Positions 1-64,000 of a stretch of 64,000 nt of DNA are shown here, in pieces (the first letter of the stretch is position 1; the number at the start of each line of letters is the position of its first letter). The position numbers and the translations under genes were made by a program. A model generated the notes under the pieces. That model did no database searches. It was not told where the DNA came from and worked only from the letters and a program-made list of their open reading frames with translations. This DNA comes from Calothrix sp. PCC 7716. Its GTDB lineage: Bacteria > Cyanobacteriota > Cyanobacteriia > Cyanobacteriales > Nostocaceae. The DNA lies in NCBI RefSeq assembly GCF_019977735.1, contig NZ_AP025018.1:6452580-6516579 (forward strand), read 5' to 3'.

Positions 1-1842
1 TAATAAAGTCCACTCGCTCCAGTCAAAAAATATCTTGTTCGTCAGTTCATCTTTAACAATATCGCTAACTGATACACCGCTACGGTTGGTTAAAATAGGT
101 TGTCTGTCTAAATCTTCTTGAAATTGCCTATAAACACCTACCAAAGTTTCCACCGCTTGTCTTAGCGTCAAAAATGCCGGATTCTCTACAACAGGCATGT
201 ATGCAGCTACTTCCTGTAATGTATTTTCTAACTTCACCTGTTCACTCCGCAACACTTGAGCAGTTCGCTGCACATCTTCGAGTAACTGCTTCATTCCGTG
301 AACTGACACATGTTCTTTAAGCAAAGAACGTAAGCGACTAATTCCACCATCATCAATATAATGACTAAGTTGTTTAGAAAGCGTGCTAGAAGCTGGTAAT
401 AACTCGCTCAACTGCTGCCACTTATCGCGTGCGCGCAATTCCTCTAATTTATTGGGTATTTCTAAATCTGGTAAAAACTCAGGTGAACAAACTTGTACTA
501 ACCGTGAAATCTCAGCCAACTTATTCAAACCATGTAGCTGCGATAACAAAACAATATTTTTCTTCTCAGTCGTTAAATTACTCGCACTGGCAACAATCAA
601 TTGTAAAATCGGTAATTGTTCTAATACAACTTCTTCATTTAGTGGTTCGTTAAACACCGAAAATATCGCGTCATTATCTCCAGGTTCAGATACTTGCTGC
701 ACTAATATATCTAACGCTCGCTCATCGCTAGGACTCATCGGCAACTGATTAAAACGTCCAACCCCTACAATAATGCGGTCTTTGAGGTCTTCACCCTTGT
801 TACGTTCCAACATACTACGAATTTTTGCCGCAGTGGCGCCTCCAGGATATCTACCATTGAGTAACAGCAATATCGTTTGCACCTCAGCTAGTTCGCGTAA
901 TGACAAAAAAGTATCACGAACACTAGAATCAGCGGCGCCTAATCCAGGAAAATCGAGCAAGATAAACTCGTTTGTACCCTGTAAACCCGATAAATCCCAA
1001 ATTTCGCGCGATAACTCGACGGTTACATCAATTCGACTAATCAGAGAAAACGTGTGTTGTAAATCTTCGGAATTTGGCGCCTGTAGATTATTCCAACGTT
1101 TATAAGGAGTAGGTATGCGCTCAAACTCAAGTTCCAAAATATTCATCGGTGGTTCGACGAGTCGTAACCCCTTTTTCGCTATTAATTGGTCAACTTGATA
1201 AACTCTGCCACAAATATCTGTTCCATATAAAGTGTAAGTTCGCACAAAAATAACTAATTCACGCAGTAAACACCGCAACTCTAAACTTTGGGTTTGATTC
1301 CAAGCTAACTCACACCATGTCAAGATACTTTTAGCATCAATAAAAGTAGTGGGTTGTAAAGAACGTAATGTAGCAATAGGCACCGGAGGTAACTTAGCAG
1401 CTTGTGCGCGTATTTCAACTTCTTTGAGCATAAACCGCAAGCACTCACGCACACCTTCGTGCGATAAATACTGCACAGTAAAGTGACCAACTTTAGTAGT
1501 TTGCAAACCCTGCTGCTGTACTAAATGAATTGCTGTCACGTTACCAGTAGTAGGAGTTTCACTTACAGGTAACGCATCTGCATATCCAATCAAACTCCCC
1601 AACAACAGAGTTTTACCACTGCTAAATTCTCCCATAATGCCAATTTTGACAGGAGAGGAAGAAATTTCAATCGTTTTTTGAGCGTAGTGCTGAAAGGTTT
1701 GAATTGATTCACTAATCGTCGTTTGTACCCAAGCTTGTGTAGGAGGAGGATTTTCTGCAACCAGGTTCAAACACTGAAGTATCGACTCACCATATTCCTT
1801 GTAGCGGCGTAACAATTCAACTGCCGTATCGCTTTTCATCAT
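1..1842 (-). CDS. Dynamin-like GTPase, C-terminus cut by window edge
   Basis: An open frame runs without a stop from the ATG at 1842 (or the adjacent ATG at 1839) to base 1, at least 614 residues, and continues outside the window. Around residues 70-78 it has a P-loop, GEFSSGKT, followed by a switch-like PTTGNVTA segment; near residue 297 it has the G3 motif DFPGLG, and further on VGRFNQL in the place of a G4 motif. This set is typical of bacterial dynamin-like proteins, large GTPases that bind and remodel membranes. The long predicted helical tail (TLQEVAAYMPVVEN and following) fits that family. No partner gene is visible. The family call is firm; the cellular role is unknown. Confidence 0.8.
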   Translation of the reverse strand, partial: MMKSDTAVELLRRYKEYGESILQCLNLVAENPPPTQAWVQTTISESIQTFQHYAQKTIEISSSPVKIGIMGEFSSGKTLLLGSLIGYADALPVSETPTTGNVTAIHLVQQQGLQTTKVGHFTVQYLSHEGVRECLRFMLKEVEIRAQAAKLPPVPIATLRSLQPTTFIDAKSILTWCELAWNQTQSLELRCLLRELVIFVRTYTLYGTDICGRVYQVDQLIAKKGLRLVEPPMNILELEFERIPTPYKRWNNLQAPNSEDLQHTFSLISRIDVTVELSREIWDLSGLQGTNEFILLDFPGLGAADSSVRDTFLSLRELAEVQTILLLLNGRYPGGATAAKIRSMLERNKGEDLKDRIIVGVGRFNQLPMSPSDERALDILVQQVSEPGDNDAIFSVFNEPLNEEVVLEQLPILQLIVASASNLTTEKKNIVLLSQLHGLNKLAEISRLVQVCSPEFLPDLEIPNKLEELRARDKWQQLSELLPASSTLSKQLSHYIDDGGISRLRSLLKEHVSVHGMKQLLEDVQRTAQVLRSEQVKLENTLQEVAAYMPVVENPAFLTLRQAVETLVGVYRQFQEDLDRQPILTNRSGVSVSDIVKDELTNKIFFDWSEWTLL

Positions 1843-2503
1843 TGTTTCTTCCCATTTCCCCTTTAGTGTTCAATATTGATCCCCCCCAACCCCCCGCGAA
1901 TTCGGGGGGGCTAAGACTTACCTCTTGTTCCCCCCTTATCAAGGGGGGTTAGGGGGGATTAAGCTATTGTTCAAAATATATACAACCTTGAATACTGTAA
2001 TACTGTTGTCAAAAACAAATTACTTATATCACCTAAAAATTCAAATTTACATCTAAACATAATAATCAATTAATAATTTAACAGCCTAATAACAGCACAA
2101 TATTAAATTTATGTCATGAGTTACCGTAGTGTAATCCGCTCGTATTTCCCGAAGGGTAGTATCTCTTTAACCTTCACAACTTTACTAGATTCTTCGCTAC
2201 GCTCAGAATGACAAGCTACGCTCAAAATGACAAGCTACGCTCAGAATGACAAATGTATTTTTTAAAACTGGGATGCTCCCCACTTTAGGTTTTTCCGACG
2301 CACCTGCTGTTTGGTAGTTGCCCGCTATTTGTTAAAAAAATCAGATTTTGATTACAGCTAACAGTTAGTATAACCACTTATTCAAAATTCGCCAAATATT
2401 TATTTTAAAAATTCTCATAATTGAGATTTAATTAGTAACAATAAATACGCATTAATTTTTGTAATAAAAATAAATGTATAAAAATATAGCAGCAGTAAAT
2501 GGA
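1843..2503. other. Intergenic repeat-rich DNA
   Basis: No gene seen. At about 1880-1962 there are two G/C-run palindromes (blocks of C and G around short spacers), a type repeated at about 3841-3871. At about 2190-2252 the phrase TACGCTCAGAATGACAAGC is repeated about three times in tandem; a related copy occurs near 15,440. These look like dispersed cyanobacterial repeats. Confidence 0.6.
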
Positions 2504-2534
2504 AAAACCAGGCTTCAGCAAGAAACCTGGTTTT
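2504..2534 (-). terminator. Hairpin terminator of the nitrogenase-associated gene
   Basis: Inverted repeat AAAACCAGG / CCTGGTTTT separated by about 13 bases. It lies 60 bases beyond the stop of the minus-strand gene ending at 2595, and is followed by Ts in that reading direction. The same AGAAACCnGGTTTCT palindrome family recurs at 14,545-14,627 and 21,689-21,720. Confidence 0.55.
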
Positions 2535-2594
2535 GAATTTTGAAGAATGTGTATAAAATAATGTTTTTGAATTACTAAAGTGATTAGTACGAAT

Positions 2595-3062
2595 TTAATG
2601 TTTACACTTACCCTCTGCATGGTTATGATTATGCTCGTGACCATGAGCGCAGCCTTGCAAATCTTGACGCATTAGTTCTGCACTAACTGCGCGTTGTGAA
2701 TCATCAACAGGTTCCAAACCTATCCAAGCATTGATACTATCTACATCAAAACCGACTTCTCTACGTTCTCCGACTTGAATTAACGGGCGCCGTATCAGCA
2801 AAGGGTCTTGTATCATCAGCTTAATAGCCGTATCAGCATCGATTTTATCAGGAACCACCTCACCAGACTTAATGCTGGGCGCCGCTTTATTGAACCAGTC
2901 AGATATTGGACGGTTGCCGAAAAATGACCTGAGCGCGTCAGGTGTCCAAGCATAAGTGCGAATATCATAGGTTTCTAACTCGTGTCCTGCCGCTGTCAAT
3001 AGTACTTTTTGCTTAGTATTGTTCTTACAACCGGGTTTTTCGTAAAAAACTACCTTTGCCAT
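2595..3062 (-). CDS. Nitrogenase-associated ArsC/Spx-like protein
   Basis: 155 residues. The N-terminus MAKVVFYEKPGCKNNTKQK has the thioredoxin-fold strand and CxxxxxK loop of the ArsC/Spx group with a single cysteine. The central region (FFGNRPISDWFNKAAPSIKS, DPLLIRRPLIQVGERREVGF) matches the nitrogenase-associated (nitro_assoc) subfamily found in diazotrophs. The C-terminus is an extra His/Cys-rich tail, CAHGHEHNHNHAEGKCKH, probably a metal-binding extension. An AGGGA ribosome site precedes the ATG. The gene is followed, on the same strand upstream, by a cupin gene 20 bases away, so the two may be co-transcribed. Biochemical role in nitrogen fixation is not known. Confidence 0.8.
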   Translation of the reverse strand: MAKVVFYEKPGCKNNTKQKVLLTAAGHELETYDIRTYAWTPDALRSFFGNRPISDWFNKAAPSIKSGEVVPDKIDADTAIKLMIQDPLLIRRPLIQVGERREVGFDVDSINAWIGLEPVDDSQRAVSAELMRQDLQGCAHGHEHNHNHAEGKCKH

Positions 3063-3082
3063 TTCCCTATCTACCTATCTAT

Positions 3083-3706
3083 CTAAAATTTTCTAGCTTT
3101 TTTGTTTACCGGGTCAAACTCATACCGCTTTTGTGGGTCAGTTTCTCCATATATATTAAAAGTAACGGTCGGAGTATCACCCATAGCTTCTACACAATGA
3201 ATAGCACTACTGTCAAAACTAATAATGTCCCCAGGAAACAAAGTTAATTCTCCAGTCTGTTCAATAGGATAGTTTTGAGTGCTGAGTTCTGAGTGCTGAG
3301 TAGAATTACGTTTCCAGAAAGTATTTTTTTCCTGACCTTGTAATACAGCGACAATACCCCATGTGCCATGATTATGAATATTCGACTTAACACCCGGAGC
3401 AAAAGTAACAGTTTGAACAGTAAGAGGAAAACCCAACTCATCATATAAAAGTAAAACCTTTTCTCCATTCTCCGACACCTCTGGTACTTGACTTTGCACC
3501 CAGTAAGAATTAGTAATTAGGCGCCGAACCAGCATCCGTATTTCTGGGAGACAACTAGATTCATCTTCAACATCCTTAAGAACATCTTCCACCTCAGTCA
3601 AAAACCGATACAAACGATAATTATCTCGTAATAAATCCCACTCGCGCGGAGACTTACAAGCAGTATATTGACCATCTCCACCTACAAACCAATCACGATT
3701 TTTCAT
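3083..3706 (-). CDS. Cysteine dioxygenase-like cupin
   Basis: 207 residues from the ATG at 3706, chosen because GGGAG lies 8 bases upstream; a frame extension to 3721 lacks such a site. The cupin metal motif is visible as NIHNHGTWGIVAVLQG, and the second cupin motif as SFDSSAIHCVEAMG. Family members use a His-bound iron to oxidise cysteine or related thiols to sulfinates. Residues around 134-145 (NSTQHSELSTQN) are encoded by a GAGTGCT heptamer repeat inserted in frame between the two cupin motifs. Substrate cannot be read from sequence. It shares a strand and 20-base spacing with the downstream nitrogenase-associated gene. Confidence 0.75.
   Translation of the reverse strand: MKNRDWFVGGDGQYTACKSPREWDLLRDNYRLYRFLTEVEDVLKDVEDESSCLPEIRMLVRRLITNSYWVQSQVPEVSENGEKVLLLYDELGFPLTVQTVTFAPGVKSNIHNHGTWGIVAVLQGQEKNTFWKRNSTQHSELSTQNYPIEQTGELTLFPGDIISFDSSAIHCVEAMGDTPTVTFNIYGETDPQKRYEFDPVNKKARKF
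3277..3302. repeat. STRR-type heptamer repeat inside a coding region
   Basis: Degenerate tandem of the heptamer GAGTGCT (about 3.5 units) lying within the cupin gene without breaking its frame. The same heptamer occurs outside genes at about 11,505-11,528. Cyanobacterial short tandemly repeated repetitive (STRR) sequences have this form. Confidence 0.7.
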
Positions 3707-3721
3707 ATATATAACTCCCAT

Positions 3722-4062
3722 TTAATATTTGAAATACAGGTAAGTTCGTCACTGACGACCATACGAATACTAAATAATTAGATTCCTAAAACCTCTTACC
3801 AATTAGGAATACTGTGTTATTCATGCCTCATTACAACTCTTAGCCCCCCTTATTAAGGGGGGTTGGGGGGATTTAATCTATTACAGCTTTATATATAATT
3901 TCAGTAGCAAAAATCACTATTACTACCAAATTCACATCTCAAAATCAACTAGCTATTATTCGATTATAAACTTGAAAAATTGATTATAAAAAATTTAAAA
4001 TTGATACAATTTTTGAATCAACCATTATTAAGATTATTTGCTTCTGATAAAAGTGCCCGTCT
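3722..4062. other. Intergenic, one C/G-run palindrome
   Basis: No gene seen in about 340 bases. At about 3841-3871 there is a palindrome with the same CCCCCCTTATnAAGGGGGG core as the one near 1935. The remainder is AT-rich. Confidence 0.6.
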
Positions 4063-4386
4063 TTATATATGTGGGTCAGGGCGCCCGATGCCAAGCTCAA
4101 GTAGTTTTGATTTAATATCTTGTACAGATTTTCCGCAGTAGTAATACCGTTTATTCATGATGTCAACTAGGTAAAATCCCTCTTCTCCACCATTGATAGA
4201 TAGAAGTTTAGCAGCACAGGAGCGTAAGCTTGTACCAAATGTAGCAAATAAACTATCAAGCGACGGTTTTGGCAAATTAAGCGGATTATAAAAAGTTTCA
4301 CCTTTAACAAAATGCCACTGTGTACCGCAACGTCGAACTACGCGGTAATAAATGGGCGCTGTAATATATGTATCAAAATTAATCAT
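4063..4386 (-). CDS. Hypothetical protein, 107 aa
   Basis: Not recognised. A compact soluble protein starting MINFDTYITAPIYYRVVRRC, rich in tyrosine, with a second conserved-looking block MNKRYYYCGKSVQDIKSKL near residues 75-95. No signal peptide or membrane segment. The ORF has normal composition and an in-frame ATG, and stands alone between two AT-rich spacers, so it is probably a real small gene rather than a shadow. Confidence 0.5.
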   Translation of the reverse strand: MINFDTYITAPIYYRVVRRCGTQWHFVKGETFYNPLNLPKPSLDSLFATFGTSLRSCAAKLLSINGGEEGFYLVDIMNKRYYYCGKSVQDIKSKLLELGIGRPDPHI

Positions 4387-4656
4387 GGTGTTATTGTTAG
4401 TGTTTTAAACCTCAATCTGGAATAAATCTTGAATCGTTATTGTATATTTTGAAGAGTAGGGTACAAAAGTGCAATTCAGAGGTAAGACCCACAGTGGAAT
4501 GAAAAATCAACCATTCCAAGAGGTATAGGCGCCTCAAATGGTAGCTCAAAAACCCTATTAAATCGTTTGGGTGAGGGGTCAGACCTACCATTCGCCAGCA
4601 GTATCCTTCTAGGGTGCTGGCGGGTTAGGTCTACATTTAACGCCCCATGTCACACA

Positions 4657-5760
4657 TCAATCCGGCATTTCGTCAATGCTGCGTGGCTCAACTCGTGGTT
4701 GCTGGTTCATTTCATGGCGGAAACGACTAGAAGTTTCATAAGCCTTCAACCGTACTCGTTGAATAGAACCGAGAGGTCGATGCTCAGGAATACAGTTCCA
4801 GGAACTAAAAGAAAGCACCTCATCAGCGTAAACACGACGCGCAGGACTATATGCATCCTGTGGGGGAATTGTAATTTTTCCAATTGGCTGGTACTGGCTT
4901 TCTTCTTCTGGCCAAACAACCCCAGCATCTTCCACAGGCATCCGCTCTAAATTAGTGCAAAGCTGTGCGCGTAATTCATATTCGGCGCCATTCTCACGGA
5001 AAAACTCAACGATTAAATCTCTGAGAACAGAATGATTATCGACTTTAATGTGCTTTCCAATTAGCGGAATAAGGCTCTCCGATACAGGGACAGCACTAAT
5101 TTTAGCAATATAGTCACCATAGCGAAGTGCCGCTGTAGTAAAGAACGTATCACCCAAAATATGAGTTTCCGGCTTTGTTATCCCCAAAGAAGTAGGGTAT
5201 ATTTCTAAACCAACTTTTTCGGTAACAGCATTTACAGTACGAAGAGCAGTTGTTACCAATTGTTGTGCCTCTTCGGGAACGGTTACAACTTTTTCTTGTG
5301 CCAACTGTTCTACAAGGTATTTTTTCACATCACCACTTGGAAAAGAAGGGTGATTAATCATTAAAAAGTCTTGGGTAAGCGCCGAAGCTTTTTCCTCTAA
5401 AACTTTACGCCCTTCAACCCCAATAACCTTAATTGCCATGCCACGAAACGAAGACACAGCATCAGGAATAATATCACCAGGGGCATTCGAGAACCTAATA
5501 ATAACATCATAAGTTCGAGGTTCGCGGAACAAACCCTGCCTTAGTTCTGTTGGTAAATTATCATAAATCGTTAACTTTCCCTTAACGGCGCCGTGACCCT
5601 TAGCATGGGCGCCACGCATTGCATGACGGTGCTTATCATAAACAAATCGCCGCATCCTCTCAAAAGAAGCAATAATATCCTCAATAGTTTTATCCTCATC
5701 AGGCTGCTTAACTTCCACATCATCAGAGTATCGGATATACAACTGGTCTTGGTTCGACAT
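4657..5760 (-). CDS. Catalase-family haem protein
   Basis: 367 residues from the ATG at 5760 (AAGGA six bases upstream; an ATG two codons earlier is less well placed). The N-terminal core HAMRGAHAKGHGAVKG, then IRFSNAPGD and FRGMAIKVIG, is the catalase-like haem-binding fold, with the candidate distal His in the first block. A later ALRYGDYIAKI segment carries an Arg/Tyr pair where the axial haem ligand is expected. The length (367, not about 480-700) puts it with the short catalase-related proteins, some of which act on organic or fatty hydroperoxides rather than hydrogen peroxide. No partner lipoxygenase gene is nearby, so the substrate is open. Confidence 0.75.
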   Translation of the reverse strand: MSNQDQLYIRYSDDVEVKQPDEDKTIEDIIASFERMRRFVYDKHRHAMRGAHAKGHGAVKGKLTIYDNLPTELRQGLFREPRTYDVIIRFSNAPGDIIPDAVSSFRGMAIKVIGVEGRKVLEEKASALTQDFLMINHPSFPSGDVKKYLVEQLAQEKVVTVPEEAQQLVTTALRTVNAVTEKVGLEIYPTSLGITKPETHILGDTFFTTAALRYGDYIAKISAVPVSESLIPLIGKHIKVDNHSVLRDLIVEFFRENGAEYELRAQLCTNLERMPVEDAGVVWPEEESQYQPIGKITIPPQDAYSPARRVYADEVLSFSSWNCIPEHRPLGSIQRVRLKAYETSSRFRHEMNQQPRVEPRSIDEMPD

Positions 5761-6028
5761 GAACATTCCTTAGTAATATAGCCACGCTAATCAGCACACT
5801 TCCACCGCACACTTAGTAGCATACTACACGTTAGCCATGTTGTGTTGAATGGAAAATAATGTGGCGCCAATTCACACATAACAATAAAAAGCTGTAAATT
5901 ATACAAATTTCGGGGAAATTCTATTACGCCTTTTGATTCAAACAAAATACTACTAAGAACACTAGCTTATAAACCCAAAGAGTAATCAAATGTGAGGGAA
6001 CAATACTTTTATTCTACGTATACCAAAA

Positions 6029-8155
6029 ATGCAAAATCTTTGGGTAAATTTAGTAAGGGGATGGCATTCGCCAATACAGTTACTAGGGGTTTTTGGCTTA
6101 TCGGCGCCAATAAAAGACCCAGTGGCTGTATTTTTAATAATCATGGCGATTATGCTAGTCGCTCCAATAATGTTTGAGCGGTTGCGTCTGCCTGGTATTG
6201 TTGGCTTAATTATTGCAGGGGTGATTGTCGGGCCAAATGGATTAGGTCTATTGGCAAGAGATAGCACAATAATTTTACTAGGGACAGTAGGGCTACTGTT
6301 CCTTATGTTTATGGCGGGGTTGGAGACGAGTATAGATGACTTAAAACTCAACGCTAATAAAGCCATAATTTTTGGACTAGCAACCTTTATCATACCAATG
6401 GTGTTAGGTACTGGCGCCATGCTGTTATTGGGTTATAATTTTTTAGCAGCTATTTTGGTGGCATCTTGTTTTGCGTCTCATACTTTGCTAGCACTGCCAG
6501 TTGCAACTAAACTGGGCATTATGCGAACCCAAGCAGTAACGGTTACTTTGGGAGGAACGCTAATTACTAACATACTAGCTTTGTTGGTGTTAGCAGTAGT
6601 CGTTAAAGCTCATCAAGGTAGCCTAACCCTTAGCTTTTGGCTATTTTTGATACCTTCTTTAGGCATTTACACCTTTGCGACGTTGTGGGGAGTTCCTAAA
6701 ATTGGTCGTTGGTTTTTCCAGAAATTTGGACATGATGATGGCGCCGAATTTATCTTTGTGGTTGCCACGCTATTTATAGTCTCTTACGCAGCACAGTTAA
6801 TTGAAATTGAACCAATTATAGGCGCCTTTCTGGTAGGTATTGCGATTTCCCAACTCATACCACAACTTAGTCCTTTAATGAACAGGATTCAGTTTATTGG
6901 TAATACGCTGTTTGTACCATTTTTCTTAATTTCTGTAGGGATGCTAGTTAATCCCTGGATTTTGTTTAAAGAACCACGCTCGATGTTGGTGTCGCTGGTA
7001 ATGGTATTAGTAGCAATCATCGCTAAATTTCTACCTGCTTGGGGTTCAGGAAAACTATTTAAATTTGATTTTGCCAATATTATGGTAATGTTTGGGCTTT
7101 CCGTAGCTCAAGCTGCCTCGACCTTGGCAGCAATTACCGTAGCATTCAATATTAAGCTGGTAGACGAACTCACAGTTAATGGTACGGTAGCAATGATATT
7201 AGTTACCTGTATTGCTTCTCCTTGGATAACTAACCGTTGGGGTGCAAGCTCAAATAACGGTACAAACAGTTCAAGTACAAATAGCAAACAGGAATTTGTT
7301 ACCGTTGGAAACTATAAAGTGCCTCGTTATCGTATTTTGGTACCCGTCGCTAACCCAAATACTGAAGCGAGTATACTGGAGCTAGCAATGATTCTGGCAA
7401 AAGCTACCGACGGAACCCTATTACCGCTAAATATCATAGTTGATAACCAACCAAAAATTTCAGGTGAGACAAAGATTCAACAGCAGCATTTGCTAGCAGC
7501 AGCAGAAACCATTGCTCATGCAGCAGTGACAAACGTTGAAGCTATTGGTCGGTTGGACGACTCAATTGAAAAAGGAATTTTGCGAACTGCCTTCGAGCGC
7601 AACGCCAATCTAATTATCTGTGGTTGGAAAGGTTTTGCTACATATCGGGATAACTTTTTTGGCGGCGCCATTGATAACGTAATACGACGCACTACAATAC
7701 CAGTATTAATTACACGCTTTACCCATGCAATTAAGACAACTCAACGAGTAGTTTTACCAATTGTCGAAACAGACTTAACTTCAGTCACATTTTTACGTAC
7801 CTTAGCACTGACACGTATTTTAGCGAATGAACTCAAAGCATCGCTACTACTATTACAAGTATCCCCTCCTCGGAAACGCTCAAAAGATATAGAAATTCCT
7901 GAAATTATTTTGGACATTCCAATACAGCGCATACAGGGAAAATTCACCAACAGCATCTTAAAAATTTTGCAACCCGATGATTTATTGATACTAACCCATA
8001 ACAGTGATTCTACTATCCCAGGTCTACCCAGTTTAGGGATTACAACCGAGGCAATTGCTCGTAATTCTAAAGAAATTTCTTTGATTGTTTTCCACTTTCC
8101 CCGTCGTATTCCGCTTGCAGAGGATAATTTAGCTACATTACAAATGCAAGCTTGA
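6029..8155 (+). CDS. CPA2-family cation/proton antiporter with USP-like C-terminal half
   Basis: 708 residues. About 12 hydrophobic segments span residues 30-400 and include the CPA2 signature region (RLPGIVGLIIAGVIVGPNGLG; MFMAGLETSIDDLK; EPIIGAFLVGIAISQL). After a Ser/Asn-rich linker (residues about 405-420), the second half has the pattern of universal stress protein repeats (YRILVPVANPNTEASILELA; later NLIICGWKG). It would exchange Na+ or K+ for H+ across the plasma or thylakoid membrane, with the cytoplasmic domain sensing nucleotides or stress. Ion preference is not determined. The start codon lacks a strong ribosome site and could lie further downstream. It stands alone as a monocistronic gene. 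Confidence 0.85.
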   Translation: MQNLWVNLVRGWHSPIQLLGVFGLSAPIKDPVAVFLIIMAIMLVAPIMFERLRLPGIVGLIIAGVIVGPNGLGLLARDSTIILLGTVGLLFLMFMAGLETSIDDLKLNANKAIIFGLATFIIPMVLGTGAMLLLGYNFLAAILVASCFASHTLLALPVATKLGIMRTQAVTVTLGGTLITNILALLVLAVVVKAHQGSLTLSFWLFLIPSLGIYTFATLWGVPKIGRWFFQKFGHDDGAEFIFVVATLFIVSYAAQLIEIEPIIGAFLVGIAISQLIPQLSPLMNRIQFIGNTLFVPFFLISVGMLVNPWILFKEPRSMLVSLVMVLVAIIAKFLPAWGSGKLFKFDFANIMVMFGLSVAQAASTLAAITVAFNIKLVDELTVNGTVAMILVTCIASPWITNRWGASSNNGTNSSSTNSKQEFVTVGNYKVPRYRILVPVANPNTEASILELAMILAKATDGTLLPLNIIVDNQPKISGETKIQQQHLLAAAETIAHAAVTNVEAIGRLDDSIEKGILRTAFERNANLIICGWKGFATYRDNFFGGAIDNVIRRTTIPVLITRFTHAIKTTQRVVLPIVETDLTSVTFLRTLALTRILANELKASLLLLQVSPPRKRSKDIEIPEIILDIPIQRIQGKFTNSILKILQPDDLLILTHNSDSTIPGLPSLGITTEAIARNSKEISLIVFHFPRRIPLAEDNLATLQMQA

Positions 8156-8552
8156 CGGCGCCGCTCCGAGTAGGTCGCCTTCTTGTGGGGTGGGGTGTCC
8201 CCGCCCGCCCAGCACATCTCTACTATTGGGCACCTAAGAAATTTTTACGGGCAAGGATGCCCATTCCACAAGAAATTTTGAATTAAACTCATACATCATT
8301 TGTATTTTTTAAATCTTCAAGAAATGCTATATGTAATTATTTGCAGCATTTCTTACATCTATGAAAAAGGTTACAATTGAACTAATTAGGTAGAAATGAC
8401 TCCCTTTATACTTAAGTAGCTGAAGTGTATATTGCAGACTATTTAACAGGCAATTTTGTGAATATTAGTGTGAGCGTTCATATCAGTACTTTAAGTATGT
8501 TATTATAGGGACAATCAATAAGCAGTTGTATTTTCTTGTTCATCAATTATAT
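8156..8552. other. Intergenic with G/C palindromes
   Basis: About 400 bases without a recognised gene. Near 8185-8275 are short GC-rich inverted segments (GTGGGGTGTCCCCGCCCGCCC; GGGCAAGGATGCCC), a family of dispersed repeats also seen near 14,819. The rest is AT-rich and probably contains the promoter of the following bicistron. Confidence 0.5.
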
Positions 8553-8828
8553 ATGGCAGCTAAAGAACCAAAGTATAGTAAAGAAGAATTTGCGCGCTTA
8601 GGTGAGCAAATTTACGAGCGCGATATTTATCCACAACTTCAACCAGATAGTAAAGGAAAAATAGTCGCAATTGATATTATGACAGGCGCCTGGGAAATAG
8701 ATACGTCAGAAATTGTCGCTTGTCGGCGCCTAGAAGAACGTTATCCAGATGCACAAGTTTGGATTGTACGTGTTGGCTATAAGTATGTTCGTAAGTTTGG
8801 TGCTGGTCGCACTAAGAAAATAGCATGA
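8553..8828 (+). CDS. Small partner of a retropepsin-like protease (first pair)
   Basis: 91 residues from the ATG at 8553; the upstream extension begins with a TTG and is unlikely. It starts MAAKEPKYSKEEFARLGEQI and contains KGKIVAIDIMTGAWEID and DAQVWIVRVGYKYVRKFG. This resembles small cyanobacterial proteins of the DUF5678-like type. Its TGA overlaps the ATG of the next gene by four bases (ATGA), so the two are translationally coupled. Because it precedes a protease as a small soluble partner, it could be a substrate, inhibitor or antitoxin-like protein; none of this is shown by sequence alone. Confidence 0.6.
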   Translation: MAAKEPKYSKEEFARLGEQIYERDIYPQLQPDSKGKIVAIDIMTGAWEIDTSEIVACRRLEERYPDAQVWIVRVGYKYVRKFGAGRTKKIA

Positions 8829-9193
8829 TTACTGGAAAAGTAATAGACTACGAAGCGATTATTCGTATTTCTATCTGTGATTCTAGCGGTCAAGTATACG
8901 ATAGAGATGCAATAATAGATACAGGCTTCGATGGTTGGCTATCACTACCATCGGCTTTCATAACTATGCTTGGTTTGGCTTGGAAAAGACGCGGAACTGC
9001 GGAACTTGCAGATGGAAGTCAAAGTATTTTTAATGTGTATGAAGCAACTGTAATTTGGGATGAACAGTTGTTAATAATTCCCATTGATGAGGCTGATTCT
9101 GAACCCTTGGTAGGTATGTCATTGATGGAAGGCTATGAATTAACTATACAAGCTGTTAATGGGGGAATAGTGACGCTCTCGAAAATTACCTAA
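8825..9193 (+). CDS. Retropepsin-like aspartic protease (first pair)
   Basis: 122 residues. The active-site motif of clan AA proteases is visible as AIIDTGFDGWLSLP (Asp-Thr-Gly) near residues 35-48, followed by the flap-like strand ELADGSQSIFNVYEATV and the C-terminal LVGMSLMEGYELTI, which fits the second conserved hydrophobic-hydrophobic-G motif. At this size it must dimerise to build an active site. It begins inside the stop codon of the preceding gene. A second, diverged copy of the same two-gene unit follows 330 bases downstream. Confidence 0.75.
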   Translation: MITGKVIDYEAIIRISICDSSGQVYDRDAIIDTGFDGWLSLPSAFITMLGLAWKRRGTAELADGSQSIFNVYEATVIWDEQLLIIPIDEADSEPLVGMSLMEGYELTIQAVNGGIVTLSKIT

Positions 9194-9523
9194 ATAATAT
9201 GCGCGCCGAAAATAGAGCTTCTCCGACTTCGATTTTCTACATTTTCTTTGACACTAGCAAATTTCTATTCGTGCTTTAGAGTATTTGTACCATTGCCAAT
9301 AGGAGTAGGGTAAAGCATTCGACTTTAGGGTTAATAGGCGCCTGTTCCCATGAGTTTATGCAACTTCTCCCTGATGGCTGGAATTCTAAACATGTTACAG
9401 TGTTGAGAACTCTTGCTTACTTTGAAAACATGACACCTATTAGCAAGTAGTTTGTGGGTTGTGTAAGGCTGGCAATGCCCCGATATAATAAGATTACATT
9501 GAAAACAAAAGCATGAACTTAAC
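9194..9523. other. Spacer between the two protease pairs, possible gene remnant
   Basis: No intact gene. A 30-codon plus-strand frame at 9358-9450 reads MQLLPDGWNSKHVTVLRTLA and on; it looks like the broken start of a longer protein (the style resembles nucleotidyltransferase-type N-termini), but this is a weak impression only. Confidence 0.3.
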
Positions 9524-9838
9524 ATGACGCTATCAAACCCACAAGGAAACCGTATTAAGATAAGCGAACCGATATCAGAGGAAGAAGAAGCTCGGCACCA
9601 AAAGCACAGTGATGAGCTTGCCGCACGATGTCAGGTTATATTTGAACGTATACGTCCTAACTTGATAGACAATTACCATAACTGGTATATTGCTATTGAC
9701 CCTGATACAGAGGAATATATCATTGACCCAACTTTTGATGGAATAATTAAAAAGGTTACAGATGCTTATGGTTATGCTAATGACCCAAAGCTGACGATGT
9801 ATAAACTCAACGATACAGGTTACTGCGGAAGGATATGA
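9524..9838 (+). CDS. Small partner of a retropepsin-like protease (second pair)
   Basis: 104 residues with an acidic, helical N-terminus (SEPISEEEEARHQKHSDELA) and a C-terminal part NWYIAIDPDTEEYIIDPTFD that parallels the IVAIDIMTGAWEID region of the first pair's small protein. The TGA overlaps the ATG of the following protease gene by four bases, repeating the architecture of the pair at 8553-9193. It is a candidate substrate, chaperone or antitoxin-like partner of the protease. No DNA-binding motif is evident. Confidence 0.55.
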   Translation: MTLSNPQGNRIKISEPISEEEEARHQKHSDELAARCQVIFERIRPNLIDNYHNWYIAIDPDTEEYIIDPTFDGIIKKVTDAYGYANDPKLTMYKLNDTGYCGRI

Positions 9839-10215
9839 TTGAGGGAAGATTTGGCGAGAGCAAAGAACTTTTTTTTGAAGTTATTTTTGTTGGTGCCAAT
9901 GGTGAGCAGTTTTCGACTGAAGCTTTATTAGATACTGGATTTACTGATGGCTGGTTAGCTATTAATAGTCAGGACTTAGGCGCTTTAGGGTGGTCTTTAA
10001 TAACCTTACAAGTCAATATGCAGACAGCACGAGGCTCCGCAAAGTTTAACATCTGTTCAGGCAAGATTATAATTGATGGTGTTGAGGTTATCATTCCTGT
10101 CCATGTCGGTAAAAATTTACCTGAAACTATCATGGGTTCGCTCTGGCTAGATGTTATGCGCTTGGTTGCTGATAAACCAAGTAATATATTAACGCTTGAA
10201 ATTGTACAAGATTAA
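9835..10215 (+). CDS. Retropepsin-like aspartic protease (second pair)
   Basis: 126 residues. The catalytic motif is EALLDTGFTDGWLAI near residues 31-45, again Asp-Thr-Gly, with a one-residue insertion relative to the first pair. The distal motif is ETIMGSLWLDVMRL near residues 100-113. Overall layout matches the 122-residue protease upstream, but identity is low by eye, so the duplication is old or the two units were acquired separately. Translation is coupled to the preceding small gene through an ATGA overlap. Confidence 0.75.
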   Translation: MIEGRFGESKELFFEVIFVGANGEQFSTEALLDTGFTDGWLAINSQDLGALGWSLITLQVNMQTARGSAKFNICSGKIIIDGVEVIIPVHVGKNLPETIMGSLWLDVMRLVADKPSNILTLEIVQD

Positions 10216-10264
10216 ATAAAAGTGAGTAGTTTTTATAATCGTTATCACTTAAAGTATGGATTTA

Positions 10265-10738
10265 TTACTCATCATCCTCTTCAGGTGTACGGGTGAGAAT
10301 ATCAAATAAAATACTGGCGCCTAAAAATTCGTTATTCACATCAATTTCTTTGATACGCGCGCAAATAGTTTTAGCCTGTTCAATATCACCAAGCTTTGCC
10401 AGTACTAAACCTGAAGCCGCATAAGCATTTAAATAAAGTCGAATTTGAGAGTCTTCTTTACGACTAGATAGTACAGATTGAAGTTGTTGCCAGTTATTGG
10501 GTAAATTTTCTGAGTCTTTAATATTATTTATAACCTGACTAGCTGTACTTAGTGCCATTTCATAATTATTTTTATAGTAAAAGTAACGATACGCAGCTAC
10601 TAATACATCTATAGAATTATTTGTTTGAATTAGTGCTTGATTGATATAGTGTTGTGATTTTGACGTATCTTGCCAATTATCAGCAGCAAGAATCAACAGT
10701 TGTTTAATATCATCGGGAACGTTAAACCAAGAAAACAT
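10265..10738 (-). CDS. Small TPR-like helical protein
   Basis: 157 residues, almost entirely predicted helix. Helix pairs such as SKSQHYINQALIQTNNSIDV, YEMALSTASQVINNIKD and AYAASGLVLAKLGDIEQAKT have the spacing of tetratricopeptide repeats, which mediate protein contacts. No signal peptide. The C-terminus is acidic (RTPEEDDE). It lies upstream of nothing on its strand except the convergent protease pair, so context gives no function. Confidence 0.5.
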   Translation of the reverse strand: MFSWFNVPDDIKQLLILAADNWQDTSKSQHYINQALIQTNNSIDVLVAAYRYFYYKNNYEMALSTASQVINNIKDSENLPNNWQQLQSVLSSRKEDSQIRLYLNAYAASGLVLAKLGDIEQAKTICARIKEIDVNNEFLGASILFDILTRTPEEDDE

Positions 10739-10769
10739 AATAAAAAATATCGATAAAAATGTTATTGTA

Positions 10770-10825
10770 GGGGCGGGTTAACCCACAATTTTAAACAGTA
10801 ACGAAAAATCCTGTAAACCCGCCCC
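10770..10825. repeat. GGGGCGGGTT/AACCCGCCCC inverted repeat
   Basis: Perfect 10-base arms at 10,770-10,779 and 10,816-10,825 between the ctaE and TPR genes. It could form a hairpin that ends ctaE transcription, 91 bases past its stop, but there is no T-run; it looks like a dispersed repeat. Confidence 0.5.
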
Positions 10826-10915
10826 GTCCGAATCGATAACAAAAAACCAAAATCAAAAACAACAATGGTTTTGCGTTATCAACCCGCCCAAACATCAAAA
10901 AACAAAACCCGTACT

Positions 10916-11494
10916 CTAAAACTGAGTCATCACATACAACAGCACAAACAAGATAATCCAAATAATATCTACAAAGTGCCAGTAAATCTCAGCCATCTCA
11001 ATACCCGTATGTTTATGGGCAGAATAATGACCCTGGCGCCGCGACCGCCAAATTACACCCAAAATTAACAGTAGTCCGATAAAAACGTGTAAACCGTGAA
11101 ACCCAGTCAAAATGTAAAAGCAATTGGAAAATATATTTGTCGTCAGACCGTATCCCAAATGCTGGTACTCGTAAATTTGACCAGCTAAAAAGGTGGCGCC
11201 CATAATAGCGGTAACAAAATACCAAAACCGCATTCCCCAAACGCTATTACGCTTAATTGCTGCATCACCAAGGTGAATTACAAAGCTACTAGAAACCAGA
11301 ATAGCAGTGTTGATGGCAGGTAAATATAACTCTACCTCGGTACCTTTAGGCGGAAAAACAGGAGTTACTCCTTTGAAAAACAAGTAAGTTGCAAAGAATC
11401 CGCCAAACATTAGTGACTCTGATGCAAGAAAGGTCAATAAACCTATAACCCTTAAATCAGGGTGTTCCTCGTGGTGAGATATATTTGTTGTCAT
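10916..11494 (-). CDS. ctaE: Cytochrome c oxidase subunit III
   Basis: 192 residues with five to six membrane segments (for example LTFLASESLMFGGFFATYLF and GFHGLHVFIGLLLILGVIW). Glu in LASESLMFGG and the HxxHVFIG block are subunit III signatures. It is the last gene of the ctaC-ctaD-ctaE operon, all on the minus strand. Together they form an aa3-type terminal oxidase that reduces O2 to water and pumps protons. By position next to fdxB and cnfR this is the counterpart of the heterocyst cox2 operon, where respiration helps keep the cell interior anoxic for nitrogenase. The 113-base gap to ctaD is filled with heptamer repeats. Confidence 0.9.
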   Translation of the reverse strand: MTTNISHHEEHPDLRVIGLLTFLASESLMFGGFFATYLFFKGVTPVFPPKGTEVELYLPAINTAILVSSSFVIHLGDAAIKRNSVWGMRFWYFVTAIMGATFLAGQIYEYQHLGYGLTTNIFSNCFYILTGFHGLHVFIGLLLILGVIWRSRRQGHYSAHKHTGIEMAEIYWHFVDIIWIILFVLLYVMTQF

Positions 11495-11502
11495 ATAAGT
11501 TA

Positions 11503-11632
11503 AAAGTGCTGAGTGCTGAGTGCTGAGTTAAGAGTCGTAAGTTAAAAAGTGAGGAGTGGGGAGTGAGGAGTGAGAAATTATAACTCCTAACTCCTAACTC
11601 CTAACTCCTAACCCCTAACTCCTAACTCTGAG
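11503..11632. repeat. STRR heptamer arrays between ctaD and ctaE
   Basis: Three different heptamer blocks: GAGTGCT near 11,505-11,528, GAGGAGT-like near 11,548-11,570 and AACTCCT repeated about seven times near 11,580-11,630. The last block runs into ctaD and supplies its final codons and stop (ELGVRG then stop). Confidence 0.75.
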
Positions 11633-13296
11633 AATCCGTCCGCGCGATGATTATCGGTTAGACCATATTCGTAAGGCCCATGTGTAACAACAGGTAATTC
11701 TTCCCAGTTTTCAACTGCTGGGGGTGAAGCGGTTGTCCATTCGAGGGTTAGCGCGTTCCAGGGGTTATCACCTGCAACTTCGCCTTTTCTCCAACTCGTA
11801 ATAACGTTGATGGTAAAGGGTATTACAGAGAAAGCTAATAAAAAGGCGCCGTAAGTGCAAAGCTGGTTAATGGCTGTAAATTGTGGGTCGTACATAGCAA
11901 CACGGCGAGGCATTCCTTGTAGTCCCAGTTCGTGCATTGGGAAGAAGGTCAGGTGAGTACCAACGAAAGTTAGGGCAAAGTGAACTCGTCCCCAAGTTTC
12001 ATTTAGCATTCTTCCAGTCATTTTGGGAAACCAGTGGTAAATACCTGAGTAAATACCAAATACTGAACCACCAAATAAGACATAGTGGAAGTGGGCAACT
12101 ATATAATATGAGTCGTGAACGTGAATGTCGAAGGGAGTGGTTCCAAGCATGACACCACCAATACCCCCTAACACAAACATTGACAGTAAACCAATGGCAA
12201 ATAGCATTGCGCTGGTATAACGAATTTTACCTTGCCAAAGTGTTGCAACCCAACCAAATATTTTTACACCAGTGGGTACAGCAACTAACAAAGTAGAAAT
12301 AGTAAAGAACATTCGCATCCAACCTGGGGTACCACTGGTAAACATGTGGTGAACCCAAACAAATAAACCTACTACGCAAATTGCCAAGCTAGAGTAGGCA
12401 ATTGCTTTATAACCAAAGATATGTTTGCGTGAATGTACAGGAATCACTTCGGACATGATACCGAACACAGGCAGAATCATTAAATACACTGCCGGGTGCG
12501 AGTAGAACCAGAATAAGTGTTGATATAAAACGACGTTTCCACCTGCATCTGGTTTAAAAAACGATGTGCCAAAGTTGATATCAAACAGTAATAAAACTAA
12601 CCCCGATGCTAATACAGGAGTAGATACTAGTGCTAAAACAGAGGTTGCTAAAATTGCCCAGCAAAATAAAGGTAGTTGGTCCCAGCGCATACTGGGGACT
12701 TTCATCTTTAATATGGTGACGACAAAGTTTACCGAACCCAAAATTGATGAAGTACCTACTAGTACAATTGCCAAAATCCACAAGCTCTGAGCAATAGGCG
12801 CCGTAATCAGCGACAATGGAGGATACGCCGTCCATCCTGACTGTGAACCACCAAAGAAGAAACTCGCAACTAGCAAAAGTCCAGCAGGTGGGTTTAGCCA
12901 GAACGCAATAGCATTCAACTTTGGAAATGCCATATCACGGGCGCCTATCATTAGTGGTACAAGATAGTTACCAAAACCACCAATAGCAGATGGCACGATC
13001 CAAAGAAATATCATGATTGTGCCGTGATTCGTCATGAAAGCGTTGTACAAGTTTGGGTCAAGTACATCAGGGTCGGGAGTGGCTAACTCAGTACGCATTG
13101 CCACTGCCATCAACCCACCAATTAGATAAAAGGCAAATGCAGTAACTAAATACTGGATGCCAATTACCTTGTGGTCTACGTTAAATGTAAAGTAGTCGTA
13201 CCATTTCCAGGGTTTGTGATGGGTGGTGTGGCTGGTAACGACCACATTCTCTGGTTTCTTGCCAGGAGGACTGTTTTGTGGAAGTTGTAATGTCAT
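11608..13296 (-). CDS. ctaD: Cytochrome c oxidase subunit I
   Basis: 562 residues from the ATG of MTLQLPQNSPPGK; the longer open frame upstream only reads through a repeat. It contains the haem-copper motifs HPAVY near residue 265 (CuB/Tyr-His region), HH near residue 316 (VHHMFTSGTPGW) and AHFHYVL near residue 401 (haem ligands), within 12 membrane segments. HPAVY in place of HPEVY is usual in cyanobacteria. It is the catalytic subunit of the aa3-type oxidase. The last six residues (ELGVRG) are encoded by a heptamer repeat, so the native C-terminus was altered by repeat expansion or insertion. It is second in ctaC-ctaD-ctaE. Confidence 0.95.
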   Translation of the reverse strand: MTLQLPQNSPPGKKPENVVVTSHTTHHKPWKWYDYFTFNVDHKVIGIQYLVTAFAFYLIGGLMAVAMRTELATPDPDVLDPNLYNAFMTNHGTIMIFLWIVPSAIGGFGNYLVPLMIGARDMAFPKLNAIAFWLNPPAGLLLVASFFFGGSQSGWTAYPPLSLITAPIAQSLWILAIVLVGTSSILGSVNFVVTILKMKVPSMRWDQLPLFCWAILATSVLALVSTPVLASGLVLLLFDINFGTSFFKPDAGGNVVLYQHLFWFYSHPAVYLMILPVFGIMSEVIPVHSRKHIFGYKAIAYSSLAICVVGLFVWVHHMFTSGTPGWMRMFFTISTLLVAVPTGVKIFGWVATLWQGKIRYTSAMLFAIGLLSMFVLGGIGGVMLGTTPFDIHVHDSYYIVAHFHYVLFGGSVFGIYSGIYHWFPKMTGRMLNETWGRVHFALTFVGTHLTFFPMHELGLQGMPRRVAMYDPQFTAINQLCTYGAFLLAFSVIPFTINVITSWRKGEVAGDNPWNALTLEWTTASPPAVENWEELPVVTHGPYEYGLTDNHRADGFSELGVRG

Positions 13297-13299
13297 AAG

Positions 13300-13448
13300 T
13301 TTATTTTTGTCTTGGGTTTCTTCCTCCGTGTACTCTGCGTCTCTGTGGTGAAATAAATAAATCTTTTTTACCACAGAGGAGCCACCTCCGTGCGGGGGTC
13401 TCCCCCGTTGAGGAGAGTGGCGTTGCACGGAGGGCACAGAGAGGAGAG
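13300..13448. repeat. Dispersed repeat between ctaC and ctaD
   Basis: About 150 bases with CTCTGCGTCTCTGTGGTG-type sequence and a GC-rich palindromic centre (GGGGGTCTCCCCC near 13,395). It is of the kind scattered through filamentous cyanobacterial genomes and separates the two operon genes. Confidence 0.55.
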
Positions 13449-14513
13449 TTAGTGATTTTGTAAAGCTGCTACTATTTGTTGAGTTTGAGCGCTAGCTACA
13501 CGATTTGATTCCAGCCATTCTTGGTATTCTTCGGGGGTATGAACGATGACTTGAGAACGCATCGAACCGTGGTACCCTCCGCAAAGTTCTGCACAAACTA
13601 TTGGGTATGTACCTGGTCTAGTAGCTTTAAATCTTAAACCAGTGGCTTGTCCAGGTATTGCGTCTTGTTTCAGTCGGAACTGCGGTATCCACAAAGAGTG
13701 AATTACATCTGACGCTGCAAGATTCACTTGTACATCGGCGCCTACAGGAACATGTAGCTCACCTGATGTAATATCAGTTTCAGGATAATTAAATATCCAA
13801 GCAAACTGCATACCTGTTACATTCACAACTAAATCTGCTGACTTACCTAAAACTTTAGGATTGGCGCCAATACCAATACCTGGTTGAGGTACATTTACCA
13901 ATTTTTTTACAGGTGTTTTTATTGGTGTTTTAACGGGGAGAGTTATAGGTTCAGAGATAGGTGCCAGTTCGGGTGCTTCAACAGGTGCTTCTTCTGGTAA
14001 TATTTCTGCTGAAGTTGGTTCTGGAATAACTTCGTTTGTAGGTATTTCTTCAGTTAGCGCTTCAATATCAGAAGTCTCACTCAGTGTTCCAGCCAAGGCA
14101 GTTCCCTTAACTGGTGCAGCAGCATGTTCAGCCATTGAATGATGTCCTACACTCAAACCACCCATCTGCGTGTATACATCAACGCTATATATTCCAAGTC
14201 CAATCACTATTATCGAGGGAATCGCTGTCCAGAATATTTCTAACGGGAAATTCCCTTCAATTAGTGTTCCATCTCGGTCATCATCTTGACGACGCCGATA
14301 TTGAAACATGAAAAGAACAATGGCGCCTTGCACTATCAAAAACAATGCTGTACCAATACCAACCAAAATTTGGAAAAATCTGTCTACTAGTGGAGCTTGT
14401 TCAGATGCTTGCACTGGTAACAAACTAGCCGAGTGCTGACCTACCCAGATGCTTACAAGTGTAACGAGTATGCCAGCAACAAGGGTCAAAAGAGAAACAG
14501 GAACTTGTTGCAT
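13449..14513 (-). CDS. ctaC: Cytochrome c oxidase subunit II with extended linker
   Basis: 354 residues from the ATG of MQQVPVSLLTLVAGIL; an upstream frame extension reads through a repeat. Two membrane segments (residues about 5-25 and 55-80) are followed by the periplasmic CuA domain, whose ligands are visible in CAELCGGYHGSM near residue 307 and in the DVIHSLWIPQF His. Between them, about residues 140-225, lies a Pro/Glu/Thr-rich stretch (EEIPTNEVIPEPTSAEILPE and on to PVKTPIKTPVKK) that is longer than the linker in usual subunit II proteins. It may tether the CuA domain at a distance or bind another protein. First gene of the cox operon downstream of fdxB. Confidence 0.93.
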   Translation of the reverse strand: MQQVPVSLLTLVAGILVTLVSIWVGQHSASLLPVQASEQAPLVDRFFQILVGIGTALFLIVQGAIVLFMFQYRRRQDDDRDGTLIEGNFPLEIFWTAIPSIIVIGLGIYSVDVYTQMGGLSVGHHSMAEHAAAPVKGTALAGTLSETSDIEALTEEIPTNEVIPEPTSAEILPEEAPVEAPELAPISEPITLPVKTPIKTPVKKLVNVPQPGIGIGANPKVLGKSADLVVNVTGMQFAWIFNYPETDITSGELHVPVGADVQVNLAASDVIHSLWIPQFRLKQDAIPGQATGLRFKATRPGTYPIVCAELCGGYHGSMRSQVIVHTPEEYQEWLESNRVASAQTQQIVAALQNH

Positions 14514-14544
14514 ACTAAAAACGATAAGTGTTTCATGAAAATTT

Positions 14545-14627
14545 AGAAACCTGGTTTCTTCGTTGATGACATGTAATAAAAACAACGATTTGTCTGCGAC
14601 AATGAATGCGTAGAAACCAGGTTTCTT
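14545..14627. repeat. Paired AGAAACCTGGTTTCT palindromes
   Basis: Two copies, one at 14,545-14,559 and an inverted one at 14,613-14,627, in the ctaC leader. Each copy is itself a palindrome, so the leader mRNA could fold; the family also supplies likely terminators at 2,504 and 21,689. Confidence 0.6.
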
Positions 14628-14760
14628 TGCATAATTGGCTCTTACACTTTTAAACCTGTTTTTACTATTTCTAGTTTTGACACACTTTGATAGATTTTAG
14701 TAAAATTTTTAAGTTTTTTTAATATCTTATTTATAATATATGTTAGTAATAAACATAAAT

Positions 14761-14788
14761 GTAGAGACGCACAAATTTGCGTCTCTAC
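14761..14788. repeat. GTAGAGACGC inverted repeat
   Basis: Perfect 10-base arms around ACAAATTT, between fdxB and ctaC. This hairpin sequence is a common dispersed repeat in filamentous cyanobacteria. Confidence 0.6.
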
Positions 14789-14818
14789 AACGTGTTATAA
14801 AAATATTTAAAAACTGTA

Positions 14819-14839
14819 GCACAGGCATCCTGCCTGTGC
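14819..14839 (-). terminator. Hairpin after fdxB
   Basis: GCACAGGC / GCCTGTGC with a five-base loop, 12 bases past the fdxB stop. It could end or attenuate transcription between fdxB and the cox operon; no clear T-run. Confidence 0.45.
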
Positions 14840-14850
14840 ATTCACACAAT

Positions 14851-15144
14851 TTAATTATCCAACGACGCATGAGTGTAGCAATTCTTCGAGCAAATTTTGG
14901 CACAAGCTTCGCAACCAATACAATTGTCAGGATTTTTTACAGTCATGACTTTCTTTTCAATTTCATCGTCTTCTTCATCTTCAACGAACTCACCTTCTTC
15001 ATTCATTGCTTTTAACAGCAATACATCGTGTCCACAGATTTTGAAGCATCTGCCACAACCGATACATTTATCTTGGTCAATTTCTTGAACAAATTTAGGT
15101 GTCCAAGTTTTTCCACCAAATGTCAAACCTGTTAGAGTAGCCAT
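14851..15144 (-). CDS. fdxB: Ferredoxin III, nif-specific (FdxB)
   Basis: 97 residues with two iron-sulfur motifs: [12 protein letters not shown] near residues 27-38 and [15 protein letters not shown] near residues 75-89, separated by a strongly acidic loop ([17 protein letters not shown]). This layout is that of the nif-associated bacterial-type ferredoxin III. It is expected to carry electrons in the nitrogen-fixing cell. It is divergent from cnfR across an 836-base spacer and lies upstream of ctaC on the same strand, the order known at the heterocyst cox2 locus of Anabaena sp. PCC 7120. Confidence 0.9.
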
Positions 15145-15980
15145 GTGTTAACCTTCAACAATTTTTTGTTTAATTTTGTGCTAGATTTTACCCTATGCAC
15201 TAGTACTTTATTCACTCTCTAATTTTGATGTTATCAGATGCTTTTTTTTAAAAAAGTAACATTATTGTCTATGTTAAAAAATTGTTTTTATTCTTTTTTG
15301 TAAATATGCTTATTAAATAGTTGTATTTGTAATGCAAATAATTATGATTAAAAGCTTGTTCAATGTCATGCTCAACGTAGTGTAAACGGAGTTTTTTCGG
15401 AGGCTAGCATCTCTTTTGAACTGTGATATATATAGATTATTTGCTACGCTCAGAATGACATTTTGTGATTTATAAAATATCATTTTTGATATTATTTATC
15501 AATTAATAAAAAAATAGAATATGGTGCGTGACGTTACGGGATTATTTGCTTCGCTTGAGTTTGTTGTAAACGTCACGCACATTACAATATTATTTATGTA
15601 AATTGTTATTTCTGTTACAAATTTATATGTTTTATTATTTATTAATAATATTAACAAAGGCGCCGAAGTTTTAAATATAGTCGCTTGTGTTACTCAATAA
15701 CTATTAGCTTGTACAAATAAATAAATAGGAAAGATTAGGAAATTTTATTGGGGGCTATGAATATGAAAAATCAAGACATCTTGGCTCGTTATGAACAACT
15801 TTGTAAAGTTGTTTGTGGAATTGTTATGAATAGAAAACATTTAGAGTAAAACGAAGCGACTAATAACCCTGAATAGTATTCAAATCAAAGTATTATAAAT
15901 ACTTATATGAACTAACATTCTGCTATCCAGGGGCTAATTTTTAACCAAGCATACGAATGAAGTAATGTGGCCATTACCTT
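15145..15980. promoter_or_regulatory. Divergent fdxB/cnfR regulatory region
   Basis: An 836-base AT-rich spacer between two divergent nitrogen-fixation genes; promoters of both must lie here, but I could not pick out a specific site. It contains a TACGCTCAGAATGACA repeat near 15,440 and an inverted repeat GTGCGTGACG (15,524-15,533) / CGTCACGCAC (15,571-15,580). A 30-codon frame, ATG at 15,757 to stop at 15,849, has a leading GGGGGC but no recognisable product. Confidence 0.5.
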
Positions 15981-17567
15981 ATGCCTTACACAATTCCAAA
16001 TAGCAGTTGCATTGAATGCGATAAATGTCGTCCTCAATGCCCTGTGGGTGCTATCAAGCTTGTAAATGACGAATATTGGATTGACCCTTGTCTATGTAAT
16101 AACTGTGAGGGTTTTTACTCCGAACCTCAATGTTTGACCATATGTCCGACTAAATCTCCTATTCCCTTACAGGTGAAACGAGGAAGATGCAAGATTGAAC
16201 CACGCGAAGTCACTAGTTCAAATTTATTTGCTAACGGCAAGAATAATCCCTTTGCTTCTGCTATTGCAATTTGGGAAGCTTCTAATGTTTTAGCACAACG
16301 CACGTCTCTACCGTGGGAACTAGATAAAGATGGGTATATCTGCTATCGGCGCCAAGTTAACCAAGGTAAGGGTAACATAGCATTTCATCTAGCAGTACCA
16401 TTTAGCGACCAACTGGCGACAACAACAGCAGCAGTTGAAGCTCTAGATATTCGTGCTGCACTCGTAAATCTAATTTTTGCAGCACATGCAACTGCCCTCT
16501 TCGAACCGTGGAATCAAGAGTTTGTTATAGATGATAAACAAATCGAGAAATATTTGGGATTAGAGAAGCGTAAAGACCTCAACAAAACTGCGAAGCTAAC
16601 ATTAATGAAAAACTGGGTTCGCAGTTGTTGTTCGCTAATGACATCAATTAGTTGGGCACAGCAGGGTAGAGTACCAGGATTTGAAATAGAAAAAAGTCCT
16701 TTGTGGCACTTGGTGGATATTCAACACCACTTCCAAGAAGACGACAAGGGATGTAAATATCTAATTGGATTAACTTTTAAGGTCAAAGCCGGAATTTGGG
16801 CACAATATTTTCTAAACAAGCAAGGCTGTAAGCAGCGTAACGCTTATTATCAATATGGTAGTTTGCCTAAATCGCTGTTAAACACTGTTATGAGTATATG
16901 GCAACAACACGAAGGCGCCGCGCGTTTAATGCTGTGGTTATTATTCAAAACCAAAATGGGTAAAGAACAGCGCATCACCGTCCCTACATTACTTCGCGTT
17001 GCCTACGGAGAAAAAAAAGTAGCCACAGCTTGCAGACAGCGAGACGACCGCAAACGCTTATTGAAAACCTTTGAAAGTGACTTGGAAGTACTAAATCACT
17101 ACGGAATGAAACCCAAATTCGACCCCGTTACCTATCCCCCTAACATTCAACCAATGTGGGCAAAGCTAGTTGATATTCCCGAAGACCCCGACGAAGCTAT
17201 CGAATTTTGGATTAATGACGGTGGTGGTAACTCACGTCTCACCGATGCAGGTCCACGAGGCAAATGGAATTTACTTATGAACGCGCGCATTTTGTCATTC
17301 GACCTGCCACCCGAACTTGAGCAAGCACTATCCGAAACTGAAAAAAAGCATCTTGCCACAACAAGAAACCGAAAAAAGACTAAAACCACATCTGGACTAA
17401 TAGGTGACCAAATTTCCCAAGCAAGAAAAAAACTCAATCTTTCTCAGCGCGAACTAGCTAAACTCGCAGGCAAAAGCCAAAGCTGGATACGCGACATCGA
17501 AAATGGGCGCCTAAAAGTCAAATCAGAAGACCAAACAGTCCTACGCAAAGTACTAGGCATCGCGTAA
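15981..17567 (+). CDS. cnfR: CnfR/PatB transcriptional activator of nif genes
   Basis: 528 residues, the usual length for PatB/CnfR. The N-terminus is a ferredoxin-like domain with CIECDKCRPQCPVGAIKL (residues 10-27) and a second cluster CLCNNCEGFYSEPQCLTICP (about 37-56). The long middle part is family-specific. The C-terminus, about residues 470-528, is an XRE-type helix-turn-helix (QARKKLNLSQRELAKLAGKS). CnfR is the oxygen-responsive master activator of nif genes in several cyanobacteria, and in Anabaena the protein (PatB) works in heterocysts. The iron-sulfur domain probably senses oxygen or redox. It faces fdxB and the cox operon. Confidence 0.92.
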   Translation: MPYTIPNSSCIECDKCRPQCPVGAIKLVNDEYWIDPCLCNNCEGFYSEPQCLTICPTKSPIPLQVKRGRCKIEPREVTSSNLFANGKNNPFASAIAIWEASNVLAQRTSLPWELDKDGYICYRRQVNQGKGNIAFHLAVPFSDQLATTTAAVEALDIRAALVNLIFAAHATALFEPWNQEFVIDDKQIEKYLGLEKRKDLNKTAKLTLMKNWVRSCCSLMTSISWAQQGRVPGFEIEKSPLWHLVDIQHHFQEDDKGCKYLIGLTFKVKAGIWAQYFLNKQGCKQRNAYYQYGSLPKSLLNTVMSIWQQHEGAARLMLWLLFKTKMGKEQRITVPTLLRVAYGEKKVATACRQRDDRKRLLKTFESDLEVLNHYGMKPKFDPVTYPPNIQPMWAKLVDIPEDPDEAIEFWINDGGGNSRLTDAGPRGKWNLLMNARILSFDLPPELEQALSETEKKHLATTRNRKKTKTTSGLIGDQISQARKKLNLSQRELAKLAGKSQSWIRDIENGRLKVKSEDQTVLRKVLGIA

Positions 17568-17806
17568 CGACGGATTACTTTACAGTTAAATTATTGATAT
17601 ACTTTGTCGAATGGGCGTTCTCGCCATTGGCGTCAAGTTAAGGCTGGCGCCAATATTTAGTGAGTAAGCAGTTGCGGCAGTTGCTGGCTACTCCTTGTAC
17701 GTGTCTGTTCCCCAAGACTAGAATTGCAGCTAAAATCATCTAAAATAAAGTATTACTATATACTAATAAACTTCCACGCTCAATTATTATAGTACATTTG
17801 CATTGC

Positions 17807-18538
17807 ATGAAAAACTATTACTTAAGAATCTTTTCCATAGCTTCAATTATCACAATACTTATATTGTTAACGAGTAAAACGTTACTGAGCAGTAATAATA
17901 AAGCTAACGAAAACCAATCCTTAATAGAAGCAACTAAAACAGAAAAGCCACAACAATCACAAGTAGAATCATCTCAACAACAACAGTGGCGCCAACAATT
18001 ATCTGTACTACAGCAAAATTTAAAAAAATACCAGCAAGATGGTAATATTGCTCAAGAAATATCAACATTAAGTCAAATAGGTATTATTCATAACGAGCTA
18101 AATGAATATTCACAAGCATTGGAATATTTACAATTAGCCCAAACAAAGCTCAATTCATCAAATGTGGCGCCAAGGGAAAAATCTTTTATAGAATCCGAAC
18201 TACTTGTTGGTTTAGGAACTATTTATGCTGACCAAGGAAATTATCCTCAAGTTTTAGAAATTACAAGAAAAATATCTCAATCTAGCTCTTTAACTATAGG
18301 TGATTTGGGTAGCAATGCAAAACCGAAACCAGACAAAAAGCAAGCACCAGAAGTAGACGTAAGAAAAGATGCTTATACACTTTATAGCATTGCAAGCACA
18401 CAACAAAAACGTGGTAAAGTTCGTGAAGCATTACGCACTGCTGAAGAAGTATTAAAAATGCTCAGAACAGTAAATGAGAAAAACGGTGAACAAGAAGTTA
18501 CTAATTTTATTAATACTCTACGTCAACAATTACAGTAA
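17807..18538 (+). CDS. Membrane-anchored TPR protein
   Basis: 243 residues from the ATG at 17,807 (the upstream extension uses TTG). An N-terminal hydrophobic segment (IFSIASIITILILLTS) is a signal anchor or uncleaved signal. A Gln-rich linker follows, then two TPR-like pairs: EISTLSQIGIIHNELNEYSQ with ALEYLQLAQTKL, and KDAYTLYSIASTQQKRGKVR with EALRTAEEVLKML. It is probably exported and scaffolds other proteins. No operon partner is visible. Confidence 0.6.
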   Translation: MKNYYLRIFSIASIITILILLTSKTLLSSNNKANENQSLIEATKTEKPQQSQVESSQQQQWRQQLSVLQQNLKKYQQDGNIAQEISTLSQIGIIHNELNEYSQALEYLQLAQTKLNSSNVAPREKSFIESELLVGLGTIYADQGNYPQVLEITRKISQSSSLTIGDLGSNAKPKPDKKQAPEVDVRKDAYTLYSIASTQQKRGKVREALRTAEEVLKMLRTVNEKNGEQEVTNFINTLRQQLQ

Positions 18539-18672
18539 CTCTATTCTCAAAATATAAATAAAAAAGATAGAAGTTGAAATTTACATCAATCAACTTCTAT
18601 CAAACCTTTTACGTGCAATATACAAATATAGCCTTCAAGTATCGAACTATCTAGCTAAAAGTATTTTGCACC

Positions 18673-18894
18673 TTAACCGTTCAACATAACATCAGGGCAT
18701 CGTCTACGACAAACTTTTTTACCATTGATAATTTCACAGGTTAAAACAGGGTATCCACCTCCGTTACACTGTGCAATTAACTGTTGAGGTTTTAAGTTTG
18801 ATGAGGTTTGGGCTACAACTGGAATTACATTTATTAATAAGGCAGTTGCAGTTGAACCTAACGCAGCAAAACTAAAAATTGTTGACTTTTTCAT
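18673..18894 (-). CDS. Small secreted Cys-containing protein
   Basis: 73 residues from the ATG at 18,894. A typical signal peptide (MKKSTIFSFAALGSTATALL, cleavage probably after PVVAQ) is followed by a short mature part with four cysteines (AQCNGGGYPVLTCEIINGKK then CRRRCPDVM), likely two disulfides. Family not recognised. It stands alone. Confidence 0.55.
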   Translation of the reverse strand: MKKSTIFSFAALGSTATALLINVIPVVAQTSSNLKPQQLIAQCNGGGYPVLTCEIINGKKVCRRRCPDVMLNG

Positions 18895-19136
18895 GGTCAA
18901 TCTCACAAATATTGTATGTTTAATAGATTTGTAAGTTGTTATCCTTACCCATCTAAACATTTACATGTTCGGCTATTCAGGTTTATGCAATTTATTTCAC
19001 GAATATCATTTTATCAATATAAGCAGGCGCCGTTATGTGTGAAGTAATTACAGATTTTAATTCATCTGTGGCTCAATTAGTGCTTCAATTTTGTGTTTTG
19101 GTTAGGTTATCTGAAGATATATAAGAGTAAGTAAGT

Positions 19137-19182
19137 GGGAAAGTGGGAAAGTAGGAAAGTGGGAAAGCGCTAAAGCGCTTAT
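19137..19182. repeat. GTGGGAAA octamer repeat
   Basis: About four tandem units GTGGGAAA (one variant GTAGGAAA), then GCGCTAAAGCGC. Intergenic, STRR-like. Confidence 0.6.
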
Positions 19183-19201
19183 TACCAGTGGTTTCAGGGT
19201 T

Positions 19202-19879
19202 TTAATAGCTTTTGAATATGGCATAAATGTAGGCTATGGCTTCTGGAATTACTGTCCGTATTCCTTCGCTGGAACTCCACCATTTTTTTGCATCGTAACT
19301 GCGGGTTTCGGCGGCAATTACACCTATTTTTGTGTTAGGTAATACTTTTTTATATAGCATCCAGCTGCGTCGCGCGTGTACGTCATCGCTGAATAGGTTC
19401 ATTGATTCTAGTTTAATTGGAGATATTGCTAGTTTTTCTTTTAATTCAATCACTGATGCATATGTTCTATCTTTTCTTACGTCTGGTGTTGGTATTGGTA
19501 TTATTTTCTCATCGTCGGCGCCCATTGCTTTTAATGTCGCTGCGGCAAGGTTTGCAAAGTCTTTATATTCAGATAAATAGTATCCGCGTTGTAGGGGAAT
19601 GCCTGTAGTTATTATATGAGTATATGAACCCATTTCAAATTCATTTAATGCTTGTTTTAGTGCTTCGTCAGCAAGCCATCCTTCAACTACTAGTATATCG
19701 GCTTTGATGGGAGAGGTAACGGCGAGAAATGGTTGAACTTGAGTTATTATAATTGTAATTAAAGCTAGAATCAGCGTACTCGCTATTATCCAGCCTTGCA
19801 GTGTTAGAGTCAACATTTCTTGCCGTTTTACTAATTTAATATCAAAAGGTTTTTTCCTTTTACGAACTTTACTACGCAT
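19202..19879 (-). CDS. YdcF/ElyC-family (DUF218) membrane-anchored protein
   Basis: 225 residues. One N-terminal membrane helix (LQGWIIASTLILALITIIIT) then the DUF218 fold: ADILVVEGWLADEALKQALN, ITTGIPLQRGYY, AESMNLF-like SMNLFSDDVHARRSW. Related proteins (ElyC, SanA, YdcF) affect cell-envelope polymer synthesis; the active residues and substrate are not settled. It begins four bases after the stop of the DUF2301 gene, so the two form an operon. Confidence 0.7.
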   Translation of the reverse strand: MRSKVRKRKKPFDIKLVKRQEMLTLTLQGWIIASTLILALITIIITQVQPFLAVTSPIKADILVVEGWLADEALKQALNEFEMGSYTHIITTGIPLQRGYYLSEYKDFANLAAATLKAMGADDEKIIPIPTPDVRKDRTYASVIELKEKLAISPIKLESMNLFSDDVHARRSWMLYKKVLPNTKIGVIAAETRSYDAKKWWSSSEGIRTVIPEAIAYIYAIFKSY

Positions 19880-19883
19880 TTAG

Positions 19884-20522
19884 TTATGTTGAAGGTTGTC
19901 CCTTTTGTTGTGCTTTCAAGTAAGCAAACACTGATTTATCTCCAATATCCGGAGGAATTGCTTGGATTAATTTGCGTGTTGCAAAGACTACAAAAAATAT
20001 AGCCCAAATGCCTAATAATGCACGCTCCCACTGTAATGGTAAAATTCCTAGCATGTGTCCTAGTAGTAGTGTGGGTACTAGGGGAGTTAAAATTTTTGTT
20101 TCTAGGCGATTGAAACAAAATGCTTCTTTAAAGAAAATACCTGTGAGCGCTGCAAATGTAAAACCTATTCCTAGTATGGTTAATGGATGGGTGTATACAC
20201 TTACTGCAAAGGGTTGGGGGTCTGTGTGTGCGACAAATAAAGCTGCGATACTACCAATTACCCAGAATGCTTGTAACGCTCGATGTAGTGCTGCCATGTA
20301 TATGTGTATGAATAGCAAGCTGACACCTAGGGCTATACTAAAGCAGGTGTATAGGGGTGTTAAAAGTGGGTAGATGTTGGGGTTGTTATTGAATAATACT
20401 AAGATGGCGCCTGTTGCAAAGCATGATGCTGCTATTGCTAGACCTGCACGGTAGATTATTACTCCTCGACGGTCATCTGAATCTACTGTAAATTCGCCAA
20501 ACTGTCCTTGATATATTTCCAT
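19884..20522 (-). CDS. DUF2301 integral membrane protein
   Basis: 212 residues with about six membrane segments beginning near residue 27 (GLAIAASCFATGAILVLF) and a short cytoplasmic N-terminus (MEIYQGQFGEFTVDSDDRRG) typical of DUF2301 proteins of cyanobacteria. A KEAFCFNRLETK loop sits mid-protein. Function unknown. It is the first gene of a two-gene operon with the YdcF-like gene (four-base gap). Confidence 0.65.
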   Translation of the reverse strand: MEIYQGQFGEFTVDSDDRRGVIIYRAGLAIAASCFATGAILVLFNNNPNIYPLLTPLYTCFSIALGVSLLFIHIYMAALHRALQAFWVIGSIAALFVAHTDPQPFAVSVYTHPLTILGIGFTFAALTGIFFKEAFCFNRLETKILTPLVPTLLLGHMLGILPLQWERALLGIWAIFFVVFATRKLIQAIPPDIGDKSVFAYLKAQQKGQPST

Positions 20523-20598
20523 ATATTATTCCTTTGCGGGTGGGTTGGGATGAGAGGACGGGTTTACATATATCCTAATTGGTGATGAAGATTTTAGG

Positions 20599-21387
20599 TT
20601 AACCTGTCCCTACCTCTACCGTTTGCGCTAATTGTATATTTAACTGTTGTTGGGCGTTACCTCTATTAATTGCTATTTCTACCCAACCTTCACTTCCTAC
20701 TAGTGCAACTGCACTGCCAACGGGTACACTGTTGTATGTTGCTCCTCCTTTTATCTTTAAGTTACCTACTACGATATGCCAAGTTTTACCTTCTACGTAG
20801 CTTCCGGGTATGTTGGTGATTAGATTTCCGAATATGTCTATATATTGGATGCAACCTACGGCACCTGTGGTAATGTAACAACATTTGGGCAAGTCAAGTT
20901 CTACCAAACTATCTATATCTATTTCCCTACCTAAATTTTTTATTGGAACACCACTGGCAAGATGTGCAGCACACGGAGCAAAGATGTCTCGACCGTGAAA
21001 GGTATGGCTAGGATTTGGAACTCTCCAATATTGTGGTTTTGTTAGTTCTACTGCTCGAATCGCTCGACTTTGACTTAATACCCCACTAATTATGCCATTA
21101 TCTGGCGCCACCAAAAACCCATGTGCAAATTCTACGGCAACGGCACGTCGCGTACTTCCAACACCTGGGTCAACCACTGCCATGTGTACTGTTCCTGTTG
21201 GAAAATAGGGACAAGCACTCATTAAACAAAACCGCGCAGCAGCTATATTTTGTGGTGAAATTTGGTGCGTTAAGTCTATCACCCTGATTTCTGGGTTAAT
21301 TCGAGCTATTACACCCTTCATTACACCCACATAAATATCACTTAAACCAAAATCGCTTAACAAGGTAAGCAGTTGTGGAAAAATCAT
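20599..21387 (-). CDS. SAM hydroxide adenosyltransferase (DUF62)
   Basis: 262 residues from the ATG of MIFPQLLTLLSDFG; the longer frame begins with TTG. Family motifs include LLSDFGLSDIYVGVMKGVI with the conserved Asp, VDPGVGSTRR, and VAPDNGI near residue 90, then FHGRDIFAPCAA. These enzymes split S-adenosylmethionine with water to adenosine and methionine and are relatives of the fluorinase and chlorinase; the DNG and RDIF motifs fit the hydroxide type. It is divergent from pirA, and the NtcA box for pirA lies in the shared upstream region. Confidence 0.85.
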   Translation of the reverse strand: MIFPQLLTLLSDFGLSDIYVGVMKGVIARINPEIRVIDLTHQISPQNIAAARFCLMSACPYFPTGTVHMAVVDPGVGSTRRAVAVEFAHGFLVAPDNGIISGVLSQSRAIRAVELTKPQYWRVPNPSHTFHGRDIFAPCAAHLASGVPIKNLGREIDIDSLVELDLPKCCYITTGAVGCIQYIDIFGNLITNIPGSYVEGKTWHIVVGNLKIKGGATYNSVPVGSAVALVGSEGWVEIAINRGNAQQQLNIQLAQTVEVGTG

Positions 21388-21443
21388 CGTGTTATCACAT
21401 AGACACTTATCTTGCTTGCTACATGATAAATAATTACATTTCT

Positions 21444-21457
21444 GTAACAACAGTTAC
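21444..21457. promoter_or_regulatory. NtcA-binding site upstream of pirA
   Basis: GTA-N8-TAC, a perfect consensus NtcA box, is at 21,444-21,457. A candidate minus-10 element TATTAT is at 21,471-21,476, only 13 bases downstream, so the box would cover the minus-35 region. That placement suits repression by NtcA rather than class II activation (usual spacing about 22), as known for PII/GS-regulator genes in Synechocystis. Confidence 0.6.
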
Positions 21458-21520
21458 CGAATTTATGCTATATTATGAATACAAGACATAGATATTTATA
21501 GATGATAGAGGCAAATTACT

Positions 21521-21676
21521 ATGATTCGTAACAAGTTTGAGGCTGCCGAAAAAGCGCGCGAAGCACACAAACAAAGCATTAAAAAGAATTTAGAGCATCG
21601 TCTAGAAGTTGCTATAACCAAAGGTGATGAGAACTTAATCCGTCAAATTGAAGCCGAAATGCAATATTTCAATTAA
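21521..21676 (+). CDS. pirA: PirA-like PII-interacting regulator of arginine synthesis
   Basis: 51 residues, MIRNKFEAAEKAREAHKQSI then KKNLEHRLEVAITKGDENLI and RQIEAEMQYFN. The AEKAREAHK...LEHRLEVA..KGD..LIRQ.EAE pattern is that of the small cyanobacterial PirA family, which binds the signal protein PII and so controls N-acetylglutamate kinase and flux into arginine. The consensus NtcA box upstream supports a nitrogen-control role. A 13-base-arm hairpin follows. The gene is short and was recognised from memory of the family, so the name is likely but not certain. Confidence 0.7.
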   Translation: MIRNKFEAAEKAREAHKQSIKKNLEHRLEVAITKGDENLIRQIEAEMQYFN

Positions 21677-21688
21677 CCCATCACATAA

Positions 21689-21720
21689 AGAAACCGGGTT
21701 TCCGTAGAAACCCGGTTTCT
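21689..21720. terminator. Bidirectional hairpin after pirA
   Basis: Perfect 13-base arms AGAAACCGGGTTT / AAACCCGGTTTCT around a six-base loop, lying between the convergent pirA and methyltransferase-like genes. It is also a member of the AGAAACCnGGTTTCT repeat family. Confidence 0.65.
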
Positions 21721-21723
21721 GTT

Positions 21724-22596
21724 TTACAAAATAATTCCCAACATCCCCAAAATCTCATTCACAGGAGCTTTGCTAATTTCTAGCTCCATAATTATATTGA
21801 ACAAATGCTTTGGTATATATGTACTTCTAGAAATTGTTTTGCTTCCTGTGTTTAATTCCCAGTCATACCAAGGTTGGTCATACTGCTTACCATTTTTTTT
21901 AGTCACAGTTCTAAAATGAATTCTTCCCGTTCCTTTTCCTCTGCTTCTCCTTTTGGTACTACTGGTTAACTCAACTGGTAGTACTTCATCGTTTGATGGT
22001 AGTTGCTGCGCTTCATCTGACTTCCAAATTGGAAGGTAGACTATACCATGCGGTTCAAATACTTCTTTGAATCCATACTGGTTATTTCCCCAGTAAACAA
22101 AACAGTGAGACTGTGTTGCTGATAAATTGGGTTGATAATTTGCATCTAAAAATGTAATTCGTTCTTTCCAAAAACAAACTGGTTGAGTCTTTAATACTGA
22201 ATTTAACCAGTCTGTATCCGTCTGTGCTGGCAAAAGAGCAATCGCTTCACTGACTCTACCACTTGATACTTCGGCAGTTAATTTTGCTATCCACTTATCT
22301 GGATGAGAAGAAGGTGGGGACAGGAAAAGGCGCCCATTCCACTCATGTTCTAATCCATCATCTATTCTGGTGTAATGGGAACGTGCTGGAATATTCTTAT
22401 TACCCTCTGCACAAGGGTCTAAGTCAATCTGATTTAAAACCCTCTGTACAAGGGAGATAATATTTGGTGGAGTGTACCATTCATCTAAATGTTGGGTATT
22501 CGTTGTATAGTAAGCACTCGGACTTTCTTGAATCACAACGCGCGTTGCTCCCAAGTTTTGGTACTTCAAAGAGTACCGATTGATTACATTAACCAT
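21724..22596 (-). CDS. Phage-type adenine methyltransferase homologue with altered catalytic motif
   Basis: 290 residues. It has the landmarks of phage N6-adenine methyltransferases (PF05869-like): EWYTPPNII near residue 40, LDPCAEG near 58, and a motif-IV position reading LFLSPPSS where catalytic members have NPPY. The related gene at 58,668-59,901 reads VFLNPPYS at the same place. After residue about 205 comes a basic C-terminal module (GTGRIHFRTVTKKNGKQY ... TYIPKHLF ... LGMLGI) shared with that gene, where it occurs twice. The loss of Asn and Tyr suggests it no longer methylates DNA and may only bind it. It marks the start of the plasmid-like region. Confidence 0.65.
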   Translation of the reverse strand: MVNVINRYSLKYQNLGATRVVIQESPSAYYTTNTQHLDEWYTPPNIISLVQRVLNQIDLDPCAEGNKNIPARSHYTRIDDGLEHEWNGRLFLSPPSSHPDKWIAKLTAEVSSGRVSEAIALLPAQTDTDWLNSVLKTQPVCFWKERITFLDANYQPNLSATQSHCFVYWGNNQYGFKEVFEPHGIVYLPIWKSDEAQQLPSNDEVLPVELTSSTKRRSRGKGTGRIHFRTVTKKNGKQYDQPWYDWELNTGSKTISRSTYIPKHLFNIIMELEISKAPVNEILGMLGIIL

Positions 22597-22892
22597 TTTT
22601 AACAGCCATTATTGATTTTTCCGCAGAAATCTCTTTTTACGTGTGTTACCGTTCCCGCTTTACCACCAAAGTGTGCTATTAAAACCATGATTAATTCTGT
22701 AAATGAGCGTCAGATGGTATCGGGTTGCAGTATTAAGTTTTGTCTCTTTCAAGAGCTATAGCGTCTGAGTACTTACAAACTGTTACCTCCGCGATTATTT
22801 TGATAGTATTGAGAAGTAAGTTAATTCGCTATTATAAATTAAGCCACTACTGAATATTATAACCTAAATTCAGTCATGGCGTAACCAAACTT

Positions 22893-23243
22893 ATGAATTT
22901 TTCACAGGCTTTGGATAGAACCCTCGAAAAGTATGGGATTAGTGCTAAGTGGCTGTCTGAGCAAACAGGTGTTTCTCAGCAGATGATTAGTGGTTTTCGG
23001 CGGGGTCAACAGCGAATTTATTCTGATAGTCTAGAGCGACTATTAGCTGGATTACCCTCGGAAGCTAAGAATTATCTGTTATGCCAATTAGGAGAAGTTG
23101 ATACAAATAAGATAGATATACGCTCGTTGGTGCTATCGGCATCACCGACCGAAAAAGCAGAAATTTTAAATACACTCGCTAATTGGGTACTTTTAAGCAA
23201 AGAAGAAATAGCACAAAACGCGGAATTAGTCAAGATTAGATAA
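22893..23243 (+). CDS. XRE-family DNA-binding protein
   Basis: 116 residues. An N-terminal helix-turn-helix (LEKYGISAKWLSEQTGVSQQ then MISGFRRGQQRI) occupies residues 10-45; the rest is helical. It resembles the 127-residue XRE protein at 34,727, with the same order of an HTH then LPSEAKNYLLCQLG versus VPEEAKNWYVSQLLG and a C-terminal SASPTEKAEILNTLANWV versus ESAPIEERAEALRLLADLV. They are therefore paralogues within the element. It probably represses element promoters. The Tn7-like left end begins 194 bases after its stop. Confidence 0.7.
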   Translation: MNFSQALDRTLEKYGISAKWLSEQTGVSQQMISGFRRGQQRIYSDSLERLLAGLPSEAKNYLLCQLGEVDTNKIDIRSLVLSASPTEKAEILNTLANWVLLSKEEIAQNAELVKIR

Positions 23244-23437
23244 ATCCTATCAATAAATAATTGAATGGATTTACCAGGCTATTATGTGCTGTGTACTTTT
23301 GTGCTGGCTTCTGAAGCAGGCGCCGATAATAAAATACATTATTCAGTAAGTAACTTCATCACTATAAATTTTTTTAAAGTTATTGGTAGCAAAAGAGTAT
23401 TTATATACCATTTTACTTAATACTAAGTTCGATTAGT

Positions 23438-23587
23438 TGTATAAATATAATAAAGTTGGATACTGACAGGGACGCTCAAGCCTTGATTTGCCGTTAGGTA
23501 CTGGATAGCTATTTATAATAAAGTTGGAAACTGAGGCGCCCAGTCGTTCGGATAAGAGCGTTTATGATCATAATAAAGTTGGAAACT
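23438..23587 (+). repeat. Tn7-like left end: three TnsB-type sites
   Basis: Core ATAATAAAGTTGGAAACT at 23,447-23,464 (two mismatches fewer than perfect: GGATACT variant), 23,515-23,532 and 23,570-23,587, spaced 68 and 55 bases apart. Spaced sites of one orientation are the layout of the Tn7 left end. The outermost copy starts nine bases inside the terminal TGT. Confidence 0.85.
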
Positions 23588-23608
23588 GTTACAAAAGTAT
23601 ACATTACA

Positions 23609-25552
23609 TTACTTAAATTTACTTAAAAATTCTAAAGCAATATCAATTGCTTCTTTGACTTGAGGCTCTTCGACAATTGTTGAACTCGCCAAGCCTGCTC
23701 GACGCAAGAGTTGATAGCGCTTCGGGCAAAACATCTTTTGTCGAAAGCTCTCAGTTGCCCATTTTAGACGACGAATAGCAAAATCCTTATAACTTTCAAG
23801 CTTTGATGATATAACCTCTGAAGTTAAAGGCAATTTGTTACGCATCTTTTTGCGGAACAGGTCTGGACGGTTAATAGCAGCGCAAATTGCTTTTATTGTT
23901 ATTCTTTCTGGACGACCAGGAGCATTTTGAATCAAATTTGCTGCACTTGTAACTGCTTGAGATAGCTCAATATCGCGTTTAGACCAGTTTACTAACGTTC
24001 TGGCTCCTCCTTTATTTCGAGGTGGTAGATGAGCTGAAAACCATTGATAATCTCGCTTATAAAGCCAGCTATAAATAGAATGATATTTTTGTATTAGAAA
24101 CGAATGCGTTGCTTGTGGATATTTTTCTAAAATATCAAGCCAAGAAGCACGTAACTGTTCTCGTTTTTCTTGAAATGTTTTTTGATTTTTGGTATCAAAA
24201 CGTAAATCCTTATCAGTAAGTTTTGATTGATATCGCGATCCAACACGAGGAAATTCTAGGCCGAGCTTAACGGCACGTTCTTTGATAGTTCTACCAGTAA
24301 CACCAAGGCGGCGTGCAATTTCACATAAACTTAGGGATGAATCTATCCAAAAAGTTCTTAAAGCTGTTTCCCATGATTGACTGTTAGGAGAACAGCGGGA
24401 ATAAGAAAATTTATCATCTATTGATGAATTAGTAACAATTCTTGAGTAACCGAAGCCACAAGCACAATGAAACTTACCGACGGGTTTCTTAGCTGAGTTT
24501 ACGCAAGTTATACTATATTTATTAATTGTTAATTGTCCAAAATGCTCACTCGTTGGATCAAGACAAGGCCAAGGACCATCACCAAATGGTTTAAAAATAT
24601 TTATCGAATAATCGTTTTGAAAAAAATCTGATGCTGTTAATCCTAAAAATTGAATAAGTAAAAGATGATGGATTGGGTGACTAGCTGCATTTTTATTGAA
24701 ACTATGTACTAAATTAATTAGCCAATTAGTATTTTTAGTTTTGTCAATTGAACATGACAGTTTCTTCAATAAATCATTAGGATAGTAGCTTAAAAACTCT
24801 GGAACTAAAGCTGTAATATTGACAGTTTTATTCGGATAAGCTAATTGACGGTCAAGCAAATTTATCATATATTTGTCACGCAATAAAGAGTACCCTGGTA
24901 CTGTTCTATAATGATTTAATAACCAAAAAACATCATTAGCGATTTGCATCATATGTTTATGAGAAATATTTGATAAGTCAAGAAAAGAGTATGATGCTAT
25001 TTTAATAGCTTCGGATGCTGGTACAAAAAGTGCAGGTTGATTTCTATCTCTTACTTGTGCATGGCTGATTTCTAGAAAAAGTTGATGTTTTGAACATACA
25101 AACACACCAGGAATTTGATGGAGACGATGCCAGTACAATTCACCAAAATTTTCTAAGTCTTCTTCGGCGCATTTTGGACAAAATCTTAACCATCTTGGAG
25201 ACTCAATCGCTGTGCGGTAAAGGCTTAAACAACTATAGATTGGAAAGTTATTCAAACCACTCATACTATCGACTAAACGTTTAACTCGAAATTCTGTTAA
25301 AAATGGACTATAAAATCGCAAAAGAGTGTGGTTATCAATGAGTTGCTCAACTGTATATTTATGTCCCAATGGTAAAACAGAAATAAGATGATCAAGGTAA
25401 CACGGTAATTCTATAATTGCTGTATTACATTTAGTACCAAATAATTCAGACGCGATACTTTTGACTTGTCCATATTGCACGCGACTGCTGTATCTTGCAC
25501 AAATACTGTAAAGTAGCTCATCCGGATAGGGGTCGGGGAAAAAACCAATCAT
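23609..25552 (-). CDS. tnsD: TnsD/TniQ-family target selector
   Basis: 647 residues. The TniQ domain fills the N-terminus (GFFPDPYPDELLYSICARYS) and includes a zinc motif, CPKCAEED near residue 127 with CSKH about 28 residues later. A second Cys motif (FHCACGFGYSRI) lies near residue 360, and a helix-turn-helix (SLCEIARRLGVTGRTIKERA) near 410. The length and extra DNA-binding parts are those of TnsD, which finds a fixed attachment site, rather than of the short TniQ used by CRISPR-guided elements. AAGGAGA precedes the ATG. It follows tnsC by eight bases. Confidence 0.88.
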   Translation of the reverse strand: MIGFFPDPYPDELLYSICARYSSRVQYGQVKSIASELFGTKCNTAIIELPCYLDHLISVLPLGHKYTVEQLIDNHTLLRFYSPFLTEFRVKRLVDSMSGLNNFPIYSCLSLYRTAIESPRWLRFCPKCAEEDLENFGELYWHRLHQIPGVFVCSKHQLFLEISHAQVRDRNQPALFVPASEAIKIASYSFLDLSNISHKHMMQIANDVFWLLNHYRTVPGYSLLRDKYMINLLDRQLAYPNKTVNITALVPEFLSYYPNDLLKKLSCSIDKTKNTNWLINLVHSFNKNAASHPIHHLLLIQFLGLTASDFFQNDYSINIFKPFGDGPWPCLDPTSEHFGQLTINKYSITCVNSAKKPVGKFHCACGFGYSRIVTNSSIDDKFSYSRCSPNSQSWETALRTFWIDSSLSLCEIARRLGVTGRTIKERAVKLGLEFPRVGSRYQSKLTDKDLRFDTKNQKTFQEKREQLRASWLDILEKYPQATHSFLIQKYHSIYSWLYKRDYQWFSAHLPPRNKGGARTLVNWSKRDIELSQAVTSAANLIQNAPGRPERITIKAICAAINRPDLFRKKMRNKLPLTSEVISSKLESYKDFAIRRLKWATESFRQKMFCPKRYQLLRRAGLASSTIVEEPQVKEAIDIALEFLSKFK

Positions 25553-25560
25553 TTGTCTCC

Positions 25561-27084
25561 TTATAAAGTTATAAATTCGGTAGCTGGTCGGATATAACCT
25601 TTCAGTTTAAGTTCTTCATAAACAGTAACTTTATTGTGTAAATTAGAATTATTGATTGCTAATAATCCATCTTGATTTGGCTTCAGAGTAGGATTTTTAA
25701 CTGTTTTTTTTTGTTCTTTTTCCAAATCGGAAATTTCTAATTTTACCAACTCGGACTCAGGCAAACTTTTTTGAACAATCGGTGAAGAGCTAAGTTTACC
25801 ATGCACCTTTATATTATTAGTAGCTGATTTAATTACTGATGTAATATCAGTCGGATAAATATCATCAATATTATGTAGAACCTTGGTATTGCCTGTTTTT
25901 AATGCATCTAATATTGGTCTAGCTAAACGTAAGCTATCTGCTGCTACTGACTTAATTACCCCTTCATTAACAACCTCACTTTCAGTTGTCATTGCTCGAA
26001 TTTGTGCAAGCATATAAACTTTAACAGCAAAGTCAGTAATCCCAGCACTACTCTCATAAAGAGCATGACTTACTTCGGAAGTTAAGGGACAAGATTTTTT
26101 AACATACTGATACCGCCAAAGTGATTCAATAAATAATTCCCAAACATCATCTTCTTTCATTGAGTCCCATATTAAATCTCCTTGCCCACTACCTCGGCGA
26201 GCTTGACGAAATTCTCCACTCAAAATTGACATAGCTTTATATGTTCCCACTAAAACAACAGGAACACCAATTGTATTAACTAATTGCACAAAGAAATTAA
26301 GCATTTTATTAGCTCCGCCACTCTTAGCTTCGTTCAAGTGCTGAATTTCATCGATAACTAAAACTCCAATACAGTGTAACGAAGCGATACGAGCCATATT
26401 AGGGATTAATTCATCTACTGTACGACGTGATGAAATATAATTTTTCGAGTAATTAGTTTTTAAAACTTCATCGACAGCTTGAAAAAAATTGAGACATAAT
26501 CCTTTTATAGAACCGTCGAAAGGGCAATCAAGCTTAAGCCATACAATTTGGCAATGAGTAAAATTCTTATTTTTGTAGCGATTGTGAACAATTATTTGAG
26601 GGTATAAGGATAAAATTGCTGACACAGCAGTAGTTTTTCCAATACCTGAAATACCAATTATGGTAAAGCCATAAGCTGACGTATACATATAGTTTGGTGG
26701 AATTTCATCGTTCGATAAAGTCTCAATCCGATTTTTTGAGTTTTTCCAAAAATCAATCATGATTGGATTTCTAAATTGGTATCCTCCTCGAATTAAACGA
26801 GAAAATCTTGCTTCCAGGTCTAAGTGAACCGGAAGAGGTTGAAAGAAACGAAGCACATTCTGAGCTAAATGCAAGCGTAAATGTAAAGGTAGATCACGCT
26901 CTTTTTCATCATAACTTGGGTAATTTGCAATTGAGCTTATTACCTCTGATGAGCTTAAAATTTTAGGTAATGCTTCGATAAGAGGATTGTCACGATAACT
27001 AGAAATTAGTGGGTCTTGGTACTCTGCTCGTACAACTTTTCCTGAACCAACTATAAGTGGTAGTTTTGAATTATTTTGAGTCAT
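25561..27084 (-). CDS. tnsC: TnsC/TniB AAA+ ATPase
   Basis: 507 residues. Walker A GISGIGKTTAV is near residue 143 and Walker B VLVIDEIQHL near residue 238, with a sensor-like VPVVLVGTYKA after it: the AAA+ core of TnsC. It links target selection by TnsD to the TnsAB transposase. The C-terminal 100 residues are low-complexity and may bind partners. Its ATG overlaps the tnsB stop by four bases (ATGA), so expression is coupled. Confidence 0.9.
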   Translation of the reverse strand: MTQNNSKLPLIVGSGKVVRAEYQDPLISSYRDNPLIEALPKILSSSEVISSIANYPSYDEKERDLPLHLRLHLAQNVLRFFQPLPVHLDLEARFSRLIRGGYQFRNPIMIDFWKNSKNRIETLSNDEIPPNYMYTSAYGFTIIGISGIGKTTAVSAILSLYPQIIVHNRYKNKNFTHCQIVWLKLDCPFDGSIKGLCLNFFQAVDEVLKTNYSKNYISSRRTVDELIPNMARIASLHCIGVLVIDEIQHLNEAKSGGANKMLNFFVQLVNTIGVPVVLVGTYKAMSILSGEFRQARRGSGQGDLIWDSMKEDDVWELFIESLWRYQYVKKSCPLTSEVSHALYESSAGITDFAVKVYMLAQIRAMTTESEVVNEGVIKSVAADSLRLARPILDALKTGNTKVLHNIDDIYPTDITSVIKSATNNIKVHGKLSSSPIVQKSLPESELVKLEISDLEKEQKKTVKNPTLKPNQDGLLAINNSNLHNKVTVYEELKLKGYIRPATEFITL

Positions 27085-29243
27085 GATTCTAGCTTCTTTG
27101 AACGCAGTTTACGTAATTCTTGAATTGGTTTAGCAGGCGCTACATATTCACATGTTTCTGAAGGAGATAAATCATCTGGTAATTCTTGAGTATTAGATTC
27201 TTCTAATTTCCAAAATTCTGTTGAGCGCTCATACTCACGTTCAGCCGCGCGATTTTCTCGAATTGAATTCACGCTCTGCTGATTGTTCGGCGCTTTATAT
27301 TGGGATGTTTGTGAACGTCCTTCTTTTACAATAGACTCAATAGTCGCGTGAAATTCGGCTTGACTTTGAATTAAATCAGTTTGTGCAACATACGAAGCAA
27401 TATTTTTGAGTTCAAAATAATCAACCGTTTCGTACCAATCTCTACCTTTAAATGTCTCGGTTGAATCAATTAAATACAAGGTTGTTAATTCTTTATCGGC
27501 ATCGTCATACAGGTAGATATTGTCAAGGTTTCGTGGGTCAAATGCAATTTGAATTTTCCATCTACCTGAAACTCTTGCTTTTACAAACCATTGCTCAACA
27601 GTTGCTTTTGCACAAGTGTAATATAAAGACTGGAAGTAAATTCCTTTTGGGGTTACAGAAGCTGTTGCTGTTGGCAACAAGTGTAAGCGAACAATTTCAG
27701 GTGGCAAAGTTCTTAAATAACCATTTCGGTTTTGCACTCCCCATTTCCAAAGCTCTATTGGGTATGGCTCAATATGGTCTTGAATCATAAACTCGTCCAT
27801 TTGATACCAGTCCATCCGGTGATTTTTGTTGTGGTCGAGTATGCAAATAATTATTAGCTTGCGAAACTGGTGTAGGTCTAATACTGCATCCAATCGGTAG
27901 TCTTTATCACCTCGATTATGTGGTTTTTGCACGGCGCCTGGTATCCAACGAATCATTTTTTCATTACAGGTGCGGAAGTGACGTTCGATAATCCCCTTCC
28001 AATCAGCTCGATAAGGAGGTGTATTCGATACCTTTATATTTAAGCTATCTACCAAGTTGTCGGCATTATAACCTTCAAGTTCACCTCGGTCAGCCAAAAT
28101 TGCTTCCGGAAGATGGTGCGAAGGCCAATCAAAATCAGTAATATTTATGCCATATTTACTACAAAATTGCACCTTATCAGCAGTCGCATTTTCTAGAGCC
28201 AACATTGCTCCTAAATAACTGGGTCCTTCTAAGCTGACACTAAACCCTGTAATCAACCTACTAAAAACGTCAATTATAAAATAAATTACAGGACGACCAA
28301 TAATTCGACTTCTATCTAAGGAACTTACTAAGTAAATATCCCCTACGGTAGCATCTATCTGGTAAATCGAACCTGGACCAAATGCCATCTGAGTTGAATT
28401 TCCAATGATAGCTCGATAGTCTAAATTAAATTGACGTTTACCTTTTCGCGCGCAAATTTCCTGACTAATTGAGCGCTCTTTAAAATACCAATAACGGAAT
28501 TGAGTAAATGTAGGTAGTTCATTGACTTCAGGTAAAACAGGTACTAAAACCCCGTTTTGCAAAGTATAACCACAATGAAAGAATTGTTCTAATGTTAATT
28601 GAAAAGCTTCTTTGAGAGTTGTTCCTTGTCGATTGAGATAAAATAACTTGATCCCACGCCGAAATTTTTCTCGAATTTCTTCGTTCACATTCACTCCAAG
28701 CGGTGTTTCTGTGATTAAAGATAGCTTTCGTGGACGACCCCGTTTACATTCAGAACTTTGATGTTCTTTGCCAAAAGCACCACATCGTTCAAAAGATGGA
28801 AGCAAGGCATTTTTTGTTTGTCCTCCTTGCCAAAAGGAGCGTAAATATTTGTAAATTGTCTTTTTTATACACCCTGTGCGTTGAGAAACTTGACTTATTA
28901 AACTTCCTCTCAAACTTGGAATAAAAGCTTTACCATCAGAACTTTCAATAATTGGTGCGATTATTGACCATGCTTTATCTCTATATTCTTGATGTAAAGA
29001 AGAAACTGGGTTCAAGGACGAAGAATTTCTTGCATAGGGATCAGCTTGAAGTAGAAGAATTTCACCTAGAGTTATAGCTTCTTCTATATCTATAAGTTTT
29101 TGCCATCTTGGAAGTGCTTTGGGATTATTAATTTCAATGGTTACTATATCATTACCAGATGAACTAATCCAAAGTACGCGCTCAATATTACCTACAGTAA
29201 ACCCAGTTAGCCACTCGAATAATGTATTAACATGAATATTCAT
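27081..29243 (-). CDS. tnsB: TnsB DDE transposase
   Basis: 720 residues. N-terminal HTH region (GSLISQVSQRTGCIKKTIYK). The retroviral-integrase-like core carries the catalytic triad: Asp in IYQIDATVGDIYLVSS near residue 294, Asp in AILADRGELEG near 382, and Glu in GIIERHFRTC near 417. The Mu-type C-terminal beta domain follows, then a charged tail that probably contacts TnsC. It binds the end repeats and makes the 3' cuts and joins. It lies 30 bases after tnsA. The only GGCGCC inside the tns genes is in this gene, near 27,932. Confidence 0.92.
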   Translation of the reverse strand: MNIHVNTLFEWLTGFTVGNIERVLWISSSGNDIVTIEINNPKALPRWQKLIDIEEAITLGEILLLQADPYARNSSSLNPVSSLHQEYRDKAWSIIAPIIESSDGKAFIPSLRGSLISQVSQRTGCIKKTIYKYLRSFWQGGQTKNALLPSFERCGAFGKEHQSSECKRGRPRKLSLITETPLGVNVNEEIREKFRRGIKLFYLNRQGTTLKEAFQLTLEQFFHCGYTLQNGVLVPVLPEVNELPTFTQFRYWYFKERSISQEICARKGKRQFNLDYRAIIGNSTQMAFGPGSIYQIDATVGDIYLVSSLDRSRIIGRPVIYFIIDVFSRLITGFSVSLEGPSYLGAMLALENATADKVQFCSKYGINITDFDWPSHHLPEAILADRGELEGYNADNLVDSLNIKVSNTPPYRADWKGIIERHFRTCNEKMIRWIPGAVQKPHNRGDKDYRLDAVLDLHQFRKLIIICILDHNKNHRMDWYQMDEFMIQDHIEPYPIELWKWGVQNRNGYLRTLPPEIVRLHLLPTATASVTPKGIYFQSLYYTCAKATVEQWFVKARVSGRWKIQIAFDPRNLDNIYLYDDADKELTTLYLIDSTETFKGRDWYETVDYFELKNIASYVAQTDLIQSQAEFHATIESIVKEGRSQTSQYKAPNNQQSVNSIRENRAAEREYERSTEFWKLEESNTQELPDDLSPSETCEYVAPAKPIQELRKLRSKKLES

Positions 29244-29273
29244 AGTGCGGACTCCGTTAAAACAGTTTACTCT

Positions 29274-30083
29274 TCAATTAACGAGGCTTTTTACCATCAA
29301 TGGTTTATCAGGTTGAATTGGTTGGTTCATATCAACTAACCATGCTCGATTAGCGATGAGATAACGAACTACTGATAAACTTGTACCCGATAGCAACCCT
29401 AACTGGTCGTCACAAAAGTTAGTAATTTTTACTAAAGGTGTTTGGCTCTTAGCTATTTCTTGGATTAGAAATTTTGATATTCGGTCAACAAAATCCTGGG
29501 AGAATTCAAGGTCTTCTAGATTTTTAAACGGGTGTAACCACTCAACATTTTTAGCAATAATTAATGGAATTTCTTGTTCAGTAACAATTCCCCAATCGAT
29601 TTCTCTTTGACTCCAGTAAAGACGTTCAATTTCTAATTTTTCTCTTGTACGCTTTGACTGTAATTCCTTACTAGACTTAACTGTACGAGCTACTTCTGTT
29701 TCTCCAATATTTTCTGCAATTGTAATAAAAAAGTCACAAGTTATTACAATTGGTATCTGAGTTTTTGGCTCTTGTGGGTGACGGATACCGCAATTAGATG
29801 CAATCGCCAAAGTTTCTTCTCTTGGTAATAATGGGTACTGTTCTCGAATATCGGTGATGACACTTGACCATTCGAGTATGTAGAAATAGTTAAGTTCCAG
29901 ATTACTAAGAAAATGGTGAACTCTGTTAGTTTTCCATCCTTTAATTCGGGTTGCTAAACCAATAGAAGGAACATCTTGTATTAATAACCAAGGTTTGTAA
30001 GAAGAACCTTTACCCTGACCACGACCAGAATCTATACGTTTAGATATAACTGTATCATCTACAGTTCGATTTCTTTTCGCCAT
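29274..30083 (-). CDS. tnsA: TnsA endonuclease
   Basis: 269 residues from the ATG of MAKRNRTVDDTVIS; the longer frame adds six residues. The restriction-enzyme-like nuclease residues appear as Glu in ILEWSSVITDIREQYPL, Asp in VITCDFFITI and Lys in VKSSKEL, in the order E-D-K of TnsA. TnsA makes the 5' cuts, so the element should move by cut-and-paste. This separates it from type V-K CRISPR transposons, which lack TnsA. It is the first gene inward from the right end, with a 300-base leader. Confidence 0.88.
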   Translation of the reverse strand: MAKRNRTVDDTVISKRIDSGRGQGKGSSYKPWLLIQDVPSIGLATRIKGWKTNRVHHFLSNLELNYFYILEWSSVITDIREQYPLLPREETLAIASNCGIRHPQEPKTQIPIVITCDFFITIAENIGETEVARTVKSSKELQSKRTREKLEIERLYWSQREIDWGIVTEQEIPLIIAKNVEWLHPFKNLEDLEFSQDFVDRISKFLIQEIAKSQTPLVKITNFCDDQLGLLSGTSLSVVRYLIANRAWLVDMNQPIQPDKPLMVKSLVN

Positions 30084-30101
30084 AAACAATACCCCCTGCA
30101 A

Positions 30102-30399
30102 CGCACGCTATTAACGGGAAATTGTTGATTAAAAACTACAACAGTATGACTCATAGGACAGTTAAAGTCATACCCACTCTAAACGAAAACAAAGGTTTTA
30201 CTTTTATCGTCAAAACTTGTACTTTAACTAGCTACTAACTTTCGGATAATAGCTTTCTCCCCACAGCGCATCACACCAATATCGTACCTGCTTTATTGAG
30301 AGCAGCATTCGCGCCAGCTATCAAATAACAGTTCATACTGCAAATTGTACTGTATAATGATAGGAACATCGAGACAGTCTTCAAGAAACTTCATGTTTG
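30102..30399 (-). promoter_or_regulatory. Leader between right end and tnsA
   Basis: About 300 bases without a gene. The promoter of the tnsABCD operon should be here; no single site stands out. Confidence 0.4.
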
Positions 30400-30466
30400 A
30401 GTTTCCAACTTTATTATTTAGTTTCCAACTTTATTATTCAGTTTCCAACTTTATTATATTTCTACA
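30400..30466 (-). repeat. Tn7-like right end: three tandem 20-bp TnsB-type sites
   Basis: AGTTTCCAACTTTATTAT begins at 30,400, 30,420 and 30,440, an exact 20-base period; the outermost copy runs to the terminal TACA at 30,463-30,466. Closely packed sites in one orientation are the layout of the Tn7 right end. In inverse complement they equal the left-end sites. Confidence 0.88.
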
Positions 30467-30593
30467 TCAAGTACTACAAAGCGCTTTTAAACTATTTTGC
30501 CGAATGGTTGTCCCCACCGTGCCCAGTTTTGGCGCCTTCCATTTAACAATCAAATACTGCTCCAAGATGCTTCTATTAATTTTGAAAATGCCT

Positions 30594-31934
30594 TTAGACT
30601 AAATCTTTAAGAACACCATAAAAAGTATCAAACAGGAATTTAACGGTTCCAATTTCCCCATGTCGCGCTTTCGCCAATCTTAATTCGAGGCGCCCGCGTT
30701 CTGTACTATCAGGGTTGTAGTATTCATCTCGATAAGCAAGGAGAATATTATCCGCAACGGTTTCTAAAATACCTGATTGCGATAAGTCACTCATTAAAGG
30801 GCGTTTATCTGGCCTATTTTCAACACCTCTGGATATTTGAGACAACGCGAGTATGGGAAAATCTAGCTCACCTGCTATTTTATACAAACCGCGTGCTACA
30901 TCACCAAGTTCATAACTACGATTACCACCGCTGTCTTCTGCCATCATTTGCACATAATCAACTACAACTAATCCCAAGGAACCTGCATTAGCTATAATTT
31001 GCCGACATTCAGAAGCTATTTTTGCAACAGACATATCTCGACTGTCGTTTATAAACAACGGTAAAGAAGAAGCAACACTGGAAATATTTTTTATATTTTC
31101 CAGTTCAAACTCATCTAATGGGTCATCCTTTGAACGATGTTTCTGAATTCGTCCGGTATTTACTGGTACAATATTTGACTCTTTATCTTGCGTAGCACTA
31201 ATTAGACTCCAAAATCTATATTCAAGCTGTAATTTGGACATTTCCAGGGAAAATATCACAACAGGTAAATTATTCTTTTTCATCATCATGTAAGCAAGAT
31301 TACAAGATATGAACGATTTACCCATTGATGACCTACCACCAAGAATGGTTAATGTACCTGGATCAAACCCGCTCATCAAATCATCCAAGTCTCTATAACC
31401 AGTCGGATATATTGGCTTGATATTCAATAATTGCTCATACGCTGTAGTACTTATTGCACTGTTATGTTCAGTATTTCTTCTAAATTGAGAATTTGATACT
31501 TCAAACAGTTTTTGTTCTGAACGGTCAACTATTGATTCTATCTGAGTTTCTTGCTCGTGTCCTAATTCTACAATTCTGTAACCTACGCTAATCAGGCGCC
31601 TGCGGGTATATTTGTCAATGATTATTTGAGCAAGTGCATCAATATTTGTTGCTGCTACAGTTGACTCAAGTAACGTTGCTAATTTGTTGCGACCACCTAT
31701 TTTCTCAAGTAATTCGTTATCTATTAACCAACTGGTTACACTCAATAAATCTGTTGGTTTTCCACAATGGAACAGTCTTAAAGCACAAGTGTAAATGATT
31801 TGATGCGCGCTTATGTAAAATGCGTCTGGTGTCAAAGTATCACTAACTCTACTTATGGCGCCTGGGTCAATCATTATACCACCCAGTATGCTTTCTTCAA
31901 CGTCGATTGCTGATGGAGGTACTTTCTCTGCCAT
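30594..31934 (-). CDS. DnaB-like replicative helicase
   Basis: 446 residues. N-terminal DnaB domain (DVEESILGGIMIDPGAISRV), then the RecA-like core with Walker A GGRSSMGKS near residue 200, LPVVIFSLEMS, the Walker B-like GLVVVDYVQMM and the SDLSQSGILETVADNILLAY block, which replaces the usual SDLRESGxIEQDAD. It unwinds DNA at the replication fork, here presumably of the plasmid-like element. It follows the winged-helix gene by 15 bases and ends 127 bases from the right end of the Tn7-like element, 3' end facing it. Confidence 0.88.
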   Translation of the reverse strand: MAEKVPPSAIDVEESILGGIMIDPGAISRVSDTLTPDAFYISAHQIIYTCALRLFHCGKPTDLLSVTSWLIDNELLEKIGGRNKLATLLESTVAATNIDALAQIIIDKYTRRRLISVGYRIVELGHEQETQIESIVDRSEQKLFEVSNSQFRRNTEHNSAISTTAYEQLLNIKPIYPTGYRDLDDLMSGFDPGTLTILGGRSSMGKSFISCNLAYMMMKKNNLPVVIFSLEMSKLQLEYRFWSLISATQDKESNIVPVNTGRIQKHRSKDDPLDEFELENIKNISSVASSLPLFINDSRDMSVAKIASECRQIIANAGSLGLVVVDYVQMMAEDSGGNRSYELGDVARGLYKIAGELDFPILALSQISRGVENRPDKRPLMSDLSQSGILETVADNILLAYRDEYYNPDSTERGRLELRLAKARHGEIGTVKFLFDTFYGVLKDLV

Positions 31935-31949
31935 TTCTTACCTTGATTA

Positions 31950-33194
31950 CTACGCTGGTTCTAATTGTTCTCTACGACGTTTGCGTTCTTCTTTTGCGCG
32001 CTTTTCTTTTTCCAGTAACTCAGCGCGCCAAGAATTGAATTCATCGAGAGATGTTTGTTTTGGAGTTTCTACCCGTGTTGATGAAAGAACTTTCCATTCG
32101 TTCATGTACTGCTCATAATGTCTTGCAATCCATGCATCCCATGTTCTGACTTCAAAATTCGCTTTCTTTAGTGACAAGATTTTCTCTATGCAAAAATTAA
32201 TAAATCCCTCGCGCGCTTGGATATTGAGAGAGTTACTGAAATGTTTATAAGCTGTTTCTGAGACGTTCTTGAGAACTCTTGAAACAGAATGCATTAAAGC
32301 ATTTACACCCAATTGATTGGTACCCGTGGTGCCAAGGATGGTACTCTCATTACCACCCCCTGTACAATCGGCGCCACCCCCAGTTGACGGGACGCCAACC
32401 CCAGGATTTTGGTTCTTTACCTTAATTGCATCACCATTAGTTGATGGTAAGTTATCTAAATTGGATGATTTATCTATGTATATATCAACTTTGTTTGCTG
32501 GTGATTGTTGAGAATTGACTTTGAAACGCGCATCCAAAGATTCAATCTTGTTGGAATCGTTTTGAGATGGAAAATCTGAATTTATTGTGTTGGCGCCTAA
32601 ATTACCATCACTTTCTGGATTCGCTTTTTCAGTATGGAACTCTGGTAATATGTTGTTTAAATTACTTTCCAAATCGTTTTCAGATTGTTTTTCAGTATGA
32701 AATTCTGAAGGAATGTTATTTAAATCACTATTTTTTTGAGCATTTTTCCAGTAATCAGTTCGACATCCATGAAGATTTCTTACCCACCAACAATATTTTT
32801 GTTCGGCGCCGAATGATTCGATTCGACATTCAAATAAAAACAGTCCAGCTTCGATTAAATCTTTTTTAGCTTTTCTAAAGTTTTCTTTACCAAGAGTCGT
32901 TTCTAATCGTACCCAACGACTACCGTATGGGTCACTTCTCCAAGCATCTCCCCATAATTTCAAGACAGGTATTCTTTGCTGGAACGCCCACTCCATATCC
33001 GAACATGGAATAATTACATGCGGATGTATATACTTTTTATGCTTACCCGAACGTTCGGATTCTAGATTTAATGGCACCGTTCCATTTTGAATTTGAGCTA
33101 ATTCGTGGGGCGCCGTCATTGATTGTGTGAAAGAATAATTATCACACGAATCTGCGTACAATTCTGGTTGTATTTGAGAAACATTTTGTGGCAT
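31950..33194 (-). CDS. Putative winged-helix replication-initiation protein
   Basis: 414 residues. An N-terminal region (MEWAFQQRIPVLKLWGDAWR, RWVRLETTLGKENFRKAKKD, LIEAGLFLFECR) has the helix-helix-strand pattern of winged-helix replication or DnaD-like adaptors. The middle is low-complexity (Asn/Ser-rich); the C-terminus has a compact helical part (WIARHYEQYMNEWKV) and a Lys/Arg/Glu coiled tail. Placed between a ParB-like gene and a DnaB-like gene, it could load the helicase at the element's origin. This is inference from position and fold impression. Confidence 0.5.
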   Translation of the reverse strand: MPQNVSQIQPELYADSCDNYSFTQSMTAPHELAQIQNGTVPLNLESERSGKHKKYIHPHVIIPCSDMEWAFQQRIPVLKLWGDAWRSDPYGSRWVRLETTLGKENFRKAKKDLIEAGLFLFECRIESFGAEQKYCWWVRNLHGCRTDYWKNAQKNSDLNNIPSEFHTEKQSENDLESNLNNILPEFHTEKANPESDGNLGANTINSDFPSQNDSNKIESLDARFKVNSQQSPANKVDIYIDKSSNLDNLPSTNGDAIKVKNQNPGVGVPSTGGGADCTGGGNESTILGTTGTNQLGVNALMHSVSRVLKNVSETAYKHFSNSLNIQAREGFINFCIEKILSLKKANFEVRTWDAWIARHYEQYMNEWKVLSSTRVETPKQTSLDEFNSWRAELLEKEKRAKEERKRRREQLEPA

Positions 33195-33297
33195 AATGCA
33201 CCTAAAGAATTTTTTACGTAATTAATGTTTTGCTCAAGTAGTGATAGAACTTGAGCAAATTTTTTATCGTTTTACAATCGCGTGTAACTTAGTACTT

Positions 33298-34299
33298 TTA
33301 TATATTATTTGTACTAGGATTAACGTAATGTTGATGAGACCTTAACTCTTCGAGGTCATATACCGTTGGTGAATTATATTTACGCTCCATTGCGCTTAGA
33401 AATATTTCTTCTAATTCTGTTAAATAATGGCGCCCGATTTGTCCGAGTTGTTTTAAAGCGACAATTGCAGCATGTTCTAATTCTCCGTAACTGCGAATAG
33501 TACTAATACGTTTATGTAATAGCTGCATAGCATTACACTCTGTATCTAAATAATTGAGAGATTTTAAATGGTCAACTCTCAAGGTGTACTCTCCATCCCA
33601 AGCAATTACAGTGCAACTGAATTCGTAAACATCTTTAACTAAACACCAACACCCAGCTTTACCCTTCAAGTCTGGGTTGTCTTTGGCTATGATTTGACAG
33701 ACTTCACCCTTTGAGTAAGGATTTGGTACTCTTTCTTTTTCCATGATGCGTTCCACAATATCTTTTACTAGGCGCCCGCTAGGGACTTTTCCACCATTCG
33801 CTTTCACTGCTTGCTCCCAACAGATACCTCTTATGTCAGGTTCTAATTTAGTCAATTCTCTAACTTGACGTTCATTAGTTGGAAGAATTTGTGTCCCATT
33901 GGGACACATTTTTATAATCGTGTCCACCACATCCGCAGCTTCTATTAGTCTGTACGGTTGGCGCCTGTTATACCCAAACCTATGAATAGCATACTCTTCA
34001 AACGTTTTGTAACTCGCTCTATATAGGCGCCTGTCCCTCAACTCCTTGAGTGCTTTTCCCGCTTCATAAAACGCGCGTTCTACTTTATGTTCGAGTAATA
34101 CTTTGTCGCGTTCTTCTTCTAAAGTCAGTTCGTCGCAGTCATCGTTAATTAACTGTGAACTATTTTCTGCAACAGAATTATTACTCTTGCTGCTTTCATA
34201 TTCAAGCGAAGAGCCACATACAGTTGTTAACTCTTTATAAGTCTCAAGTACTTTAGCCATAAAACTTGCATGTTGAAAATCATGAGATAGCGCACACAT
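33298..34299 (-). CDS. ParB-like plasmid protein (copy 1)
   Basis: 333 residues. It is a clear paralogue of the plus-strand gene at 38,982: shared blocks include VERAFYEAGKALKELRDRRL, YNRRQPYRLIEAADVVD, NERQVRELTKLEPD and PNPYSKGEVCQIIAKDNPDL. The middle has a helix-turn-helix-like ParB/KorB flavour, as in proteins of cyanobacterial plasmids. A later ATG at 34,260 (MAKVLETYKEL) could be the true start. It heads the minus-strand replication operon ParB-like, winged helix, DnaB. Role in partition or regulation is inferred. Confidence 0.6.
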   Translation of the reverse strand: MCALSHDFQHASFMAKVLETYKELTTVCGSSLEYESSKSNNSVAENSSQLINDDCDELTLEEERDKVLLEHKVERAFYEAGKALKELRDRRLYRASYKTFEEYAIHRFGYNRRQPYRLIEAADVVDTIIKMCPNGTQILPTNERQVRELTKLEPDIRGICWEQAVKANGGKVPSGRLVKDIVERIMEKERVPNPYSKGEVCQIIAKDNPDLKGKAGCWCLVKDVYEFSCTVIAWDGEYTLRVDHLKSLNYLDTECNAMQLLHKRISTIRSYGELEHAAIVALKQLGQIGRHYLTELEEIFLSAMERKYNSPTVYDLEELRSHQHYVNPSTNNI

Positions 34300-34383
34300 G
34301 TACAGGGTGTTGATTTTTTAATTCAACATCTTACGACATGTTTTATTCAGTATTGGGTATTGTGTTTAATGTTACTTATGTAA

Positions 34384-34518
34384 CTACAATTCTTCTTGCT
34401 CTAAGTAATGACTGTTTACTCGTAATTGAAGAGCAACCAAACACAAAGAAGGCGCCTCAGTTCGCATGAATTTATGTTCAGATAATTCTGCTTGAATTTT
34501 CGTGTTGTTTTGAGTCAT
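34384..34518 (-). CDS. Possible 44-aa protein upstream of the ParB-like gene
   Basis: ATG at 34,518, stop at 34,384: MTQNNTKIQAELSEHKFMRT then EAPSLCLVALQLRVNSHYLE and QEEL. Plain soluble composition, 84 bases before the ParB-like start on the same strand. Its N-terminus recalls the MTQNN of tnsC only by chance. Not recognised. Confidence 0.3.
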   Translation of the reverse strand: MTQNNTKIQAELSEHKFMRTEAPSLCLVALQLRVNSHYLEQEEL

Positions 34519-34540
34519 AATAATGTCCAAGATATACTCT

Positions 34541-34573
34541 CCCCAACAGCAGTAACGTTGGGGTTATTTTTTT
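34541..34573 (+). terminator. Rho-independent terminator or attenuator hairpin
   Basis: CCCCAAC (34,541-34,547) / GTTGGGG (34,557-34,563) followed on the plus strand by TTATTTTTTT. No plus-strand gene ends before it, so it may be an attenuator in the leader of the XRE gene at 34,727, or may insulate the divergent promoters. Confidence 0.6.
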
Positions 34574-34726
34574 GACAGTTGATTGAAACGTCATGTAAAC
34601 GTTTTCTTGTCAACCGCCAATTAGTTGCTACGATGTAAGTGGTTAACCTACAGTATTATTACTCCCAAAAAGGAGACTGTTTCAATTTAACCATAGAACG
34701 TAACTTTAATTCGGGCAGTAGCGAAA

Positions 34727-35110
34727 ATGCAACAAATTATTACAGAAAACGTGGAATTGCATCAGAAGCTATTTGATGAGATGCTTACTCGTTTCAACAT
34801 CTCAGCAAAGGATTTGGCTCATACTGCTGGAATTTCCGAAGTTATGCTCTCACGTTTCCGTCGTGGAAAAGCTGATTTAGGAATGTCCAAGTTTTTACCG
34901 ATAATAAGCGCTGTCCCAGAAGAAGCTAAGAATTGGTATGTATCACAGCTACTTGGCACCCACCCCAAAGCTAGTTTTCGTACATGGATTGAATCGGCGC
35001 CGATTGAAGAAAGAGCCGAAGCTCTCCGTCTTCTTGCTGACCTTGTTACTAGAACATACGTCACTGATAAAGAAAAAGAGAGTTTTGTGGATTTACCACT
35101 TGCCGTATAG
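34727..35110 (+). CDS. XRE-family DNA-binding protein
   Basis: 127 residues. HTH at residues about 22-55 (RFNISAKDLAHTAGISEVML then SRFRRGKADLGM). Paralogous to the 116-residue XRE protein at 22,893. Divergent from the ParB-like replication operon, so a likely regulator of it. The C-terminal half is helical and may dimerise. Confidence 0.7.
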   Translation: MQQIITENVELHQKLFDEMLTRFNISAKDLAHTAGISEVMLSRFRRGKADLGMSKFLPIISAVPEEAKNWYVSQLLGTHPKASFRTWIESAPIEERAEALRLLADLVTRTYVTDKEKESFVDLPLAV

Positions 35111-35984
35111 TTATGAAGTTTTTTGTAGTATCTTAATGCCTTATATATAATACAATTCGATAGTAAATATGTTTTGATTAAATTACTTTGACTCAACTCC
35201 AATTTGAATAGAGTTGCTTGTCTGTTACTACTATTAGTCAAATATTTGGACTTCACTTTTAAATAACCAAACGTTCGTACTTGGTTGATTGAAAAGCTTT
35301 GGGTTAGGAAATTGTAATACGGTTGAAGTAACTTTGCCTGAAGTTGGGTAAAGAATTCTTCGTATAAATACGGCTTGTAGATGATAGTGTGGCATGTATT
35401 CTGATGCCGTAGTACCGACCTAATCAAGGCGCCTGACTCTACCTTAAGTAGATGCATTTGTATCATGGCGCTTTATATTGATAACTTTTATGTGGTTGCT
35501 ATTTTACTACGAATTGACAGTATAAAAATACTAGCTCTTTTCTTGAACAAAGGCACCATAAGTATTTTTAACGTTTTTGACGTAGTAATTTTACTTTGCA
35601 TTTAAATCATAATATCAAAACTATTTTTTTTACCTTCCGTAAATATACGTATATTTTTCACAATTTTTTTATATTTATCATTTGATTTTAGATTTTATCC
35701 GTCAAACACAGGTTTCGCTTGTATTTTGACGCTCATCTAGCTTTTTTACTTTGTAAATATTCCCGGTATATATTCTTTTTTCTACAGGCGCCTAACTTGT
35801 TCCGATAGCTCAAAAATTTATTATTACGTATGCTAAATAACAAGGTGTATAGTTATATGGCGCCATTTTAACTTCAACGCTTAATAAACCGATACAAATC
35901 GCTTTTCAATACCATATTGAATGGGTATTTTTAATGGTGAGTCATATGGTTCTATTTGAGTGACGTTATTGAGCTTAATCAGAT
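35111..35984. other. AT-rich gene-free spacer
   Basis: About 870 bases. A 215-codon minus-strand frame runs through part of it but mostly mirrors the XRE gene and looks non-coding. Three GGCGCC sites; otherwise I see no repeat or gene. Confidence 0.5.
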
Positions 35985-36281
35985 ATGGAGCCAACCGAAT
36001 ATTGTGAACTCTACATCACAAGCCTACAAAAAGGACAAAGAGGGTACAGAGCAGCTTGTGTTAGGTTGCTTGTACATGGAACGTTAGGGTTTTATTCCAA
36101 GCAAACCATTGATAAAAATTGGGGTGCCGAATTTGAAAACCGACCAGATGCCGCACTTAAAGTTTTAGAAATTGCTCATACCATGAACACCATCCATATG
36201 GCGTTACAACAAATTCAACTTTTATCTACAACCCTTGTGGAACAAGCAGATAAAGTGGCGCCTTACAGAAAGCAAGACTGA
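35985..36281 (+). CDS. Hypothetical protein, 98 aa
   Basis: Not recognised. Begins MEPTEYCELYITSLQKGQRG with a helical centre (RPDAALKVLEIAHTMNTIHM) and no signal or membrane segment. It stands alone with an ATG and ordinary codon use between two AT-rich spacers, so it is probably a small plasmid gene. Confidence 0.5.
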   Translation: MEPTEYCELYITSLQKGQRGYRAACVRLLVHGTLGFYSKQTIDKNWGAEFENRPDAALKVLEIAHTMNTIHMALQQIQLLSTTLVEQADKVAPYRKQD

Positions 36282-37551
36282 ACAACCCGAGTATAATTCC
36301 CTCAAAACGAATCGTTAATTTCCATGTAGGAATACCATCGATACCATACCAAACGAGCATTATAAATAAAAAAATTTAATTTGCTCAAACCCTATGAAGA
36401 TTTTCGATGGCTAAAAATGTCGATTTCAGTCGCACTTGTGATTCAGAAAAATACCTTTACGCAAATTATTAAATTATACTTAAGTATATAGACAAAGCGT
36501 TTTTATTGTGCATATATAAATATTTTAAATTGAACCTATAACTTGCTTTCAATTCTCTTCTTACAAACAGCAGCATATTGAAGTAAACGCAAGAAAAAAG
36601 GACTAAAAGGATTGTTTTGCGCTCTTATATTTGAATTTCTCTTAAAAAAACTTAATATCTTTTGTTTATCTCATTCTTGTATCCGAACAGGGATTATTAA
36701 AATTGTAACATCAGTATATTTACTGAGGGTGAAGTTTAGATAATTTATATTATGATTTAACGAGTTAAGTTAAGTTACTACTAAGCCGTCATTAAAAGTA
36801 CGTATGAAAGCTTAGAAGCGTGCAGCAATCCATGTTTTCTGAACTGCTGTAAAACTTGTAATTTAACTTTAATATCACTATCTAGTAACTATTAGAACTT
36901 ATTAGTATGCGCTCGCTTATGATATTACATCTCATAATGGTCAAATATCCTACACGTGCGCTCTTCTTTATCGTATTTTGAAATACGTCGCTTGTTTTTA
37001 ACTTTTAATAGTTATATAAATACTGCTATCTTACGTTCATTAAAACCGGAAACACTACTTTTTTCATAGCGTACTGTTTGGGGTTGACGATTATGTATTT
37101 GTATTTCTCACTCGGAGTAGGCGCCGCTAATATGTTCTTTACTCACACCAGTGCTTTTTGAAAAAAAGACAAGCGATTGATTGAAAGTAAAGTATGACGT
37201 TGCTACGCGGGAGCAGAGAAAGTCAACAAAAAGTGTAACAGTAAGCAAAACTTGCTGCTGCTAAAAAATAACCCTAACGCACGCTGGTAGGGGTTGATAT
37301 CTTGTGGCAATTATTATGACACAAAACCCAGTTCAAATAATTTTACTTTTTAGGCACCCTCTTGTTGTGAAATGTATTTTCCATATACAAACAGTCAGTT
37401 AGGAACTACATGTCCCTAACAGGACAACAATTTAAAACATCAAAATCTAGAATATGACAATTCAACAAGTATTAAATACGTCTTACGACGTATATTTTGT
37501 AGTGCCAACTGTATTATCCGTAACATTTATAAACGGTGAGGTGTAGGCGCC
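36282..37551. other. Long AT-rich gene-free region
   Basis: About 1.27 kb without a convincing gene on either strand. Contains a perfect palindrome at 37,476-37,493. Its AT-richness and its position upstream of a replication-type operon make it a candidate origin or promoter region, without direct proof. Confidence 0.4.
37476..37493. promoter_or_regulatory. Operator-like palindrome
   Basis: ATACGTC-TTAC-GACGTAT, perfect seven-base arms, 59 bases upstream of the small leader ORF and 171 bases upstream of the winged-helix gene. A good candidate binding site for one of the element's HTH proteins. Confidence 0.5.
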
Positions 37552-37668
37552 ATGAAAGACATAGGCAAATTTTTAGCTTATTCCTCGTTTTTCCCACAAC
37601 ATAACAAGCGCATTCATTTATTCAGGCGCCTTGACATTGCTGCGATTTTTAAAGAGGTACAGTCATGA
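37552..37668 (+). CDS. 38-aa ORF translationally coupled to the next gene
   Basis: MKDIGKFLAYSSFFPQHNKR then IHLFRRLDIAAIFKEVQS. GGTGAGGTG lies upstream of its ATG, and its TGA overlaps the ATG at 37,665 by four bases (ATGA). It is likely a leader peptide or small partner that couples translation to the winged-helix gene. Confidence 0.5.
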   Translation: MKDIGKFLAYSSFFPQHNKRIHLFRRLDIAAIFKEVQS

Positions 37669-38459
37669 ATAAGATACAGGGTAAGTTTTACCCGATGCAA
37701 CTTGAAGAATTTTTGAGTATTCGTAAGCTATTTACACCAAGTCAGAGAGACGTACTTTATTACATTCACATGTTAGACCCTTATAGCAATGGCATTAAAT
37801 TGAAAGCTTCAAACATTGCCAAAGACTTAGAAATTAGCAGGCAAGCAGTATATAAAGCCTTTGATGCTCTTGAAGAGAAGGGTTTTATTGTCCGCGAAGA
37901 CGTGGAATATACAGTCAAAATTAAAGGCTTTGGTTATTTTAGCGACACAAATAGTACTGGCACTAGATTGTCAACTGACGGCGACACTGTAAACTCACCG
38001 CGACACCTGTCAAATGCTAGCGACACAAGTAAATCTACGGCGACAGTTGTAAATTCACGGCAACAAAAGGCGCCTGAAACCCCTTCTATAAAACAAACTC
38101 AGGCGCCTAAGATTATTAAGACTTACAAAGACTTTAAAGACTCTCTCTCTACCGAGGAAAGAGAGAGTTTTGAAAAGTTTGCTTCTTTGATGGCAAACTC
38201 ACTTCCATCACCTCCTCAACTTCCCAAAAAATGGGTTGCCAAGAATTGGGAGGAAATCAGGGATAAATGGTTATTGAGTACAAATAAACCATCCGAAGCA
38301 CAAACACATAAATGGGCAGATCATCCACAACGTGAGGAGTGGTTAGAGAAAATTAATACTCTAGGGTTCGGCGCCTTCATTATTGAGAACGGCGATTTCG
38401 ACGATGAACGCAAAGAGTTTGTCGATTGGGCTTTGTCATCTGGGTTAACTGAATATTAG
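37665..38459 (+). CDS. Winged-helix protein, plasmid replication/control type
   Basis: 264 residues. The N-terminal 85 residues form a clear winged helix-turn-helix (SQRDVLYYIHMLDPYSNGIK, ASNIAKDLEISRQAVYKAFD, ALEEKGFIVRE). A Ser/Thr-rich linker (about 100-150) follows, then a helical C-terminal part with a conserved-looking WVAKNWEEIRDKWL and HPQREEWLEKI. It starts an operon with a Cys-rich protein (12-base gap) and a ParB-like protein (14-base overlap). Role is probably initiation or control of element replication. Confidence 0.6.
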   Translation: MNKIQGKFYPMQLEEFLSIRKLFTPSQRDVLYYIHMLDPYSNGIKLKASNIAKDLEISRQAVYKAFDALEEKGFIVREDVEYTVKIKGFGYFSDTNSTGTRLSTDGDTVNSPRHLSNASDTSKSTATVVNSRQQKAPETPSIKQTQAPKIIKTYKDFKDSLSTEERESFEKFASLMANSLPSPPQLPKKWVAKNWEEIRDKWLLSTNKPSEAQTHKWADHPQREEWLEKINTLGFGAFIIENGDFDDERKEFVDWALSSGLTEY

Positions 38460-38470
38460 GGGGTAGCCAT

Positions 38471-38995
38471 ATGAGTTATTCAAATTCAGACTTTACTAAC
38501 TGCCCAGAAATACCCCAGGTACTACCGCAAATAGTACGTAGGGAAAGTCTTCCGTCCCCAGAAGGCGAAGAAATTTTTACTCTTCCCCGGTGGAATTGTT
38601 TCTGTTGTAGGGACACTGGGATAGTTAGATACCACCTTGCCAAATATGCGATTCGTGATTATGACCCCAAAAGAGATGCTAACCCAATATGTCAACGTTG
38701 CGGCTTAGGTAGTCGTTGGATGCACCTGAAGGGAAATATAGATATGCAGATCAGCAAGGACACCTGCGAAAAACTTGATACCTGGGATAGAAAAAACTGG
38801 GAAGAATCTTTACAAGACCTTCTTGAAAATAACCAGGTGAATAAGGATTTTGTTGATAACACAGTTGCTGTAATCGCTACGAGTAAGAGTATACGGCGCC
38901 GTGCCCGTACTCATGAAGAAAACCAAAACGCACAGTACAAACATCAATTAGTAAGTAGCGATAGATACGAGGCTGTTCAAAGTGAAGAAGAATAA
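38471..38995 (+). CDS. Zinc-ribbon-like plasmid protein
   Basis: 174 residues. Cysteines in WNCFCCRDTGIV (residues about 40-50) and ICQRCGLG (about 73-80) would make one zinc site like that of DnaJ or DnaK-linked zinc ribbons. A helical C-terminus follows (DTWDRKNWEESLQDLLENNQ). Family not named. It sits between the winged-helix and ParB-like genes of the same operon. Confidence 0.5.
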   Translation: MSYSNSDFTNCPEIPQVLPQIVRRESLPSPEGEEIFTLPRWNCFCCRDTGIVRYHLAKYAIRDYDPKRDANPICQRCGLGSRWMHLKGNIDMQISKDTCEKLDTWDRKNWEESLQDLLENNQVNKDFVDNTVAVIATSKSIRRRARTHEENQNAQYKHQLVSSDRYEAVQSEEE

Positions 38996-40214
38996 AAAGT
39001 CTACTCAATCCGAATCGCTGTTCAATACAGGTGCCTATTCAAAGCAAACTCATCAATTAACTTATGACCCAGGTTGGGATGATGGCACCGCCTTTCCAGA
39101 AGTGCGTAACAAGGTTAATGACATCAATGTACATGATGTTTCCCCTAGCAATGATAGCGGTAGATGGAATTCCAAGTATTTTGGAGAAGAACCTCCACGT
39201 AGTATAGATAGTAATGGACAACTATCAGTTTTCTTTGATGAGTCATATGAGGCGCCTGACCCAGATGATTATAGAACTGTTGAAGAGTTTGAAAGCGCAT
39301 GGGATAAATGGCAACTAGACGAACTCAGGCGCCAAGAATTACATAATAATGTAAATGTATTAAATGCTAAACAATCATTGGAACAAAGAATACAGAGCGA
39401 GTCTTCCAATGTTGAAGAATTAGATAGTCATGAGTTAACACCTTCGGAGGAACGTGACCGCTTATTACTCGAACGCACCGTTGAGCGTGCATTTTATGAA
39501 GCGGGAAAAGCTCTTATGGAACTCAGAGACAGGCGCCTCTACCGCAATAGTTATACAACGTTCGATGAGTACTGTAAACATAGGTTCAACTATAATCGTT
39601 CGCGTTCTTACCAATTAATTGATGCTGCGGCTGTAGTGGATAACCTCAAAAAATTTCCACACATTGTAAAATTACCAACGAGTGAACGGCAAGTTCGACC
39701 GTTAACTGATCTTGAACCAGAGGAACAACTCTCTTGTTGGGAGCAAGCTGTCAATGAAGCTGGTGGAAAAATTCCTAGCGGGTGCCTTGTTAAAGGTATC
39801 GTTCAACGAATCATGGAGCGAACTAAAGTAAAAGTACCAAATCCTTATCGTAAAGGTGAAGTTTGCCAAATTATTCCCAAAGATAACCCTGAATTAAGAG
39901 GTAAAGCTGACTGTTGGTGTTTTGTCAAAGATGTTCATGAATTTAGCTGTACTGTAGTTGCTTGGGACGGTGAATATATCCTTCGAGTTGACCATTTAAA
40001 ACCTCTTAACTTCTTAGAAGAGGGGTGTCAAACTATACAGCGATTACATAAACGTATTGCTTCTATTAGAATGCATGGTGATTTGGAAGAAACTGCTGTT
40101 TGTTTGCTTAAACAATTAGGGCAAATTAGGCGCCATTACTTAACTGAGTTTGAAGAAACACTTTTGAATCTTATGGAGAATAAATATACTATTGTTTCCA
40201 ATGAGCAGGAGTAA
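38982..40214 (+). CDS. ParB-like plasmid protein (copy 2)
   Basis: 410 residues from a GTG start that overlaps the preceding gene by 14 bases. Residues about 145-400 match the minus-strand paralogue at 33,298 block by block (VERAFYEAGKALMELRDRRL; YNRSRSYQLIDAAAVVDNL; SERQVRPLTDLEPEEQ; NPYRKGEVCQIIPKDNPELR). The 140-residue N-terminal extension is acidic and low-complexity. Directly downstream are tandem palindrome-bearing repeats (40,231-40,433), a possible binding array. The two paralogues belong to two oppositely oriented modules. Confidence 0.6.
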   Translation: MKKNKKSTQSESLFNTGAYSKQTHQLTYDPGWDDGTAFPEVRNKVNDINVHDVSPSNDSGRWNSKYFGEEPPRSIDSNGQLSVFFDESYEAPDPDDYRTVEEFESAWDKWQLDELRRQELHNNVNVLNAKQSLEQRIQSESSNVEELDSHELTPSEERDRLLLERTVERAFYEAGKALMELRDRRLYRNSYTTFDEYCKHRFNYNRSRSYQLIDAAAVVDNLKKFPHIVKLPTSERQVRPLTDLEPEEQLSCWEQAVNEAGGKIPSGCLVKGIVQRIMERTKVKVPNPYRKGEVCQIIPKDNPELRGKADCWCFVKDVHEFSCTVVAWDGEYILRVDHLKPLNFLEEGCQTIQRLHKRIASIRMHGDLEETAVCLLKQLGQIRRHYLTEFEETLLNLMENKYTIVSNEQE

Positions 40215-40230
40215 ACAATCAGTAAATCTT

Positions 40231-40433
40231 GGCGCCTCTAAAATGTCTACCATTGGTGGAACTCTTTGACTTTCAATGTATCAATCATTACCTCATTCAC
40301 ATTTTTAATGATGCCGCTTCTAAATGTCCACCATTGGTGGAAGTTTTTATACTTATAATGTATCAATCACTACCTCATTCACGTCTTTAATCATGGCACC
40401 TCTAGATGTCCACAAGGCGTGGAAGTTTTTAAA
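40231..40433. repeat. About 82-bp tandem repeats with TCCACC/GGTGGA palindromes
   Basis: Two full units and part of a third. Each unit has a TCCACCATTGGTGGA-type palindrome (40,246-40,260; 40,327-40,341; 40,409-40,423, the last as TCCACAAGGCGTGGA), then a shared AATGTATCAATCA and ACCTCATTCAC. The array starts 16 bases past the ParB-like gene. Confidence 0.7.
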
Positions 40434-40710
40434 CGTTTAAGTTAATACATATGTTTTGTTCTGTCAAGCACTCTAAGCAGAATATAATCCAAAAAACTAT
40501 AAGTACAACCAGTAAAGTTTAAAAACCGCAAAAGTGGCAATTCAGTATTGACGAGGGTTTCAGCGACTTATCCTAACTTGGTTGTAGTAAAACGAGGCGC
40601 CTATAACTTAACGTCGTTCCATAAACGAGACCGACATAGGCGCCGATAATCAGCTTCTATTTATTAGTACGCAAAGTAGTTCAATTAGATACGGCGCCAA
40701 GTAGTTTTAT

Positions 40711-40965
40711 TTAATTCTTGTCTGGCGCCTTAGCTGGTAAACGAGATTCCACTTCTCCTAAACGCATTTCCATTGCATCTAAGCGCCCACGCATAAAAGC
40801 TAATTCTGTTACCATTGATTCTTGTAACTTCATCAATGTTTCTATATCTTTATTAGATTTATTTGTTGTAGCTAACGATGGTATTACTCCAACTACTATA
40901 AATATCAGCGTTAGTACTATTGTTATAAATATTATTGAACTTTTATTCTTTGTCTTGTCTTTCAT
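40711..40965 (-). CDS. Small single-pass membrane protein with coiled coil
   Basis: 84 residues. Basic start (MKDKTKNKSS), one membrane helix (IIFITIVLTLIFIVVGVI), then a heptad-like helix (ELAFMRGRLDAMEMRLGEVE). Common form in plasmids and phages. ATG is clear. No function assigned. Confidence 0.55.
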   Translation of the reverse strand: MKDKTKNKSSIIFITIVLTLIFIVVGVIPSLATTNKSNKDIETLMKLQESMVTELAFMRGRLDAMEMRLGEVESRLPAKAPDKN

Positions 40966-41450
40966 AAGTTTGTTATTCTACTCCTTTAGGTTTTATCTTT
41001 GGGAATTATACTATACTTTTAAGTATCTCTTGTTTTATTTGTATTCTGTGCTACTATTTTCTTTATTTCTTTACTTAGCGATAAGTTGTGAATTTCTGCA
41101 AGGTGCCTAGAAAATTTTTTATTTTTTAGTACATCAATTAGTTCGGTTTATGCTTGAACTAATTGATTCATAGATTAATTAGTTATGTTGTAACTTTTTG
41201 AAGTAAAACTCTTTATTACTATGTTTTATCTTTTAATAATTATGGTATAATCCTTTTTTATGTCATTATCCGTACTACCTATTATTTTTTTGTGTAAGTA
41301 ATAACTTAATACACTTTGTAATGGATTCCGGCACCAATATATAGAGACTACAGGTAACTTTTCAAGTAGTATTTTGAAGAAGTGAGAATAAATGTTTACA
41401 AAATAATATAGTTTGTAGCGGCGCCTATGGATGGTGGGAAGATGCTTGTT
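40966..41450. other. Spacer upstream of the relaxase
   Basis: About 485 bases, AT-rich, no gene. Holds the hairpin described at 41,134-41,166. Candidate oriT region for the MobV relaxase. Confidence 0.4.
41134..41166. repeat. Perfect hairpin upstream of the relaxase (candidate oriT)
   Basis: TCAATTAGTTC / GAACTAATTGA, 11-base arms around an 11-base loop, about 285 bases before the relaxase start. MobV origins of transfer include such inverted repeats, but no known nick-site consensus was recognised. Confidence 0.4.
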
Positions 41451-43187
41451 ATGATTAACTTTGCAGTTTGCCGAATCCAAAAGATAAAAAGCTGGGCATC
41501 GCTGATTAACAGTGCGATGCACGTAGCACGAGCACATGAAATCGAGAATGCTGATTTATCTGTAAAGAATGTTTCGTTAATTGATGGAGCCAACGATAAG
41601 GACATCAAGGAAATGTTTATGGAAAAAATCGGCGCCCAAAAGATACGCTCGAATGCAGTACTGGCAGTTGAGATGTTACTCACAGCTAGTCCTCAATACT
41701 TCCGACCGGATAACCCGGAGCAAGCAGGGTTTTATATTCAGGAACGAGTAGATAATTTTGCTGCTGCTTGTACCGACTGGTTATTAAATCGTTATTACGG
41801 TAAAGTTGTCCAAGCAATAATGCACCTCGATGAATCAACTCCACATATCCACGCTTACATAGTACCGTTGGATAGTAGAGGAAAACTTAATGCAAGAGAA
41901 TTATTCCACGGTCGCTATAAACTCTCAGAATTATTAGATAGTTTTGCGCGCGCTGTTGAACACTTGGGTATTGAACGTGGTATCAAGGGAAGTAAAGCAA
42001 AGCATACAGATATTAAGAAATATTACGCTGCGGTAAATAGTAAATCTTACCACATCAACCTTGAGGATGTTTTACCCGACGAAGAAGAAGCTGCATCAAT
42101 TTCTGAGTACCGCGCGCTGATAAAAAAAATTCTCCAACCTCAACTGGATGTTCTAAATAACCAACTTGTACACCAAGAGTTGAAACTTCGAGAGAAACGT
42201 AATATTGAACAAGCTGCACAAAATAGTGAAAGGGAACGGCGCCAACTAGAAGCGCGCGTGCAAGGATTACAGTGGACTCTCGAACTTTGGGAGTCACAAG
42301 CAAACTTACTTCGAGATATTCCTTTAGAGTCAGTAGCCTACCAATTAGGATTACACCCGCACCCAAAATATCAAGGTCGTTGGGTAAATCAAAACCATAC
42401 TATAAGTATTACTGGTTCGAGGTTTTATGATTTTATCGGCGCCCAACATGGTGGAGGTGGCGCCATTGATTTAGTCATGCATCTACTAAATTGCAACTTC
42501 CGAGAAGCTGTTGCTTGGCTGCACGATACCTTCGGGGAATCCGATACTTTGCGTGCTGTTAGTCATCACGCGAGAACTGAAGCTGAAAAAATTATTGCGG
42601 AGGAGAAACCTAAACAATTTGTGGCGCCTGTAAAAGATGAAAGTAAATGGGGTGATGTTCGTAGTTATTTAGTTGGCGCCCGTAAGTTACCCGCTGCTCT
42701 CATCGATAACTTACATGCGGCTGGGCTAATTTACTCTGACGAAAAACAAAACGCGATATTTTTGATGCGATCGTTACCAGATGGGGAAGTTACAGGCGCC
42801 TATATTCGGGGAACTTACGGTTTTAACAATACGTTTCATGGAATTGCCAAAGGTAGCAAGTTGAGCAAAGGTTGGTTCCATGTTTCGGTTGGTGGAGAAC
42901 CTGAAAGCAAAATTATGCGCGCGGTTCTTGCTAAGTCACCAATTGAAGCATTATCAATCGCAGTGTTGAACCATTCGTTACTGGAGAAGACTATATATAT
43001 TGCTATCGATAGTCCCCAATGTATGCCAGTCGAATTTTTAAGTTACTTCAAGGAAGTTGTTGCTGCTTATGATAATGACGGTGTTGGAGATGAGATAGCT
43101 GGCGCCGTTAAGAAAGTACTACCGCAAACTACTCGGCTTAAACCTTCATCTGGTGATTGGAACCAGCAGTTAGTTTTAATGAGATAG
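41451..43187 (+). CDS. MobV (Pre/Mob) relaxase fused to a primase/TOPRIM-like part
   Basis: 578 residues from ATG 41,451 (GGTGGGA about 10 bases upstream; ATGs at 41,427 and 41,442 are alternatives). The N-terminal half is a MobV relaxase: INFAVCRIQKIKSW at the start, and the metal-binding HLDESTPHIHAYIVPLD motif near residue 125. After a charged linker, from about residue 290, comes a primase-like module: YQLGLHPHPKYQGRW, GGGGAIDLVMHLL, then a TOPRIM-like end (IYIAIDSPQCM; AAYDNDGVGDEIAG). The relaxase would nick at oriT; the primase part could prime the transferred strand. Confidence 0.8.
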   Translation: MINFAVCRIQKIKSWASLINSAMHVARAHEIENADLSVKNVSLIDGANDKDIKEMFMEKIGAQKIRSNAVLAVEMLLTASPQYFRPDNPEQAGFYIQERVDNFAAACTDWLLNRYYGKVVQAIMHLDESTPHIHAYIVPLDSRGKLNARELFHGRYKLSELLDSFARAVEHLGIERGIKGSKAKHTDIKKYYAAVNSKSYHINLEDVLPDEEEAASISEYRALIKKILQPQLDVLNNQLVHQELKLREKRNIEQAAQNSERERRQLEARVQGLQWTLELWESQANLLRDIPLESVAYQLGLHPHPKYQGRWVNQNHTISITGSRFYDFIGAQHGGGGAIDLVMHLLNCNFREAVAWLHDTFGESDTLRAVSHHARTEAEKIIAEEKPKQFVAPVKDESKWGDVRSYLVGARKLPAALIDNLHAAGLIYSDEKQNAIFLMRSLPDGEVTGAYIRGTYGFNNTFHGIAKGSKLSKGWFHVSVGGEPESKIMRAVLAKSPIEALSIAVLNHSLLEKTIYIAIDSPQCMPVEFLSYFKEVVAAYDNDGVGDEIAGAVKKVLPQTTRLKPSSGDWNQQLVLMR

Positions 43188-43426
43188 TTTTTGCTGGCGC
43201 CTGCCTTTATTTTCTATTGTTTAACTAGTTGTAGGGGTTTAATTCCCCATCCTAATAAGGGTTGCCCGTGCTGCGGAGCGGGTCTAAATCCCCATTGCAC
43301 GCACTTAATTGCGTTCATGTCCCTATACGGGGAAATTGCGAATTGCATTTCATGTGCGTTCACGTAGTGTTCCGAAGGAAAGCAAATTGCGAATTGTTTT
43401 AAAGTGTTCCTAATTATTTATAAAGA

Positions 43427-43924
43427 ATGATAGAAACTACTCGTTTATGCTTACGTCCACTTGCGATAACAGATTTAAATGATTTAGCTGAAATTTATAG
43501 TGACCCAGAAGTTATGAGGTATCGCTTACTTCCAGAACCAGCTTCTAGAAAACAAACTCAGGAAAGCTTGGAGTCATATATACTGCACTGGAAAGAATAT
43601 GGGTTTGGTCGATGGGCAGCAATTTACAAAACGTCGCGGCAGTTGATTGGACATTGTGGGTTAGAACATATCACAAGTCTCAAAGAAATTGAATTGAGTT
43701 ACCTACTGGCAAGGGAGTATTGGGGGCAAGGGTTAGCGACAGAAGCAGCAATGGCGTTACTTCAATACGCTTGGGAAACGTTACAACTCAAACGATTAGT
43801 TGCAATAGCGAAACCGGAGAACTTGGCATCACGCCGAGTGATGGAAAAAATCGGTATGCAATACGAGAAAAACATCCAGTTTTATGGAGTTGAGTGGATG
43901 CTTTACAAAATTAACAACGATTAA
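43427..43924 (+). CDS. GNAT-family acetyltransferase (RimJ/RimL type)
   Basis: 165 residues. Starts ETTRLCLRPLAITDLNDLAE, with the acetyl-CoA pyrophosphate-binding loop in REYWGQGLATEA near residue 105 and ENLASRRVMEKIGMQYE near 140. It would acetylate an amine on a protein N-terminus or small molecule. Isolated cargo-like gene; substrate unknown. Confidence 0.85.
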   Translation: MIETTRLCLRPLAITDLNDLAEIYSDPEVMRYRLLPEPASRKQTQESLESYILHWKEYGFGRWAAIYKTSRQLIGHCGLEHITSLKEIELSYLLAREYWGQGLATEAAMALLQYAWETLQLKRLVAIAKPENLASRRVMEKIGMQYEKNIQFYGVEWMLYKINND

Positions 43925-44067
43925 AAGCGCGCTCCATAGAATCAAGACTTAATCTCAATGTGCTAATTATTTATGGAAAAAAAATGAAAGCTTCATTTTA
44001 GAAAAAATATCCAAATATTGCTCGTTGGATAGCCGAACATACTGAATAATTAATCAATTCGCAATTA

Positions 44068-44421
44068 CTACCACTCAATTTGATCGTCCTCGTCCTGGAA
44101 CTCAAGACAAACCCAAGAGAAAGCGTCATCCGGATTCTTAGCTCGTGCATAAGCAAGCGAGTGGTATTGTTGGCGACATGCATCATCTACATTAATATCC
44201 ACACCAACAGCAGTAGCAGTATAGCAACGCCAATCCCAAGCTGTTTTCCCTATTAAACTTGCCCCCACCAAATTATCTTCCCCATAAGTAGTCTTGCAAT
44301 ACCTATCCATATTAATTCCACCTAGTTTTATTTCACGTGCTTGTGCTAAGTCAGGAGAAATTAATGTACCAACTATTATTAAAGCAATGGCAAGCGCTAA
44401 ATTCTGAAAACTTTTAATCAT
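44068..44421 (-). CDS. Small secreted protein, paralogue A
   Basis: 117 residues, GGAG eight bases before the ATG. Signal peptide MIKSFQNLALAIALIIVGTL with cleavage after LAQA; the mature part has paired cysteines (MDRYCKTTYG, WDWRCYTATAV, DDACRQQYHS, WVCLEF). Closely similar in signal and Cys pattern to the plus-strand gene at 46,676. Family not named. Confidence 0.6.
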   Translation of the reverse strand: MIKSFQNLALAIALIIVGTLISPDLAQAREIKLGGINMDRYCKTTYGEDNLVGASLIGKTAWDWRCYTATAVGVDINVDDACRQQYHSLAYARAKNPDDAFSWVCLEFQDEDDQIEW

Positions 44422-44527
44422 GTTTATTCACTCCTTATTTCTCGTAATGCGCGTTTTTGTTTAATATAAGGTAATAGTAAGTTTTACCTTCCTTACACTT
44501 TGGAATAAGTGCAAGCAACATTAACTT

Positions 44528-44812
44528 ATGCACTTTACGCTTGAGCGAGCGCAGGCGCCGCGAGTGAAAGTTCTACCACAGGCGCCTGTTTTGATTCAAA
44601 CAATTAACGAGCTTCGCAAGAAATACCATCAAGCTGGTGTAGGTGTAGTTCTTCTTAATCTATCAATGCTGGCAGGTTTTTATATTGGTAAATTATTTAA
44701 TTTAAGTATTCCCCAACGAATTTATATTGCCTTTTTAGCCTACTTCTTCTTTAAAGCTTTAAGGCGCCGTTCAATAGCTCGACAACTAAAAGATAGATAT
44801 AGACGGAGCTAG
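44528..44812 (+). CDS. Small membrane protein, 94 aa
   Basis: Soluble, basic N-terminal 35 residues, then a hydrophobic stretch (VGVVLLNLSMLAGFYIG) and a second (IYIAFLAYFFF), ending in a basic tail RRRSIARQLKDRYRRS. Not recognised. Upstream spacer separates it from the divergent secreted-protein gene. Confidence 0.5.
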   Translation: MHFTLERAQAPRVKVLPQAPVLIQTINELRKKYHQAGVGVVLLNLSMLAGFYIGKLFNLSIPQRIYIAFLAYFFFKALRRRSIARQLKDRYRRS

Positions 44813-45154
44813 AGGGTTGTACTGCGTCGTTCTAAAAGAGCCGCACCCAAACTATTCTTAACAGTTGTTTATTGGCACTATTCCCCGTCATCGAACAGTC
44901 TCCCCTACACAATCGATTTTTTATAGTATCAAATAACTATGCTTTATGGCGCCAACAAGTTAGAGTAGTTCAAAAAATAAATTATCCCGTAGGCGCTTGC
45001 GTCTCGCCTGTCCTAAGATATTTCATGAGCAGGCGCCGATGCCTACCCTACAATATTTATTTTGGGATATTTTTTTAATTGGAACACTCTAACTGCATAA
45101 ATCTACTGAGGTGTTCCCCATAAGTAAACAAACTGGCGCCTGAATCCTTACTAT

Positions 45155-45482
45155 ATGCATTTTTTCTCAAGTCTTAGCATAAACTATTCTTTCACAAAGC
45201 AGTTTTACTTAAAATTGCTCAGTTGCTTTGCAGTCAGTAGCTTGGTTCATAGCTACATCTATCCAGCAATCGCTCAAATTATCCCAGATACGACTTTACC
45301 TATTAATACCACGGTTAGAGTAGACAATAATACTAGTATCATCGAGGCTGGAACAAGGGTTGAAGGTAATCTTTTTCACAGCTTGAGAGAATTTTCTGTA
45401 ATTAATGGTGGCGAAGCATTCTTTAACAACCCCGACGACATTCGCAATATCATAACAAGAGTTACAGGTCAATTAATTCTGG
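45155..45482 (+). pseudogene. Fragment of a TPS-domain (filamentous haemagglutinin-type) protein
   Basis: Signal-like start (FYLKLLSCFAVSSLVHSYIY) and then the two-partner secretion domain: IIPDTTLPINTTVRVD, EGNLFHSLREFSVINGGEAF, NIITRVTGQ. Family identity stops near 45,470 where sequence of an unrelated FHA fragment begins; the frame ends at 45,529. A full adhesin would be many hundreds of residues. Confidence 0.7.
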
Positions 45483-45720
45483 TTTCATTAACTTTTGTGC
45501 CACCAACAGAGTTTAAATCTTCGAGATAGTAATTGCCATTTTGAACTACAATCCTGGCATGAAATCTGGAAATTTGAACACTATCTAGAATAATATCACT
45601 CTCGCTACTACGACCTAGCCTTATTTGGTCATTTTTAAGTGTGAATAAAGCTCCTACCGCAGATGGTCCTTTTAATATACGTAAATAGGGGAATTGAACA
45701 CGTTTGGTTGAAATTGTCAA
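45470..45720 (-). pseudogene. FHA-domain fragment
   Basis: 83 residues on the minus strand, FPYLRILKGPSAVGALFTLK, then QIRLGRSSESDIILDS, QISRFHARIVVQNGNYYLED, LNSVGGTKVNETRIN. This is most of a forkhead-associated phosphothreonine-binding domain, but the ends are abrupt: its C-terminal end meets the TPS fragment and its N-terminal end meets the polyketide-synthase fragment. Confidence 0.65.
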
Positions 45721-45960
45721 ATCTACATCGGGAATTTTAGTCGGGGGATTTTTGGCGCCATTGGTTCGGGTTTATTTGGACTAACTAAAACAATGATGTG
45801 GGAATGGGCAAATGTTTTTTGTCGAGCAATTGACCTTAGTCCTCAATTAGATGCTGATACTTCCGCACGCTGCATTATTGCTGAACTGCATGACCCAAAT
45901 CGTTATCTAACTGAAGTTGCTTATGGTAGTCATGGTCGAGTCACGTTGATTGCTAAATAA
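45721..45960 (+). pseudogene. Fragment of a polyketide-synthase ketoreductase-type region
   Basis: Open frame without its own start. It reads FGAIGSGLFGLTKTMMWEWA, NVFCRAIDLSPQLDADTSAR and IIAELHDPNRYLTEVAYG before a stop at 45,960. The GLTKT...EW.NVFCRA.DL.P.LDA...A..I..ELHDP pattern is that of PUFA/HglE-like polyketide synthases, which in heterocystous cyanobacteria make the heterocyst glycolipid chain. Only about 78 residues remain. Confidence 0.6.
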
Positions 45961-46675
45961 CTTTATAAGAGAACCCCACAGAATAATTGATCCTGCTGTG
46001 TCATGCTGAGGAACGTTAACGCAGTTTTCCCGCTTTCTTAGCATCTCAAAGTTTAATGTAAACCTAGTGGTCTGTGTCATAAGTTTTGAGATGTTGGCGC
46101 CTGCCGTTACGGTATGGTAGGGTGTGTGGCGCCACGAAAAAATTCCACTTCTTATAAAAGACTTATAGCGCCACGCACCAGATTCTCGGTGGTGCTATAA
46201 GCTCATAATTTTTCATTTTATTGAAGATTGTAATAGCTTTGACGCACCCTACCCAACATATCAAAATTAATGACACGAACTACTAGTTTTGCCGCAAATA
46301 AGCATATCCGCGAGATTCTAGCCTGCAGCAAATGCTACCCTGCGGGAAACTTCGTTTACGCATAACACTGCGTTCAGAATGACAATGGGCATTATTTTTC
46401 GTGGAGTTCTAAATGACAATCTTCGTGCATAAGTTAATCTTGCTTGCACCTATTTAAAAGTATAGGGAAGGCAAATAAGCTTTACCTTATATTCAAAAAA
46501 AACTTACAGTGCGAGAAATAAGAAGTCAACTATAGCTGTTCGGAGGCTATTGTAGTTTGAGTTAAACAAACACATCTTAAACTCAGATATCCAGCATATT
46601 TGCAATCTCTTTTTTCTCGAATATCGATCTCAAATATCTAGGTTTTGTACAAACAATCTTTTGGAGGAAATAAAC
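45961..46675. other. Intergenic with dispersed repeats
   Basis: About 715 bases with no gene. Contains repeated GTGGCGCCACG / TAGCGCCACGCACC-type palindromic sequence (about 46,125-46,190), GACGCACCCTACC near 46,240, and a degenerate GCGTTCAGAATGACA repeat near 46,371. GGAGG precedes the next ATG. Confidence 0.5.
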
Positions 46676-46993
46676 ATGAGTAAAAGTTTTCGGAATTTAG
46701 CGCTTGTCAGTGCTTTAATAATAGTTGGTACATTAATTTCTCCTGACTTAGCACAAGCAGGTGAATTAGGTGGAGTTGATATGAATGCATATTGCAAGTC
46801 TCAAGGGTATGCTCGTGCAAATTTAGTAGACCTCACAGATGCGGGATGGCGTTGCTATACTTATACTTCTTTTCCTATTTGGGATAGTATTGACATGAAT
46901 CATGTATGTAAGTGGCAATATAAAAAGGAAAATGTTTATGCAAAATCTAATTATCCGTATGACCAGAACTCTTGGGTTTGTGTTGAGAATTAA
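46676..46993 (+). CDS. Small secreted protein, paralogue B
   Basis: 105 residues; start set at 46,676 by GGAGG eight bases upstream. Signal peptide MSKSFRNLALVSALIIVGTL, cleavage after LAQA; mature part GELGGVDMNAYCKSQGYARA with later GWRCYTYTSF, MNHVCKWQYKK and WVCVEN. Same signal and four-cysteine layout as the minus-strand gene at 44,068. Gene debris lies between the two. Confidence 0.65.
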   Translation: MSKSFRNLALVSALIIVGTLISPDLAQAGELGGVDMNAYCKSQGYARANLVDLTDAGWRCYTYTSFPIWDSIDMNHVCKWQYKKENVYAKSNYPYDQNSWVCVEN

Positions 46994-47010
46994 GAGATTT
47001 AAGCATACAC

Positions 47011-47112
47011 AAGAAAATTACAAGGGGTACTGACTTCAAATTATAGTATTAAAAAAATTTGCTTCCCTGGAACGACTCGACCCTTGTTTATGCCCAATAA
47101 AACCTTGCCCAC
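47011..47112 (+). pseudogene. 3' remnant of the Cys-rich gene at 51,122
   Basis: The sequence matches the last ~100 bases of the gene at 51,122-51,628. It reads GVLTSNYSIKKI, then after a one-base frameshift KFASLERLDPCLCPIKPCPH, against GVLNSNYGIKKFASLERLDT and SYCPIKPCPH in the intact gene. Confidence 0.75.
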
Positions 47113-47640
47113 ATCATTATTCAGTATGCTTTGAATGAATGTATACTTTTTTACCTAAAATTAGACAGATGTTGTTGTAGAGACCGGATATATTCGGTCT
47201 CTACATTTGCACATTTGATAATCTTTATCTTGTAGATAGCAGCTTTTTTCCATCGAGTGGCGCCGTAAACCCATCCCTAACGCGCCGCAAACCTACACAA
47301 CACTTCTTTAGAACTTAGTATTTTTAAACTAGTGTGATAATGGCGATTTCCGCACTACTATTTTTTCCAGTCATATCAACACTTTCAGGGTTTTATAGAA
47401 AATCGACTAGTTTAAAACTCAAAGCACGCAACTTCGTAACGGGTAGGCGCCTATTAATTAGGATAGCAAAGTTTCAAGCACCAAAGCATTATAAATATAG
47501 TTTGCGTTATTACAAATAGTCGAATAAACAACGAGTATAAGTACCCCCGGCGCCTATCACAGATTGTTTGTGTGAGTATAAAACTTTAGATTTAAAACTA
47601 CTTGGGGAGCTTATAATTTCTGCATATCTGGAAATTAATT
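47113..47640. other. Intergenic before the recombinase
   Basis: About 530 bases. A GAGACC-centred inverted sequence near 47,180-47,205. A 61-codon frame at 47,334-47,519 is weak and not called. Confidence 0.4.
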
Positions 47641-48627
47641 ATGTCCAATTCAAGTATTACGGTTATACAAACAGCACAACTGGCGCCCGTCGTTGATTTT
47701 CCCCTCGACCAGGACACGGACGTTATTAAACAGTTGCTTGCTGATACTCGGTCTGAGAACACGAAGCGCGCGTATGAGAAAGACCTGAAAGATTTCTTCA
47801 AGTACATAACCGGGCGCCTGCCCAATTCAGATTTAGTATTAGAGTTTTTACAACTGGAACAATCTCACGCCGTCGCGGTAGTTCTTAAATATAAAGCGCA
47901 CCTGGTGAACGAGAAGAAATTAGCAGAAGCAACAGTGAACCGGCGCCTCAGTGCAATAAAATCTTTAGCAACAATGGGGCGAAAGCTAGGGTATTGTTCT
48001 TACACCTTGGAAGATATTAAAGGTGAGAAGGTTGAATCATACAGAGATACTACTGGAATTCCGCCAGCAGAATACGCGCGGGTTATTTCTCAGATAGACA
48101 GAGCAACATTAAAAGGTAAACGTGATTATGCGATTTTGCGGTTGCTTTGGGATAATGCTCTACGGCGCGCTGAAGTTTGTAACTTGAATGTTGGTGATTT
48201 TGATGCCCAAGCTAAAACTTTAAGGATACTGGGTAAGGGTAAAGGTACTCAAAAAGTCACCATTGATTTAAGTTTTAAAACTACTGAAGCTATTACAGAT
48301 TGGTTGATTGCTTGTGGTGTCAGTACTAAATTGAAGGCGCCTCTATTTACTGTTGTTGCTTACAACGGCAATGGTACACGTTTGAGCGGGGAAGCAATAA
48401 GGCGCCTGATTGATGAGTTGTCACAGCGCGCGGGTATTACTAAAAAGATGTCTCCTCATAGGGTGCGACATAGTTCTATTACTACTGTGTTAGATAAAAA
48501 TAACGGGAATTACCGTGCGACACAAAGGTTTAGTCGTCACAAGAAAACTGATACTGTAATTAAGTATGATGACAATAGACAGAAGTTACAAAAAGAAATG
48601 ACCGATATATTAGCGGATTTGATTTGA
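47641..48627 (+). CDS. Tyrosine recombinase (integrase), intact
   Basis: 328 residues. Residues about 30-125 are the SAM-like core-binding domain (TRSENTKRAYEKDLKDFFKY). The catalytic domain has Arg in LLWDNALRRAEVCNL near 181, Lys in ILGKGKGTQKVTI near 200, HRVRHSS near 281, His in RFSRHKKTDTV and Tyr in VIKYDD near 315. All catalytic residues are present, so it should be active. It may integrate and excise the element or resolve multimers; no attachment site was identified. Confidence 0.88.
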   Translation: MSNSSITVIQTAQLAPVVDFPLDQDTDVIKQLLADTRSENTKRAYEKDLKDFFKYITGRLPNSDLVLEFLQLEQSHAVAVVLKYKAHLVNEKKLAEATVNRRLSAIKSLATMGRKLGYCSYTLEDIKGEKVESYRDTTGIPPAEYARVISQIDRATLKGKRDYAILRLLWDNALRRAEVCNLNVGDFDAQAKTLRILGKGKGTQKVTIDLSFKTTEAITDWLIACGVSTKLKAPLFTVVAYNGNGTRLSGEAIRRLIDELSQRAGITKKMSPHRVRHSSITTVLDKNNGNYRATQRFSRHKKTDTVIKYDDNRQKLQKEMTDILADLI

Positions 48628-48658
48628 GATGGGCGCCTATAAATAAAATCCCAGATTT

Positions 48659-49408
48659 TTATAGGGTACTGCGGCGCCCAACGACAATAGGTTGATGAAG
48701 TATTCCATCCAAGCGTTGCACATCTGTAAAACCAACATCCTTAAAAAGAGACATCAGGTTATCTATAGTAATTGCGTAGTAACGAGATAAGCCAGCAGTA
48801 ATGCAAGCTGGAACACCTTCACCAACCTCACGTACAAAATACATGGCAACCTCGTAACTATTATTACTCCAATCACGAGTTTGAAACACAAAGTAGCGCT
48901 CGCTTCCGTTGTAGCGAAAACCATAAGGCCACATTTGCGGAGAACTTCTATCCTCATCCTCAAGATAGTCTCGGAGGTTAACAAAAGCCACCCCATCTTT
49001 CTTTAAACAATCGTGGAAACCTTGAAGTGCGACTCGAATATCCTCTTCTCCTGGAAGATGTGGCAGGGAGTTGTCAGCACTTAGGACGACATCAAACCCA
49101 GAACCGTGAGTTTCAAAACACTTACGCATATCTGCCACTTTGAATGTAATATTAAGTCCGCGTGTTACTGCTTCAGAGCGCGCGCGTTCAACTGCTGCCA
49201 CTGATAAATCTGATGCCGTAACATTATGACCAAATGGAGCAAGCCCTAATGCCTGCGTACCAATACCACACGAAACATCAAGAATAGATACAGGCGCCGA
49301 ACCTACGAAAGTTCTAATTAAACCGTTTAGAGCATTTCCCTGCTTTTCGATAGCTTCGTTCCAATTGGGATAAACAAGGTGATAAAGATTAGCAATATCG
49401 TTGTACAT
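48659..49408 (-). CDS. Class I SAM-dependent methyltransferase
   Basis: 249 residues. Motif I VSILDVSCGIGTQALGLA near residue 42, then VTASDLSVAAVERARSEA and a later DVVLSADNSLPHL. The style resembles glycine/sarcosine N-methyltransferase-type enzymes that use SAM on small molecules; the exact substrate is open. It lies between an intact integrase and a truncated one. Confidence 0.75.
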   Translation of the reverse strand: MYNDIANLYHLVYPNWNEAIEKQGNALNGLIRTFVGSAPVSILDVSCGIGTQALGLAPFGHNVTASDLSVAAVERARSEAVTRGLNITFKVADMRKCFETHGSGFDVVLSADNSLPHLPGEEDIRVALQGFHDCLKKDGVAFVNLRDYLEDEDRSSPQMWPYGFRYNGSERYFVFQTRDWSNNSYEVAMYFVREVGEGVPACITAGLSRYYAITIDNLMSLFKDVGFTDVQRLDGILHQPIVVGRRSTL

Positions 49409-49462
49409 AATTTATGAATTAACGCTTGTTGGGTAATAATTATCATCCATGACATTTTTTGG

Positions 49463-50284
49463 TTAATTATGCCGGAACTGCTGCGCGCAAAAATGAATAC
49501 CTGTTTTCTTCCTAATCTTCTCTACTAATTTACGCACCGTATCGTAGCTTATGCGCTCCCCAGCATTACGATTGGAGTGAGATAGAAATAATGGATTATC
49601 ACCGAGTAGTACTTCCCCTTTAGACTGGCGCCAGTTTAGGTAATTATCTAATAATTGCTGTGCCCAATCATCTAAATTGACGTATTTTCTACTGGAGTGC
49701 TTGCTTGAACGAACATGTAATCGGCGCCCATCGTAGTCTTTTATATCTAAATTGACCAACTCACCAGGACGTAATCCATGACGTAGCACAGCAGAAATCG
49801 CACTATTTCGTTCTGGGTAATTTAAAGACGCAATCGCACCTAATATAGAACTTACGCTCTCCGAAGATAGAAGATTCTTAGTTTGATTGGCTGCTGGTAA
49901 GGGAAGTTCGAGCGTGATAGTTGGGTTTGAAGCTACATAACCGTTCTTGTGCATCCAATCGAAGAAGTTCTTAATGATTCCCAATATTCTTCTAATGCTC
50001 GTGTCGCTCAATACTTTTTGCTTTACTCCAAACCTATGCAGCATCAGATATTTTTTAAATTCTTCCATATGTTCCGCATCTACGTCTGTCCATGCGGTAT
50101 TTCTCCATCTAAGAAAATAATTAAAGTAGTGACGGTAGGCTTTTTGAGTAAGCGGCGCCAATTCCTGTGCGTTTATCCATTCATAAATTCGTATTGTTCG
50201 TAAGTCTGTACAATTATTAGGCGCCATTTGAGGTGTAGATTCTTCAACTACTGGAATTATTTCAACTTCGGGTATCTTCTTCAT
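49463..50284 (-). pseudogene. Truncated tyrosine recombinase
   Basis: 273 residues. Core-binding domain (NAQELAPLTQKAYRHYFNYF) and catalytic Arg in AVLRHGLRPGELVNL near residue 173 are present, and Lys lies in RSSKHSSRKYVNL. It stops at HFCAQQFRHN, just at the second Arg box, so the following His/Trp and the catalytic Tyr are missing. The sequence past the stop does not continue the family in another frame. It is probably inactive or a dominant DNA-binding fragment. Confidence 0.75.
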
Positions 50285-50400
50285 GGCGCCTGTCCTTACT
50301 TACAATTGTCTTCTATTCCGGTTGTCATGTAAACCGGAATAAGATTATTCTAAGACAAAAATGTGTAATGCTCAGAGTTAAATCACAACGAGCAGTTTGT
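50285..50400. promoter_or_regulatory. Upstream region of the truncated integrase
   Basis: Short spacer with a GTCTTCTATTCCGGTTGTC-like stretch and a partial inverted repeat CCGGTT/AACCGG near 50,318-50,335. Confidence 0.3.
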
Positions 50401-51110
50401 CGGTTCGCGCAAAAGGCGCTAATCTTCGCACAAAAGCCGCTAATTTTTCGCACGTCATGCAATTTATTTCGCTGTAAGCTTTATACTGCAAGGAATATTG
50501 CCCAAGGGGAAATCCAAGCATGATATAAGTAAAAGCGCTCTCCAGTATCTACCACAATGCTTTTGGACTCCGTGCCAGTCAAATCCTGGAATTTGCCTCC
50601 AGAGCGCGAATTGTTCTAGAAATTAGCGTGCATGTGCGAAAAAATTAGCCAGGTTGTGCGAAAATATGTGCCTGAAACAACGTAATTGTGGTTTCGCGCA
50701 TAACTTGAAATTCTGGAAACGAACTTATAAGGGTTTCAGCCTATAGAATTCGCGCATAAAATGAAAATGACGGTTTTTTAAGGTCAAATTCGCGCGTAAA
50801 ATGAAGTGAATTCGCACATAAAATAAATTTTTTTCAAAATCGCTGCTTCCTGCTCTGCGCTTTGAATAGGTCGCGATAACTATCCTAACTCTACCGCTCA
50901 AACCCTGATTGCATCGTCTGGTCAAAATCAGAAAATTTCATTTTATGTGCTTTGACGAAAATCGATGAAAGTCTTATGAAACCGTTGTTTCACTTTATGC
51001 GCGAATTGCGTTGCCTGAAACCCTTATACATTCGTTTCCAGGATATTACTTTATGTGCGAACCGACATAATCACGTTCAATAATTAGCATCTTTTGTGCG
51101 AACCTACAAG
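50401..51110. repeat. Large imperfect inverted-repeat array of TTCGCRCA motifs
   Basis: About 13 copies of a motif TTCGCRCATAAARTGAA or its shorter form TTCGCRCAAAA: forward copies near 50,403, 50,424, 50,448, 50,693, 50,749, 50,789 and 50,810; reverse copies near 50,638, 50,656, 50,938, 50,990, 51,047 and 51,094. The middle part is a long palindrome: left arm 50,691-50,830, right arm about 50,935-51,062, sharing CTGGAAACGAA, TATAAGGGTTTCAG and AATTCGCGCATAAA. It lies between divergent genes. Confidence 0.8.
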
Positions 51111-51121
51111 TTTTAAAAAGT

Positions 51122-51628
51122 ATGGCGCCTGAAAAACGTAAGATACCGAATAAGTGCAAACAATGTGCCATGCTCAGTGCTGATCAGGCGAAAGAAATAC
51201 ACGGCGCCAGTGGCGATAATTGCTGGGACCCTTCGGTGTGTTACAGTCGTAGGTCTCATGCACGACACAAAGACAGGCGAAATCAAGCGCGCGCAGTGAG
51301 ACGTTCTTCTGTTGTAGCCGAGGAAATATCTATCGACATCGAGGAATACTCTGATATTTACTTCGCGACTCTAATTGTTTACAGGGCGCCAGGATATGAA
51401 ACTCCCATACACGCAATTGGTGCCGAAGTATGGAAGGGTCAAGAAAAGCGCGCGGTTGTAACACCTATACATTGTGTTGGGATGGTTAAAAGTCAGGTTT
51501 TAGGATACACGAGGAAATTATTGGGGGTCTTGAATTCAAATTACGGCATCAAAAAATTCGCTTCTCTTGAACGACTGGACACAAGCTATTGCCCAATTAA
51601 ACCTTGTCCTCATAATCCTCAAAACTAA
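51122..51628 (+). CDS. Cys-rich (zinc-finger-like) hypothetical protein
   Basis: 168 residues. The N-terminus has CKQCAML (residues 12-18), then DNCWDPSVCYSRRSHARH, a likely zinc site followed by a basic Arg-rich patch. The C-terminus ends SYCPIKPCPH. Looks DNA-binding. It starts 12 bases after the inverted-repeat array and could regulate from it. A broken copy of its 3' end lies at 47,011-47,112. Confidence 0.55.
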   Translation: MAPEKRKIPNKCKQCAMLSADQAKEIHGASGDNCWDPSVCYSRRSHARHKDRRNQARAVRRSSVVAEEISIDIEEYSDIYFATLIVYRAPGYETPIHAIGAEVWKGQEKRAVVTPIHCVGMVKSQVLGYTRKLLGVLNSNYGIKKFASLERLDTSYCPIKPCPHNPQN

Positions 51629-51731
51629 ATATTTTAGAAGTTTATTCGCTAAAAATAGTCTGTAATGCTTGCTATATAAAGCTTTGAGTTCTAGAAGTAT
51701 ATTTCTAGTATGCCAGGATGAACTATTTATA

Positions 51732-51860
51732 ATGAACGAAAAATTTGTGCAGTTAGAAGTATGGGATTTACGAGTAGGAAGCACTCGCAGGCGCCTGATA
51801 CAAAGGTCATCAGAAATATTTGAGTTTAAAATTCTACGTTATATAAGTAATTATAAGTAA
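51732..51860 (+). pseudogene. 5' remnant duplicated from the gene at 51,974
   Basis: Starts MNEKFVQLEVWDLRVGSTRR then RLIQRSSEIFEFKIL. The first ~13 residues equal those of the gene at 51,974 (MNEKFIQLEIWDL); the rest is unrelated, so it is a truncated duplicate just upstream. Confidence 0.65.
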
Positions 51861-51973
51861 TCGAATCTTTAAAACAATTCTTGCCAAAAAATTAGCTCAA
51901 ATGACTCCTATACAAGTATTGAAGCTTTAAAACTAAAACAAAAAACGTCTAGTATCGCATAACAAAAAATATA

Positions 51974-52690
51974 ATGAACGAAAAATTTATACAGTTAGAG
52001 ATTTGGGATTTGTTAGAGTCAGCACTTGCGGCGCCTATGAATGTTGACTGGCGCCTGTTATGGAATGGTTTAGATGTATCATTATTAGATTTAGATACAA
52101 CCGAACAGCTACAAGTTGCAGCAGATGCATTAGTACAAATGGTTGAAGTATTCCATGCTCGCAGTGTTGAAACTTTTGAAGAAATTGAATCTGTTATAGG
52201 TGATGATGGCCCAGTGATGGGTGATGCTGACTTTGCTCCATTTGTTCGGCAAAGTATGGGCATTGATTTCGATGAGTTTATAGAACCACTGGTAAGTCCG
52301 CCTCGTAAACAATATGAATGGGCGCCTGAAATAGAAAATCATTCAATAGTACAAATAGTCGAGAAGGAAGTTTTACTTGAAACACTCCCTATAGAAGAGA
52401 GCGAGGATACTATTTGGGAGTCGGTTTTAGATATAGCGCACAGTGAGAATGTGGAAGCTTGGGTTAGGGCAATTACTATATATATAGATAATGTGGCGCC
52501 GGGACAGGTAGTTACTGTATCAGGTTTGATGCGCGCGTTACGGGAATTGGCGCCTGTTGAGGTTTGGTTGGGTTTACTGCTTGGGTCATTTGGTATGCGT
52601 TCTAACTGTCAGTTTAACTTTGATGACTATAATATATTCTGTGAACAATTTTACGCATTGGATATTTTAGTTACTTATTCCGAGTCCTAA
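51974..52690 (+). CDS. Hypothetical acidic protein, 238 aa
   Basis: Not recognised. Highly acidic (FEEIESVIGDDGPVMGDADF) with a C-terminal helical part (APGQVVTVSGLMRALRELAP, VEVWLGLLLGSFGM). No Cys cluster or membrane segment. The gene appears to be recombination-prone: a 5' copy lies just upstream (51,732) and a 3' remnant at 53,195-53,299. Confidence 0.5.
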   Translation: MNEKFIQLEIWDLLESALAAPMNVDWRLLWNGLDVSLLDLDTTEQLQVAADALVQMVEVFHARSVETFEEIESVIGDDGPVMGDADFAPFVRQSMGIDFDEFIEPLVSPPRKQYEWAPEIENHSIVQIVEKEVLLETLPIEESEDTIWESVLDIAHSENVEAWVRAITIYIDNVAPGQVVTVSGLMRALRELAPVEVWLGLLLGSFGMRSNCQFNFDDYNIFCEQFYALDILVTYSES

Positions 52691-52779
52691 AATAAGTGGT
52701 GCCTAAGAATTTTAGCAATAATAATATTTTCCTGTTGTCGTTCATAATGGTTTCAAATTACTAATTAGTAATAAGATAT

Positions 52780-53175
52780 ATGGCAAATCAAGCTTTAAAG
52801 ATATCAGTAAAAATGGCAGTGGTTATGGGTGTATTTTTACCGCTTGCTGAAACTGTAAGAAGGTCAAATCAACTATTAGATTTAACTCGCTTTTTCAATT
52901 GGTTTGATGATTATATTCTTGGTGCTGTTCTCTTAATTGCTGTTTACTTGGTAAAGAAAAATGTAAATAATGCAATTGCATACTTAATTGCTGCTTGGGG
53001 ATTCGTATCAGGCGCCCTTTTTCTAAGTTTTTTAGGACAATTTAATTTCTACAGAACAAATACTGTTGACCCAGGAATCTTTTCAACAACCTTCGTAGCA
53101 GTAGCGAAAGGATTAATCTTGGGATATATGTTAATAGGTCTTTACATGGCTGTAAAATCTAATTCCTACAAATAA
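52780..53175 (+). CDS. Small integral membrane protein
   Basis: 131 residues, three to four membrane segments (DYILGAVLLIAVYLV; AIAYLIAAWGFVSGALFLSF; KGLILGYMLIGLYMAV). No motif recognised. Plausible plasmid-borne gene with a clear ATG. Confidence 0.5.
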   Translation: MANQALKISVKMAVVMGVFLPLAETVRRSNQLLDLTRFFNWFDDYILGAVLLIAVYLVKKNVNNAIAYLIAAWGFVSGALFLSFLGQFNFYRTNTVDPGIFSTTFVAVAKGLILGYMLIGLYMAVKSNSYK

Positions 53176-53194
53176 ACTGATAACTGTCGGTCGA

Positions 53195-53299
53195 ATAGAA
53201 GTAGTTAACATGGCATCCGGAGAAGTCATTACTGTGTTAGATTTAATACAAGCTTCTTCAAGATTGGCGCACTTTGTTAATTTCTCCCTCGGCGCCTAA
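53195..53299 (+). pseudogene. 3' remnant of the gene at 51,974
   Basis: Open frame without a start: IEVVNMASGEVITVLDLIQA then SSRLAHFVNFSLGA and a stop. It aligns with IYIDNVAPGQVVTVSGLMRA of the gene at 51,974 and what follows. Confidence 0.6.
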
Positions 53300-53399
53300 C
53301 ACGGAGTTTTTTATATGTTTCCACTTTAGCTTTAATTTATCCTGGTTTGTACTTAAAATATCGTAATAATTACAAAGATGGATATATACATGTAATAAT

Positions 53400-54266
53400 A
53401 TGCTTTTTGGAAGGAAAATTATCTGGCTAACAGCTTGCTTAACTTTTGGAATTAATATTTTTAGTTTACCTGCATCCGCCAAGGATACAGCAACACCTTC
53501 GCAAAAAGAAGTTAGGGAAATGCTTAAAAATATTTGTGGACAAAATAATATCCTGGTGCAAGAAAACATGTCAGGAAAAAATAGACTTGGATGTAGCGCG
53601 CGCGAAGCTAAAAAACGTATTTCTTTATCGATTACTGATGAAGATATATTTACTGTAGAAGGAGTTATCTACGGTAGCTTTAGTAAACCAGGTGTTAGAG
53701 AAGCTTTAGTTGATATAGAAGCTACAAGTGAACCACGCAGTTCTTTTTATGGTGGTAGTATGTTACTGCGTCGTTCGGGTCAAGGTTGGTCGTTTGTATG
53801 GTATAAATCAGGATTAAGATTAAATAATTGCTTTAAGATACCATTTAAAAACAACCAAAGTAATGTTCTTTGTAAATATGAGTATTATAGTGCTAACTCA
53901 CAATCTGAATGGCTAACTCTAGTGGATTTTGAAAAGACAAAAGATGAAAATACAACACTACTATTAGTGAGTAATAATCTTGGAAATTGTAAACCTCCAT
54001 TCCGAGATATAAAAATAACTAAGTTTTCAGGACGAGATATAAATAGCGATGGTACAACAGATATAATCGTCAATGTGAGAGCCGGAGTCAGTAATGCTAA
54101 AAAAATACCTGAATCTCAATGTGATGAAGTAAATGGTAAATTACCCAATTCTAAAATGTATCGGCTAGTATTCTTATATAATGGTAAGAATTTTCAGCCT
54201 ACACCACAAACAGCAAAACAAATTAAGTATTTTGATTATTTAATGAAAACTTATATTACTAAATAA
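53400..54266 (+). CDS. Secreted hypothetical protein, 288 aa
   Basis: Signal peptide FGRKIIWLTACLTFGINIFS, cleavage after LPASA. The mature protein is mixed alpha/beta with a central VRAGVSNAKKIPES and four or more cysteines (NICGQ, LGCSA, NCFKI, NCKPP, QCDEV). Not recognised. Cargo-like gene in the plasmid-type region. Confidence 0.5.
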   Translation: MLFGRKIIWLTACLTFGINIFSLPASAKDTATPSQKEVREMLKNICGQNNILVQENMSGKNRLGCSAREAKKRISLSITDEDIFTVEGVIYGSFSKPGVREALVDIEATSEPRSSFYGGSMLLRRSGQGWSFVWYKSGLRLNNCFKIPFKNNQSNVLCKYEYYSANSQSEWLTLVDFEKTKDENTTLLLVSNNLGNCKPPFRDIKITKFSGRDINSDGTTDIIVNVRAGVSNAKKIPESQCDEVNGKLPNSKMYRLVFLYNGKNFQPTPQTAKQIKYFDYLMKTYITK

Positions 54267-54430
54267 TCATAGGGAAAATGATAATTGGGATTAATTAAAT
54301 ATTGGCGCCCAACGGGAGAGCTAGTTTATATAATGTACTACTTAAGGACTAGTAATCTTTAATTCTTAGGGTGCATTTAAGAGTATTGAGCGCACCCTAA
54401 TTAATTCAAGTACTTAAAAGAAAATAATTG

Positions 54431-55117
54431 TTAGTTATTACTGGCGCCGTTTTGTTTAGTAGCAGCGTTAACATTTGTATAAAATTCCTCACGACTAATT
54501 TTACCTTGAAGTACTTTATTGAAGGAATTATTTACAGTTTTTTGAGCATTTGTGTTAAACTTTGTCACATTACCGTCGTTGGAATTAACTAATCCAATTA
54601 TTTCATCATCGTCATCGGGTAAAGTTCTCAAAAACTTCTTAAAGAAATCAGAATTTTGTTTAGCGTCCCAAGCTTGAATTGGAAATTCTCTTATTTGACT
54701 CAGTATTTGTTGAGCTACGTTACGTGCATCAACTCCTGAATTCCACACACTCAAACTGTATTTTCTTAATCCAGCTGGAGGACACGCCATAACCAAATAC
54801 TTTCCTGTCATGCGAGATTTTTCAACCCAAGTGTAAGAAAATCCTTCTTCTACAGGAATATGTTCGCTCACGATACAAGCAAAATCACCATCAAAAACTT
54901 GAAAATTTAGATGTGGATTTGTTATTGCTAAATCTCTTACTACCTTTCTAAGTATGGGAAATCTATTCTGAGTAGTGGAGAAGACAGGTATCAAATCTTT
55001 ATCCAACTGTTGATTTTTCTTAACAGTAGAACGCGAATTAATAAGACTAATAATTTGAGCCTTTAGACTTGAATAAATTTTATCTTCCTGAAAGTGTTCA
55101 TTAAAAAATTTAGACAT
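54431..55117 (-). CDS. Hypothetical protein, 228 aa
   Basis: Not recognised. Soluble; starts SKFFNEHFQEDKIYSSLKAQ, a beta-rich centre (HLNFQVFDGDFACIVSEHIP; YTWVEKSRMTGKYLVMACPP) and an Asn/Lys-rich helical tail. A clear ATG and moderate length favour a real gene. Stands alone. Confidence 0.5.
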   Translation of the reverse strand: MSKFFNEHFQEDKIYSSLKAQIISLINSRSTVKKNQQLDKDLIPVFSTTQNRFPILRKVVRDLAITNPHLNFQVFDGDFACIVSEHIPVEEGFSYTWVEKSRMTGKYLVMACPPAGLRKYSLSVWNSGVDARNVAQQILSQIREFPIQAWDAKQNSDFFKKFLRTLPDDDDEIIGLVNSNDGNVTKFNTNAQKTVNNSFNKVLQGKISREEFYTNVNAATKQNGASNN

Positions 55118-55357
55118 AATTTTTCTAATTACTTTACACAGCGATTATAGATATTACTTGTAAGCGCAATAATTACTTATTCGCTCCTAGCTAAAGGCAA
55201 ATTATACATTACTTTTAGCACCTGAAAATTTTATTAATAATTGTTCATATTACGGTATTAGGCGCCCAAAAAGAGAGCCAATTTATCTACGACTCTGGTA
55301 ATGTGGGACGGGAACCAAGGAGCAACACTGGAATTACTATAGACAATATTAATGTAC

Positions 55358-55765
55358 TTATGTAGTAAGCTTGGCGCCATGCATATTCTCAATCACTACA
55401 TTGTAAGGAATTATCGAAATCCACGTTAACACAGTTCCACAGCAGTAAGCGTTGATTATATACTGGTTTTGAGGACTTTTCCAAAAAGATAAATCAATTC
55501 CTATTTGACCATCTTGTATAACGTGAAGCTGGCGCCCATCTTTACCTTCTAACCCTAACATTACGCCGTCTTTAATCGCATCAAGGCAACAATAAAATGC
55601 AAGGGTAAAAAGTTGATTTGTAATTTCCCATGCTTTGCGCTGTTTTTGGATAAAGTCTAACACGTCGTGAACAATCTCTTTTTGTAAGGTCAGATTTATT
55701 TTTCCAACAACGTTTTCAATCAGGCGCCTTTGAATTTCAGCAGCAGGGATAATTGAGTATGGCAA
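55358..55765 (-). CDS. Hypothetical protein, 135 aa, TTG start
   Basis: Begins with TTG (MPYSIIPAAEIQRRLIENVV read). Mostly helical in the first 80 residues, then a beta part (GVMLGLEGKDGRQLHVIQDG; IDLSFWKSPQNQYI). Not recognised. It lies 35 bases after the gene ending at 55,801 on the same strand and is likely its operon partner. Confidence 0.5.
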   Translation of the reverse strand: MPYSIIPAAEIQRRLIENVVGKINLTLQKEIVHDVLDFIQKQRKAWEITNQLFTLAFYCCLDAIKDGVMLGLEGKDGRQLHVIQDGQIGIDLSFWKSPQNQYIINAYCCGTVLTWISIIPYNVVIENMHGAKLTT

Positions 55766-55800
55766 ATTTTGGTTAGGGTGGTGAATAATAATTTGCTGCC

Positions 55801-56286
55801 CTAAGTTAGGGCGCCGAATATTTCATCAACTTGAGGATGCCAGTTATCTTGATAATGTCGGAAACTTTCTGCAAGTTGGACACCGATTTGACGATGGATG
55901 GGTGCAACGTTTTCAAGTATATGAGTGATTTGAAAATCGTTGGATTTTTCAAACCAGTGCCGAACTATTCTCCAAAACTCTCTACGTATAAAGCGATTAC
56001 GGGATTCTGCTAATTTGCTTATCTGAGCAGAAAGTTTGGCGCCTTTAAATTGAGCAACACGTTTTTCACACGTTGATGTAAAAGATTTATTACGTGAATT
56101 TTGGTGTCTGAAATGTGCTTGCCTAGTACGAATCGCATCACCTTTATTAGCTGCTACCCAATCAACAAATTCTTTACAACACAAACATTTTACGATTAAG
56201 TCATTTAAATTGTTAAAATCTACGTCGCTAGCTTCAATAATTTCCTCGAACTGCGAGTGTCTAAAACATCGTAGTGCTTTATCCAT
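55801..56286 (-). CDS. Hypothetical helical protein, 161 aa
   Basis: Start set at the ATG of MDKALRCFRHSQFEEIIEAS; a GTG seven codons earlier (56,307) is possible. Helical throughout, with a basic middle (RTRQAHFRHQNSRNKSFTST) and a C-terminus ending DEIFGALT. Cysteines in KCLCCKEFVDW might bind metal. Not recognised. First of a two-gene set with the gene at 55,358. Confidence 0.5.
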   Translation of the reverse strand: MDKALRCFRHSQFEEIIEASDVDFNNLNDLIVKCLCCKEFVDWVAANKGDAIRTRQAHFRHQNSRNKSFTSTCEKRVAQFKGAKLSAQISKLAESRNRFIRREFWRIVRHWFEKSNDFQITHILENVAPIHRQIGVQLAESFRHYQDNWHPQVDEIFGALT

Positions 56287-56574
56287 AAATTCGCGTGTCA
56301 GGTACACAAGTCAATTATACTACAAATAACTTTAATTGTCCGTAGATACGTAATTATTCTTGAATAAATAGTATGCTGTATTAATAATCGGCACCATAAT
56401 TGATTAATATATTTTGATAACCACAACGAAGCTTTCTAACTTAAAAACATGCGCCTATTTAAAATCGTAGTTCTTGCTTAATTAAAGTATATTTTTTATC
56501 ACTGTGTAGATGCGTTCTTAGGGTGCGCTTACGAGCATTAACTGCACCCTAATAAATCGCGAAGTTAAGAATTG

Positions 56575-57525
56575 TTAAGTTTTCCGGCGCCGACTAAAGT
56601 CAGGGCAAGGAAGGTTCGATAGTCCCGAAGGATGAACTGCACATAAGAAGCCACTATTAAACGCACAGCCGCTTGCACAACATAAGCAAGAATAAACTTG
56701 TTTCTCTATTATCTTTTTATCAACTTCTTCGTGGTCACGAAGAAAAGCAACTAAATTTGATTCGTTACCTCTATTGTTCCTACGAGTATATTGCATTGCC
56801 CGCCATTGTTCGGCGCCAGCTTGGATTGCCTCGCTGTTTTGCTCGTAGATTTCTACTTTACGCGCGCGCGTAATCAACCAACGAGCATATTCCTCTGCGT
56901 TAATAGCTAGAAAATTTTCAACTCTCTGACTTGAAAACCATTGCATCGGCGCCGCCTTTCTAGAATGTGGATTTGTTACATATCTATCTGGTTCACCAAT
57001 GCGCTTAATCCAGCTTTCACTGAGTAAATAATTTTGTTTCAATGAGGACTTAGTTATAAACTTATCTTGAATGGCGCCTTCTTCGGTGTCAGCGTCGCTA
57101 TATAAATCTATCCATATATATTTATCTTTCATATCGTCCCAGATTCTGGCAACCGCAGTTGGTTTTATTCCATCTTGGGGCTTTTTGTTAAGTTTCTTTA
57201 ATTCCCCAATTGTTTTTAAATTCCGGCGCCGACGTTCGTCCCAGGTAATTGCTTCAGGTAAACTTGGGTCAATAAGTTCAGTGTCTTCAAGTCTATATAA
57301 ATTGTGGCAACTTACACTAAGTACTGCTGCAAGAGAGGCGCCTTCTTTTAATTTTAAATTTAATGCTGCTAATTCTGACTCTAATATTAGATTATTGGGG
57401 ACTTGACCATACTCGTAACGATGGACGCCTGGACAATTGGTGGATGGTCGGCTTTTCCAGATGACGTTACATACAGTGCAGTGGTAGCGTTTATCTTCTG
57501 TTTTAGTTAGGGAGTGCTTTGACAT
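56575..57525 (-). CDS. Hypothetical protein with two Cys clusters, 316 aa
   Basis: N-terminal zinc-like site (YHCTVCNVIWKSRPSTNCPG) and a C-terminal Cys cluster (VYSCLCCASGCAFNSGFLCA, VHPSGLSNLPCPDF). The middle is helical, with ITWDERRRRNLKTIGELKKL. The C-terminal cluster (CxxC...C...HPxG...CPDF) resembles a small cyanobacterial zinc domain of unknown role. Probably DNA- or RNA-binding. Stands alone on the minus strand. Confidence 0.5.
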   Translation of the reverse strand: MSKHSLTKTEDKRYHCTVCNVIWKSRPSTNCPGVHRYEYGQVPNNLILESELAALNLKLKEGASLAAVLSVSCHNLYRLEDTELIDPSLPEAITWDERRRRNLKTIGELKKLNKKPQDGIKPTAVARIWDDMKDKYIWIDLYSDADTEEGAIQDKFITKSSLKQNYLLSESWIKRIGEPDRYVTNPHSRKAAPMQWFSSQRVENFLAINAEEYARWLITRARKVEIYEQNSEAIQAGAEQWRAMQYTRRNNRGNESNLVAFLRDHEEVDKKIIEKQVYSCLCCASGCAFNSGFLCAVHPSGLSNLPCPDFSRRRKT

Positions 57526-58115
57526 ATTTAAATTATTCGGCGCCGTGCGTACTTTGAATAATTATCTGCATTATAAAATAATATTAAAATCAGTACATTC
57601 TTATTTTCTTTTATGTAATTAGTACTTTCGTTTTTATGCTTTGAAAGTAGATATTGAGGGAAGATGAAGGGAGTTCAAGGGTTAATAGAGGGAAATATAA
57701 GTCTTGATTATATATATTTTTATTTACATCCCCTTGCAAATCCCTTAATTTGTTTATTTACTATATTGGCTGTAAATAACGGAAATGCTTACGACACAAG
57801 CTATTCTAGAATAAATATTTTATAATCACCGTAATTTATGTTGCGATACAGCATTTTATTCATCGGCGCCTGTTTTTATTTTTCAGTCTTTATATTGTGA
57901 ACACACTACACAATTGTTTAATCGAAGCGGCTGTAAAATAATTAATTCAATCTAATATTTCTGATTAAATAGACTGCAATAATATGCATACAAGCATTGA
58001 TAGTTACAACTTATCAGCTTTAAAGGTATCGCTCGTTCATGTAAACACAGTTTTTAGGTATTGGTAGCGAGTAATGGCTAGCTTAAAACCTACGTGGAAT
58101 TACCTTTACACTGTA
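57526..58115. other. AT-rich spacer
   Basis: About 590 bases without a gene or strong repeat; leads into the tandem array at 58,116. Confidence 0.4.
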
Positions 58116-58640
58116 TTTTACGCTTGGAAATATTTTTACTAGGGCAATTATTCAAATTACTAGGGCAATTTTCACTTCTCCCCTAGTAATTCAAGTATTG
58201 ACATCATTGGGCGCACTGTACCAACAGCTAGTAAATATGACACTGCAACTCTTAATCACCTTTTACGCTTGGGAGATATTTTTACTAGGGCAATTATTCA
58301 AATTACTAGGGCAATTTTCACTTCTCCCCTAGTAATTCAAGTATCGACATCATTGGGCGCCATGTACCAACAACTAGTAAATATGACACTGTAACTCTTA
58401 ATCACCTTTTACGCTTGGGAGATATTTTTACTAGGGCAATTATTCAAATTACTAGGGCAATTTTCACTTCTCCCCTAGTAATTCAAATATTGAAATTATT
58501 GGGCGCCATGTACCAACAACTAGTAAATATGACACTTCAACTCTTAATCACCTTTTACGCTTGGGAGATATTTTTACTAGGGCAATTATCATTCATTACT
58601 AGGGCTACTTCCGTTTCTCCCCTAGTAATGGAGAAATCAG
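58116..58640. repeat. 146-bp tandem repeat array (about 3.6 copies)
   Basis: Units begin with TTTTACGCTTGG at 58,116, 58,261, 58,407 and 58,553 (periods 145, 146, 146). Each unit has TTACTAGGGCAATT twice and CCCCTAGTAATTC once, so the pieces can pair as hairpins. The units look like decayed copies of a stretch of the adjacent methyltransferase gene: the CATTGGGCGCCATGT part matches its coding sequence near 59,142. Confidence 0.8.
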
Positions 58641-58667
58641 AAGCGGCAAATCGGTTTGTTTCCTCCT

Positions 58668-59901
58668 CTATTCCACCACTCCCAATAGCTCTAAAACTTC
58701 TTTTACAGGTGCTTTTTCCTTTTTTAAGTTTTGTACCTGGGATAGTAACCGCTTAGGAATGTACTTGGTAGATTTAATTTCACGCTCGCCATCGCTCCAA
58801 AACTCGTAATGATAATAAGCTTGCGGGTAGTCTTTACCGTTTTTAGTAATAATGCGCCAATGGATACTACCACTTCCTTCACCTTTATGCCGCATTTTAC
58901 TAGGGGAGATATTTTTACTAGGGCTATTATCCAAATTACTAGGGCTATCTTCTATCTCCCCTAGTAATTCTCCATTGCTAGGGCTATCTTCTACCTCCCC
59001 TAGTAATTCTCCATTACTAGGGCTATCTTCTACCTCCCCTAGTAATTCTCCATTACTAGGGCTATCTTCTACCTCCCCTAGTAATTCTCCATTACTAGGG
59101 CTATTTTGAATTCCCAAGCGTAATTCGAGTATCGACATAATTGGGCGCCTCGTAGCAACAGCTTGTTCAATAACCCCTAGTAATTGTTTAGGAATGTACT
59201 TGCTGCGCTTGTGACCGTTTTCTCTCCAGTGATAATAAGCCTGGGAGTAGGTAGTGCCGTTTTTAGTAATAGTACGGTGGTAAATTGAGCCACTGGCACG
59301 AATGCGCTTTTTACTAGGGGAGATATCTGCATTACTAGGGCAAGTATTACTAGGGCTGTTTTGAATTCCCAAGCGTAATTCACCACCGCGACTATCTGGA
59401 GAATACAATTCATTCGTTACAGTGGAGGGCAGTTGCACAACTCCAAACGCATCAAACACTTCTACAAACCGCGCGCTATTACTTCCCCAGTAAATCAACA
59501 CATGTGATTGTCGTGCAGGTAATTTTGCTTCGTAGTTGGTATCTAAGAATTTTATCCGCCCTTTCCAAAAGCAGACAGGCTGATTTTTTAAAACTGGTGA
59601 CAGCCAATTAGTATCTGTGGCGCCAGGAACGAGTGCGATAGCTTCGATGACTCGACCAGTTTTAATTTCTTCTGTCAACTTGGCAATCCATTTACCAGGA
59701 CACGAGTAAGGAGGGTTAAGGAAAACTCTGCCCAGCCACTGTTGGGATAATCCATCCTCGTTGACTGTGTAGTGTTCGCGCGCGGGTATTTTCTTACCAA
59801 ATAAGCGCACATGGGTCTAGGTGAATTTCTCCCAACACCTGCACAACCAAATCAACGATGTGAGGCGGAGTGTACCAATTGTCAGATGATTTATTTTTCA
59901 T
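58668..59901 (-). pseudogene. Frameshifted phage-type adenine methyltransferase with 13-aa repeats
   Basis: The natural start is the ATG at 59,901: KNKSSDNWYTPPHIVDLVVQ, then VLGEIHLDPCA. The frame then runs to a stop at 59,794-59,796, while homology continues in another frame with GKKIPAREHYTVNEDGLSQQ; a one-base shift lies near 59,800-59,810. The catalytic motif is intact as VFLNPPYSCPGKWIAKL. The rest has two copies of a basic module (GSIYHRTITKNGTTYSQAYY; GSIHWRIITKNGKDYPQAYY) separated by four to five 13-residue repeats SPSNGELLGEVED, encoded by 39-bp units at 58,942-59,110. Related to the gene at 21,724. Confidence 0.75.
58942..59110. repeat. 39-bp coding tandem repeats
   Basis: GGGCTATCTTC recurs at 58,942, 58,981, 59,020 and 59,059 and, slightly changed, at 59,098: exact 39-base period. 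Each unit has TTACTAGGG and CCCCTAGTAA and so is itself a hairpin. In frame it gives a 13-residue protein repeat. Confidence 0.85.
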
Positions 59902-59989
59902 TGCTACTGTTTTTAGGTAAAGTCTTTCTGTCACGCCATCCATGTGTGAAGGGCGCCTTTCAATCTGCGAAGAATACGTGCGCTTGGTA

Positions 59990-62900
59990 CTACGTAAATT
60001 TGAGAGTAGTAGTAGCTAAATTTACGAAAACCGCCCTAATTTCACTCGGTAACACCTCAATTAAGTAGGCAAGTAAAGATGCTTTGATTTGTGGTACTTG
60101 TGAAGCAACCATTTGGGTAAAACATGACCATCCGTAGGCGCCGACTAATTCCAACACCTGCACAACTACCTGGTTCGCTGGTAGATTGTCTAGATTGGAA
60201 ACAAGTATTGGTAAATATTGCTGTGTTGCCCAAATCAGGTCTTCATTGGATGGTTCAAAATTATTAGTTTCGCTATTATTAGCCGTTAATAACAAAACTA
60301 ATAATTCTTTGAGTGCCTTCCAACCACCCAGTTCCTTAGATATCTGACTAACTCGTTCTTGGGTTATTCCAACAATTTCTGCAATCGCAGCTTGTGTAAC
60401 TTTCTTACCGTTCTCTACGAGTTGTTTGTATGCAGACGCTAGTAACCACTTGGTCTGTTGTCCTACTGTTCCAGATAAGGGAGTAATACTTACTGCCTCA
60501 ATACGCTCGAAATTAACTGATGTAAGTTCAGCCAGTAGGAAACTTAAGTCGTGATCACCAATAAAGTAGTAATACAATTCCTCTTCTGGTCTCAGGTGTG
60601 AACGCAGTCTTCCTGCTTCTTGTAGAATTTCTGCTTCAACTTTGGCGCCCACAAACATCTGAAAACCCGCATCAACATCCTTGGTATCTAAACTTACCTC
60701 TACCCCTGTCAATAGGTGATATTCAATTGCAAGCTCTCCCAAATTTGGGTAAGGTACGCCGACACTGCACAGAGAGTCTGCATCTTTAAACCTGTTAATA
60801 CCTCTCCCATCACGGAAGTGGTAGCCATCATAGTTAGATGCATGTTTCTTCCACTCTATGAATTGAAGATTGGGATGTTTACTAATCAATTCTTTTTTGA
60901 GTGCAGAAACTCGTGCATCCATAGACTCACGTCTATCCTTACCAACTTTACCCATACCCATAACTTGAATAATTGTTAAGTTTTCATACGTTGGCTTAAC
61001 TTGTTCAATTTGGAGAATGGTATCTTTATTTACTCCCAACTTCAATGCCAAGTCCTCAGTACGCATAGTAGCGTCAAGGTAAATATTAAACGCAGCATTT
61101 AAAGCAACTTCACGGTGACGTAGATTTGGTGTGTATATAGATAAAACACCATGTTCACAACGGAATGCCCCAACTTTTTCCTTACCCCACACCTGTAAAA
61201 GAGGCGCCAACCAATTAAGCGTAACTTCTTGTAACGCAGTCTTGGTTAGTTGATTATTTTCTTGACGGAATATACGGTTAGCAAATTTAGCCGCTTTTTT
61301 GGCTCCACCTTCTAAACCTTCTATACTCACCTTGTCAGCAGATTCACGCAAGAAGTCCAAATCAGGCGCCAAATCTTCTTCCAATTCCTCAACTATCTCA
61401 CTGAGATTTGCGGGGCAATAAGGTAGCAATTCCCATATAGCCGAGTTATCAAACCCATATCTGTTTGATGGTTTCAATTCTTGGCTAAGTAACGATTTGA
61501 TAACCGTTAGTACTGGGCGTAATTCCTCCAATGCTTCAGGGTTTTCTATTGCCAACTGTCCAATCGTTTGGTTAAAGTCAGCCAAGGTAACAGAAATAGA
61601 TGTATGAGTTTTTAAAAGTGTTGAAGCTTCGTCCCAAAACATCCCACATTCGGAATATTTATATTCTTCAGCAGATGGCAAACTATCAGGATGCGCGCGT
61701 ATTTGTGGAGCTGCCAACACATGACATCTTTGATTACGAAAACCAAAACCATAACCACTTGAAGTTTGGCAAGCTTTAAACAAAGAACAACCCAAACAAA
61801 TTGGAGAATCTCCACTTTCAATGTGGGGTATATTTTTTGCCTTTAGCTCATTAAATAAATGGTGACGGTGACAATTACCTGGTGTCAACTTAACATTTGC
61901 AAACTTTCTAGGATGTACTAAGAAAGGTTCTCCACAAGCGGTTTTACGGGTTTCATCTATTTCTAATCCATTGTGACGAATTACCAAATCTACATAGTTT
62001 TGCTCAACAGTTTCTGTGGTTGGATTACGATGGTCTGCGGCTAAATAATATAAACGCTCAACCTCAAAGTCTTCTGCTACAGTTAAACCCGCAGTGTATG
62101 ACTTACCCAAACCAGGCGCCGATAAATCTAAGATATCGTGCCACTGTTTCTCAACTGACTCTAACCAAATTGATAACCGTTGTTCTGAAGTGTACTGGAT
62201 TTTTGGTAATCCTAAATCAATGTACTCTTGCTGTGTTGGTAAGTTACCAAGCTTGTAAATATGTACACATACAGGCGCCAATTTAGTAGTGCTTACTGGC
62301 GCCTCCCCGAAACCCTTAAACTGTTTGGATAAATATCTTCCTAGCTTGCTTAACTCGTGCTTAATATCCTCAAAGTGATTTTGGGTACTGCGGTGTATAG
62401 CCTCGAACTCAGACCAAGTAATTATTTCAATGGCGCCGTTATATTCATCTGGGTCAGCCGCATCTTTGGTATATTGACCCCACCAGCCTACCTTTAATTC
62501 ATAGCCTAATTTGTTTAATAGCTGGTTTGTGCGACGATATTGACGCATGACTTGACGGTTAGCAACGGCGCCTGCATCAACGTCGAGTACTATTTCCTCA
62601 ATGCCTCCAAGTTCTACTGCTAATTGGTCAAGATAAGATTCCAAGGTTTGAGGAGAGCCAGCAAAGTTACCACCCGCTGCTCCTAAAACGATTTCTCCAC
62701 GTTTTTGTGCTGATATCCAAGGTTTTAAGATACCTTCCTCCATGCGTACCCGTTTGGATGTTGTGTAACCAATTGGACGGCAGCAAGTAATTGGTAACTC
62801 CCCATTGATTAAATGGGATGTTGCACCATTCGGACGGTTTTTAGTTTGGGAGGATGCCCATTTGTATTTACCAGTTTCTGCATCGTCCGAGTGTAATTGC

Positions 62901-63448
62901 CAAGTGATGATTTCTCCGTTAGGCGCCCATACAGGACAAAGATAACCAGCTTGGGTAATGAGGGAATCTCCGTTAATTGAGACACCAGCCAGCTTGTAAT
63001 TAACTTGGAAGTCAAGTTTCTGCCACTGGACGACACTTCTAAACATTCCAAGGTTTATTTGCTCGTCGGTTAATCCACGACTCAGCAAATCTTCACGATG
63101 GTTAGAAAACAAATTTAACTGCGACAATATTTGACGAATGGCGCCGTCCCGTTCAGATGTACCCAATAAACGTGGGAACTGTTTACGTTCTGCGTCTTTA
63201 CGAACGCGCGCAATTTCTTCTAATTCTTGGCGCCGTGCTGAAAGTTCATCCGCATTGGATTGTCGTTCAACATACATTCCCCATGAACCATCTTTGGTAT
63301 TTCCAATGAATTGAAAACCTGGTTTATTCTGGGTTCCGTCTGCACCTTCCATGCACATACGGAGTCCGTCGAGTTCACGGCATTTACCTGTTGTATTGCC
63401 ACAGAATATACAGGGATTATGGCGCCTAGTTGGAATTGGTTTACGCAT
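59990..63448 (-). CDS. CyRepA1-type plasmid replication protein (primase-helicase-like)
   Basis: 1,152 residues, AGGAG six bases before the ATG. N-terminal zinc site (CIFCGNTTGKCRELDGLRMC); a TOPRIM-like segment (EEIVLDVDAGAVANRQVMRQ ... DAADPDEYNGA) near residues 290-345; a helicase-type P-loop SAPGLGKSYTAGL near 442 and Walker-B-like GMFWDEAS near 605; and a C-terminal HTH (VTQAAIAEIVGITQERVSQI). This layout is that of the large replication proteins of cyanobacterial plasmids (CyRepA1 type). It should start replication of the element. Two repeat arrays lie just downstream, near the methyltransferase gene. Confidence 0.8.
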   Translation of the reverse strand: MRKPIPTRRHNPCIFCGNTTGKCRELDGLRMCMEGADGTQNKPGFQFIGNTKDGSWGMYVERQSNADELSARRQELEEIARVRKDAERKQFPRLLGTSERDGAIRQILSQLNLFSNHREDLLSRGLTDEQINLGMFRSVVQWQKLDFQVNYKLAGVSINGDSLITQAGYLCPVWAPNGEIITWQLHSDDAETGKYKWASSQTKNRPNGATSHLINGELPITCCRPIGYTTSKRVRMEEGILKPWISAQKRGEIVLGAAGGNFAGSPQTLESYLDQLAVELGGIEEIVLDVDAGAVANRQVMRQYRRTNQLLNKLGYELKVGWWGQYTKDAADPDEYNGAIEIITWSEFEAIHRSTQNHFEDIKHELSKLGRYLSKQFKGFGEAPVSTTKLAPVCVHIYKLGNLPTQQEYIDLGLPKIQYTSEQRLSIWLESVEKQWHDILDLSAPGLGKSYTAGLTVAEDFEVERLYYLAADHRNPTTETVEQNYVDLVIRHNGLEIDETRKTACGEPFLVHPRKFANVKLTPGNCHRHHLFNELKAKNIPHIESGDSPICLGCSLFKACQTSSGYGFGFRNQRCHVLAAPQIRAHPDSLPSAEEYKYSECGMFWDEASTLLKTHTSISVTLADFNQTIGQLAIENPEALEELRPVLTVIKSLLSQELKPSNRYGFDNSAIWELLPYCPANLSEIVEELEEDLAPDLDFLRESADKVSIEGLEGGAKKAAKFANRIFRQENNQLTKTALQEVTLNWLAPLLQVWGKEKVGAFRCEHGVLSIYTPNLRHREVALNAAFNIYLDATMRTEDLALKLGVNKDTILQIEQVKPTYENLTIIQVMGMGKVGKDRRESMDARVSALKKELISKHPNLQFIEWKKHASNYDGYHFRDGRGINRFKDADSLCSVGVPYPNLGELAIEYHLLTGVEVSLDTKDVDAGFQMFVGAKVEAEILQEAGRLRSHLRPEEELYYYFIGDHDLSFLLAELTSVNFERIEAVSITPLSGTVGQQTKWLLASAYKQLVENGKKVTQAAIAEIVGITQERVSQISKELGGWKALKELLVLLLTANNSETNNFEPSNEDLIWATQQYLPILVSNLDNLPANQVVVQVLELVGAYGWSCFTQMVASQVPQIKASLLAYLIEVLPSEIRAVFVNLATTTLKFT

Positions 63449-64000
63449 TTAAGACTCCTGTTAGGTGGAGTCGATTAGCCGTACTTCCTCAAAAACTACC
63501 ATGCCTTATCATGCTATTGATGACTTTGAGCCTTAATTTTTGTTAATGTTTTAGAACGTTTTATTATGTGGTTGGCTCTGGCATGGTGTTTTCTTGCCCA
63601 AAGGGATTCAAGCTTTGGGATGGAAACACTGCTAACCGACTTTTTTTTGTTTATTTTGTCGGATTGGCTTAAGTACACTTATGGGTGCTGTATGGGCGTT
63701 ACATGGGCGCTGTTACCTCCATTTACAAAGCTTGTCAGAAAGCGCAAATTATTTGATTTGATGATTACTGCTTTGTTTTCATACACATACGTCTCAGTGT
63801 TGAAGTGGCGCCGTTTTGTCGTGCGTTCTTACAGTAAATCTAATGCGAAACATAAATTTACATAAATGTTTCCCTTATTTAACGGCAAAAAGGCATCTAA
63901 AAGTCACACCACAGTACACAAAATTGTCCAATTTCTTGTAAGATGTTGGTGTATAGAAACAAGTAGCGAATAGACTCCTCGATTTACTAACAAATCCCGC
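63449..64000. other. Right window edge
   Basis: No certain gene. A 99-codon plus-strand frame at 63,566-63,865 (MWLALAWCFLAQRDSSFGME, hydrophobic, with WRRFVVRSYSKSNAKHK at its end) might be a small membrane protein, but composition is poor evidence. The element continues beyond the window. Confidence 0.3.

Follow-up and report, generated by a model that had tools for sequence, protein, structure and literature searches.

Genes and repeats at the locus

The window (the whole stretch of 64,000 nucleotides that was analysed) carries an array of TTCGCRCA motifs at 50401..51110, with two tyrosine recombinase genes on its left and two genes of a recombinase-linked module on its right. INT328 (47641..48627, forward strand; PF00589, 3.5e-22) is a complete tyrosine recombinase. 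INT273 (49463..50284, reverse strand; PF00589, 1.5e-11) is truncated, as an earlier note on this DNA had it: its match covers profile positions 3-134 and so ends at position 134 of 172, and a full-length relative on contig C2 of the same genome is 43% identical. At another locus, L047, relatives of INT328 and INT273 are about 20 bp apart, and INT273 has the same end point there as in the window. The segment between the two genes in the window (48628-49465) holds an ORF (48659-49408) that is methyltransferase-like by eye.

The Cys-rich gene that had been seen right after the array encodes CYS168 (51122..51628, forward strand), a Cys/His-rich protein whose ORF starts at 51122, 13 bases past the end of the outer element described below. 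Its partner in the same module, P238 (51974..52690, forward strand), follows. A C-terminal fragment of a second CYS168 copy lies upstream of INT328 (46994-47117). The CYS168 family has conserved C/H columns that form an invariant Cys/His pattern; it has 0 matches in Pfam, NCBIfam and PHROG, the P238 family likewise belongs to no family in these collections, and the AlphaFold model of CYS168 (pLDDT 84.8) has no PDB match at E <= 0.001. With the family searches empty and the model unmatched, the array as a CYS168 operator was set aside. Relatives of CYS168 and P238 are found at L006, L040, L045, L047, L082-L101 and L270-L287. Across the 20 CYS loci L082-L101, a relative of the P238 family (P238/P226) lies near the CYS gene in 17, and a tyrosine recombinase is present in 15 of the 20 stretches fetched.

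GGCGCC occurs 160 times in the window (1-64000), against about three copies expected from base composition, and GCGATCGC, the core of the cyanobacterial HIP1 repeat, occurs 0 times. GGCGCC is perhaps an alternative highly iterated palindrome.

Structure of the motif array

About 13 TTCGCRCA motifs had been described, running forward in the left half and mostly in reverse in the right half, around an imperfect central palindrome. The number holds: 13 copies with at most one mismatch lie in 711 bp (0.69 expected at the rate of the window remainder), of which 10, between 50404 and 51102, are exact. The whole 64-kb window has 11 exact copies (3.3 expected), and its densest other 711-bp stretch has five near-exact ones (at most one mismatch). 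The palindrome is also present, its near-palindromic arms (50687-50766 and 50988-51067) being 80% complementary. The orientations, however, follow another order, with three forward motifs (50404, 50425, 50447), three reverse (50603, 50633, 50655), four forward (50693, 50749, 50789, 50811), two reverse (50998, 51054) and a last reverse one (51095). Thus, the order +++ --- ++++ -- - is that of an inverted set inside a second inverted set, not of one simple inverted array. A tRNA search of the array found none, and Rfam gave 0 matches at gathering score across 44000-58000, with one match below it that was judged to be chance; a tRNA or other RNA reading of the array was dropped on these grounds.

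The array very probably consists of two non-autonomous, gene-less Tn7-like transposons, one nested in the other. The outer element (50398..51108; 711 bp with the inner element counted; TGTCGGTTCG...CGAACCTACA) starts with TGTCGG, ends with CCTACA and is flanked by two copies of AGTT as target duplication (50394..50397 and 51109..51112); it has relatives at L006, L045, L046, L047, L048 and L049. The inner element (50687..51067; 381 bp; TGTGGTTTCG...CGAACCGACA) starts with TGTGG, ends with CCGACA and is flanked by TAAT (50683..50686 and 51068..51071). Each end of both elements has two to four TTCGCRCA-type copies, inverted between ends. The ends of Tn7 are TGT...ACA, and both window elements have such termini together with inverted site arrays at both ends.

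The integrase-side end of the outer element (50404..50454, forward strand) has three tandem TnsB-type sites spaced 21-22 bp, and is the counterpart of the end next to tnsA in the complete L050 element. Its far end comprises the three inner sites of 50603..50662 and the terminal site 51095..51102, all on the reverse strand. In the inner element, the left end with four sites (50693..50818, forward strand) is the tnsA side by comparison with L045, where that side of an inner-type element is seen, and the right end with two sites (50998..51061, reverse strand) is the tniQ side by comparison with L141.

The segment 50687-51067 is an insertion, because outer-type copies elsewhere run through without it. 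In the genome from which the window comes, a 300-bp outer copy lacking this segment was found on contig C2 (384,612 bases), which is probably a plasmid, and the outer junction is uninterrupted at five further loci (L045/L159, L046/L029, L047/L033, L048/L036, and the L050 element end in L183). The inner element almost certainly landed inside the outer one after the outer insertion. L049 (G028) has an inner-type end at the equivalent point of an outer-type copy whose outer flanks are different. An unoccupied site of the outer element in this gene neighbourhood was not found among the loci retrieved.

The insertion point of the inner element is a near-palindrome, AACGTAATYACGTT (50679-50686 with 51068-51077), which is conserved in the outer-type far ends of L006, L045-L048 and L183, including that of the complete element in L050. 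The centre of the outer element (50466-50600, compared with L006 5378-5679) is almost identical in the window and C2 copies, with differing terminal repeats; it looks as though subtypes had swapped ends.

Complete relatives and target duplications

Complete inner-type elements were found at L134 (922-5850) and L135 (2852-7781); each is about 4.93 kb long and is filled by TnsA, TnsB, TnsC and TniQ. A complete outer-type element, L050 7731-13193, encodes TnsA-TnsB-TnsC-TniQ and is flanked by AAAT. The Pfam families TnsA-like N, Mu-transpos_C, TniB and TniQ are found in complete elements of both types, with rve below the Pfam cut-off in both TnsB proteins. The complete elements with related ends have the gene set of Tn7-like transposons; tns genes are absent from the window copies. 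Because related ends bound TnsA-TnsB-TnsC-TniQ elements, the TTCGCRCA motifs are most likely TnsB-binding sites, candidates by their position and array structure. TnsB would bind these motifs, and TnsA, TnsB, TnsC and TniQ supplied in trans by complete elements would mobilise the gene-less forms. Contig C3 of the same genome has an outer-related TnsA/TnsB remnant (L094/L173).

The TnsAB-TnsC pair of Tolypothrix PCC 7601 (L041) was dropped as the owner of the inner ends, because L134 and L135 have related ends around separate TnsA and TnsB, and because beside its TnsAB sits only a left-truncated miniature copy. L051 (G142) was dropped as a relative, being a weak DNA match in a seemingly repetitive coding stretch. 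A different Tn7-like element (TnsAB fusion, TnsC and TniQ; TTTAGGCATAAGTTGTCC-type repeats) occupies 3898-9170 of L047, in the same integrase-CYS gap.

A replication origin, a centromere-like site, integrase arm sites and an autoregulated operator had been offered as functions of the array. None of the four is a good fit, because the motifs sit at the termini of two transposons, each flanked by a target duplication, because related ends surround TnsA/B/C/TniQ operons, and because the inner element has uninterrupted junctions elsewhere. An iteron-type origin, a partition site or an operator of the CYS gene 13 bp downstream is thus a highly improbable identity for the array. The repeats do stand immediately upstream of a gene, and the outer element ends 13-16 bp before the CYS start in the window, L045 and L047, so that it may well carry the CYS gene promoter. 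However, in L006 the element and the CYS gene are about 2 kb apart with a 212-aa ORF between them, no CYS gene was found in 19 kb of L048, and the nesting, the duplications and the uninterrupted junctions require transposition.

Duplications were assessed in 35 end pairs from one pattern, many of them mixed pairings, with 1134 pairs from different loci as control. An exact 4-bp repeat flush with TGT...ACA is present in 10/35 pairs, versus 8/1134 control pairs. Repeats of 5 bp are seen in two of the 35 (L103 898-1218 and L187) and of 3 bp in another two, and no repeat of 2 to 8 bp in 21, with L134 and L135 among them, many of the 35 being mixed pairings. L006 has no target duplication. Two further 4-bp duplications were found, ATGC in L284 and ATGT in L193, and the unoccupied sequence for these insertions is present in four other plasmids (L272, L274, L276 and L281). 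Parts of PMC11406308 give a 5-bp target duplication as characteristic of Tn7 and all its relatives. Where a duplication is visible here, it is usually 4 bp, and this sets the family apart from the 5-bp rule as stated there.

Association with recombinase genes

All of the gene-less outer-type copies found (7/7: window, L006 and L045-L049) have relatives of INT273 or CYS168, or of both, in their neighbourhood. The earlier note had held the position beside the integrase to be significant, and the landing site does seem to be on the integrase side. This proximity, together with the array adjoining a recombinase gene, would also be expected of arm-type or accessory sites bound by INT273 or INT328 in plasmid integration or resolution. 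That explanation has very little chance of being right, as TGT...ACA termini and a target duplication enclose each of the two window arrays, inner-type copies also occupy other positions and, elsewhere, lie where no recombinase is listed, TnsABC-TniQ operons have related ends around them, and the module occurs without the array at L082, L084, L090 and L098.

To return to the transposons, a search with a TnsB alignment recovered 237 relatives from named genome contigs, and the 80 best were retained. Within these 80, a recombinase is present in the fetched stretch at 9/12 cyanobacterial loci versus 2/68 others (Fisher p 5e-8), a contrast that is biased because the recombinase profile was built from 12 cyanobacterial sequences. 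One of the nine, L193, has a weak partial match only, and two of the three cyanobacterial misses, L194 and L204, have less than 1 kb of upstream sequence. Eight other cyanobacterial TnsB loci (L175-L182) yielded one weak recombinase match, and 13 further loci scanned gave a match in L047 only, the same integrase locus as the window's relative. The tnsA side is toward the recombinase in 11 of 14 loci (L193 left out), and the reverse is seen in L135/L191, L185 and L208. On large contigs of G009 and G024, at least five copies of the inner type are far from any listed recombinase.

Spacing from dif-like cores and the T2 site

Many flanks contain a conserved non-coding sequence, T2, with the core ATAA-N7-TTAT. 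A second core type, ATTCCAGATAA-N6-TTAT, is found upstream of INTfull-type genes (L006, L048, L050). These ATAA-N6/7-TTAT cores resemble dif. When 27 flanks were scanned for the dif-like pattern, a core was present in 14, and in 10 of these the distance from core to element end is 63, 63, 63, 64, 66, 66, 66, 68, 69 or 70 bp. The exceptions are L039 (48 bp), L149 (41 bp), the first end of L195 (40 bp) and L135 (28 bp, with the other end proximal). Of 107 distinct ends, each read with a 150-bp flank, only 15 have ATAA-N6/7-TTAT, 11 of them at 62-70 bp, versus about 0.1 expected for random positions in the same loci (0.00105 each; p about 5e-19), the 62-70 bp range having been chosen after seeing these data. 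These counts speak strongly for a fixed spacing of ends from the dif-like core where one is present, but most ends have no such core and some lie at other distances.

At the window's own site there is no core of the ATAA...TTAT form. A perfect inverted repeat, TATTCCGGTT-8-AACCGGAATA (10-8-10; 50314..50341), is the putative crossover site of the neighbouring recombinase; 0/60 shuffles were as good, and 62 bp lie between the end of its inner right arm (50332-50335) and the outer element. Inverted repeats in 23 flanks include eight that beat all 60 shuffles (window, L171, L172, L190, L084, L040, L039 and L050), the one in L050 being in a different place from the palindrome beside its element. 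The strong repeats of L171, L172 and L190 are closer to the element, at 11, 34 and 19 bp, respectively. Repeats that failed to beat all 60 shuffles were obtained for L006, L048, L135, L186, L187, L195, L196 and L198 and for 7/8 empty loci.

A PLSDB search with T2 by itself located it at 35 places in 34 records of Nostocales plasmids, several of which come from a single strain, and T2 therefore occurs about once per plasmid. Its neighbourhood was sampled in 18 of the 34 records (five already covered through their ends and 11 others were left out), T2 lying near 3512-3561 of fetched records such as L270-L287. A recombinase-CYS-P226 trio is present within 3.5 kb of T2 in 7/18, on one and the same side each time, with a split recombinase frame in L282. 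A Tn7-like end or tns operon lies within 150 bp on the other side of T2 in 4/18 (L275, L284, L285 and L287), L285 and L287 being near-identical sequences from one strain. The operon of L275 is of the TnsAB type, and a TnsAB-type operon is also found near T2 in L185. Being dif-like, present in single copy and linked to a tyrosine recombinase, T2 looks like a plasmid resolution site.

Proposed target choice

We propose, with a probability of roughly 0.55, that a cargo-less cyanobacterial clade of Tn7-like transposons (TnsA-TnsB-TnsC-small TniQ, mainly 4-bp duplications, gene-less derivatives) hunts plasmid tyrosine-recombinase crossover sites. Its members would read the bound recombinase and insert 62-70 bp away, tnsA end first, and so would follow the system by which large plasmids of Nostocales resolve their dimers. 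TniQ and TnsC would choose the insertion site, and the plasmid recombinase bound at its crossover core may be their signal, as the resolvase at res is for Tn5053/Tn402. Such a signal is suggested because the spacing is constant while the core sequence differs between loci, because outer-type ends occur at window, INTfull-type and T2-type sites, and because of the Tn5053/Tn402 precedent (parts of PMC7765201).

The same transposons might instead lack active targeting, with copies persisting at harmless plasmid sites beside recombinase genes, or spreading with the plasmid module. Some loci (window, L047) have related flanks, two of the four matches in the sample of 18 plasmids (L285, L287) are near-identical and from one strain, and most ends have no dif-like core (core in 15/107), all of which would suit this explanation. 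However, different end families lie at the same 62-70 bp from cores that differ in sequence, the duplications differ (AGTT, CAAC, AAAT, ATGC, ATGT), which argues for separate insertions, and a spacing 9 bp wide is not predicted by survival alone. An absence of targeting is considered unlikely.

Comparison with known systems

Tn5053/Tn402 are described in parts of PMC7765201 and PMC11406308 as 'res-site hunters', which insert at res aided by the resolvase of the target, and whose end closest to the resolvase gene is always the same. By that description, they resemble the family reported here in having plasmid recombination sites as targets, a preferred orientation and a TniQ-type selector. However, the present family has TnsA, mostly 4-bp rather than 5-bp duplications, and a near-constant spacing outside the core. 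It also lacks their make-up of TniA-B-Q without TnsA, plus a resolvase and res of their own; a profile search found no recombinase matches inside the L134, L135 and L050 elements. The target recombinase of Tn5053/Tn402 is a serine enzyme, whereas the neighbouring recombinase here is a tyrosine enzyme.

Tn7 and the cyanobacterial CASTs share with this family TGT...ACA ends, arrayed transposase sites and TnsB/TnsC/TniQ, and their oriented insertion at a set distance from a recognised site may have a parallel in it. The family differs in its 4-bp duplications and in its apparent target, a plasmid recombination site. L134 and L135 are filled by TnsABC-TniQ, so that a TnsD-sized selector, TnsE or the cas genes of a CAST would not fit into them. 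TnsF of Tn6022 is transposon-encoded and targets comM (part of PMC10293859). As far as that account goes, the likeness is a small TniQ tied to tyrosine-recombinase biology for targeting; the recombinase here, however, is outside the element, whereas TnsF is inside.

Tn5469 of Fremyella diplosiphon is a cyanobacterial Tn7-like element without cargo genes and with one TniQ, listed as showing apparently untargeted transposition only (parts of PMC11406308). L134 and L135 (4.93 kb, TnsABC-TniQ only) match it as compared by this description alone, the difference being the many loci here at a fixed distance from recombinase-type cores. Thus, the arrays, the TGT...ACA ends and TnsABC-TniQ are already known as Tn7-like traits, and the cargo-less single-TniQ layout resembles Tn5469 so far as the latter is described there. 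Titles, abstract openings and parts of PMC10293859, PMC11406308, PMC8649781 and PMC7765201 mention no such targeting or 4-bp duplications in Tn7 relatives; the account of Tn7-like elements in cyanobacteria by Hsieh and Peters 2022, or the Tn5469 paper, could overlap.

If the proposal is true, plasmid tyrosine-recombinase sites would be an added target type for Tn7-like transposons, and the 5-bp duplication rule for all Tn7 relatives would be broken. The family would then include a compact element of about 5 kb whose small TniQ finds its target without CRISPR or a transposon-encoded selector. For the hosts, the conserved dif-like site and the three-gene module (recombinase, CYS and P238) may resolve large cyanobacterial plasmids.
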